From assembly GCA_011375345.1 (NCBI GenBank), contig DRLM01000126.1:1-42047 (forward strand): DNA of 42,047 nucleotides, read 5' to 3'. The notes below the pieces were generated by a model that did no database searches, had not been told where the DNA came from, and saw nothing but the letters and a program-made list of their open reading frames with translations. How positions within the stretch are numbered: the first letter of the stretch is position 1; every line of letters begins with the position of its first letter. The position numbers and the translations under genes were made by a program. The DNA comes from Gammaproteobacteria bacterium. GTDB taxonomy: Bacteria; Pseudomonadota; Gammaproteobacteria; DRLM01. Shown piece after piece: positions 1 to 42,047 of this stretch.

Positions 1-1271
1 AGCGACAATGCGCCGGGCCGGAGCGGCGCTCCGGCGCGGGCCAGCCACGGCAAGGCCCCCGCCACAAACAGCCACGCCCCCACCAGGCCCACCACGGAAA
101 ACAAGGCCACCTGCCGCAAGCCGGGCAGCGACGTGGACGCCAGACAGGCATAGGCGATCACCGTGGTGACCAGGGCCAGCGCCATCCCGGGAAACACGGC
201 GGCCAGGGCGGCGCGGCCGCCACCGCCCGCCCCCATGGCATACAAGCGGGTGAAAAAATGCAGGGCATAATCCACCGCCACACCGATCAGACTGGCGCCG
301 AACACCAGGGTGAGCACATGCAGGCCGCCGAACACCGCATGGCTCACCCCCACGGCGCACAAACACCCGAACGCGATGGCCGTGAGGCTGAGCAACAGGG
401 GGGTGAGGGAGCGAAAGGCCGCCCAGAACAACAGCACAATGCCCGCGAGCGAGCCCAGGGCAATGACGGACACGTCCCTTTGGGCCTGGGCGGCGGCGGC
501 GGCGGCGTGGAAGACGAACCCCGAACGCAACACGGCCACGCCGGGATGGCGCCCGGCCACGGCGGCGCTCAGCGCAGCGACGGCCGCGGCCACCTGCCGC
601 TGTTGCGCCAGGCTGAACGCGTCACCGCTCAGGCGGGCCGTAATCACGGCGTAGTGCTGCCGCGGGTTTTCCCGGCTCACCAGCACCAGCCCGTCCTCCC
701 GCCGGCGGCCGCCGTCGTCGCTCAGAAGCTGGCGGATGTAATCATTGAAGAGGTACAGCGGGTCCTCCTCCGGCGTCGCCACCGCCGCCCAGCTGTCGAT
801 GCCATACAGGGCCCGCTCCGCCCGGACCAGCAAGGGCTGGACCGTCCCCGCCGCCAGGGCGGCCCGCTGCGACGCCGACAGCAAATGAAAGCGATATTGC
901 TTCAGCAGGGTGACCAATGCCGCCGCGCCGCCGTCTTCATCCTGCACCGGCGCCAGGCCGGGGAGCCGGGCAAGATCGCGCTTAAGCGCCGCCGCGGCCG
1001 CCTTCACCGCGGCCTTGTCGGCGCCCGCGACGAGCAACACCAGGGTCTGGTTGGCACGCGCCAGCAAACGCCGGTTGGCGGCTTCCACCAGCGCCCCGTG
1101 CTGCACCGGTGGCAGCAAGGCGCGCAAACTCGCTTCAAACTGAAAGCCGCGCTGGCTTTGCTGCACCAGCAGTGCCAGCGCCCCCAACAACACCGCCGCC
1201 AACACCGCGCCCAAGATGCGCTGCCACCGCGCGGACAGGCTCAGCCCGCCGGGCTCAAGGCGCGGCGGCAT
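1..1271 (-). CDS. MMPL/RND-family exporter of the aryl polyene cluster (3' end outside window)
   Basis: The reading frame starts at the ATG complementary to 1269-1271 and stays open to the left edge, so about 423 residues are visible and the C-terminus is missing. A hydrophobic segment lies near residues 15-35, followed by a long soluble periplasmic stretch. A cluster of transmembrane segments follows (for example VIALGSLAGIVLLFWAAF and a segment containing FGASLIGVAVDYALHFF). This is the N-terminal half of the duplicated MMPL architecture, and GVAVDYALHF is a typical MMPL signature. The start overlaps the LolA-like gene by 17 bases, so the two are co-translated. In aryl polyene clusters this exporter is thought to move the lipid-linked pigment towards the outer membrane. 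Family assignment is firm; the substrate is inferred from context. Confidence 0.85.
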   Translation of the reverse strand, partial: MPPRLEPGGLSLSARWQRILGAVLAAVLLGALALLVQQSQRGFQFEASLRALLPPVQHGALVEAANRRLLARANQTLVLLVAGADKAAVKAAAAALKRDLARLPGLAPVQDEDGGAAALVTLLKQYRFHLLSASQRAALAAGTVQPLLVRAERALYGIDSWAAVATPEEDPLYLFNDYIRQLLSDDGGRRREDGLVLVSRENPRQHYAVITARLSGDAFSLAQQRQVAAAVAALSAAVAGRHPGVAVLRSGFVFHAAAAAAQAQRDVSVIALGSLAGIVLLFWAAFRSLTPLLLSLTAIAFGCLCAVGVSHAVFGGLHVLTLVFGASLIGVAVDYALHFFTRLYAMGAGGGGRAALAAVFPGMALALVTTVIAYACLASTSLPGLRQVALFSVVGLVGAWLFVAGALPWLARAGAPLRPGALS

Positions 1272-1944
1272 CTTGCCCGGCTGGCGGCCATGCCGCACAC
1301 AGCCCCCGCCCCGCGCCGAAATAGCGCCGGCAGGCGGCGGCACTCAGCCCGGGCAGCACCCGGAGCTGGGAAAACGCCACTTCGGTCACATCACCCCGGG
1401 CCGACCGCACCCGCAACCCCTCAATGAATTCCCCGCCATGAATGCTGGCGCCGCGCAGCACTTTCCCAAGCAGGGCGTCGCGCGGCCGCAAGTCCAGGGT
1501 CCAGCGCCCGCCCTCCACCTGCCAGTCAAGCTCAAACAGGCGCGCCAGGGCCTCGAGGTCGGCGCCGAAAAAGGCCAGCAGGATCTTATTGCTGTGCTTT
1601 TCCATGGCATTGGGGGGGCCGGCGGCGTCCGCCGCCACCCCCGGAGCCTGCCAGTGTATAGGGCCCTGGCCGGTGAAGGTGGTGGCACTGGTGAACGGGG
1701 TTTCGGTCCGCCAGTACAACCCGCCCTCGCGCCAGAAAACGAACCTGCCGGTGGACTTGAGAGAACGGGAAAAACCTTTCAAGCGGCGCTGTTGCACAAA
1801 TTCACCTGCGACCAAGGCGTGGCTTTGCAAGCGCGTGATCACCTCTTGCAGCGCCTGGTTTTCCGCGGCCGGGGCGACGCAGGGCGCGGCCCAGACCAAC
1901 AAGCCCCAGGCGAAACACCGCCACGAGTGCGGAAAACGCCTCAT
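1255..1944 (-). CDS. LolA-like outer-membrane lipoprotein carrier protein
   Basis: This 229-residue protein has an N-terminal signal peptide (MRRFPHSWRCFAWGLLVWAA, cleavage after about residue 27). The mature part begins with the LolA-like pattern ALVAGEFVQQRRLKGFSRSL, followed by a GRFVFWREGGLYWRTETPF strand pair. This is the usual LolA/LppC-type beta fold that cradles acyl chains. The start at 1944 is preferred over an in-frame ATG at 1971 because it begins the signal peptide and overlaps the thioesterase stop as ATGA. Aryl polyene clusters commonly carry a dedicated LolA homologue next to the MMPL exporter. The likely job is carrying the lipidated pigment across the periplasm. That substrate is inferred. 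Confidence 0.85.
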   Translation of the reverse strand: MRRFPHSWRCFAWGLLVWAAPCVAPAAENQALQEVITRLQSHALVAGEFVQQRRLKGFSRSLKSTGRFVFWREGGLYWRTETPFTSATTFTGQGPIHWQAPGVAADAAGPPNAMEKHSNKILLAFFGADLEALARLFELDWQVEGGRWTLDLRPRDALLGKVLRGASIHGGEFIEGLRVRSARGDVTEVAFSQLRVLPGLSAAACRRYFGAGRGLCAAWPPAGQDAAAP

Positions 1945-2351
1945 GGACGGGCAAGCCCCAGCTTCTGCCACAACACCGGCGGCGTTTCATAACACATCTG
2001 CTCGGTGTTCAAATCCACTGCCGCCTGCACCGTGTAGCCCTTGCTGAGCCTGAGGCCGCTGGCGGCATCGGTGATGAGATATTTGATTTTGAGGCGGTAC
2101 TCCCACTCCGCGAGGGTGGCTTTGAGGCGGATCCGCTGGCCGTAACGCAGGGGTTTGGCATATTGGATGCGCAGGTCCACCACCGGCCAGGCATAGCCGG
2201 AGGCCAGCATGTCCTCGTAACCATACTGAAACGATTCCAGCAGCTGGCAGCGGACGATTTCCAGATATTTCACATAGCGCCCGTGCCAGACCACACCCAG
2301 GGCATCCACGTCGTGAAACGGCACGGTCAATTCGGTTTCTGCGCTTTTCAT
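1941..2351 (-). CDS. Acyl-CoA/ACP thioesterase, 4-hydroxybenzoyl-CoA thioesterase (YbgC) family
   Basis: The 136-residue hotdog protein has the 4HBT/YbgC signature near its start, PFHDVDALGVVWHGRYVKYL, in which the aspartate of HDVDALG is the usual catalytic acid. The length is normal for the family. It overlaps the downstream LolA-like gene by four bases (ATGA), so it belongs to the leftward operon. Aryl polyene clusters usually contain one such thioesterase, thought to release the finished aryl polyene or to hydrolyse stalled acyl-ACP. Which of these applies cannot be read from sequence. Confidence 0.85.
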   Translation of the reverse strand: MKSAETELTVPFHDVDALGVVWHGRYVKYLEIVRCQLLESFQYGYEDMLASGYAWPVVDLRIQYAKPLRYGQRIRLKATLAEWEYRLKIKYLITDAASGLRLSKGYTVQAAVDLNTEQMCYETPPVLWQKLGLARP

Positions 2352-2436
2352 GGCCCGGTCTCGTCAGCCCCGCACCCGTCCGCGGACAAGGCGCCTGATC
2401 CGCTGCCCCGGGCCTGCCCTTTGCGGCGCTGCGCGG

Positions 2437-3177
2437 TCAACGGACCCTTTCCCACTTCCTCAGCAACAAACGGGGCAGGCGCCGCAACATGCCCACAAAC
2501 AACCGGCTGTGCATGGCGGAAATCCGCAGATTGTCCCGCACCATGTGGAAATGAGAAGGCACGCCGTCAGGGTAGCGGACCTGGACCTCGATCTGCTCCA
2601 GCGGCACCCCCTCCCACAGCAGGCGCACCAGGATATCGGTGTCGAAGTCCATCCGTTTCCCGATCCCGGTGCGGTTCAATAACGCAACCGTGGCGGCCAG
2701 GGGATAGAGCCGGTAGCCGCACATGGAATCCCGGACCGCCGGGGACAGGGTGTGCAGCCACACCCAAAAATCAGTGATCGCGCGCCCGTAACGCCGCCCT
2801 TTGGGCATGCTGGCATAGGGACGGCAGCCGGCAATCACCGCCTCCGGCCGGGACCGCGCCGCGGCCAGAAAACGGGGCACCGCCGCCAGGTCATGCTGGC
2901 CGTCGGCGTCCACTTGCAGGGCGTGGCTGTATCCCGCCCGGGCGGCCGCCCGCAAACCGTCACCCACCACAACCCCCTTGCCCCGGTTGCGCTCGTGGCG
3001 AATCAGCATCACACCGGGGTGGGCGGCGGCCAGACGGGCCAGCACCGCGCGGCAGGCCCGGCCGCTGCCGTCGTCCATGAGATAACAGGGCAGATCCCGG
3101 GCCACGAGCGCCGCCACCACCGCGGCAATGTTTTCCCCGTGATTGTAAACGGGAATGACGACACAGGGCCGAAACAC
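2437..3177 (-). CDS. Family 2 glycosyltransferase of the aryl polyene cluster
   Basis: This 246-residue GT-A fold protein opens with CVVIPVYNHGENIAAVVAAL and carries the nucleotide-sugar/metal motif QVDADGQHDL near residue 92. The sequence then resembles dolichol-phosphate-mannose-synthase-like GT2 enzymes. There is no long transmembrane tail, and the C-terminus is basic (RRLPRLLLRKWERVR), which suggests peripheral membrane association. It starts two bases after the stop of the dehydratase gene, so the genes are translationally linked. In many aryl polyene clusters a GT2 domain is fused to an LpxL-like acyltransferase. Here the two are separate genes in opposite blocks. The probable role is adding a sugar between the polyene and its lipid anchor (inference). 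Confidence 0.85.
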   Translation of the reverse strand: MFRPCVVIPVYNHGENIAAVVAALVARDLPCYLMDDGSGRACRAVLARLAAAHPGVMLIRHERNRGKGVVVGDGLRAAARAGYSHALQVDADGQHDLAAVPRFLAAARSRPEAVIAGCRPYASMPKGRRYGRAITDFWVWLHTLSPAVRDSMCGYRLYPLAATVALLNRTGIGKRMDFDTDILVRLLWEGVPLEQIEVQVRYPDGVPSHFHMVRDNLRISAMHSRLFVGMLRRLPRLLLRKWERVR

Positions 3178-3179
3178 CT

Positions 3180-3527
3180 TTATTCCGCAAACACGATGTG
3201 GCCGGCAGAATAGCGGCTGCGCTCATCGAAATAGCAGAACCGGAGACCAGGCCGGTCCCGGAGCGCCCCAATGTGCAGGCTGAGGCGGGCGGCGGGCAGG
3301 ATGGGGCGGGTGAACTTCAACCGCTCCAGCTTTGCAAACGCCCCCGCCGGCCGCAAACTCCCGGCCAGTTCCAAAACCCATTTGATCTGCACCACGCCGG
3401 GCAGGATGGGGTGAGCCGGAAAATGACCGCAAAAGAAAACGAGGTCGGTGGGAATATCAAGCGCGTATTCCACCCGGCCGGGCCGGGCGCGTTGCTCCAG
3501 GATGACGGGCGACTGGGAGTGTGCCAC
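3180..3527 (-). CDS. Hotdog-fold 3-hydroxyacyl-ACP dehydratase (FabA/FabZ-like, ApeI-type)
   Basis: The product is 115 residues with the dehydratase motif FFCGHFPAHPILPGVVQIKW, where the histidine of GHFP is the expected catalytic base. The usual FabZ acidic residue, which would lie on the opposite helix, is not obvious. Such small dehydratases act as heterodimers with a partner in characterised aryl polyene systems, and the third hotdog protein (12304-12732) is a candidate partner. The gene sits between the ACP gene (14 bases upstream) and the glycosyltransferase (2 bases downstream). The likely reaction is removal of water from 3-hydroxyacyl-ACP during polyene extension. Confidence 0.8.
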   Translation of the reverse strand: MAHSQSPVILEQRARPGRVEYALDIPTDLVFFCGHFPAHPILPGVVQIKWVLELAGSLRPAGAFAKLERLKFTRPILPAARLSLHIGALRDRPGLRFCYFDERSRYSAGHIVFAE

Positions 3528-3541
3528 AACAGCTCCCGCCC

Positions 3542-3793
3542 TCAGCGCTCATTCAGCACCACATACACCGCCTCGACCACATCCTGTACGGTGCGGACAT
3601 CCTTGAAATCCGAAGGCTGCATGCGTTTGCCGGTCAAGTCCTTGAGCTTGATCACCATGTCCACGGCGTCGATGCTGTCGATGTCCAGATCCTCGTACAA
3701 CCTGGCCTCAGGTCGGATGGCCGCCGGATCGGTCTCGAACAGCTCCATGATGACGTTCTTCAGATGATCGTAAATGTCTGCTTTGCTGTGCAT
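3542..3793 (-). CDS. Acyl carrier protein (first of two)
   Basis: This 83-residue acidic helical protein contains the phosphopantetheine attachment motif LDIDSIDAVDMVIKL, with the modified serine at residue 40. Size and the three-helix pattern match type II ACPs. DSID rather than the housekeeping DSLD is frequent in aryl polyene and related specialised ACPs. It is the third gene of the leftward operon and is expected to carry the growing chain or the starter unit. The Sfp-type transferase at the far end of the cluster is the natural candidate for activating it. Confidence 0.9.
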   Translation of the reverse strand: MHSKADIYDHLKNVIMELFETDPAAIRPEARLYEDLDIDSIDAVDMVIKLKDLTGKRMQPSDFKDVRTVQDVVEAVYVVLNER

Positions 3794-3912
3794 GATCTGA
3801 TCCGCCTTGCCCCCCCTGGAAAATCATTATAAAGCAGCGCGGCGCCCGCAAGGGGCGCCAATTCTAACAGAGCGGGCCGCTCCCGCCACACAGGCGCCGG
3901 GAAAACCCACCC

Positions 3913-4710
3913 TCACGGACACGCGGCGAAATACCGGTCATGGTAGAAACGCTCCAGGACCGTGGTCAGCTCACGCGCCGCCCGCCCCGGCGTGGTTTTG
4001 GCCGCGGCGCGATACGGGGCAATGGAAATATCCGGCAGGATTTCGACGGTGAAATGAGGCACCTGGTCGGGCACCCGGTACCACTTTTGCCGCTTGAGCA
4101 GGGTGGCCGGTTCGCAGCGGATCAACACCGGGGTGATGTCGCAGTCCGCCGCCAGGGCCACGTGGGCGGTGCCACGCAAAAACTTAAGCGGCCGCCCGGG
4201 CCGGGAACGCGTTCCTTCGGGGAAAACGATGAGCGCATCCCCGCTGCGCAAAGAGGCCGCGCAGGCGGCGATCAGCTGCTCATGGTCATTGGCGATGTAC
4301 CCCGCCGCAGTCACCGGCCCCCGGGTGAAGGGATTGCGCCACAGGCTGCTTTTGACGATGCAATTGGCATTTTCAATCAGGGCAATCAAAAACACCACGT
4401 CCAGCAGGGAGGGGTGGTTGGCGATCACCAGTTGCCCCGGGCGCAGCCGTTCCTGCCCCCGCAACTCGTAACTCAACAGGCCCAGACCCCGCATCAGCGC
4501 GATAAACAGCCGGAAAGTTCTGGAGACAGCGGCGCGGGCACAGGCCCGTTTTTTTTCTTTCGCCAGGGGAGCGGGGTAGACGAACGCGTACATCATCAGG
4601 GCAATGGCCGCGCCCCCCAAACCAAACAGCACAAAGCTGAGTCCGGTGGCAAACACCCGCCACCCCTTTCCCAGGCCGGCCTGCCACCGCTGAGCCCGCG
4701 GAACGCGCAT
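3913..4710 (-). CDS. PlsC-like 1-acyl-glycerol-3-phosphate acyltransferase family protein
   Basis: The 265-residue protein has an N-terminal hydrophobic segment (about residues 22-46) and the acyltransferase block I motif IANHPSLLDVVF, an H-x4-D catalytic pair. Block III follows as VFPEGTRSRPGRPLKFLRG. These are the hallmarks of the LPLAT/PlsC superfamily, acting at the cytoplasmic face of the inner membrane. It lies between the chorismatase and ACP genes in the same direction. A housekeeping PlsC would not normally sit inside a pigment cluster, so an acyl transfer step on the pigment or its lipid anchor is likely. The true acceptor is unknown. Confidence 0.85.
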   Translation of the reverse strand: MRVPRAQRWQAGLGKGWRVFATGLSFVLFGLGGAAIALMMYAFVYPAPLAKEKKRACARAAVSRTFRLFIALMRGLGLLSYELRGQERLRPGQLVIANHPSLLDVVFLIALIENANCIVKSSLWRNPFTRGPVTAAGYIANDHEQLIAACAASLRSGDALIVFPEGTRSRPGRPLKFLRGTAHVALAADCDITPVLIRCEPATLLKRQKWYRVPDQVPHFTVEILPDISIAPYRAAAKTTPGRAARELTTVLERFYHDRYFAACP

Positions 4711-4774
4711 ACGTCAACGCCCCCCGGCACCCACGGGCAAAGACAGACCCCGGCACCGCGGCGGCTGTATCCGG

Positions 4775-5743
4775 CTAGCGCTCACCCACCCCCTCCAGTT
4801 CTATGGCCAGATCCCGGCGGCAGATATCACCGCGCAGCAGCACCAAGGGCACTTGGTCACCAAAATGCGCGCGCAGCCCCCGGCGCAGCCCCGCCGCCGC
4901 CTCGGGCTCCCGCAGGTAGGCTTTCACACCGGTCAGGCGCGGCGGCGCCGGCAGGGCCGCCCTCGCCGCCACATGTTGCAGCAGACCCTCGATATTGGCC
5001 AGGGTCACCCCGAGCTGGCCCGCGGGGTCACCCGGGTGCAGGGTGCGGTGACCCACCACGCTGGCAGTGCCGGAAAGGAACAGCTCAGCACCGCCGCGGG
5101 ATTCAAGCAGCGTCGCCCGGGCAAAGGAAGGACTGCGGGGACCGTAGCAGCGGGGATAGCGGTAGGCGCTGACCTGCTGGGGGTTTTCGAAGTGCCGGGG
5201 AGGCACCTGGGCGGCAAGCAGATAAATCACCCCGTCCCCCCCGCCGTGGCCGATGGCACTGGCGGCGGGGTAGTGGGCCTCGGCATAGCCGGCGGCCTCG
5301 AAAGCCTGGGCCCGGCCGACGCAAAACCGCTTGTAGCGCTCGCCGTCCCCCTCACCCTGGTTGATGTGGGCGAAATAATTCCAGATCCGCAGAACATGCG
5401 GAAACCCCCGCGCCCGCGCCTGACCCAACAACAGGCCGTAAGCATCCCGCACCGCGGCGCCCAAATCCTGGCCGCGCCCCTCTTCAATGCGCCTGGCAAG
5501 CAGCAGCACAGCGTCGCTATGAGACCAGTGGCACCCCCCCTCCAGGCCGCTCACGACGGGCGCATCGCAGCGCCACACCTCCCGCCAAGGTTCCGGCGAC
5601 AGCAACGGCAAGCCTGGGTTGATGTAGCGCGCCCCGAGTTCCACCTGCCCGGCGGCGCTGAAATCCACCACCGCCAGCACCCGCTCCGACTGTAGCAGTC
5701 GCTCGGCGGGCTCGGTAGAATAGCGGCACGTCAGTCTCGGCAT
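4775..5743 (-). CDS. Chorismatase of the FkbO/Hyg5/XanB2 family (hydroxybenzoate-forming)
   Basis: The 322-residue protein matches the chorismatase family in several blocks: RIWNYFAHINQGEGDGERYK, a PAASAIGHGGG turn, LSGTASVVGHRTLHPGD, and near the C-terminus LLRGDICRRDLAIELEG, whose final glutamate (E315) corresponds to the conserved acidic residue of the family. Members hydrolyse chorismate to 3-hydroxybenzoate, 4-hydroxybenzoate or a dihydroxy product, plus pyruvate. XanB2 of Xanthomonas supplies hydroxybenzoate for xanthomonadin and ubiquinone. As first gene of the leftward block, it most likely makes the aryl starter. The isomer formed cannot be decided from sequence. Assignment rests on motif recognition. 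Confidence 0.85.
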   Translation of the reverse strand: MPRLTCRYSTEPAERLLQSERVLAVVDFSAAGQVELGARYINPGLPLLSPEPWREVWRCDAPVVSGLEGGCHWSHSDAVLLLARRIEEGRGQDLGAAVRDAYGLLLGQARARGFPHVLRIWNYFAHINQGEGDGERYKRFCVGRAQAFEAAGYAEAHYPAASAIGHGGGDGVIYLLAAQVPPRHFENPQQVSAYRYPRCYGPRSPSFARATLLESRGGAELFLSGTASVVGHRTLHPGDPAGQLGVTLANIEGLLQHVAARAALPAPPRLTGVKAYLREPEAAAGLRRGLRAHFGDQVPLVLLRGDICRRDLAIELEGVGER

Positions 5744-5925
5744 GGGATCGCTGGCGAAGATAACAACACCCGGCGCCGTGGCAGCGGCCGAGTATTTATC
5801 CGTGGGGAAGTTCGGGGCGGAATACTATCACAAAGCCGGACCGCGCCACGGCCGTCCCGCCTCATCGCCACCGGACCGGCAGCCGCCCCGCTACCAACAC
5901 CATCACAGACCCAGGACATGCGACC
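5744..5925. promoter_or_regulatory. Divergent intergenic region driving both blocks of the pigment cluster
   Basis: The 182 bases lie between the starts of the chorismatase (leftward) and methyltransferase (rightward) genes, so promoters for both blocks must lie here or further upstream. An AT-richer patch around 5790-5833 (TATTTATCC, then AATACTATCACAAA) is the only segment with promoter-like composition. No convincing paired -35/-10 elements or known operator could be assigned by eye. Confidence 0.45.
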
Positions 5926-6678
5926 ATGAAACCCGAGCAAAAAGCGCAGATTGCTCCCCATCCCGTGTTGCCGGAGTACTACGACAACGAAGGCACCCGC
6001 CGCAAAGTGGTGGACGCCATGTTCGACGCCTCCGCCCGCCACTACGACTGGATCACCACCATGATGAGCTTCGGCTCCGGCAAGTGGTACCGGCGCCAGG
6101 CCTTGTTGCGCGCCGGCGTGGCGCCGGGCATGCGGCTGCTGGATGCGGGCGCGGGCACCGGCGTCATCGCCCACATCGCCCAGGATATCACCGGCGAAGA
6201 CGGCCTGGTGGTGGCGCTCGACCCCAGCAAGGGCATGCTGAACGAGGCGCGCAAACTGGGCGTGCAACACACCGCCCAGGGCCTGGGCGAAGGGCTGCCT
6301 TTCCCCGACAACAGCTTCGACCGGGTCACCATGGGCTATGCGCTGCGCCACGTGGCCGATCTCAAAACCTTGTTCGCCGAATACCTGCGGGTGCTGAAAC
6401 CGGGCGGCGGAATGCTGATTCTGGAAATCACCCGGCCGGAAAACAAGCTCGGCCTGGCCGTGCTGAAGTGTTACCTGAAAGGCGTGGTGCCCACCCTCAC
6501 CCGCTTGTTCCGCCGGAGCAGCGACGCCCAAAAACTCATGCGCTACTATTGGGACACCATCGAAAACTGCGTGCCCCCGGCCACCATCCTGGACGCCATG
6601 GCCCAGGCCGGCGTGCACCAGCCCCGGCGCCACGTGGTGCAGGGCATCTTCAGCGAATACAGCGGGAGCAAAACATAA
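5926..6678 (+). CDS. SAM-dependent class I methyltransferase, UbiE/MenG-like
   Basis: This 250-residue protein has the class I SAM-binding motif RLLDAGAGTGVIAHIAQD and a UbiE-like N-terminus (FDASARHYDWITTMMSFG). The later motif LRVLKPGGGMLILEI is the usual post-strand 5 block. Aryl polyene clusters usually encode a methyltransferase that decorates the aryl head group, for example the methoxy and methyl groups of known aryl polyenes. First position in the rightward block supports that role. The similarity to quinone methyltransferases fits a phenolic acceptor. A quinone-biosynthesis role is less likely given the surrounding genes. Confidence 0.82.
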   Translation: MKPEQKAQIAPHPVLPEYYDNEGTRRKVVDAMFDASARHYDWITTMMSFGSGKWYRRQALLRAGVAPGMRLLDAGAGTGVIAHIAQDITGEDGLVVALDPSKGMLNEARKLGVQHTAQGLGEGLPFPDNSFDRVTMGYALRHVADLKTLFAEYLRVLKPGGGMLILEITRPENKLGLAVLKCYLKGVVPTLTRLFRRSSDAQKLMRYYWDTIENCVPPATILDAMAQAGVHQPRRHVVQGIFSEYSGSKT

Positions 6679-6680
6679 CC

Positions 6681-6956
6681 ATGGCGCAGCAAAGCGAACA
6701 AGAACGGGAACTGGCGGCGGTGCTGGTGTCGGCCCTGGATCTGGACGACGTGGACCCTGCCGACATCGACCCACAGGCCCCCCTGTTCGGCGTGGACGCG
6801 CCCGACAGCCTGGGCCTGGATTCCATCGACGCCCTAGAAATCGCCCTGGCGGTGGCCCAGAACTACGGCGTGCAACTCAAAGCCGACGACGAAAACAACC
6901 GCGCCATCTTCGCCAGCCTGCGGGCCTTGTCCGAGCACATTGCGGCGAACCGTTGA
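6681..6956 (+). CDS. Acyl carrier protein (second of two)
   Basis: The 91-residue protein starts at the ATG at 6681, two bases after the methyltransferase stop. It carries the phosphopantetheine motif LGLDSIDALEIALAV with the serine at residue 48. The N-terminal half is very acidic (DLDDVDPADIDPQ). It differs clearly from the ACP at 3542-3793, so the cluster encodes two distinct carriers. In the studied aryl polyene systems two ACPs also exist and divide the work between starter loading and extension. Which does which here is unknown. Confidence 0.9.
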   Translation: MAQQSEQERELAAVLVSALDLDDVDPADIDPQAPLFGVDAPDSLGLDSIDALEIALAVAQNYGVQLKADDENNRAIFASLRALSEHIAANR

Positions 6957-7024
6957 GGCTGCCAGGCACCCATGGAACGTGACCGCTCCCCGATCCATCC
7001 CCTGTCTTTGAATACGCCCCACCT

Positions 7025-7052
7025 CCCCCCCCCCTTTGAAAAAAGGGGGGGG
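7025..7052. repeat. C-run/G-run palindrome between ACP and membrane-protein genes
   Basis: Ten C, TTTGAAAAAA, then eight G form a strong hairpin. The same core (CCCC-TTTGAAAA-GGGG) recurs at 8999-9015, and related arms are found at 9075-9097 and 33052-33070. It looks like a dispersed palindromic repeat rather than a terminator, because there is no U tract and the flanking genes are in the same direction. Confidence 0.6.
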
Positions 7053-7079
7053 CCGGGGACGGCGGGCTGAGGCAAGGCC

Positions 7080-7676
7080 ATGCAGCCTGCCCTGCTCATC
7101 GCCTACCCACTGTTTGTCCACCTGGGCGTGGCGCTGGACGTTCCCGCCCTGCACGTGCTGGCCATGATCTGTCTCGCCGCCGGGCTGCTCTACACGGGCC
7201 TTGCCGCGAGGCACCGTGACGCCTGGGGAATACTGGCCGGCGTCAGCCTGCTGGCCGCCGGCGTGGGCTACGCCGACTTCAGCCTCTACGTGCTGTATCT
7301 GCCGCCGATACTGATCCCGCTGCTGTTTTTCGCCGTGTTCCTGCGCTCTTTGCTGCCGGGCCAGGTGCCCCTGATCACCGCCATCGCCGATCAGGCCCGC
7401 GGGCCACTCTCAGACGCCATGCGCCGCTCCACCGACGCCTCCACAGCCATGTGGACCGTGCTGTTCGCCGCCATGACCCTGTGCTCCGCCGTGCTGCCCT
7501 GGCTGGCTTCTGCGGCCACCTGGTCGTTTGTCACCAATTTTCTGAACTATGCCGTGGTGGCACTGGTGTTCTTCGGTGAGTTCGCATATCGCCTGTGGCG
7601 CTTCCCCGAGCACAACCACCCCAGCTTTTGGGAGTATATTCTCATCGCGGTGCGCGCCAACATCGGGAAATCGTGA
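7080..7676 (+). CDS. Integral membrane protein of aryl polyene clusters (COG4648-like)
   Basis: The 198-residue protein is mostly hydrophobic, with about five or six transmembrane segments. These include PALHVLAMICLAAGLLY, VLYLPPILIPLLFFAVFLRS, WTVLFAAMTLCSAVLPWLAS and FLNYAVVALVFFGEFAYRLW. The polar tail YRLWRFPEHNHPSFWEYI is distinctive. It resembles the uncharacterised membrane proteins found next to the AMP-ligase in aryl polyene clusters; this is from memory of the family. The stop codon shares one base with the start of the ligase gene (TGATG), showing tight coupling. A role in membrane anchoring of the synthesis machinery or in transport is possible, but none is demonstrated. Confidence 0.75.
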   Translation: MQPALLIAYPLFVHLGVALDVPALHVLAMICLAAGLLYTGLAARHRDAWGILAGVSLLAAGVGYADFSLYVLYLPPILIPLLFFAVFLRSLLPGQVPLITAIADQARGPLSDAMRRSTDASTAMWTVLFAAMTLCSAVLPWLASAATWSFVTNFLNYAVVALVFFGEFAYRLWRFPEHNHPSFWEYILIAVRANIGKS

Positions 7677-8980
7677 TGACGGAGAAGGCCCTGCCCCTCA
7701 TCAAAGACTACCGCCCGGAGGCGGTGTTGATTCAACAAGGCGGCAACCCCATCACCCAGAGCGAATTCCTCGCCGCCACCAGCGCGGCGGCCGAGGCACT
7801 GCCCGACGCGCCTTATCTCATCAACCTCTGCCGCGACCGCTACGCCTTCATGCTGGCCTTCTGTGCCGCCCTGCTGCGCCACCGCACCACCCTGCTGCCG
7901 CCCAACCGGCAGGCCGCGACGTTGGCGGAACTGGCGGCGGATTACCCCGGCGCTCACTACCTGTCCGACCGCGAGGAAGACCTGCCGGACATCCCCGGCA
8001 TGACGGTCTCCGGCATCAAAGCCCCCGGTCCCGCACCTGCCGTGCCCGCCATCCCTGCCGACCACATCGCCGCCATCGCCCACACTTCCGGCAGCACCGG
8101 CAGACCCGAACCCATAGTGAAACCCTGGCGCACCCTGGCGGGCACGGCCGCCCTGTTGAACCGGCGTTTCAACAACGACGCGACCGTCACCCCCAGCGTC
8201 GTCGCCACCGTGCCTTCCCAGCACATGTACGGCCTGGAAATGACCGTGCTGCTGGCCCTGCAAGGCCGCGCCCGGCTGAACAGCGCCCATCCTTTTTACC
8301 CCAGCGATATCGCCGCCACCCTGGCCGCCGTCCCCGCGCCGCGGCTGCTGGTCACCACCCCTGCGCACCTGCGCGCCCTGCTGGGCAGCAATATCGAACT
8401 GCCGCCCGTGGCCAAAACCGTCTCCGCCACCGCGCCCCTGGCCCGGGAACTGGCCGCCCAAGCCGAACAAGGCTTCGGCGGCGCGGTGGAAGAAATCTAC
8501 GGCTGCACCGAAGCCGGCAGCCTCGCCACCCGCCGCACCACCACCGGCGAACCCTGGCGGCTGCTGAACGGCATGCGGCTCACCCAAGGCCCGGACGGCC
8601 TGCGGGTCACCGGCCCCCAACTGCCCAACGCCCCGCTGCTGCAAGACCACCTGGAACTCATCGACGACACCCACTTCCGCTTCCTCGGGCGCGCCTCCGA
8701 CACCATCAACGTCGCCGGCAAACGCGGTTCCCTGGCCGACCTCACCCTGAAGCTGTTGAGCGTGCCGGGCGTGGAAGACGCTTTCGTCTACCTGCCCGAA
8801 GGGGCCCGGCGCCCCGCCGCCGTGGTGGTATCAAAGCGCAGTGAACAGGCCCTGCTCAAAGACATGGCGGCAAAAGTGGACCCGGTGTTTCTGCCGCGGC
8901 CGTTGCGGAAAGTGGCGGCGATACCCAGGAATGAGACGGGCAAAGTGACGCGGGAACTACTCAAAACATTAGCGCCATGA
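7676..8980 (+). CDS. AMP-dependent aryl/acyl-ACP ligase (hydroxybenzoate-activating, ApeH-like)
   Basis: The 434-residue protein is a compact member of the ANL (adenylating) superfamily. Visible motifs are the P-loop-like AIAHTSGSTGRPEPIVKPW, the A5 motif EIYGCTEAGSLATRR, the hinge region FLGRASDTINVAGKRG and the C-terminal lysine motif IPRNETGKVTRELLK. The start at 7676 overlaps the preceding stop by one base. An in-frame ATG at 7595 would lie inside the membrane-protein gene and is unlikely. Its expected reaction is ATP-dependent activation of the hydroxybenzoate made by the chorismatase and transfer to an ACP. It is shorter than typical acyl-CoA synthetases, as expected for aryl polyene ligases. 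Confidence 0.85.
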   Translation: MTEKALPLIKDYRPEAVLIQQGGNPITQSEFLAATSAAAEALPDAPYLINLCRDRYAFMLAFCAALLRHRTTLLPPNRQAATLAELAADYPGAHYLSDREEDLPDIPGMTVSGIKAPGPAPAVPAIPADHIAAIAHTSGSTGRPEPIVKPWRTLAGTAALLNRRFNNDATVTPSVVATVPSQHMYGLEMTVLLALQGRARLNSAHPFYPSDIAATLAAVPAPRLLVTTPAHLRALLGSNIELPPVAKTVSATAPLARELAAQAEQGFGGAVEEIYGCTEAGSLATRRTTTGEPWRLLNGMRLTQGPDGLRVTGPQLPNAPLLQDHLELIDDTHFRFLGRASDTINVAGKRGSLADLTLKLLSVPGVEDAFVYLPEGARRPAAVVVSKRSEQALLKDMAAKVDPVFLPRPLRKVAAIPRNETGKVTRELLKTLAP

Positions 8981-8992
8981 ACCGCTGCTCCT

Positions 8993-9097
8993 CCAACTCC
9001 CCTTTGAAAAGGGGGTTGGGGGGATTTGTCGAAATGAACAAACTGTCCTTATTTGAATTTGAAAATCCCCCCTGCCCCCCCTTTCCCAAAGGGGGGG
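8993..9097. repeat. Nested palindromic element of C/G runs
   Basis: Three inverted pairs lie in about 105 bases. CCAAC at 8993 pairs with GTTGG at 9015 around CCCCTTTGAAAAGGGG. GGGGGGATTT (9018-9027) pairs perfectly with AAATCCCCCC (9063-9072) across 35 bases. CCCCCCCTTT (9075) pairs perfectly with AAAGGGGGGG (ending 9097) around CCC. It fills the space between the ligase and the next dehydratase and could be a small non-autonomous repeat. No open reading frame is needed to explain it. Confidence 0.65.
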
Positions 9098-9131
9098 ATA
9101 TGGAGTGTCTTGTCTTCGCGGGGGCATTGCG

Positions 9132-9440
9132 ATGATCGAGATATTGCTCAAGGCCCCGGCCGAACATCCCTGCTACGCCGGGCATTTTCCCGGCCGGCCC
9201 ATTGTCCCCGGTGCTTTGCTCACCCATTGGATTGTCCAGCATTGCCAACACACCTTTCCCGGCCACACGGTCACGGGCATTAAAGCGATGAAGTTTTTGC
9301 ACGTGGTGGAACCGGGGGATGAATGCCTGGCACAGTTCTCGCTGAATGAGGCCGGTACCGAGGCGCGGGTGCTTTGCCGTACCGGCGGGACGGTGATCTG
9401 CAAAGGCACGCTGCGCCTGGCGGTGGATCCGGCGCCGTGA
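9132..9440 (+). CDS. Hotdog-fold dehydratase/thioesterase-like protein (second FabA/FabZ-like copy)
   Basis: The 102-residue protein carries YAGHFPGRPIVPGALLTHWI, the same catalytic-histidine motif as the dehydratase at 3180-3527. It then has a short hotdog sheet (GIKAMKFLHVVEPGDECLAQF). The start at 9132 is chosen because the residues upstream come from the adjacent palindromic repeat. Its stop overlaps the next gene as GTGA. The window therefore has two ApeI-like proteins, and which one acts in dehydration is unclear. Confidence 0.8.
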   Translation: MIEILLKAPAEHPCYAGHFPGRPIVPGALLTHWIVQHCQHTFPGHTVTGIKAMKFLHVVEPGDECLAQFSLNEAGTEARVLCRTGGTVICKGTLRLAVDPAP

Positions 9441-10348
9441 ACGGCCATTGGTCCGAGCAAGGGGAGCGCAGCAATCGCCTGATGCAGACGCTGCTGGTGT
9501 GGATTGCGCTGAAGCTGGGGCGGCGCAGCGCGCGGCTCATACTTTATCCCACGGCGGCCTATTTTCTGCTTTTCCACGGCAGCGCCCGGCGCGCCTCGCA
9601 AAACTATTTGCGCAAAGTCCTGGGACGGACGCCGAGGTGGCGGGAGGTGTTTCAACACTTTCTCACCTTCGGCACGGTATCAGTGGACCGCTTGTTTTTT
9701 CTCTCCGGCCGCTTCGAGGAATTCGATATCGCGCTTGCCGGCCAGGAACTGTTCGGGCCCTTGCGGGCAAACCAGCAGGGCGCCTTGTTGCTGGTGGCGC
9801 ATTTGGGCAGCTTCGATGCCATGCGGGTTTTGGGCGCCCGGGAGGGGACGCTGCCGCTCAAAATAGTGCTGGACCGCCGGCACAACGCCCGCGCCGCCAC
9901 GCTCTTGGATGCCCTGGACCCGGCGCTGGCGGCCAACATCATCGACGCCGGCCGCCCCGCCCCGGAGTTGGTGCTGGCGCTGGATGACTGCCTCAAAAAC
10001 GGCGCCATGGTGGGCATCATGGCCGACCGCGCCCGGCGGGACGAGCGGGTGCAGGCCGTGCCTTTTTTCGGTGAACCCGCCCACTTCCCCTTGGGCCCCT
10101 GGCAACTGGCCTTGAGCCTGAAAGTGCCGGTGATTCTGTGCTGCGGCCTGTACCGCGGCGGGAAGCGCTACAGCCTGCATTTTGAAACCCTCAGTCCCGG
10201 CATTGCGGCGGCCCGCGGCCAACGGGGCGAGGTACTGGGCCGGCATCTCGCCCATTACGCCGCCCGCCTGGAACACTACGCCCGCCTGGCGCCGTACAAT
10301 TGGTTTAATTTTTACGATTTCTGGTCCCATGCAGCCCCTGACGATTAA
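9437..10348 (+). CDS. LpxL/HtrB-like lysophospholipid acyltransferase
   Basis: The 303-residue product begins at a GTG at 9437 that overlaps the upstream stop (GTGA); an upstream in-frame ATG at 9374 would lie inside the previous gene. A hydrophobic N-terminus (LILYPTAAYFLLFHG) is followed by the H-x4-D motif LLVAHLGSFDAMRVLG and the later block GIMADRARRDERVQAVPFFG. These place it in the LpxL family of inner-membrane acyltransferases that use acyl-ACP. In other aryl polyene clusters this domain is fused to a glycosyltransferase. Here it is a stand-alone protein. The likely role is attaching an acyl or aryl-polyenoyl chain to the lipid anchor. Confidence 0.83.
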   Translation: MNGHWSEQGERSNRLMQTLLVWIALKLGRRSARLILYPTAAYFLLFHGSARRASQNYLRKVLGRTPRWREVFQHFLTFGTVSVDRLFFLSGRFEEFDIALAGQELFGPLRANQQGALLLVAHLGSFDAMRVLGAREGTLPLKIVLDRRHNARAATLLDALDPALAANIIDAGRPAPELVLALDDCLKNGAMVGIMADRARRDERVQAVPFFGEPAHFPLGPWQLALSLKVPVILCCGLYRGGKRYSLHFETLSPGIAAARGQRGEVLGRHLAHYAARLEHYARLAPYNWFNFYDFWSHAAPDD

Positions 10349-11516
10349 CGATTACACCCTGGTCACCGCCCTGGGCGCGGGACGGGCGGCCCAGCGCCGC
10401 GCCCTGCTGGCCGGCGAAACCGGCCTGGCGCCCTGCCGTTTTTTCGATATCACCGATTTGCCCACCTTCGTGGGCGAGGTGGCGGGGCTGGACGAGGTCA
10501 CGCTGCCTACCGAACTGGCCGAGTTCGATTGCCGCAACAACCGCCTGGCCTGGCTGGCTTTGCAGCAAGACGGCTTCACCGCCACTGTGGCCGGGGCGGC
10601 GGACCGCTACGGGCCGGACCGCATCGGCGTGTACGTGGGCACCAGCACCGCCGGCATTCATCACACGGAGCTGGCCTATTTCGCCCGCGCCTCCATTGAT
10701 GCGCCCCTGCCTGGCTGGTACCGCTACGACAGCACCCACAATATGTACTCGGTGGCGGAATTCGTGCGGCTGGCGCTGGGGCTGAACGGAATCAGTATGG
10801 CCATCTCCACCGCCTGTTCCTCCAGCGCCAAAGTGTTCGCCTCGGCTGAGCGGGCGATGGCGGGCGGTTTGATCGACGCGGCGGTGGTGGGCGGCGCGGA
10901 CAGCCTGTGCCTTACCACGCTCTATGGTTTTCATTCCCTGCAACTGGTGGCCGACGAACTGTGCCGCCCGGCGGATGCGGCGCGGCGCGGCCTCAACATC
11001 GGCGAGGCGGCCGGGTTTGCGCTGCTGGAGCGGGACGGCGACCCGGCGCGGCCCAAACTGCTGGGATACGGGGAAAGCGGCGATGCCTATCACATGTCCT
11101 CCCCCTGCCCCGACGGCGCCGGGGCTTTGCTGGCCATGGGGGCCGCCTTGCGCCGTGCCGCTCTGGCAAGCGATGATATCGATTACATCAATCTGCACGG
11201 CACGGGCACCAAGACCAACGATCTGGCCGAGTGCACCGCCGTGCAGCGCCTGTTCGGGCCACGCACACCCTGCAGCTCCACCAAAGGCTGGACCGGGCAC
11301 ACCCTGGGTGCGGCGGGGATCGTGGAAATCGCGTTTTCACTGCTCGCTCTGGAGCACGGTTTTATGCCGCAAAGCCTGAATACGCGGGAGGTGGACCCGG
11401 CCATCACCTGCCGCATTGTCACCGAAACGCGGCATGCGCCGCTGGGGCGGGTGCTGTCCAATTCCTTTGGCTTTGGCGGCAGCAATTGCAGTTTGATTGT
11501 GGGTGCGGGGGCATGA
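10329..11516 (+). CDS. Beta-ketoacyl-ACP synthase (active ketosynthase of the polyene PKS)
   Basis: The 395-residue protein is a FabF-type ketosynthase. The catalytic triad is intact: C163 in SISTACSSSAKVF-type context (MAISTACSSSAKV), H290 in INLHGTGTKTND and H324 in KGWTGHTLGAAG. The C-terminal glycine loop SNSFGFGGSNCSLIV is also present. The ATG at 10329 overlaps the acyltransferase gene by 20 bases. The next gene encodes a half-length ketosynthase-like protein, so the pair resembles the KS-chain length factor heterodimers of type II PKS. It should condense malonyl-ACP units onto the aryl starter. Confidence 0.92.
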   Translation: MQPLTINDYTLVTALGAGRAAQRRALLAGETGLAPCRFFDITDLPTFVGEVAGLDEVTLPTELAEFDCRNNRLAWLALQQDGFTATVAGAADRYGPDRIGVYVGTSTAGIHHTELAYFARASIDAPLPGWYRYDSTHNMYSVAEFVRLALGLNGISMAISTACSSSAKVFASAERAMAGGLIDAAVVGGADSLCLTTLYGFHSLQLVADELCRPADAARRGLNIGEAAGFALLERDGDPARPKLLGYGESGDAYHMSSPCPDGAGALLAMGAALRRAALASDDIDYINLHGTGTKTNDLAECTAVQRLFGPRTPCSSTKGWTGHTLGAAGIVEIAFSLLALEHGFMPQSLNTREVDPAITCRIVTETRHAPLGRVLSNSFGFGGSNCSLIVGAGA

Positions 11517-12313
11517 AACCGGTCTACGTGAATGCGGTGGGGCTGGTGGCGCCGGGCCTGCCCGGCTGGCATCACGGCCACGCGGTACTAAAGGGCGAGG
11601 CACCCTTTGTCGATGAACCGCTCACCCTGCCCAAACCGGCCCGCCTGCCCACCAACGAACGCCGCCGCGCCACTGAGCTGATCAGGCTCGCGTTTCAGGT
11701 TTGTGCCGATGCGGTGGACGGGCGTGACCTGGCTGTGGACCAACTGGCCTCGGTGTTCGCGTCCTCGGGGGGGGATTATCACATCGTGGATCAAATCTTC
11801 CGCGCCTTGAGCAAACCGGAGCGGCAGGTCTCGCCCACACAGTTCCACAACTCGGTGCACAACGCCGCAGCGGGTTACTGGAGCATCGCCACGGGTTCGC
11901 AGGCGCCCTCCACCAGTCTGTCCGGCCACGATTTCACGGTAAGCGCGGGCTTGCTGGAAGCGGCATTGTTGTGCAACGCCGAACAACGTCACACCTTGTT
12001 CGCGGTATACGACGTGCAGCCGCCCGAGCCCTTGCTCACAGCGCGGCCCATTGCGGCGCCCTTTGCGGCGGCTTTGTTGTTGTCGCCGGACCGCGGGCCG
12101 GACGCCATCGCCGCCCTGCAGTGCGCGGTCGAACCGGCTGCAGCGGGCGAATCCGCCGCGACCGACCCGGCCTTGGAAACCGTCCGCCAGGGCAACCCCG
12201 CCGCACGCATCCTGCCCTTGCTGACATGCCTGGCCCGGCAACAAAACGACACCGTGCACCTCGCCATGGCCGGCACGCAAACACTAACCGTGGAGGTGAG
12301 CACGTGCCGCTGA
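11513..12313 (+). CDS. Ketosynthase-like chain length factor partner (inactive KS, N-terminal half only)
   Basis: The 266-residue protein resembles the N-terminal ketoacyl-synthase half (Pfam Ketoacyl-synt_2 type). The segment FHNSVHNAAAGYWSIATGSQ, then APSTSLSGHDFTVSAGLLEA, aligns with the nucleophile region of ketosynthases but has no cysteine (TSLSG where the active partner has TACSS). The C-terminal histidine half is absent. It starts within the stop of the active KS gene (ATGA at 11513). Together with that KS it probably forms a heterodimer that sets polyene length. Its short length is normal for the family and is not evidence of decay. Confidence 0.82.
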   Translation: MKPVYVNAVGLVAPGLPGWHHGHAVLKGEAPFVDEPLTLPKPARLPTNERRRATELIRLAFQVCADAVDGRDLAVDQLASVFASSGGDYHIVDQIFRALSKPERQVSPTQFHNSVHNAAAGYWSIATGSQAPSTSLSGHDFTVSAGLLEAALLCNAEQRHTLFAVYDVQPPEPLLTARPIAAPFAAALLLSPDRGPDAIAALQCAVEPAAAGESAATDPALETVRQGNPAARILPLLTCLARQQNDTVHLAMAGTQTLTVEVSTCR

Positions 12314-12732
12314 CGCGCAAAGACATCGCCCGCCTGATTCCGCACGGTGCAAGCATGTCTTTGCTGGATGCGGTGGCGGGGTGGGATACCGACCGCATCC
12401 TGTGCACCACCACCTCGCACCGCCGCGGCGGCAATCCTTTGTGGGCAGGCGGCATGCTGCCCAGCGCCTGTTTGATCGAGTACGGCGCGCAGGCGGCGGC
12501 CCTGCACTGCGCGCTGGGCCGCCAAGGCCAGGCGCTCACCGGCCCCGCCTATCTGGGGTCAGTAAAAGACGCGCAGTGGCACAGCGAAACCGTCAATAAA
12601 TCCATCGACAAGCTGCACATCGAAGCACGCTGCGTGATGCAGCAGAGCGGCGGCGCAATCTACCAGATCAAGGCATCGGCCGGGGCGCAGCCGCTCATCG
12701 AGGCGCGCATCGTGCTCGTCCAGGCCGTCTGA
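12304..12732 (+). CDS. Hotdog-fold 3-hydroxyacyl-ACP dehydratase (ApeP-like, third copy)
   Basis: This 142-residue product starts at GTG 12304, overlapping the preceding gene by 10 bases. It has the FabZ/FabA-like opening IARLIPHGASMSLLDAVAGW and, on the central helix, ACLIEYGAQAAALHCAL, whose glutamate is placed like the catalytic acidic residue of FabZ-type enzymes. The two ApeI-like proteins have the conserved histidine but no obvious acid. A histidine is also present here (PHG). A heterodimer between this protein and one of the other two fits the known aryl polyene dehydratase arrangement, but the pairing is inferred. Confidence 0.78.
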   Translation: MPLTRKDIARLIPHGASMSLLDAVAGWDTDRILCTTTSHRRGGNPLWAGGMLPSACLIEYGAQAAALHCALGRQGQALTGPAYLGSVKDAQWHSETVNKSIDKLHIEARCVMQQSGGAIYQIKASAGAQPLIEARIVLVQAV

Positions 12733-12876
12733 GCGTTACATCACGCTGCGGTTTTTCCCAATGATTTTCAGGAGCACTTAAACCGGCGCGGCCGAGGGTG
12801 TTATAAACTGAAAAGGAAAACGGCAGATTCAACCGCCATTCACTCTGCCAGTCACCACTTTCTCAGGGAGGGTGTC

Positions 12877-13650
12877 ATGAATTTCAAATCCCAACGTACA
12901 CGGTTGTTCGCGCTGTTGCTCCCCGTCCTCGGATGGCTTGCCACACCGGCCGCCTTCGCCACCGCCGAGGATGTGGAAGCGGAAATCCAGCACTACATCG
13001 ACGTGTTCCGCCACGGCGGCTTCGATGCGCGCCACGAGGCAATGGGGGAACTGAAGTGGTCCGGCATTTCCGACCCCCGTGTCTACGACATCATCGAAGC
13101 GGCGCTGCTGAAAAACTTCACCGACACGCGGCCGAGGCACGTTGACGAAAACGCCTGGTATGCCAAAACCCTGGCGATATCCGGCCTGGAGAAATACCGC
13201 GCCACCTTGCAAAAAATCCACGATGAGACCAACAGCAGCAAACTCAAGAAACACGTGGCCTGGGCGCTGGCCCGAATTAATGACTACGCCCGCTGGAACC
13301 CCGTCATCGCCCGGGGCCTGGCGGAGGCGCCGCCCGGCGGCCTGGCCGCCGCCCGGGTACGCAACCTGCTGAACTCGGACATTCCCGAACTCATCCGCGC
13401 GGGCGGCAAGCGGGTGTACTTCGCCCACAATGCGGACGATGCCCTGCTTGAACTGACCAAGGACACTTTACTCAAGCACTACCGGAGCGTGGGCACAGAC
13501 CGGGTGGACGTGGATGCCCTGGCCTGGCTGTGCAAAGCCCTGGCGAAGTCGGGGCAGCCTCAGTACAAGTCTGTACTCGAAGAGGTTGCAGAAAATACGA
13601 CCAGTAAAAAACTGGCCAAATATGCCAAAAAGTACGCCAGAAAACTCTGA
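12877..13650 (+). CDS. Secreted helical-repeat (HEAT-like) protein of unknown function
   Basis: The 257-residue protein starts after a clear ribosome binding site (GGGAGGG, 12865-12871) and has a signal peptide (RLFALLLPVLGWLATPAAFA, cleavage near residue 29). The mature part is helical, with repeated units of about 35 residues such as DPRVYDIIEAALLKNF and LKKHVAWALARINDYARWNP. It ends in a lysine-rich tail (TTSKKLAKYAKKYARKL). I do not recognise a catalytic motif. It lies between the last dehydratase and the phosphopantetheinyl transferase, with 144 bases of leader containing a TATAAA box at 12802. It may have its own promoter and may or may not belong to the pigment pathway. Confidence 0.7.
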   Translation: MNFKSQRTRLFALLLPVLGWLATPAAFATAEDVEAEIQHYIDVFRHGGFDARHEAMGELKWSGISDPRVYDIIEAALLKNFTDTRPRHVDENAWYAKTLAISGLEKYRATLQKIHDETNSSKLKKHVAWALARINDYARWNPVIARGLAEAPPGGLAAARVRNLLNSDIPELIRAGGKRVYFAHNADDALLELTKDTLLKHYRSVGTDRVDVDALAWLCKALAKSGQPQYKSVLEEVAENTTSKKLAKYAKKYARKL

Positions 13651-13737
13651 CACCACCCCCCTCCGCCGCCGGTATGGCCTCAAGAGGCCTGCAGGAAGGT
13701 GCGCCCCGGGGAGGAGGGAGGGATACCCCCCCACTCA

Positions 13738-14514
13738 GTGGCGAGGGTAACCGCCATCACCCTGGACGAGGCCGACATTCACCTGTGGCTGTGCCACCAG
13801 CGGGACGGGGTGGATGCGTGCTTAAGGCGGCGTTACCTCGCACTGTTGGCGGCAGAGGAACGTGCCCGTTACGACAGCATCACGCGAGACGCGGTGCGGC
13901 GCTGTTTTCTGCTCAGCCGCGCCTTATTGCGCACCACCCTGTCGCACTATGCCCCGGTCGCGCCGGCAGACTGGGAATTCTGCACCAACGCACACGGCAA
14001 GCCCGAAATTCTCTCGCCGGCACTCCCCCTGCGGTTCAATCTCAGCCACGGCGGTGATTATGCCGGCTGCGCCGTCACTCTCAATGCCCGCCTCGGCGTG
14101 GATATTGAAGCGGCGCACCGCCAGACCCGGGCCCAGGCCATCGCCAAACACTATTTTTCAAAAGCCGAATATGATGATTTGCTGCGCCAGCCCCATGCCA
14201 GGCAGGGGGAGCGTTTTTTCGACTACTGGACATTGAAGGAAGCTTACGTCAAAGCCTTGGGCACGGGGCTGGCCACTTCGCTGAAGTCGTTCGGCTTTGA
14301 GCTGCGAAAGGAAAAACCCATTGCGGTGCGCTTTTTCGACAAAGCCCTGGGGGAGCCGGACAAGTGGTGGTTTGCGCTGTATCGCACCCCGGCGGACCAC
14401 CGCCTGGCGCTGGCCTGGGAGCGTTGTCCGACCCCGCCGCCCGTGGTGCGCGCCTTCCGCACGGTGCCTCTGGAAGGGTGTCGCCCCTTGTCTTTGGTCC
14501 CCGCTTTGGGGTGA
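13738..14514 (+). CDS. Sfp-type 4'-phosphopantetheinyl transferase
   Basis: The 258-residue product has the two diagnostic motifs of Sfp-type enzymes: LGVDIEAAHR (magnesium-binding aspartate and glutamate) and FFDYWTLKEAYVKALGTGL (W-x3-KEA-x2-K). The central LRFNLSHGGDYAGCAV block is also typical. It transfers phosphopantetheine from CoA to carrier proteins, probably the two ACPs of this cluster. The start is uncertain. GTG 13738 lies about 18 bases after a GGAGGGAGGG stretch, while GTG 13699 is in frame but has no well-placed ribosome site. It converges with purK, with two bases between the stop codons, so it marks the right border of the pigment cluster. Confidence 0.88.
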   Translation: MARVTAITLDEADIHLWLCHQRDGVDACLRRRYLALLAAEERARYDSITRDAVRRCFLLSRALLRTTLSHYAPVAPADWEFCTNAHGKPEILSPALPLRFNLSHGGDYAGCAVTLNARLGVDIEAAHRQTRAQAIAKHYFSKAEYDDLLRQPHARQGERFFDYWTLKEAYVKALGTGLATSLKSFGFELRKEKPIAVRFFDKALGEPDKWWFALYRTPADHRLALAWERCPTPPPVVRAFRTVPLEGCRPLSLVPALG

Positions 14515-14516
14515 TG

Positions 14517-15599
14517 CTACGGGCCCACCAGGTCGAGCACCTGTTGCAACACCCGCTCCTGCGCCGCCGGTTCCGCCAAAGAGACGGTCACGTGGCCGAG
14601 CTTCCGCCCCGGCCGTGCTTCCTTGCCATAGAGATGCACACGGGCACCGGGAATGGCGAGGAGCCGGGCGATGTCCGGCGGCTCCCCGATGAGGTTGACC
14701 ATGGCCGCCGGCGCCACGGCGGCGGTGGCGCCCAGGGGAAAACCCAAAATGGCACGCAGATGGTTTTCGAACTGGCTGGTGAGGGCGCCTTCGATGGTCC
14801 AGTGGCCGGTGTTGTGCACCCGCGGGGCGATTTCATTGGCCAGCAGGCGCCCGCCCACCTGAAAGAGTTCCAGTGCCAGCACGCCCACATAGTCCAGGGC
14901 ATCCAGCAATGCCGTGCCATGGGACTCGGCCCGGGCCTGCAGGGGATGGCCGGGGCGGCACTGGGACAGGCGCAGGATGCCGTCCCGGTGGACGTTCTCG
15001 GTGAGGGGATAAAAAGCCGTGTCCCCGCCGCGGCCGCGCACGGCGATGAGGGACAACTCGCGCTCGAAGGGAACCTGCTCCTCCAGCAGGCAGGGCACCC
15101 CCGCCAGGCGCGCCCAGGCGCCGGCCAGCTCCCCCCGCTCGCGCAGCACGGCCTGGCCCTTGCCGTCGTAACCCAGGGTGCGGGTCTTCAACACGGCGGG
15201 CAGACCGAGGTCGTCCACCGCCGCCATCAAGCCCTCCAGGCTGTCCACCGCGCGATAGCGGGGGGTGGGAATGCCCAGTCCGGTGAAGCATGTTTTTTCC
15301 GCCAGCCGGTCCTGGGCCGTGGCCAGCGCTGGCGCCGGGGGATATGCCGGCACCCGCTCGGCCAGCACGGCCATGGTGGCCGCGGGCACGTTTTCAAACT
15401 CGAAGGTAACCACATGAGCCGCGTCCGCCAGGCGTTGCAGGGCGGCGCGGTCGCGGTAATCGGCGCAAAAGTGCGTCCCCAGCGACGCCGCACAGGCATC
15501 GGGCGCGGGGTCGAGGAAGGCGAATTTCAGTCCCAGGGGATGGCCGGCCAGGGCCAGCATGCGGGCCAGCTGCCCGCCGCCCACGATGCCGATGATCAT
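14517..15599 (-). CDS. purK: N5-carboxyaminoimidazole ribonucleotide synthase (PurK)
   Basis: The 360-residue ATP-grasp enzyme opens with the preATP-grasp loop [20 protein letters not shown] and contains [17 protein letters not shown] and [18 protein letters not shown], both typical of PurK. It makes N5-CAIR from AIR, bicarbonate and ATP in purine synthesis. Its start overlaps the purE stop by four bases (ATGA). Length is normal. Confidence 0.96.
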
Positions 15600-16111
15600 T
15601 CCCCGCTCCGTGGATCCGGCCCGGCCAGCACGTTCTCGGTTTGTTTTTCGCGAAAAGCGTCCAGGGCCTCACGCAAAGGGGGGTATTTATTGGCCAGCAT
15701 GGCAGTGGCCAGCAGCGCCGCATTCACCGCCCCGGCCCGCCCGATGGCCAAGGCCCCCACCGGCACCCCGGCAGGCATTTGCACAATGGAGAGCAAAGAA
15801 TCCATCCCCTGCAGGGCCTTGGACTGCACCGGCACCCCCAGCACCGGCAGGGTGGTTTTGGCGGCCGTCATGCCCGGCAGGTGGGCCGCCCCGCCGGCGC
15901 CGGCGATAATCACCTCCAGCCCCCGCTCCGCGGCGCCCTCAGCGTAGGCAAACAGCAAGTCCGGCGTGCGGTGGGCGGAGACCACCCGCACCTCGTGGGG
16001 CACGCCCAGGGCGGCCAGGGTGTCTGCGGCATGACGCAGGGTGTCCCAGTCGGAGGTGGAACCCATAATAACGCCCACCAGCGGCTTGTCGGCATGTTCC
16101 GGGGTAGTCAT
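15596..16111 (-). CDS. purE: N5-carboxyaminoimidazole ribonucleotide mutase (PurE, class I)
   Basis: The 171-residue protein has the PurE signatures [32 protein letters not shown] and [19 protein letters not shown]. Class I PurE converts N5-CAIR to CAIR and needs PurK, which follows it directly. The start at 16111 (MTTPEH) is chosen because the longer in-frame extension to 16321 consists of an unrelated peroxidase relic. The C-terminal tail of about 10 residues ([12 protein letters not shown]) is slightly longer than usual. No PurR box was recognised upstream. Confidence 0.95.
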
Positions 16112-16159
16112 GGGCTTATGATAACCCAGGCGCAGCCGGCGTGGCGCCCCCGGAGGCTG

Positions 16160-16440
16160 GTTCAGCACGCGCAAATCCAGCTTGCCCCGGGCCACCGGCG
16201 GACACCAGCAACAGCCGCCGGCGAGGGGCCGGCTGAAGCGGAAACGGGGCGTCGGGAATGCCATCTTCCCCGCCCCCCATGCACCGCAGCAAGGCTTCAA
16301 AAGCCGCCAGGGAATGGCCAAAGGCGACGAAATTCAAACCCGCCTCCTCCGGCTCCACCTTATCTCCCTTGCGGCGGCCGATGGCGTAATCCTGTTCCCG
16401 CCGCTCCATGGCAAACGCACCGCCCGATGACACCTCAATC
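16160..16440 (-). pseudogene. Decayed C-terminal fragment of a DyP-type peroxidase
   Basis: Two minus-strand frames read together resemble the end of a DyP-type haem peroxidase. The first gives SSGGAFAM, REQDYAIGRRKGD, then [19 protein letters not shown] and [11 protein letters not shown]. After a frame change near 16247 the other frame gives [18 protein letters not shown] and GKLDLRVL. Intact relatives have about 60 more residues between IGRRK and the GLxFVAF segment, so an internal deletion is also likely. The fragment runs into the purE promoter region. Identification is by motif memory only. Confidence 0.55.
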
Positions 16441-16442
16441 AA

Positions 16443-16464
16443 CCCGGCAATTAAAATTGCCGGG
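16443..16464. repeat. Perfect hairpin, 10-base arms
   Basis: CCCGGCAATT-AA-AATTGCCGGG is a perfect inverted repeat. It sits just upstream of the peroxidase relic and about 330 bases upstream of purE. There is no T run on either side, so a simple terminator is not obvious. It could be a remnant of a former transcript end or a regulatory site. Confidence 0.5.
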
Positions 16465-16631
16465 TCCGCTCTGTCGCGGCACGGGGATGCCAAGACAGCC
16501 TTGGTGGACCCGCAGCATATCTGATATAAAGATCAGTGCCTCTCTTTGAAGTCTGAAAGAGTCAAGCAGGATCCAGGAAGGCTATTTGTCGTACCCATCA
16601 TTCCTTAAGGAAACCACAGGGAGAAACAACC

Positions 16632-17024
16632 ATGGGTATCGTTCAGGCATTTCTCGTTGTCATCGGCTTGTCTCTTGCTCTCTACTTCATCATGTCGTTT
16701 TTCTACGAACATCTGCTCAAAAAAGCCGTGCCCCACCTTGCGCCGGACAATATGCCCGAATTGCAACCGCTCCCCATCCCCACAAAACACCTGCCGGGGA
16801 GTGTCAGGAAAATCCTGGCGGGGCTGTTTGGGGTGCGCCAGTGGCGGGTGCTTGAAAACCGGGAATATAAAATCAACGCCGGCACCGCCGTGGTGATGCC
16901 TAAGGGTTTTGTGTGCGACGGTGCCTCCATCCCCCGGCCGCTGTGGGCGTTATTGAGCCCCACGGGCTTGCTGTTGATTCCGGGGCTGCTGCATGATTAC
17001 GGCTACAAATACGACATGCTGTGA
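16632..17024 (+). CDS. DUF1353-like membrane-anchored protein, ended by an in-frame TGA
   Basis: The protein of 130 residues has an N-terminal transmembrane helix (VQAFLVVIGLSLALYFIMSFF) and a soluble part. That part contains AVVMPKGFVCDGASIPRPLW and GLLHDYGYKYDML, which match the DUF1353 pattern (aspartate-gly/phe-ala-ser, then a histidine-aspartate pair). A ribosome site GGGAG lies eight bases before the ATG. The frame stops at TGA 17022-17024, but the same frame continues open to 17249 with plausible family sequence, so the gene looks truncated by a nonsense change. Function of the family is unknown; a phage or muralytic link has been suggested for some members. Confidence 0.65.
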   Translation: MGIVQAFLVVIGLSLALYFIMSFFYEHLLKKAVPHLAPDNMPELQPLPIPTKHLPGSVRKILAGLFGVRQWRVLENREYKINAGTAVVMPKGFVCDGASIPRPLWALLSPTGLLLIPGLLHDYGYKYDML

Positions 17025-17249
17025 AAAAAAGCCGGGAGGGGCGAAATCAAGCCCTACTGCAAGGGAGCGGGCAAAGCGCATCGGAACCGGTTGTTCCGCG
17101 ACGTGGGCAATGAAGTCAACGGCTTCAGCCTGACCCACCAGCTGGGCGCGCACTACGGCGGCAGGGGGCCGCGGCAGGCCCATCGCGACAACAACAGCAC
17201 GCCCACGAAACCGGAACTGGAGATCAAGACAGCTTTAAGGACGCTCTGA
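17025..17249 (+). pseudogene. In-frame continuation of the DUF1353-like gene after the TGA
   Basis: Read in the same frame past the TGA, the sequence gives KKAGRGEIKPYCKGAGKAHR, then NRLFRDVGNEVNGFSLTHQL, and ends at TGA 17247. The block GAGKAxxNRLFRxVGNEVNGF looks like the missing C-terminal half of a DUF1353-like protein. If the TGA is a mutated TGG codon, the ancestral protein was about 205 residues. The last 30 residues look less well conserved. Confidence 0.5.
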
Positions 17250-17401
17250 TTTTATTCAGAGAACTCGCGGCACAGGGATGTGCCAACACCTCCGTGCAAG
17301 GCGCGCACCGCACCCCGTTCCCGCTGCCTGACACAAGACCGCCCGTCACAAAGCGGCGCAAAGCCACCGGCTTTTTGTATTTTGTGCCACTATTTAAGGA
17401 C

Positions 17402-17418
17402 GGTGCGCGACGCGCACC
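17402..17418. repeat. 17-base perfect palindrome upstream of the Crp/Fnr gene
   Basis: GGTGCGCG-A-CGCGCACC is perfectly symmetric around one base and ends 13 bases before the ATG at 17432. It could be an operator for autoregulation, a hairpin in the leader, or a member of the GGTGCGC-type dispersed repeats seen in many proteobacteria. The rest of 17250-17401 holds no gene I can support. Confidence 0.45.
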
Positions 17419-17431
17419 CTGCCATTCATTT

Positions 17432-18106
17432 ATGACAACACCTATTAGATGGGAACCCTTGTTTCCCCAACTCGCTGCCCCCGCAGACGCGGCGCTGGCA
17501 CAACTCATGGCAACCGCCAGACCCCTGGTGGCACCGGCGGACGCGGTGGTGTTCAGCCCCGGCACGCCCTGCCAAAGTTATCTCCTGGTTCTGCAGGGCT
17601 CGGTGCGGGTGAGCTTAAGTGCCGAAAACGGGCGGGAGATCGTGCTCTACCGGGTGCGGGCGGGCGAGTCCTGCATCCTCACCACGTCTTGCCTGCTGGG
17701 CGCGACCCGCTACCCTGCCGTGGGCATCACGGAAACGGAGACCACGGCGCTGTCCCTGCCCCTGGCCGCTTTCAACCGGGCCCTGGAGGGCTCCGCGGCC
17801 TTTCGCCGTTTCGTGTTTGCCCGCCTGGGGGAACGCCTGGCGGCGGTGATCGCCCGGATGGAGGAGGTGGCCTTCCGCTCCATCGATTCGCGCCTGGCCG
17901 CTGCCCTGCTGGCGTTCAGTGAGGCCACGCCCGAGCTGCGCCTCACTCATCAGTCCCTGGCGACAGAACTGGGCACAGCGCGGGAGGTGATCTCCCGCCA
18001 CCTGAAGCGGTTTGAAGAACAGGGGTGGGTACGGCTGGGGCGGGGGACGATCACCGTGCTGGACCGCGCCGCCCTGGCGCGGGCGGGCGAGGGCGAGACT
18101 CGGTGA
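17432..18106 (+). CDS. Crp/Fnr-family transcriptional regulator
   Basis: The 224-residue protein has a cyclic-nucleotide-binding-like beta barrel (LLVLQGSVRVSLSAENGREI, then LYRVRAGESC) and a long dimer helix. Its C-terminal helix-turn-helix is SLATELGTAREVISRHLKRF, followed by a wing (GWVRLGRGTITVLD). The N-terminal cysteines of Fnr are missing; C-I-L-T-T-S-C in the barrel leaves a redox or metal role open. The ATG at 17432 is preferred over one at 17294 because the fold starts here. Downstream is a small DUF2892 gene, a common companion of such regulators in sulfur-oxidising bacteria (from memory). The effector is unknown. Confidence 0.87.
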   Translation: MTTPIRWEPLFPQLAAPADAALAQLMATARPLVAPADAVVFSPGTPCQSYLLVLQGSVRVSLSAENGREIVLYRVRAGESCILTTSCLLGATRYPAVGITETETTALSLPLAAFNRALEGSAAFRRFVFARLGERLAAVIARMEEVAFRSIDSRLAAALLAFSEATPELRLTHQSLATELGTAREVISRHLKRFEEQGWVRLGRGTITVLDRAALARAGEGETR

Positions 18107-18176
18107 CCCAGTCACTGAAGGGGCGCAACACGGCCTGCTATGGTGCGGTCATCAATCCAAACTGGAGGATAGAGCA

Positions 18177-18365
18177 ATGACTGCCAATGTGGGACAGCTC
18201 GACCGCACCATCCGCATCGTGCTGGGCCTGGTGTTGATCAGCCTGGTGTTCGTCGGCCCGCAAACGCCCTGGGGCTGGATCGGCGCGGTGTTTCTCGTGA
18301 CCGGCCTGGTGAAATTCTGCCCGGCTTATGCCGTGCTGGGCCTGCGCACCAATAAGAACAAATAG
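18177..18365 (+). CDS. Small two-helix membrane protein, DUF2892 (YgaP transmembrane-like)
   Basis: The 62-residue protein has a good ribosome site (GGAGG, 18163-18167) before ATG 18177. It contains two transmembrane helices, IRIVLGLVLISLVFVG and WIGAVFLVTGLVKFCPAYAV, and the family's opening pattern MTANVGQLDRTIRI. The CPAY motif is standard in DUF2892 proteins. It follows the Crp/Fnr gene by 70 bases and may be its target. No catalytic function is expected. Confidence 0.85.
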   Translation: MTANVGQLDRTIRIVLGLVLISLVFVGPQTPWGWIGAVFLVTGLVKFCPAYAVLGLRTNKNK

Positions 18366-18387
18366 GAGCAAACCGCGGACTTGGAGG

Positions 18388-18419
18388 CGCAATCGCGGCG
18401 CCCGGGACGCCGCATTGCG
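18388..18419. terminator. Hairpin between convergent genes, possible bidirectional terminator
   Basis: CGCAATCGCGGCG (18388-18400) pairs with CGCCGCATTGCG (18408-18419) with a single bulged base and a 7-base loop. It lies between the DUF2892 gene and the oppositely directed sensor kinase, the right place for a terminator. Neither strand has a T run after it, so a factor-independent terminator is not certain. Confidence 0.45.
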
Positions 18420-18427
18420 CCGGCGGC

Positions 18428-19768
18428 TCAGGCCGCCGGCCGCCCCAGCCGCAGCGCCACCTTGAAGCCCCCCAGGACAGCCGAGCGCCCCAGGCGCATC
18501 TCGCCGCCGTAGTGCTGCACGATGTCGCGGGCAATGGCCAGACCCAGGCCGTGGCCGCGGGTGCCTTCGTCCAGACGCCTGCCCCGCTGAAACAACGCGG
18601 CCACGTCGGCGGCCGCCACGCCGGCCCCGTCGTCCTCGATCATTATCTCCCCTTCCCCCGCCGCGCTCAGGGACACGCGCACCCGCCGCTGGGCCCATTT
18701 GCAGGCATTGTCCAGCAGGTTGCCGAACAATTCCAGCAGGTCTTCCCGCTCGCCGCGCAGCACCAGGCCGGGCGGCAGGTCCAGTTCAATGTCCAGGGCC
18801 TTGTCCCGGTAAATCCGCTGCAAGGTGTCCACCAGCGGCGGCAGTTCCCGGGCCGGCTCGAAGCGCTGGCCGGGTACCACACCACCGGCCAGGCGGGCGC
18901 GTTTGAGTTCCCGCTGGAGGTATTGGTCAATGCTGGCAGTGTGTTCGAGCAATTCGGCACGGAGTTCCGGATGGGCCGCGAGGGTGTCGCTGGCGGCCAC
19001 TTGCTGCAACACCGTGAGGGGCGTTTTCAGCGCATGGGCGAGATTGCCCACGGCGTTGCGGGAGCGTTCCAGACGCTGGCGGATCAGCCCGATGAGGCGG
19101 TTGATTTCTTCCACCAGGGGCGCCACTTCCTTGGGCAGACCGACAGCGGACAAGCGGTGCACCTCGCCGTATTCCAGCTCGCGCAGTTCGGCCTGGGCGC
19201 GCCTCAGGGGCCGCAGGCTGCGCCGGACCACCCAGGCCTGGAGCAGCAGCACCCCACCCAGCGCCACCAGGGCCCCCCCCAGGTAACGCCAGCGAAAGGT
19301 GTTGAAATCCTCTTCGATGGGCGAATAGTCTTCCGCCACCACCACGGTCACCGGGTGGCCGGCTTTTTCGTAGGCGGCGGCGAGCATCAACAGGGTTTGC
19401 CCGGCCGGGCCGCTGCCCAGGCTGAGCCGGGTCTGGCCCGGCGCCGGCGCGGCACCCGGATACGCCATGTCGCTGTCCCACAGGGAGCGGGAGCGCAGCA
19501 CAAGCTGCCCGGTCTGGACGCGGTAATAGTGACCGGAGTACGGCCGCCGGAATATGGGCCCCACCCGCTGTTCGTCCACCACCGGCCGGCCCGCCGGATC
19601 GAACTGGAGCAAGGCCAGCAGGCCTTCGGCGTCGTGCTTCAGGCGCTCGGCCACATAGGCCCCGGTGAGATGGCGCAGGGCCGCATCCACCACGTAGCCC
19701 TGCGCCAGAAATACGGCGAGAAGCACCGCTGCCAGCCCCAGGCCCAAACGCGCGGCCAGGGAATTCAC
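18428..19768 (-). CDS. Sensor histidine kinase, PhoQ-like
   Basis: The 446-residue kinase has a first membrane helix near residues 8-28, a periplasmic sensor of about 130 residues and a second helix near 164-182. The phosphoacceptor block is GNLAHALKTPLTVLQQ with H245, and the ATPase domain has N, G1 and G2 boxes (LFGNLLDNACKWAQ, IEDDGAGVAAAD, GTRGHGLGLAIARDIV). NLAHALKTPL is characteristic of the PhoQ branch. Its ATG overlaps the response-regulator stop by four bases, so the two form one unit. It is expected to sense a periplasmic or envelope signal, which is not identifiable here. Confidence 0.92.
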   Translation of the reverse strand: MNSLAARLGLGLAAVLLAVFLAQGYVVDAALRHLTGAYVAERLKHDAEGLLALLQFDPAGRPVVDEQRVGPIFRRPYSGHYYRVQTGQLVLRSRSLWDSDMAYPGAAPAPGQTRLSLGSGPAGQTLLMLAAAYEKAGHPVTVVVAEDYSPIEEDFNTFRWRYLGGALVALGGVLLLQAWVVRRSLRPLRRAQAELRELEYGEVHRLSAVGLPKEVAPLVEEINRLIGLIRQRLERSRNAVGNLAHALKTPLTVLQQVAASDTLAAHPELRAELLEHTASIDQYLQRELKRARLAGGVVPGQRFEPARELPPLVDTLQRIYRDKALDIELDLPPGLVLRGEREDLLELFGNLLDNACKWAQRRVRVSLSAAGEGEIMIEDDGAGVAAADVAALFQRGRRLDEGTRGHGLGLAIARDIVQHYGGEMRLGRSAVLGGFKVALRLGRPAA

Positions 19769-20433
19769 GGCGGCTCCGGCCGAAACACATAGCCCTGCCC
19801 ACGGCGGGTTTCAATATGGGCCTTGCCGATTTTGTGCCGCAGGCGGTTGACGTAGACTTCGATGACGTTGCTGTCTTTGTCAGAATCGTAATCGTAGACA
19901 TGCTCCGCCAGGCGGCTTTTCGACAGCACCCTCCCGGGATGCAACATGAAACAGCGCAACAGGCGGAATTCAACACCGGTAAGTTCCCGTTCCCCGCCCC
20001 GGGCGGTGCGCACGGTCTGGCGCTCTTCATCCAGTACCAGGCCGCCCTGCCGCACACTGCCACCGGTCAGGCCGTGGCCCCGCCGGATCAGGGCGTTGAG
20101 CCGGGCGATGAGTTCGGCCACGTGAAAGGGCTTGGCCAGGTAATCGTCCGCCCCGGCCTTGAAGCCCTCCACTTTTTCATGCCAGGCATCACGGGCAGTG
20201 AGGATGAGCACCGGCAGATTCCGGCCGGTGGCGCGCCAGTGGCGCAGCACCTCCAGCCCGGGACGGCGCGGCAGCCCCAGATCCAGAACCACGGCGTCAT
20301 AGGGCTCGGCGCTGCCCAGGTATTCACCGTCCACCCCGTTGTCCGCCACATCCACGGCGAAACCCGCCCGGGTGAGTTCCCCCTTGAGACGCCGGCTCAG
20401 CGCCGCATCATCTTCCACCAGCAACAGACGCAC
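19765..20433 (-). CDS. OmpR-family response regulator
   Basis: The 222-residue protein has a receiver domain with acidic pair in VRLLLVEDDAAL, phosphoacceptor D51 (VVLDLGLPRRPGL) and K101 (YLAKPFHVAEL). A winged-helix DNA-binding domain follows (NVIEVYVNRLRHKIG). The start is the GTG at 20433, four bases after the upstream stop, since the sequence before it belongs to the cytochrome gene. It pairs with the PhoQ-like kinase and is close to PhoP/QseB-type regulators. The upstream cytochrome-PepSY gene is a plausible target. Confidence 0.92.
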   Translation of the reverse strand: MRLLLVEDDAALSRRLKGELTRAGFAVDVADNGVDGEYLGSAEPYDAVVLDLGLPRRPGLEVLRHWRATGRNLPVLILTARDAWHEKVEGFKAGADDYLAKPFHVAELIARLNALIRRGHGLTGGSVRQGGLVLDEERQTVRTARGGERELTGVEFRLLRCFMLHPGRVLSKSRLAEHVYDYDSDKDSNVIEVYVNRLRHKIGKAHIETRRGQGYVFRPEPP

Positions 20434-20437
20434 GGCC

Positions 20438-21415
20438 TCAGTCCTTCCCGCCCCGCCATCCGTCGTCGTCCTCGCGGCCCTGGCGCCGGTGGTAGAATTC
20501 GTCGGACTCCAGGCCCAGGTAGCGGCCGCTGACGGCGTCGAACAGCAACTCGTGCACCCGGCCACCGGCATCCAGCAGTTCCACTTCGTACCTGGCACCA
20601 TCGTGGGCGGGCTCCAGCTCCGCTTCCAGCAGGCGGCCACCGGGATAGCGCGCCCGGGCCGCGGCGATAATCTGGCTCAAGGGGACGATGTCACCGGCCT
20701 CCACCCGGCGCCGGGCCTCGTCGTGGTCCGCCCTGGCCCAGCCGCCGCCCCAAGCCGCCAGCAGCAATGTGGCACTCACCAGCACCATCAAGACACAGGT
20801 GGCGCTGCGCCCGCAAGGGCCGTGGCGCGCTCCGGCCGGACCCGGGCCCTCGCCGCGCTTGCAACCGTGCCACATGGCGCCCACCAGATTCTCCTTGTGC
20901 ACTATGCTTGCCACCACCACACCGGCAATGTGGATCATCACCAGGACCAGGGCGAAATGGGCGGCAAATTCGTGGATCTCCTCCCACAGGTGTTCCACCC
21001 CCTCCGGTGAGCCGGCCAGCATCCCGCCCAGGGGCCCGGCGCCCTGGTCCGCGCCGTAAACCATCAGGCCGCTCACGGTGACGGCTGCCAGGACCGCCAG
21101 CATCAAGAAAATCATCCATGCCCCCGCGGGATTATGCCCAAGATAGCGCCGGGCCCGGCCGCTGAACAGTGCTTTAACGTAGCGCCAGGCCACCGCGGGG
21201 GAACAGCTGAAATCAGCAAAACGGGCATGGCCGCGGCCCACAAAGCCCCACAGCAGGCGCACCAGCAGCAGGGCGGCCAGGGTGTAACCGGCCCACACGT
21301 GCACACCCAGCCCCTCGTCCTCGGTGACATAGGCCACGGTGAAGGCCGTCACCACGCCCCAGTGGAACAGCCTGACCACCGGGTCCCACACTTTCACAGC
21401 AGCTCGATCGGCCAT
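20438..21415 (-). CDS. Cytochrome b561-type membrane protein fused to a PepSY-like domain
   Basis: The first 190 residues match the b561/Ni-Fe hydrogenase cytochrome b family. There are four transmembrane segments, with haem-ligand histidines in RLFHWGVVTAF, VHVWAGYTLAALLLVR, EFAAHFALVLVMIHIAGVVV and the intervening helix. A further transmembrane segment (ATCVLMVLVSATLLLAAWGG) leads to a periplasmic part that looks like PepSY: IAAARARYPGGRLLEAELEP, then YEVELLDAGGRVHELLFDA. These domains are usually encoded as separate neighbours. The start at 21415 has GGAGGG 6 bases upstream. It heads the operon with the two-component genes and may transfer electrons across the membrane. Confidence 0.82.
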   Translation of the reverse strand: MADRAAVKVWDPVVRLFHWGVVTAFTVAYVTEDEGLGVHVWAGYTLAALLLVRLLWGFVGRGHARFADFSCSPAVAWRYVKALFSGRARRYLGHNPAGAWMIFLMLAVLAAVTVSGLMVYGADQGAGPLGGMLAGSPEGVEHLWEEIHEFAAHFALVLVMIHIAGVVVASIVHKENLVGAMWHGCKRGEGPGPAGARHGPCGRSATCVLMVLVSATLLLAAWGGGWARADHDEARRRVEAGDIVPLSQIIAAARARYPGGRLLEAELEPAHDGARYEVELLDAGGRVHELLFDAVSGRYLGLESDEFYHRRQGREDDDGWRGGKD

Positions 21416-21497
21416 GGAAACCCTCCAAGCTTTCCGGCGCCAAAATACGCCGGGCAGATGCAATCCCGGCGGGCATTGGTGTTATCACAGCTCATCA

Positions 21498-21520
21498 GGT
21501 TAAAACCGGGGGCTTAAACC
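21498..21520. promoter_or_regulatory. Candidate operator upstream of the cytochrome b561 operon
   Basis: GGTTAAAACC-GGG-GGCTTAAACC contains two TTAAA-type arms arranged as an imperfect inverted repeat. It lies 82 bases upstream of the cytochrome-PepSY start in the 165-base gap after ligA. OmpR-family regulators often bind such T/A-rich half sites, so autoregulation by the operon's own regulator is possible. This is a guess from shape only. Confidence 0.3.
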
Positions 21521-21580
21521 AAGCTGAAAGGAAGCAGGGGGAAAGGGCCACGACAGCGGGCACCGCGCCCCCGGCCCGCC

Positions 21581-23942
<2,362 letters not shown>

Positions 23943-26117
23943 TCAGACGATCACCGCTATTTCCACGTCCCCTTCCTTGCGCAGAACATTGATGCCCACA
24001 TCCCGCGGGTGACGGCGGAACACCAGGTCGATCACCCCGCTGTTGAAGCGCAGCCGGGTGATCTTGATCCGGTCCAGATAATCCGGCAGCTTGGGATGAT
24101 AAAAACGGAGCTGCGGTTTTTCCGGGGAGAACACCAGCCCCAGGCAGGATTGCAACAAGTGAAACACCGCCCCACTGGCCCAGGCCTGGGGCAGGCAGGC
24201 CACGGGATAGAGGGTGGGCCCCTGGCCCCGCAGGCGGTCGAAGCCGCAAAACAACTCCGGCAGGCGGTGCAAATCCAGGGTGATACTGGCGTCGAACAGG
24301 CCAGTGAGAATTTTCAGGACATCCTCCTTGTTGCCGTAGCGCGCCACCCCCGCCGCCACCAGGGCGCTGTCGTGGGGCCAGACCGAACCGTTGTGGTAAG
24401 ACATGGGGTTGTAGCGGGCCTCCCCGGCAGCGATGGTGCGCACGCCCCAGCCGCTGAATGAAGCGGGCGCCAACAAGCTCTGGGCGACCTGCCGGCCCCG
24501 CACCGGATCGGCGATGCCCGTGGCCAGCACATGGCCGGCGTTGGAGGAGCGCACCCGGCAGGGCCGCTTGGCACCGTCCAGGGCCAGGGCGTAGGTCTGG
24601 ATCTCCTCACACCAAAAGACCGCGTTGAAGCGCCGCTGCAGCGCCACCGCCTGGGCCTCCAGATCCGCAGCGAAGCGTTCCTCTCCCAGCAGGCGCGCCA
24701 GGGCCGCCGCCTCCCGCTTGGCCTCATAAACATAGGCCTGCACTTCGCACAGGGCGATGGGTCCGTCCGCCGCACTGCCGTCGGCGTGAAAGACGGAGTC
24801 GTCGGAATCCTTCCAGCCCTGTTGCACCAGGCCGTTGGCGCTGTGGCGGGTGTATTCCACGAAACCGTCGCCGTCCGCATCACCGTAGTGATCGATCCAC
24901 TCCAGCGCCCGCCGGATATTGGGCCAGATGGCCTCGATCAAGGCCCGGTCGCCGCTGCGGCGGTAATAGGCCCCCGCCAGCCACACGAACAAGGGGGTGG
25001 CATCGACGCTGCCGTAATAGCGGGCAAAGGGCACCTCCCCCAGGGCCGCCATTTCACCGCCGCGCATTTCGTGGAGAATCTTGCCCGGTTCGGCATCGCT
25101 GGCGGGGTCTTCCTCCTCCGCCTGGTGGTGGGCGAGAAAGGCGAGCACGCCGCGGGCCAGGGCCGGGTTCAGCCACAGGGTCTGCAAGGCAGTGATCAGC
25201 GCGTCGCGGCCAAAGGGAGTGCTGAACCAAGGCGTCCCGGCATAAGGATAAGGCCCTTCGGGCGTGTCGGTGGTGAGCATGTGCAGATCGGCGGCGGAAC
25301 GGTTGAGCCAGTCGTTGAACTGCTCGTTGGAGGTGAACACTTCCGCCGCCGCCTCCCGCCGCTTGCGCAACAGGGCGCGATGGGCGCGCAAAGCCTCATC
25401 GTAGCGGACCACGGACGCTGCCTGCACGCCGCTGTCGCAGGTGATGGTGAGATAGAAATCCTGCCCACCGCCGGGTGGCAGACAACAGTCCATGCGCGCC
25501 CGGCCGCCCTCTTCCCAGCGGGGCGCGGGAGTGAGGCGGATGCGGGTGCGACGCAGCACGCCGTCCAGGCCGCGGTAAGCCAGCGTCAGCTTTTCGCCTT
25601 CCGTTTCCGCAGACAGGCCGGCACCGCTGCGGACCCGCGCGGCGCCGCGGACTTCGAAGATGTCGCTGTAGTCGGCCTCAAACACCAGCTCCAGCTCCAT
25701 GCGCACCTCGGCATCGCTGTAGTTGTGCAGGCAGAAATGCTCGTAACACTGCCCCTGCCAGAGCAACTTGGAACGAAACAGATGCACCGTTCCTTTGCGA
25801 ATCGCGAGGACACCATTGTCGTACAGATCCGGCAGGGTGAGGTCCACCACCATCAGGGCATTGTCTTCCTGGACCGTGGAATTGAGCAGCAGCGGACGGC
25901 GCTGGTTGACAGTCAGTTCCAGGCGGGAGAGAAAGCGGGTGCCTTGAAAATACAGCCCCTGTTCGCCCAGGCCGATGTGCTGCACATCCCCCCAGCGATC
26001 GAACAAACCGAACAAATCGTCATGCTTGAGCACCCGGGTACGGTCGTCGGTGCGCGAGGAGGTGGCCAGCACATACCAACGGTCGTCGATCTGGATGACA
26101 TCCTTGGGCGCAGCCAC
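23943..26117 (-). CDS. Amylo-alpha-1,6-glucosidase (glycogen debranching enzyme-like)
   Basis: The 724-residue protein has the two-domain layout of bacterial debranching enzymes. The N-terminal GDE_N-type beta domain includes FGLFDRWGDVQHIGLGEQGL and YFQGTRFLSRLEL. The C-terminal (alpha/alpha)6 glucosidase domain includes AGTPWFSTPFGRDALITAL, GKILHEMRGGEMAALGEVPF and NPMSYHNGSVWPHDSALVAA. The conserved acidic residues in these last blocks fit family GH133-like enzymes. It probably removes alpha-1,6 branches from a glycogen-like polymer in the cytoplasm. It follows a family 4 glycosyltransferase by four bases, a pairing seen in other bacteria, so the two may act on the same glucan. The natural substrate is not certain. 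Confidence 0.87.
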   Translation of the reverse strand: MAAPKDVIQIDDRWYVLATSSRTDDRTRVLKHDDLFGLFDRWGDVQHIGLGEQGLYFQGTRFLSRLELTVNQRRPLLLNSTVQEDNALMVVDLTLPDLYDNGVLAIRKGTVHLFRSKLLWQGQCYEHFCLHNYSDAEVRMELELVFEADYSDIFEVRGAARVRSGAGLSAETEGEKLTLAYRGLDGVLRRTRIRLTPAPRWEEGGRARMDCCLPPGGGQDFYLTITCDSGVQAASVVRYDEALRAHRALLRKRREAAAEVFTSNEQFNDWLNRSAADLHMLTTDTPEGPYPYAGTPWFSTPFGRDALITALQTLWLNPALARGVLAFLAHHQAEEEDPASDAEPGKILHEMRGGEMAALGEVPFARYYGSVDATPLFVWLAGAYYRRSGDRALIEAIWPNIRRALEWIDHYGDADGDGFVEYTRHSANGLVQQGWKDSDDSVFHADGSAADGPIALCEVQAYVYEAKREAAALARLLGEERFAADLEAQAVALQRRFNAVFWCEEIQTYALALDGAKRPCRVRSSNAGHVLATGIADPVRGRQVAQSLLAPASFSGWGVRTIAAGEARYNPMSYHNGSVWPHDSALVAAGVARYGNKEDVLKILTGLFDASITLDLHRLPELFCGFDRLRGQGPTLYPVACLPQAWASGAVFHLLQSCLGLVFSPEKPQLRFYHPKLPDYLDRIKITRLRFNSGVIDLVFRRHPRDVGINVLRKEGDVEIAVIV

Positions 26118-26121
26118 GGGA

Positions 26122-27174
26122 CTAGCCCGCCTTCAGTGACAGCGCCGGATACCGCTCCAGCAGGCCCGCATACGCACGCAGATACCTCTCGGCCATCTGC
26201 CGGGCGCTGAAACGGCGCTCGAAATACCGGCGGCAGGTGTGGCGGTCCAGGCGGTCCAGCCGTTCCACGGCCGCCACCGCTTCTTCCGGGCCGTCGACGA
26301 TGTAACCACTGATGCCGTCGGCCACCACCTCCGGCACTGCGCCGCGGCGATAGGCTATCACCGGCGTGCCGCAGGCCATGGCCTCGATCATCACCAAACC
26401 GAAGGGCTCCGGCCAGGCCAATGGGAGCAGCAGTGCCCGCGCCCCGCCCAACAGCTCGTTTTTGCCCCGCTCGTCCACCTCGCCCACGTATTCGATCAAG
26501 GGATGGCCCAGGTGGGGCTGGATGCGCGCTTTGAAGTAGGCCTCGTCCACCACGTCGATCTTGGCGGCGATTTTCAAAGGCAGACCCGCCCGCAGGGCAA
26601 TCTCAATGGCGGCCTCGGCGCCTTTTTCCGGCGAGATGCGGCCGAGGAACACCAGATAATCCCCCCCTTCGGCCCGGAAGTCGTAGCACTCGGCCGGCAC
26701 GCCGTTGTAAACCGTGGCCAGCCATTGGGCCTGTGGCAAGGGCGCGCGCTGGGCGTCGGAAATGGACACCACGGGCTGGTCATGAAACTCGGCGTAAACC
26801 GCCTGCAGGTCGGGCAAATCGAGGCGGCCGTGCAAGGTGGTGAGCTGGGGGGTGCCCACCAGGCGGCACAGGGGAAAATGAAGAAAATCGGTATGAAAAT
26901 GAATCACATCATAGTTGTGGGCCTCCCGCGCCACTGCGGCCAGCAACAGGGTGTGCCAGACCGTGGGGTCGCGGCGAACGCGGCTGAGGCGCAAAGCCTC
27001 CGGCACGATGGGGCGCAGCTCGGCCCGGGTCCTGGAATCGCCGCTGGCAAACAAGGTGACCTGGTGCCCGAGGCGCACCAGCTCCTCGGTGAGGTAGTGC
27101 ACCACCCGTTCGGTGCCGCCGTAGGTTTTCGGGGGAACGCTCTCGTAGAGCGGAGACACTTGGGCGATTTTCAT
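26122..27174 (-). CDS. Family 4 glycosyltransferase (GT-B fold)
   Basis: The 350-residue protein starts with the glycogen-synthase-like glycine loop IAQVSPLYESVPPKTYGGTE. It has the GT4 C-terminal motif GLVMIEAMACGTPVIAYRRG with the E-x7-E signature (EPFGLVMIE). The N-terminal part carries THFHTDFL-like sequence (VIHFHTDFLHFPLCRLVG). It transfers a sugar from a nucleotide donor; acceptor and sugar are unknown. It is co-directional with the debranching enzyme, four bases apart, suggesting a role in alpha-glucan or related storage-sugar metabolism. Confidence 0.86.
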   Translation of the reverse strand: MKIAQVSPLYESVPPKTYGGTERVVHYLTEELVRLGHQVTLFASGDSRTRAELRPIVPEALRLSRVRRDPTVWHTLLLAAVAREAHNYDVIHFHTDFLHFPLCRLVGTPQLTTLHGRLDLPDLQAVYAEFHDQPVVSISDAQRAPLPQAQWLATVYNGVPAECYDFRAEGGDYLVFLGRISPEKGAEAAIEIALRAGLPLKIAAKIDVVDEAYFKARIQPHLGHPLIEYVGEVDERGKNELLGGARALLLPLAWPEPFGLVMIEAMACGTPVIAYRRGAVPEVVADGISGYIVDGPEEAVAAVERLDRLDRHTCRRYFERRFSARQMAERYLRAYAGLLERYPALSLKAG

Positions 27175-27357
27175 TACTCAACTTACCTCCGTCAGTTTCA
27201 TTTTCCATCCACCAAGGGACTCCCGCAGGAATGCAAGTCAAGGAATAGGGTTGATTGTTACAAGATCAAGTCTCCGATTTTCTGTTGCACATCGTCGTCA
27301 TCGCAAGCGGACGGCGGCCACCGGCAGCGGCGGCCCCGCCGGAAGAATAACAGGCTC

Positions 27358-28500
27358 CTAACTGGTGCCGGCCTCAAGAGTGACGGCCACATCCCTCTCC
27401 CGCCCGGACCGCCAGATACGCAAGGTGACCCGGTCGCCGACACGGTACGCGTCCAACTGCGTCAGCAGGGCCGCCACCGACGCCACCGGATGACCGTCCA
27501 CAGCCAAGATGACGTCGCCGGGAATCACCTGCCCGCTGCGGTCCACCCGGGTTTCCCGCAGGCCGGCCCGCTCGGCCGCTGAGCCCGGATAGACCTTGAG
27601 CACCGCCACCCCCCGCACCCCCAGCCGGGCGGTGAGTATTTTATTCAAGTCCTCGTCCACGGCGACACCCAGGCTGGGACGAATGTACCGGCCCTGGGCA
27701 ATCAGGCGCGGCACCACCCGGTTTACCGTGTCCACGGGCACCGCAAAGCCAATGCCCGCATAGGCGCCGGAGGGGCTGTAAATCGCAGTATTGATGCCAA
27801 TCAAGCGGCCGGCGCTGTCCAGCAACGGCCCGCCGGAATTGCCGGGATTGATGGCGGCATCGGTCTGGATGAGCTTGTCGATGCGCGCGCCGTTCTCTTC
27901 CGTCAAAGACCGGTTCAGCGCCGAGACCAGCCCGCCGGTGAGGGTGTAATCCAGCCCGAAGGGATTGCCGATGGCAAAGACCTTCTGCCCCACTTTCAGA
28001 TCAGCGCTGGTGCCGATGGGCACCGGCGGCGGCCGGTCGAAGGCCACGTTGATACGCAGCACCGCCAGATCATGGGCCGGGCTGGCCCCCACCAGCACGG
28101 CCTTGTAGCTGCGCCCGTCATTGAGCCGCACAACGGCCTCTGACGCGCCCGCTATCACATGATGGTTGGTGACCACGTGACCCAGGTCATCCCACACAAA
28201 CCCGGAACCGGTACCCTTGGGCACGGTGAAAATGTTGCGGGTCCAAAAGTCCCGCACCCGTTTGCGGGTGGAGATGAACACCACCGAGGGGCTGGCCTGC
28301 TCGAAGATTTCAATGGTGGACTGTTCATCCGCCGCCAGATCGCCCCGCGGCGTCACCGCCCGCGGCTCGGCAGTGAGGCCGATCACATAGCGCTCCACCC
28401 AGGGCAGGACCTGCCACAGGATGACCACCAGGACAATGGTCCAGGTCAGCCAGCGCAGGCGGCGCAGGACAGGATCATCAACCGGGGTGGGCTTGGGCAT
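27358..28500 (-). CDS. DegS/HtrA-type serine protease with one PDZ domain
   Basis: The 380-residue protein has an N-terminal membrane anchor (WLTWTIVLVVILWQVLPWV). The trypsin-like domain has the catalytic residues H114 (VVTNHHVIAG), D144 (PAHDLAVLRI) and S222 (INPGNSGGPLLDSAG). A single C-terminal PDZ domain follows (GVRGVAVLKVYPGSAAERAG, then VIPGDVILAVDGHPVASVAA). A single PDZ domain and an anchor point to DegS-like envelope stress sensing rather than DegP. It has no rse genes nearby in this window. Confidence 0.9.
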   Translation of the reverse strand: MPKPTPVDDPVLRRLRWLTWTIVLVVILWQVLPWVERYVIGLTAEPRAVTPRGDLAADEQSTIEIFEQASPSVVFISTRKRVRDFWTRNIFTVPKGTGSGFVWDDLGHVVTNHHVIAGASEAVVRLNDGRSYKAVLVGASPAHDLAVLRINVAFDRPPPVPIGTSADLKVGQKVFAIGNPFGLDYTLTGGLVSALNRSLTEENGARIDKLIQTDAAINPGNSGGPLLDSAGRLIGINTAIYSPSGAYAGIGFAVPVDTVNRVVPRLIAQGRYIRPSLGVAVDEDLNKILTARLGVRGVAVLKVYPGSAAERAGLRETRVDRSGQVIPGDVILAVDGHPVASVAALLTQLDAYRVGDRVTLRIWRSGRERDVAVTLEAGTS

Positions 28501-28591
28501 GGAGGCGGCTCCTTGGCAGGGGGCAAAGACAAACCTCGCGGCGGGAATGATGCCGCCTGCGGCCCCCTTGCCGGATCGTGGCGGATGCCGC

Positions 28592-28921
28592 TTAACGCGA
28601 CCCGGCTTGTTCCACCGCGGCCCTGACCATTTTTTGCAACTCGCCGCGCTCGTAAAGTTCCAGGGTGATGTCGCAGCCGCCGATCAACTCGCCGCCGATG
28701 AACACCTGGGGGAAAGTGGGCCAGTTGGAAAACCTGGGCAGATTGCGGTGAATTTCCGGGTCTTCAAAAATATTGACATAAGCCAGCTCCTCGCTGCAGG
28801 CCCTGAGGGCCTCGGCGGCGCGGGCGGAAAAACCGCACTGGGGAAAATCGGGCGTCCCCTTCATGAAGATCACCACCGGGTGGGTGGCGACCTGTTCTTT
28901 GATGAAATCCATCACGTCCAT
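28592..28921 (-). CDS. grxD: Monothiol glutaredoxin, Grx4/GrxD type
   Basis: The 109-residue protein has the CGFS active site (FPQCGFSARAAEAL, C29) with the upstream lysine in FMKGTPDFPQ. It also has the glutathione-binding WPTFPQVFIGGELIGGCDI block. Such proteins carry Fe-S clusters and act in cluster delivery and iron sensing rather than in disulfide reduction. A GAGGT ribosome site lies just before the ATG. Length and motifs are normal. Confidence 0.95.
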   Translation of the reverse strand: MDVMDFIKEQVATHPVVIFMKGTPDFPQCGFSARAAEALRACSEELAYVNIFEDPEIHRNLPRFSNWPTFPQVFIGGELIGGCDITLELYERGELQKMVRAAVEQAGSR

Positions 28922-29102
28922 CGCATCATTACCTCATAGTGAAACCGGCTTGCGGCACATGGCCGGAGATGCCGCGGGGATGCAGACCGTCCTCTATGCC
29001 AGGGCCGGCGGCGCGTCAAGCCCGCCAACTGGTGCGGCTGTCCCGCCCCGACTTAATCCCCCGGAAACAATCCCGGATTCTAACCCGTCGCTGCCCCGGA
29101 AT

Positions 29103-30641
29103 TTAAGGGGTGGGCATTGTGGCTTTGCCCCACGCACCGCCGCCGGGCGTCTCCACAGTGAGCCGCTGGCCGGCCTCAGCGGTGATATGCACCTTGGGCG
29201 GCAGGCTTTGCCCCTGCAAAAGATTGCGGCCCGGCGCCCCTGCCTCCCCCCCCTGCAGACCCCAGGGGGTATGGCGACGCCGTTCGGTGAGCAGGGTGAC
29301 GCGGGTCTCCTCCAGAAATTCGTATTCCCGGATCAGGCCGTCGCCGCCGGGACACCGGCCACGGCCGCCGGAGCCGCGCCGCACGGCGTAGGCCCGCACC
29401 CGCAAGGGGTAGTGCATTTCCAGGCTTTCCACCGGCGTGTTGAGGGTGTTGGTCATATGGGTCTGCACGGCGTGCAGGCCACCGCCCAGGAGACCGGCCC
29501 CCATGCCACCGCCCAACGTTTCGTAGTAGTCCCACTCCAGGCCACCCATGGCAACATTGTTCATGCTGCCGTGGCTGGCGGCGGGAATGCGCGCTGGGAT
29601 GGCCTGGGCCAGGGCCCCCAGCACCGCATCCACCACCCGGGTGCTGGTCTCCACATTGCCCGCCGCCACGGCGGCCGGCGGGCGGGCGTTGAGCAGACAG
29701 CCCGCCGGCGCCCGCAGGGCAATGGGCCGGAAACTGCCGGCGCAGGCGGGGGTGTGGGCGGGCATGAGGCAGCGGAAGACGTAGTACACCGCGGCAGCCG
29801 CCACCGACAAGGGGCAGTTCACATTGCCCGCGGCCTGGTCCGCGGTGCCGCTGAAATCCACCCCGATGGCGCCGTCGCCGGCCGTCACGGTGACCACGAT
29901 GGGCAGATCGGTGTGCCCGGCGCCGTCGTCGTCGAGCACATCGCGGAAGGTGTAGCGGCCATCAGGAATGTCGCGCAAAGCGGCCCGGGCCAGGCGCTCA
30001 CCATAATCATTCACCGCACTGAGGGCACGGCGGTACGCCCCCGGCCCCAGGCCGGCCACCCATTCCTGAAGCCGCCGCAAGCCGGCGCGGTTGGCGCTGA
30101 TCTGGGCGGCGAAATCCCCCCGGGCCTGGGCCGGATTGCGCAGCGCCCCCAACAGGTGCTCGAACCAGCCCTCTTCCATCCGCCCGTGCCGCAGCAAGTG
30201 GGTGGGCGGAATCACCATGCCCTCCTCGTCCAGGGAGCGGGACAGGGGCATGGAACCGGGCGCCGCCGCGCCGATGTCCGCATGGTGGGCGCGGTTGACC
30301 ACGAAACCCAGCAGCTCCCCGCCCACAAAGAACGGCGCCACCAGGGTCACATCGGGCAGATGGGTACCCCCCAGGTAGGGATCATTGACAATGACCATGT
30401 CGCCGGGCGCCCAGTGGCAGCGCCGCACGATGCCGCCCATGGCATAAGCCATGCTGCCCAGATGCACGGGAATATGGGCCGCCTGGGCACACAAGCGCCC
30501 CTGCTCGTCGAACACCGCACAGGAAAAATCCAGCCGGTCCTTGATATTGGGCGACAAGGCCGCGCGGCGCAGCACCGCGCCCATTTCCTCGCACACCGCA
30601 CTGATGCGGCTGGCGAAGAGGCTGAGTTCGACGGGGTTCAT
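29103..30641 (-). CDS. Hydantoinase B / 5-oxoprolinase B-type subunit
   Basis: The 512-residue protein has the HyuB family start ([20 protein letters not shown], then [20 protein letters not shown]). It also has the central block [20 protein letters not shown] and the later [16 protein letters not shown], both characteristic. The family hydrolyses cyclic amides such as hydantoins or 5-oxoproline in an ATP-dependent way, normally with a HyuA (subunit A) partner. No hyuA gene is visible next to it: a gene relic lies upstream and glutaredoxin downstream. The partner may be elsewhere, or the protein may have another role. A start at 30641 fits the family. Confidence 0.88.
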
Positions 30642-30647
30642 GAGGCT

Positions 30648-30814
30648 TCAGGCGTCGCAGGCGCAGCCCCCGGCGCCGGCCATGCCGGTGCCGACGAATT
30701 TGGCATCCCAGGCCAGCACCCGCGCGGTGACGTCGGTGGGCACGGCCAGGGCGGGGACGGCAGCGACGAGCACACTACACAATACGACCAGGCCGCGACA
30801 TGTTTCATGGCCAT
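30648..30814 (-). pseudogene. Remnant of a small secreted protein gene, frameshifted and truncated
   Basis: A ribosome site (GGGAGG) precedes ATG codons at 30814 and 30808. A frame shifted by one base then reads a signal peptide, [17 protein letters not shown], followed by [20 protein letters not shown] and [11 protein letters not shown] before TGA at 30648-30650. The DAKFVGT stretch recalls the start of longer periplasmic proteins, but only about 30 mature residues remain. The other frame from the ATG codes for a proline/cysteine-rich nonsense-looking peptide. This suggests a broken gene next to the hydantoinase gene; family identification is weak. Confidence 0.4.
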
Positions 30815-30950
30815 CCTCCCGGGGGCGGGGCGGGCGCCCGCATTCCTGCTGTGTTGCAAACCATTGTAGAATCCGCGGGGCTCCGGGTGGGCCGGGGACA
30901 TGCCCCGGTCACACCCAAAACACCCTTCACCTTAAACCAACAGGACCCTC

Positions 30951-32306
30951 ATGCGCTACCGCACCGCCCCCCTGCCCTCCCCCACGCTGCCACCGGGCAT
31001 TCCCTACATCATCGGCAACGAGGCCGCCGAGCGCTTCAGCTTTTATGGCATGCGCGCCATTTTGGTGGTGTTCATGACCCAGTACCTCATGGACAGCGAG
31101 GGAACACTGGCCACCATGAGCGAGGAAGAGGCCAAGGGGTATTTTCATCTTTTCGTCTCGGCGGTGTATTTCCTGCCGCTGCTGGGCGCCCTGCTGGCGG
31201 ACGGGGTGTGGGGCAAGTACCGCACCATCATTTTTTTGTCACTGGTCTATTGCCTGGGCCATTTCGCCCTGGCTTTGGATCACACCCGCCTGGGGCTGGC
31301 ACTGGGGCTGGCCCTCATCGCCATCGGCTCGGGGGGCATCAAGCCCTGCGTCTCGGCCCACGTGGGGGACCAGTTCGGGCCGTCCAACCAGCATTTGTTG
31401 TCGCGGGTGTTCGGCGGGTTTTACTTCGCCATCAACCTGGGCGCTTTTGTCTCCATGCTGGCCACACCCTGGCTGCTGGCGGAATACGGCCCCTCGGTGG
31501 CCTTCGCCGTGCCCGGCGTGCTCATGCTGCTCGCCACTTTGGTGTTTTGGGCGGGGCGCCACCAGTTCGTCCACATCCCGCCCGGCGGCCGGCGCTTTGT
31601 GAAGGAGACCTTCAGCGGTGAGGGGCTCAGGGCCCTGGGCCGGCTGTGCCTTATTTACGCCTTCGTGGCGGTGTTTTGGGCGCTGTTCGATCAGACCGGC
31701 TCCGCCTGGGTGTTGCAGGCCCAGCAGATGGACCGGGAAGTGTTGGGTTTTGAGGTGCTGCCGTCCCAGATCCAGGCCGCCAACCCCTTGTTGGTGATGA
31801 TCTTGATTCCCTTGTTTTCCTACGTGATTTATCCCGCCCTGGAACGGCTGGCCCCCCTGCCGCCCTTGCGCAAGATCGCCCTTGGCTTGTTCCTGGCAGC
31901 GGCGGCGTTTTTGATTCCCACCTGGATTCAGATGCGCCTCGACGGCGGCGCCACACCCCATATCGGCTGGCAGTTGTTGGCCTATGTGGCGCTGACGGCA
32001 GCGGAGGTGATGGTGTCCATCACCTGCCTGGAGTTTTCCTACACCCAGGCACCCAGGACCATGAAGTCGTTCGTGATGGCCTTTTTCATGTTGTCCATTT
32101 CCGCCGGCAACCTGTTCACCAGCGCGGTGAATTTTTTCATTCAGAACGAAGACGGCGGCGTGGTCCTGGCCGGGGCCGACTATTATTGGTTTTTCACCGG
32201 CCTGATGCTGGTGACGGCCGTCTTGTTCAGCATCGCCGCCCGCTTTTACCGCGGCCGGACCTACCTGCACGAGGAGCACGGCGAGGCCTTGAGCGGCAGA
32301 GACTGA
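30951..32306 (+). CDS. Proton-dependent oligopeptide transporter (POT/PTR2 family)
   Basis: The 451-residue protein has about 12-14 transmembrane helices. The POT signature is [20 protein letters not shown], with the E24-x2-E27-R28 proton-coupling motif. The helix 5 region motif is [20 protein letters not shown]. These features define di/tripeptide-proton symporters of the inner membrane. It has its own start after a short AGGA ribosome site and is not obviously in an operon. Substrate range (dipeptides, tripeptides or related drugs) cannot be read from sequence. Confidence 0.93.
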
Positions 32307-32345
32307 AAACGGCGTTTTGTGCTTGCAGCGCCGCGACCGCTTATT

Positions 32346-32369
32346 TTAGACTAAGTCTTAAACTATAAT
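32346..32369 (+). promoter_or_regulatory. sodB promoter with palindromic operator
   Basis: A TATAAT -10 box (32364-32369) is preceded by TTAGACTAAGTCTTAA (32346-32361), a near-perfect palindrome (GACT/AGTC arms) covering the spacer. The -35 region is poor, which fits a promoter controlled by an activator or repressor. Rrf2-type (IscR-like) or iron-responsive control is plausible for an iron superoxide dismutase, but the site does not match an E. coli consensus well. Confidence 0.5.
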
Positions 32370-32432
32370 CCGCACCCGCTGCCACCATGCCTGGAAGCAG
32401 CATTCATCACACACGATTGGAGGAAATCACCC

Positions 32433-33011
32433 ATGGAGCACAAGCTGCCGGAACTGCCCTATGCCATGGACGCCCTGGAGCCGGTCCTGTCCCGGGAAAC
32501 CCTGGAATACCACTACGGCAAACACCACGCCACTTACGTGGCCAATTTGAACAAGCTGATCAAGGGCACGGAGTTCGAGGACATGCCCCTGGAGGACATC
32601 ATCAAAAAATCCTCGGGCGGAATTTTCAACAACGCGGCGCAAGTCTGGAACCATACCTTTTACTGGAACGGCCTCTCCCCCGCCGGCGGCCAAGCCGGTG
32701 GCGCTTTGCTGGACGCCCTCAACAACACCTTTGGCTCGCTGGATGCCTTCAAGGAGAAGTTCTCCCAGACCGCCGTCACCACCTTCGGCTCCGGCTGGGC
32801 CTGGCTGGTGAAAAACCCCGACGGCACTTTGGACGTGGTCAGCACCAGCAATGCCGGCACGCCGCTTGCGGAAGGCAAAGCGCCCCTGCTCACCTGTGAC
32901 GTGTGGGAGCATGCCTATTACATCGATTACCGCAACGCCCGCCCCAACTACGTGGAGAGCTTCTGGAATATTGTCAACTGGGATTTTGTGGCGAAGAATT
33001 TCGCCGGCTAG
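32433..33011 (+). CDS. sodB: Iron superoxide dismutase
   Basis: The 192-residue protein has all metal ligands: H27 ([12 protein letters not shown]), H74 (VWNHTFYWN), D156 and H160 ([14 protein letters not shown]). Glutamine Q70 in [13 protein letters not shown] and the short length point to an iron, not manganese, enzyme. It converts superoxide to hydrogen peroxide and oxygen in the cytoplasm. A strong ribosome site (GGAGG) precedes the ATG. It is a single-gene unit with its own promoter and terminator. Confidence 0.96.
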
Positions 33012-33051
33012 GGCGCATTCCTCACCAGCCTGAGGGAAAGGACGGCCGGCG

Positions 33052-33070
33052 GCCCCCCTGAAGAGGGGGC
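33052..33070. repeat. GCCCCC/GGGGGC palindrome after sodB
   Basis: GCCCCC-CTGAAGA-GGGGGC lies 40 bases after the sodB stop and just before its terminator. It resembles the C-run/G-run palindromes at 7025-7052 and 8993-9097, though the TTT/AAA shoulder is missing. Confidence 0.45.
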
Positions 33071-33083
33071 ACTCAGACCAAAC

Positions 33084-33110
33084 AAGGGCGGCGCTTTACC
33101 GCCCTTTTTT
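33084..33110 (+). terminator. Factor-independent terminator of sodB, likely shared with phoU
   Basis: AAGGGCGG (33084-33091) pairs with CCGCCCTT (33099-33106) around a 7-base loop and is followed by a T tract to 33110. It lies between convergent sodB and phoU. The minus strand also reads a stem followed by TTGTTTG, so it may work in both directions. Confidence 0.85.
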
Positions 33111-33129
33111 GTTTTGCTTCACCGAAGGC

Positions 33130-33858
33130 TCATTGCGGTCTGCGCGTCCCGCGCACTTCCTCTTCCATCTGCTCCAGGCTGGTATGGCGCACGTCCTTGC
33201 CTTTGACCAGATAAATGATGTATTCGCAAATGTTGCGGGAATGGTCACCGATGCGCTCCAGGGCGCGGGCCGCCCACATCACGTTGAGTACCCGGCGGAT
33301 GGAACGCGGGTCTTCCATCATGAAGGTGATGAGCTGGCGCATGAGGGCGTTGTACTCGCGGTCTATTTTGGGATCCTGACCCGCCACTTTGACGGCGGCT
33401 TCCACATCGGTGCGGGCAAAGGCGTCCAGAGCATCGTGCAGCATCTGGCGAACATGATTGCCCAGGGTATCCAGTTCCGTATATGCCACCTTGCCCTCTT
33501 CCAGCTCCACCAGCTGCTCCGCCAGACGGCCGATTTTCTCCGCCTCGTCGCCGATGCGTTCCAGGTCAGTGATGGTTTTGATGACCGCCACCACCAGACG
33601 CAAATCTGTGGCCGTGGGCTGATGGCGCGCCAGGATCTGGGTGCACTCTTCGTCTATGGCCACTTCCAGGGCGTTAACCTTGAAATCGTTGGTCACCACC
33701 ACCCGGCCCAGATCGCTGTCGCCGGAACCGATGGCGACCATGGCGTCGGCCAGTTGCTGTTCCACCAGCCCACCCATGGCCAGCACCTTGTTGCGCACGT
33801 CCTCCAGCTCTTCGTTGAAGCGCTGGGAGATGTGGTGCCCGATATCTACTTTGTCCAT
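33130..33858 (-). CDS. phoU: Phosphate-signalling regulator PhoU
   Basis: The 242-residue all-helical protein is made of two three-helix bundles. Family motifs include [20 protein letters not shown] and [20 protein letters not shown], both carrying the E/D-rich metal-binding pattern. It links the PstSCAB transporter to PhoR and restrains the regulon when phosphate is sufficient. The start at 33858 has GAGGA six bases upstream and is preferred over an ATG at 33885. It is last in the pst operon, 39 bases after pstB. Confidence 0.94.
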
Positions 33859-33897
33859 ACACCTGTCCTCGTCGCAATGCCCCATAAATGCCGCCGC

Positions 33898-34758
33898 TCA
33901 GCCATAGCGGCCGGAAATATAATCTTCGGTCTGCTTTTCGCGGGGGTTGGTAAACAAGGTGTCCGTGTCCGAGTATTCGATCAGTTCACCGAGATACATA
34001 AACGCGGTGTAGTCAGACACCCTGGCGGCCTGCTGCATATTGTGGGTGACGATCACGATGGAATACTGTTCCTTGAGTTCGTAGATCAGCTCTTCCAGCT
34101 TCAGCGTGGAAATGGGGTCCAGGGCCGAGGCCGGCTCGTCCAACAACAACACTTCCGGCTCCACGGCGATGGCCCGGGCGATGACCAGGCGCTGCTGCTG
34201 GCCGCCGGACAAACCCAGGGCGCTGTCGTGCAGCCGGTCTTTGACTTCGTCCCACAGCGCCGCGCCCCGCAGCGACCGCTCCACCACTTCGTCCAGACGG
34301 TGCCGGTTCTTTTCCCCCTGCAGGCGCAGGCCATAAGCCACGTTTTCGTAGATTGACTTGGGAAACGGGTTCGGTTTTTGAAACACCATGCCCACGCGGC
34401 GGCGCAGATCCACCACGTTTTGCCCTTTGGCATATATGTCCTTGCCATCCAGAAAAATCTGCCCCACCACCCGGCAGCCGTCCACCAGGTCATTCATGCG
34501 GTTGAAACAACGCAGCAAGGTGGATTTCCCGCAGCCGCTGGGGCCGATGAAGGCGGTCACCCGGTGCTCGGGAACAAGCATGCTGATCCGGCTCAGGGCC
34601 TGCTTGTCGCCATAGTAAAGATCCAGGTCCCTGACCTCCAGCGCCACGCTCTCGTCACTCAGTTTAAGACGATTGCGCGGCTTGCCCAGGGCCGCCATGT
34701 CCACGGCGTGGGTGCGCGAATTCGCAGTTTTCATAGTCTCTTCCACCACTGCGCCCAT
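33898..34758 (-). CDS. pstB: Phosphate ABC transporter ATP-binding protein PstB
   Basis: The 286-residue protein has Walker A ([20 protein letters not shown]), the signature [19 protein letters not shown] and Walker B ([17 protein letters not shown]), all in standard positions. The FNRMNDLV stretch after Walker A is PstB-specific. About 35 residues precede the usual start, and a second ATG (residue 9) is possible. It powers phosphate import by PstA and PstC. The start shares one base with the pstA stop (TGATG). Confidence 0.96.
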
Positions 34759-36437
34759 CAGCTCTCCAGGGCGCGGTATTTTTCCCGCAGACGATTGCGG
34801 ATCGCCACCGCGGAGAGATTCAGCACGACGATAACAACAACCAATAACAAGGCGGTGGCATACACCAACGGCCGCGCGGCTTCGACATTGGGGCTTTGGA
34901 AGCCGACGTCGTAGATGTGAAAGCCAAGATGCATGAATTTACGGTCCAGATGCAAATAGGGGAAATTGCCGTCCAAAGGCAGGGACGGCGCCAGTTTCAC
35001 CACCCCCACCAGCATCAGGGGCGCCACTTCACCGGCGGCGCGGGCCACTGCCAGGATCATGCCCGTCATCAGGGCGGGACTGGCCATGGGCAGCACCACC
35101 CGCCACAGGGTCTCAAACTTGGTGGCGCCCAGGGCCAGGCTGCCTTCGCGCACGGAACGGGGCACCCGGGCCAGACCCTCCTCGGTGGCAACGATGACCA
35201 CCGGCAGGGTGAGTATGGCCAGGGTCAGTGAGGCCCACATGATGCCCGGTGTGCCAAAGGTGGGCGCGGGCAGGGCCTCGGGATAAAACAACTGATCCAG
35301 GTTGCCCCCGAGAAAGTAAACGAAAAAACCCAGGCCAAACACGCCGTAGACGATGGAGGGCACCCCGGCGAGGTTGTTCACGGCGATGCGGATGAGGCGG
35401 GTCAGCACACCTTGTTTGGCATATTCGCGCAGATACAGCGCCGCCACCACACCAAAGGGGGTGACAAACACCGACATGACCAGCACCATCATCACCGTGC
35501 CGAAAATCGCCGGGAAAATCCCCCCTTCGGTGTTGGCCTCCCGCGGCTCGTCAGCAACAAACTCCCACACCCTGGCGAGGTAGTGCCCGGTCTTGTCCCA
35601 GACGGACATGGCATTGGGACGGTACACCCGCACCACTTTGGCCAGGGGCACTTCGATGTTTTGTCCACCGGCCACTTCGGCGGTGAAACTGTCCCGGCGG
35701 GCCGCGCGGTAGAGGTCCTTCAGGCGCAATTGCAGCGCCTGGTATTGCTGTTCCAGTTCCTGCCGCTGCTCGGCCAGCGCCGCCAGAGCCTCGGGCGTGT
35801 CTTCACCATCCAGCTCCAGACGGCGGCGCTCCAGGCGCAGGCCTTCCATCTGGTAATTGATGGCGCCGATGTCGTCTTTTTCGATGGTGTGAATCTCGTC
35901 ATTCAAGGTCAGGGCCCGCCGGAGACGCTTTTGCAAGGCCTCCCAGGCCGCCTCGCCGGTCGCCACCACGGCGCCGTTTTCCTTGACGTTCAGCAGATAG
36001 CCATAGAGGTTGCCCCATTCCCGCCGTTCCACCGCCAGCAAGGTTGCGGGATAATCGCGGGACAGAATGTAGGGCTCGATAATGACCTGGAAGTCCATCC
36101 CCGTGACGTCGCGATTGCCTTCCTTTAGCAAATAGCGGGTCACCCGGTGGGCGCCGGGGGGCAGCTGCAGCCCGGCGCTATGCAGACGTTCAGCGGAGAC
36201 GACTTCGGATTCGACCACCTCGCCGATCAGGCGCTCAACCTGGCCGCCCGGTTCCTGGTATTGCAGTTCGACAAGATCGGCGGGCCAGAAGCAGCTCAGG
36301 CCCCGCACCGCGATCAGAAGCAACAGCCCGAACACGGCGATCAGACTGACCGCCACCGCGCCGGCGCTGAGCCACACCCAGGGCGCGCCGCTGCCCCACC
36401 ATTGCCCGAAATGCCGTTTTACCGCCACAGGGGTCAC
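34758..36437 (-). CDS. pstA: Phosphate ABC transporter permease PstA, long form with N-terminal domain
   Basis: The 559-residue protein is much longer than E. coli PstA. The first 270 residues hold a transmembrane helix ([20 protein letters not shown]), a DUF3333-like domain and a predicted coiled coil ([20 protein letters not shown]). The permease part has about six helices, with the EAA-type motif [20 protein letters not shown]. Long PstA proteins of this sort occur in Pseudomonas-like gammaproteobacteria. It overlaps pstC by four bases. It forms the membrane channel with PstC. Confidence 0.94.
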
Positions 36438-38689
36438 AGACTGCTGTATTTCCTGCGCAGGCGCTGGCGCACCAGCTCGGCCAGGGTGTTGAAGAAGAAG
36501 GTAAACAGGAACAGCACCAGTGCCGCCAGGAACAAAACCCGGTAATGGGTGCTGTCCACTTCCGATTCAGGCATTTCCACGGCGATATTGGCCGCCAGGG
36601 TGCGCATGCCCTGAAACACGCTGAAATCCATCACCGGCGTATTGCCCGTGGCCATGAGCACGATCATGGTCTCCCCCACGGCGCGGCCGAAGCCGATCAT
36701 CACAGCGGAGAAAATCCCGGGGCTGGCGGTGAGCAGAACCACATACACCAGGGTCTGCCAGGGGGTGGCGCCCAGGGCCAGGGAACCCTGGGTCAGATGC
36801 TTGGGCACGCCGAAGATGGCGTCCTCGGCGATGGAGAAAATCGTCGGCACCACGGCAAAGCCCATGGCCAGCCCCACCACCAGTGAGTTGCGCTGATCGA
36901 AGGGAATGCCCAGGTCATGACTGAGCCACTGGCGCATATCACCGTCGAACCAAGCCGTCTCCAGCGCAGGGCTTATGACCATGGAAAGCCATCCCAGCAA
37001 AGCCACCACGGGCACCAGCAAAGCGGGCTCCCAGCCCTCGGGCACAGCGGAACGAAGAACCACGGGCAGGCGTGACCACAGGTACGCCGCCAGCAATATA
37101 CCCAGGGGCACGACGAGCAGCAAACTGAAAATGCCGGGCAACCGGGCTTCCACATAGGGCGCCAGCCACAACCCGGCCAGGAAACCCAGAATGACGGTGG
37201 GCAGGGCCTCCATCACTTCCACGCTGGGCTTGACCAGGCGGCGCATGCCCGGCGCCATGAAATGAGCCGTGTACATGGCCCCCAGAATGGCCAGGGGCAC
37301 AGCCATCAGCATGGCGTAGAACGCCGCCTTCAGAGTACCGAAGGAAATAGGCATAAGGCTGAACTTGGGCTCGAAATCATTGCTGGCGGAAGAAGACTGC
37401 CAGATGTACTTCGGCTCGGAATAGCCTTCGTACCACACCTTGCCCCACAGGGCCGACCAGGACACCTCGGGGTGCTCGTTGCGGATGGCCGCAAACTGGA
37501 TGCGTCCGCGGCTGTCTTCCGCCAGCAGGGCGTTGGCCCGCGGGGCCACCGCCAGGGCGGTCAGGGGCGCCGAAGACAAGGGCGTCACCATCAGGGTGCG
37601 GTGGGCGGTGGCATGATAAACGCCCAAGCTGCCTTCACGGTCCGCCACAAGAAAACCCTTGCGCGCCTGTTCCGGGGCAATGGCGGTGATGGCGGCGCCC
37701 AGAGGATCGAAATCGCGCACATGCTTCAGGCTGTAGTTGTTCTGCTCGTCGCGCACCGGGAACCACTGGGACAAACCACCGTGGTCATCACCCACCAGCA
37801 GGGAAATACCTCCAACCAACAGCTGCAGGGCCGTGAGCTTGCGGCCCTTGGGCACCACGCTCACGGTCTGCACCAGACGGGGCCCGGACTTGTCCACAAT
37901 GTCGAAATAGTGCAGGCGGCCGTCCGGCAGCGCCACGTACAAATTACGTTGCTCCGGCTCGACGATCAGAAAGCGGACCGCGCCTAAGGCCGTGGACACC
38001 GTGACCGCTTCGCGCTCCCAGGTCTCTTCCTCGTCCAGAAAGGACACCTCCTTGCTCAGCGCCACCAGGCGAATGTCCCCGCCGGCCACGCTGGCGGCCA
38101 GGGTGGCACCTTCCTCGCCCACGGCCACCGCCAGCCGCACCAAAGGCCGGCCCAGCTCGTCCACCGTGATGGGGTCCTCACCCAGGGGAAAGCCGATCTC
38201 AGGCGTGATCAGCCGCCGGTCACCGGGATAGGTCACTTCATATTTGTGACGCACCACCAGGGCCTGTCCGTCTGACAGGCCCAGGGCGACCACCCCGCTG
38301 GCAGGCAGCGCCGTGGCGAAGGCCGTAACCGAAGTTCCCGGGGGCAGGGGCAGATCAACCTGTCTCACCACCTCGCCCCCCTGGGTGCGAAAGAACACCA
38401 CTTTGCCGGCAGCGGTAAAACGAACGCCGATTTCCCGTTGCTCCTCCATGGCCAGATACAAGGTGGCCCCCGCCCCGCCGGGCGCCTCGTAGCGAGCCTC
38501 CGACTTCAGCTCAGCCGACTCAAACAGGGGGATGACCACGTAGAGCAGATAGAAAAAAATCAACAAAATGGCAATGATCACGCCGACGCCGCCCACGCCC
38601 ACGGCGTGGTGGGCCAGGCGGTCTTTGAACATGCGCGCGCGCCAGCCACGACCCGCAGCCTTGGGGGAGGGGGAGAGGGTGGACGTCAT
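36434..38689 (-). CDS. pstC: Phosphate ABC transporter permease PstC, long form
   Basis: The 751-residue protein has a first helix near residues 33-55 (GVIIAILLIFFYLLYVVIPL). A periplasmic insert of about 380 residues follows, whose repeated short strands suggest a beta-propeller (for example ALGLSDGQALVVRHKYEVTY). The permease domain has about six helices, with the EAA-type loop [20 protein letters not shown]. The ATG at 38689 is chosen because the Pho-box promoter predicts a transcript starting at about 38690. The alternative ATG at 38701 would lie upstream of that start. Confidence 0.93.
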   Translation of the reverse strand: MTSTLSPSPKAAGRGWRARMFKDRLAHHAVGVGGVGVIIAILLIFFYLLYVVIPLFESAELKSEARYEAPGGAGATLYLAMEEQREIGVRFTAAGKVVFFRTQGGEVVRQVDLPLPPGTSVTAFATALPASGVVALGLSDGQALVVRHKYEVTYPGDRRLITPEIGFPLGEDPITVDELGRPLVRLAVAVGEEGATLAASVAGGDIRLVALSKEVSFLDEEETWEREAVTVSTALGAVRFLIVEPEQRNLYVALPDGRLHYFDIVDKSGPRLVQTVSVVPKGRKLTALQLLVGGISLLVGDDHGGLSQWFPVRDEQNNYSLKHVRDFDPLGAAITAIAPEQARKGFLVADREGSLGVYHATAHRTLMVTPLSSAPLTALAVAPRANALLAEDSRGRIQFAAIRNEHPEVSWSALWGKVWYEGYSEPKYIWQSSSASNDFEPKFSLMPISFGTLKAAFYAMLMAVPLAILGAMYTAHFMAPGMRRLVKPSVEVMEALPTVILGFLAGLWLAPYVEARLPGIFSLLLVVPLGILLAAYLWSRLPVVLRSAVPEGWEPALLVPVVALLGWLSMVISPALETAWFDGDMRQWLSHDLGIPFDQRNSLVVGLAMGFAVVPTIFSIAEDAIFGVPKHLTQGSLALGATPWQTLVYVVLLTASPGIFSAVMIGFGRAVGETMIVLMATGNTPVMDFSVFQGMRTLAANIAVEMPESEVDSTHYRVLFLAALVLFLFTFFFNTLAELVRQRLRRKYSSL

Positions 38690-38696
38690 GAGCGGC

Positions 38697-38730
38697 AACA
38701 TACGCGAAGGATGTTACATTAATGTGACAG
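38697..38730 (-). promoter_or_regulatory. Pho box and -10 of the pstC promoter
   Basis: On the minus strand, CTGTCAC-ATTA-ATGTAAC (38730 to 38713) is a two-repeat Pho box with the usual 11-base period. Ten bases further on is a -10 box, TATGTT (38702 to 38697). PhoB binding here replaces a -35 element. The geometry matches the pstS promoter at 39900-39944, which supports both. Confidence 0.8.
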
Positions 38731-38802
38731 CGGCGGCTTGAGAGTCAGCCGGTGCGGGCATCCGCCGGCCATCAGCCTGAAGAGCGCCCCCCAAGACAAC
38801 AC

Positions 38803-38822
38803 AGTCCCGCATCAGCGGGACT
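38803..38822 (-). terminator. Hairpin after pstS, possible terminator or attenuator
   Basis: AGTCCCGC-ATCA-GCGGGACT is a perfect 8-base stem with a 4-base loop, 30 bases past the pstS stop. After it, the minus strand has only GTGTTGTCTT, a weak T tract. It could reduce read-through into pstC, which has its own promoter, and protect the abundant pstS message. Confidence 0.55.
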
Positions 38823-38852
38823 CTGCAAAAGCGGACCGGCGGGGCGTTCCGC

Positions 38853-39827
38853 TCAATTCAACTTGGCCAGTTCCTTGGCCACCACCCTCGCAGGCAGGGG
38901 AATGTAGCCGTCTTTTATGACCACTTGCTGACCCACCCTGGACAACACCATCTTGATGAACTCCCGTTCCAGGGGGGGCAGGGGCTTGTTGGGGTGTTTG
39001 TTGACATAGATATACAAAAAGCGGGACAGGGGATACTTGCCGCTCAAGGCATTGCCGGGAACCGCTTCCACGAACTTCGCACCCGCTTTTTTCGCCAGAG
39101 GCACAGCTCTGACGCCGGAGGTTTTGTAGCCGATACCGGAATAGCCGATGCCGTTCAGGGACGCGCTCACCGACTGCACCACGGAAGCGGAACCGGGCTG
39201 CTCATTGACGGTGGGCTTGTAATCACCCTTGCACAGGGCTTTTTTCTTGAAATAGCCGTAGGTGCCGGAGACGGAGTTGCGGCCGAAAAGCTGAATGGAG
39301 CGATTGGTCCAGGCACCGCCGAGCCCCAGTTGGCCCCAGCGGGTGATGTCTTCAGGATAGCTGCATTTGCGGGTGGACGAAAAAATCGCGTCCACCTGGG
39401 GGATGGTCAGACCCTTGATGGGGTTGTCTTTGTGCACATACACCGCCAGGGCATCGATGGCCACGCGGACGGGGGTGGGCTTGTAGCCGTACTTCTCCTC
39501 GAAGGCGGCCACTTCCTTGGCTTTCATTTTGCGGCTCATGGGCCCCAGGTTGGACGTCCCTTCGGTCAGGGCGGGCGGCGCGGTGGATGACCCTGCCGCC
39601 TGGATTTGAATATTGACGTTGGGGTATTCGCGCTTGAACTGTTCCGCCCACAGGGTCATCAAATTGGCCAGGGTGTCGGAACCCACGCTGGAGACATTGC
39701 CGGACACGCCGCTCGCCTTGCTGTAGGTGGGCAGTTTGGGGTCAAGCTCCAGCGCCCCAGCCGTTCCCGACACCAGCGCCGCACTCACCAGACCCAAAGT
39801 GGCCAGAAACCTGAAAGATCGCTTCAC
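38853..39827 (-). CDS. pstS: Phosphate-binding periplasmic protein PstS
   Basis: The 324-residue protein starts at a GTG at 39827 with GAGGAG eight bases upstream. The frame before it has no ribosome site. It has a signal peptide ([21 protein letters not shown]) and the binding-protein motif [20 protein letters not shown]. Phosphate-contact blocks follow: [23 protein letters not shown] and [11 protein letters not shown]. No lipobox cysteine is seen, so it is soluble. It delivers phosphate to PstCA. It is first of the pst genes after phoBR, with its own PhoB-controlled promoter. Confidence 0.95.
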
Positions 39828-39899
39828 GATGTATCTCCTCTCAACGGGTTGACGGCGCACCTTGCTCCCCTGCACCCAGGTGGGCGGTATTATTGGTCA

Positions 39900-39944
39900 A
39901 GAATATTTCACCACAGTGACGCCAATATGACAGGCGCGTGACAA
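39900..39944 (-). promoter_or_regulatory. Triple Pho box and -10 of the pstS promoter
   Basis: Reading leftward, TTGTCAC-GCGC-CTGTCAT-ATTG-GCGTCAC (39944 to 39916) gives three PhoB half sites spaced 11 bases apart. Ten bases further is TATTCT (39905 to 39900), a fair -10 box. The first half site starts right after the phoR stop. The third repeat is weaker than the other two. Confidence 0.82.
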
Positions 39945-41240
39945 TCATCGTCCCGGCACCGCCGCTACCGGGGGGAAACAGCAGCGGAAAGTGCTGCCGC
40001 GGCCGCTCACGCTGCGAACCTCGAGACGGCTGCCGTGGCGTTCCAGCACATGTTTGACGATAGCCAGCCCCAGCCCCGTTCCCCCGGTCTGGCGTGAGCG
40101 GGCCACATCCACCCGGTAAAAACGTTCGGTAAGCCGCGGCAGATGCTGGGGCGCGATGCCTATGCCGGTGTCCCGCACTTCAAAACACGCTTTTCCCTCC
40201 CGGAAATACCAACGGATACTGATCTGCCCCCCAGCGGGTGTGTAGCGCACTGCGTTGGTGACCAGGTTGCTAAAGGCACTGCGCAATTCCTCCTGCCGCC
40301 CCCGGATATGCAGGTCCTGGTCCATGTCCCACTGAATCTGGTGACGACCGCCGCTCAAGGACAAGGCCTCCCCCTTCAGGCCATCCAGCAGGCGGGGCAC
40401 ATCCACCCGGACACCTTCCACAGGCAGGCGCTCCGTCTCCAGGCGGGACAACAGCAACAGGTCGCTCACCAGGTGCTGCATGCGGTCCGTCTGCTCCGAC
40501 ATCAGCTGCAAGGGCCGGCGCCAATGGGATGGACAGTGCGCCCCGTCATCGCTCAGCGTCTCCAGGTAACCCGCCATGACCGTCAAAGGGGTACGCATTT
40601 CGTGGGACACATTGGCCACAAAGTCGCGCCGCACCTGCTCCAGGCGGTGCAGGCGGGTGATGTCCCGGGCCACCAGCAGCCGCTGGTCACGGCCAAAGGG
40701 GACGACCACCACAGACAACATGACCCGCTCGTCCGCGGGGGAGGGAAGCACCACGGGCTCTTCATAGTCCCCGCCGTGCAGGTACTCGACAAAGGCCGGA
40801 TGGCGCACCAGATTATCCACCCGTTGACCGATGTCCTGGGGGGAATGCAGGCCCAGCAGACGCCCGGCGGCCCCGTTGAACCATTCGATCTCCCCCACCG
40901 CCGTGGCCACCACCGTGGCGTCCGGCATGGCGGCGGTGAGTTCGCGAAAACGGTTCAGATAATTGGAGATGGTGCGCTTGCGCCGCCAGTGGCGGCGCCG
41001 CAGACGATAGAGATGATAAAACACATCCGCCCAGACCCCGTAGCCATGCAGGGGCTGACCGCCGGCACCCATGCGCAGCCAGCGCTCCAGTTTGTGCAGA
41101 TAAAAGAGATGACCGGCCAGATAAACCAGCAATGCCACCAGAGCGGCGGCCCAGGGCCGGTCAAACCAGGCGCCTGCGGCCAGGGCGAGGGCAGCCAGCC
41201 ACAGGGCGCGCCAGAACTCGGACCACCAGGCCTTGGACAC
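39945..41240 (-). CDS. phoR: Phosphate regulon sensor histidine kinase PhoR
   Basis: The 431-residue kinase has two N-terminal membrane helices (ALWLAALALAAGAWF and AALVALLVYLAGHLFYL) with almost no periplasmic loop. It has a charged linker, a PAS domain (residues about 95-200) and the phosphoacceptor block VSHEMRTPLTVMAGYLETL with H213. The ATPase domain has FSNLVTNAVRYTPAGG, DTGIGIAPQHL and GGTGLGLAIVKHVL. Lack of a sensor loop and presence of PAS are typical of PhoR, which reads the Pst-PhoU state. It follows phoB by 123 bases. Confidence 0.95.
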   Translation of the reverse strand: MSKAWWSEFWRALWLAALALAAGAWFDRPWAAALVALLVYLAGHLFYLHKLERWLRMGAGGQPLHGYGVWADVFYHLYRLRRRHWRRKRTISNYLNRFRELTAAMPDATVVATAVGEIEWFNGAAGRLLGLHSPQDIGQRVDNLVRHPAFVEYLHGGDYEEPVVLPSPADERVMLSVVVVPFGRDQRLLVARDITRLHRLEQVRRDFVANVSHEMRTPLTVMAGYLETLSDDGAHCPSHWRRPLQLMSEQTDRMQHLVSDLLLLSRLETERLPVEGVRVDVPRLLDGLKGEALSLSGGRHQIQWDMDQDLHIRGRQEELRSAFSNLVTNAVRYTPAGGQISIRWYFREGKACFEVRDTGIGIAPQHLPRLTERFYRVDVARSRQTGGTGLGLAIVKHVLERHGSRLEVRSVSGRGSTFRCCFPPVAAVPGR

Positions 41241-41363
41241 AAAAACTCCTTACAAACAGGCTATGGACTGCCCGCACGGGAAGGCACGCACCCTCCCCCT
41301 CCACCAAGCCGGTCAGGGCGGCCGGCCTTGAAAATGGCCGGCAAGGCCTTTTTCAACATCCTG

Positions 41364-42047
41364 CTAAACCTGCTGGGAAAAGCGATACCCCGCCCCCCGC
41401 ACAGTCTGGATATAGCGCTCGTGGCCGTGGGGTGACAAGGCCTTGCGCAGACGGCGGATGTGCACATCCACCGTCCGCTCTTCCACGTACACATTCCCGC
41501 CCCACACCCGGTCCAGCAGCTGCCCGCGGCTGTACACCCGTTCCGGATGCGTCATAAAGAAATGCAGCAAGCGGTACTCCGTGGGGCCCATTTCCAGGAC
41601 ATCCCCCCGGGCGGTCACCCGGTGGCTGGCGGCATCCAGGCACAAGCCGTCCACCTCGATGATCTCGTCGGCCATGTGGGGCGCAGCGCGGCGCAGCACA
41701 GCATTAATGCGCGCCACCAGCTCACGAGGGGAGAAGGGTTTGGTGATGTAATCGTCGGCACCGCTGTCCAGTCCGCGCACTTTGTCCGCCTCTTCGCCCC
41801 TGGCAGTCAACAATATGATCGGCAGGTCGCGAGCCCGGTCATCGCGCCGCAGGCGACGGGCGTATTCCACGCCGCTGACCCCGGGCAGCATCCAGTCCAG
41901 CAGCACCAGATCCGGCATTTTGGCGACCAGCCGGCTTTCGGCGTCCATCACGTCCGCCGCCAGTTCCACCTCAAAACCCGCCCGTGACAGCGCCGTGTCC
42001 ACCAGCTCACGTATCGCGGCCTCGTCGTCAACAAATAAGATTCTCGC
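41364..42047 (-). CDS. phoB: Phosphate regulon response regulator PhoB (first few residues outside window)
   Basis: The visible frame runs from the right edge, beginning [20 protein letters not shown], so only a few N-terminal residues are missing. An internal GTG at 42002 is not the start. The receiver has the acidic pair (FVDDE), the phosphoacceptor in [16 protein letters not shown] and the lysine in [12 protein letters not shown]. The winged helix has [20 protein letters not shown] and [18 protein letters not shown], which are PhoB-type recognition sequences. It binds the Pho boxes in front of pstS and pstC. Confidence 0.96.

Follow-up and report, generated by a model that had tools for sequence, protein, structure and literature searches.

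The gene interval at positions 4775-8980 very probably belongs to a complete cluster for a yellow aryl polyene pigment of the xanthomonadin/arcuflavin type, fed by a chorismatase that would make mainly 3-hydroxybenzoate (3-HBA) and be dedicated to the pigment. Its limits are exactly the end of the chorismatase gene and the end of the AMP-ligase gene. The window, that is, the whole stretch of 42,047 nucleotides analysed here, is the entire contig C126 of a 2.68 Mb genome (162 contigs, estimated 99% complete). A preliminary description had proposed a chorismatase-fed, xanthomonadin-like aryl polyene; family matches, completeness of the gene set, a protein tree and class-wide co-occurrence all support that reading. 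The features are as follows.

1-1343, minus: MMPL/RND-type exporter (ApeM-like), N-terminal part; open frame off the window end, rest on contig C69
1255-1971, minus: LolA-like carrier (ApeL-like); PF19574, E 2.4e-4, slightly below cut-off; position kept in syntenic loci
1941-2351, minus: 4HBT thioesterase (ApeK-like); PF13279, E 1e-11
2437-3177, minus: family 2 glycosyltransferase (ApeJ-like); PF00535, E 6.7e-16
3180-3527, minus: ApeI-like dehydratase; PF22818, E 3.7e-13
3542-3793, minus: acyl carrier protein; PF00550, E 1.3e-9
3913-4710, minus: phospholipid/glycerol-type acyltransferase (ApeD-like); PF01553, E 2.3e-18
4775-5743, minus: chorismatase (FkbO/Hyg5/XanB2 family), heading the left block; TIGR04444, E 9.9e-69; PF21168, E 2.7e-34
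5926-6678, plus: UbiE-like SAM methyltransferase (ApeB-like role); PF01209, E 7.6e-31; under all NCBIfam UbiE cut-offs
6681-6956, plus: acyl carrier protein, aryl polyene type; NF006617, 113.8 bits (curated cut-off 70)
7080-7676, plus: membrane protein in the ApeG/COG4648 position; no family match; position and sequence kept in syntenic loci
7676-8980, plus: aryl-AMP ligase (ApeH/ArcT-like); PF00501, E 1.7e-19
9132-9440, plus: FabZ-like dehydratase; PF07977 and FabZ models
9482-10348, plus: lipid A-type acyltransferase; PF03279, E 9.6e-10
10329-11516, plus: beta-ketoacyl-ACP synthase (ApeO-like); NF006618, 508.8 bits (curated cut-off 407), scored on the longer frame 10182-11516
11513-12313, plus: chain-length-factor-like ketosynthase (ApeC-like); PF13723, E 3.2e-29
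12310-12732, plus: dehydratase-like protein (hotdog); weak FabZ match, 6.5e-4; syntenic in related loci
13750-14514, plus: Sfp-type 4'-phosphopantetheinyl transferase; PF01648, E 2.3e-20

The genes form two divergent blocks. The minus-strand block opens with the chorismatase gene, as first described, and continues with genes for the acyltransferase, an acyl carrier protein (ACP), the ApeI-like dehydratase, glycosyltransferase, thioesterase, LolA-like carrier and MMPL exporter. The plus-strand block comprises the UbiE-like methyltransferase, ACP, membrane protein, AMP ligase and a dehydratase, followed by the lipid A-type acyltransferase, ketosynthase, chain-length-factor-like ketosynthase and a second dehydratase. 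Beyond it lie a HEAT-repeat-like protein (read from the sequence, without family match) and the Sfp-type phosphopantetheinyl transferase, which probably arms the ACPs of the cluster. The ligase translation contains the motifs HTSGSTGRP, YGCTEAG and PRNETGK (read by eye). Two details of the preliminary description needed correction. The ligase and ketosynthase do lie in the divergent block, but with only one ACP (6681-6956), the other (3542-3793) being in the chorismatase block; and chorismatase and ligase, said to stand side by side, share the cluster but are about 1.9 kb apart, with the methyltransferase gene between them.

The exporter gene is broken by the window end, where 52 bases (window 1-52) are identical to the right end of contig C69. 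Joining the two contigs, which are probably neighbours in the genome, yields an exporter of 816 amino acids. Past the exporter, C69 carries genes for a DUF3261 protein, an ApeP-like dehydratase, a ketoreductase and a second ketosynthase, and with these the aryl polyene gene set is complete: ligase, ACPs, ketosynthase and chain-length factor, ketoreductase and ApeI/ApeP dehydratases are present, as are the thioesterase, LolA, exporter and DUF3261 roles. Compared by way of the published role table (Table 1), the E. coli CFT073 cluster (apeA-R) has the methyltransferase, chain-length factor, acyltransferase, ACPs, ApeG, ligase, ApeI, glycosyltransferase, thioesterase, LolA, RND exporter, DUF3261, ketosynthase, ApeP, ketoreductase and second ketosynthase in common with the present one, and nearly all ape roles are filled in the window plus C69. 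The E. coli cluster differs in having neither chorismatase nor phosphopantetheinyl transferase, its 4-hydroxybenzoate (4-HBA) being made by UbiC.

The 322-residue product of 4775-5743 is a genuine member of the FkbO/Hyg5 chorismatase family. The TIGR04444 match covers profile positions 3-310 of 311 with 232 bits, below a curated cut-off of 325 bits that none of the 369 surveyed genomes of the class passes, and in phmmer searches FkbO (4BPS) and Hyg5 (5AG3) both match the protein at about 5e-50. The residues at Hyg5 positions 173, 240 and 327 are Ala, Gly and Cys, against Gly, Gly, Cys in Hyg5 and Gly, Ala, Ala in FkbO. Among the sampled chorismatases, 31 have four or more aryl polyene genes in their neighbourhood, and 29 of these show the same Ala-Gly-Cys combination. 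Subclass CH-II, whose members make only 3-HBA, is marked by Gly173, Gly240 and Cys327 (Gly164, Gly231 and Cys318 in Nat-hyg5 numbering); the window protein departs from it at one of the three marks, with Ala for Gly at 173, and is excluded from the clade that unites Hyg5, FkbO and actinomycete proteins (SH-aLRT 99). It departs from CH-I, the FkbO type, in having Gly and Cys instead of Ala and Ala at 240 and 327. In a tree of 68 proteins, drawn chiefly from genomes of the class and without named XanB2 or ArcB sequences, it joins two pigment-linked proteins (SH-aLRT 83) inside a group of eight that are all pigment-linked (92). A phylogeny and a comparison of active-site residues were among the checks suggested in the preliminary description; the tree places the protein with pigment-linked proteobacterial chorismatases, and it is likely a CH-III (XanB2/ArcB-type) enzyme. 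A scan of named genomes found three relatives only, all of them distant.

Chorismatases without aryl polyene neighbours are more varied at position 173: the 31 sampled have Ala (17), Val (6), Leu (4), Gly (3) or Thr (1). The Val, Leu and Thr residues, frequent in this set (loci L067, L084, L090, L052, L073, L075, L080-L083 and L079), may possibly mark another product, for example 4-HBA only.

Chorismatases borne on pigment clusters are already known, and the arrangement seen here is not new. In Azoarcus sp. BH72 the arc genes for arcuflavin include a XanB2-type chorismatase, ArcB, and an aryl-AMP ligase, ArcT, both characterised experimentally in 2014 (PMC3949708), and share glycosyltransferase, LolA, exporter, acyltransferases, ketosynthase and chain-length factor with the window. 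They differ in that arcB and arcT occupy two unlinked loci, whereas the window pair sits in one; Azoarcus also has a halogenase gene, arcA, and a cluster for dialkylresorcinol. In the pig cluster of Xanthomonas (XanB2) and in Lysobacter (ORF5), here compared by description, a cluster-borne chorismatase likewise supplies 3-HBA for an aryl polyene (PMC3949708, PMC3691225); XanB2, however, also makes the 4-HBA of coenzyme Q (PMC3949708), whereas the present genome has a separate UbiC. With this precedent, and with such chorismatases widespread in the class, the implied novelty of a built-in enzyme as a trait of this lineage is not supported. Xanthomonadin-type pigments have a 3-hydroxyphenyl head that is often brominated; a search of the genome for a tryptophan-type halogenase (PF04820) found none. 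Bromination is variable in xanthomonadins.

In the proposed pathway, the chorismatase would split chorismate into pyruvate and mainly 3-HBA, possibly with some 4-HBA. The ligase would adenylate the hydroxybenzoate and transfer it to an ACP that the cluster's own phosphopantetheinyl transferase has activated, and the ketosynthase/chain-length factor, ketoreductase and dehydratases would extend it iteratively, in type II fashion, to an aryl polyene. Methylation of the head group would fall to the UbiE-like enzyme; candidates for release, attachment to a lipid and transfer to the outer membrane are the thioesterase, the acyltransferases and the LolA, DUF3261 and MMPL proteins. The choice of 3-HBA leans on characterised systems. 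In vitro the product of ArcB is 3-HBA, and its expression in E. coli gave 4-HBA as well; 3-HBA is among the acids that ArcT activates; and arcuflavin incorporates fluoro-3-HBA but not fluoro-4-HBA (PMC3949708). In Lysobacter, pigment formation in an ORF5/xanB2 mutant is restored by 3-HBA (PMC3691225). Several findings count against this choice: Ala at Hyg5 position 173, where the 3-HBA-only CH-II enzymes have Gly; the activation of several 4-substituted benzoates by ArcT (PMC3949708); and the availability of UbiC-made 4-HBA in the cell. The authors of the Azoarcus study, moreover, consider the sequence of a chorismatase an unreliable guide to its product (PMC3949708).

The product might instead be an ordinary aryl polyene of the E. 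coli/Xenorhabdus type, primed by 4-HBA, with the chorismatase either giving 4-HBA or duplicating, for the most part, the work of UbiC. We consider this improbable, though it is the best placed of the alternatives. XanB2-type enzymes make both acids and ArcT accepts 4-substituted benzoates (PMC3949708); E. coli ApeH is predicted to take UbiC-derived 4-HBA, and UbiC is present in this genome; and a UbiE-like C-methyltransferase would fit a 4-hydroxy-3-methylphenyl head. With UbiC present, however, a second source of 4-HBA inside the cluster would be superfluous, and the characterised chorismatase-fed pigments, arcuflavin and that of Lysobacter, are built on 3-HBA (PMC3949708, PMC3691225). A narrower form of the preferred 3-HBA reading, in which the polyene is C-methylated by the UbiE-like enzyme while the chorismatase serves the pigment only and UbiC is kept for ubiquinone, seems unlikely as a whole. 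If true, its C-methylated 3-hydroxyphenyl head would differ from those of xanthomonadin (O-methyl) and of the E. coli type (4-hydroxy-3-methyl).

The association of chorismatase and ligase extends through the class. A chorismatase is present in 73 of the 369 genomes surveyed. It occurs in 49 of the 63 that have a ligase of this kind (counted at E below ~1e-40), against 24 of the 306 without (p ~4e-30). The ligase gene lies divergently upstream of the chorismatase gene, 0.3-4.2 kb away, in 18 sampled loci, and in two of these (L049 and L053) almost the entire gene order is that of the window. The closest ligases (G205, 52%; G183, 48%) belong to the same two genomes as the closest chorismatases, as expected if both genes travel together. 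Neither a chorismatase nor a close relative of the ligase was found in five other genomes of the family to which this genome belongs, indicating that the cluster is patchy at family level.

The genome encodes one UbiC, full-length and beside UbiA on contig C105, away from the cluster; no other complete hydroxybenzoate pathway tied to the ligase was found. Given this arrangement, ubiquinone need not rely on the chorismatase: its 4-HBA would come from UbiC, and the chorismatase most likely serves the pigment alone, as far as gene content can tell. The cluster, described earlier as self-sufficient, does carry chorismatase, ligase, two ACPs, both ketosynthase types, ketoreductase, several dehydratases and phosphopantetheinyl transferase, but UbiC could also supply 4-HBA from elsewhere in the genome.

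A chorismatase feeding ubiquinone as well as pigment, like XanB2 in Xanthomonas, is the pattern that class-wide counts might lead one to expect. UbiC is depleted among genomes with chorismatase: 22 of 73 have it, compared with 203 of the 296 that lack a chorismatase (p ~3e-9). By simple counts the UbiC association also looks strong at p ~2e-5, but allowing for relatedness leaves three well-supported independent pairs and none contradicting, too small a number for significance. UbiC is missing from all 20 genomes that have a convincing chorismatase and no ligase (four weak family matches excluded) and is kept in 18 of the 49 that have both. Among the 369 genomes no convincing chorismatase was found outside these two settings, ligase present or UbiC absent. 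The distribution points to a family with a role in pigment formation, in ubiquinone formation or in both; once shared ancestry is allowed for, the support is no more than suggestive. For the present genome a dual role is nonetheless quite unlikely, since the full-length UbiC adjoining UbiA makes a second source unneeded. By itself the locus contributes little, the useful by-product being the class-wide pattern; it suggests that UbiC-keeping genomes such as this one are the place to seek pigment-only chorismatases. Neither UbiA nor UbiC was found near any of the sampled chorismatases, so the unlinked ones do not belong to a ubi operon.

Least probable by far is an FkbO-type enzyme making a dihydroxycyclohexadienoate starter instead of hydroxybenzoate: homology to FkbO is clear and the profile matched is a joint FkbO/Hyg5 one, but the residues at 240 and 327, the position outside the FkbO/Hyg5 clade and the benzoate-type ligase next door all speak against it. 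Hyg5 and FkbO share the fold family with the window protein, and Hyg5 also Gly240 and Cys327, but they form a separate clade and have Gly at 173.

Other chorismatases in the sample deserve mention. Two distant chorismatase-like proteins (L094, L095) form a long separate branch and come from UbiC-bearing genomes, without pigment genes nearby. The chorismatase at 11908-12882 of L098, from plasmid pNK83 of Caballeronia sp. NK8, groups with actinomycete Hyg5 (SH-aLRT 97), which suggests transfer between phyla. On a Streptomyces goshikiensis plasmid (L100, 2800-5312) a gene for an AMP-binding protein directly follows the chorismatase gene, so chorismatase-ligase pairing is also found outside aryl polyene clusters.

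A sigma-70 promoter scan of the divergent intergenic region gave no match. A palindrome-like intergenic element of 30 bases, CCCC..CCTTTGAAAA..GGGGG, occurs three times in the plus-strand block, at 7022-7051, 8990-9019 and 9068-9097. The copies are 73-77% identical and flank the membrane protein and ligase genes; the element is probably a dispersed intergenic repeat.
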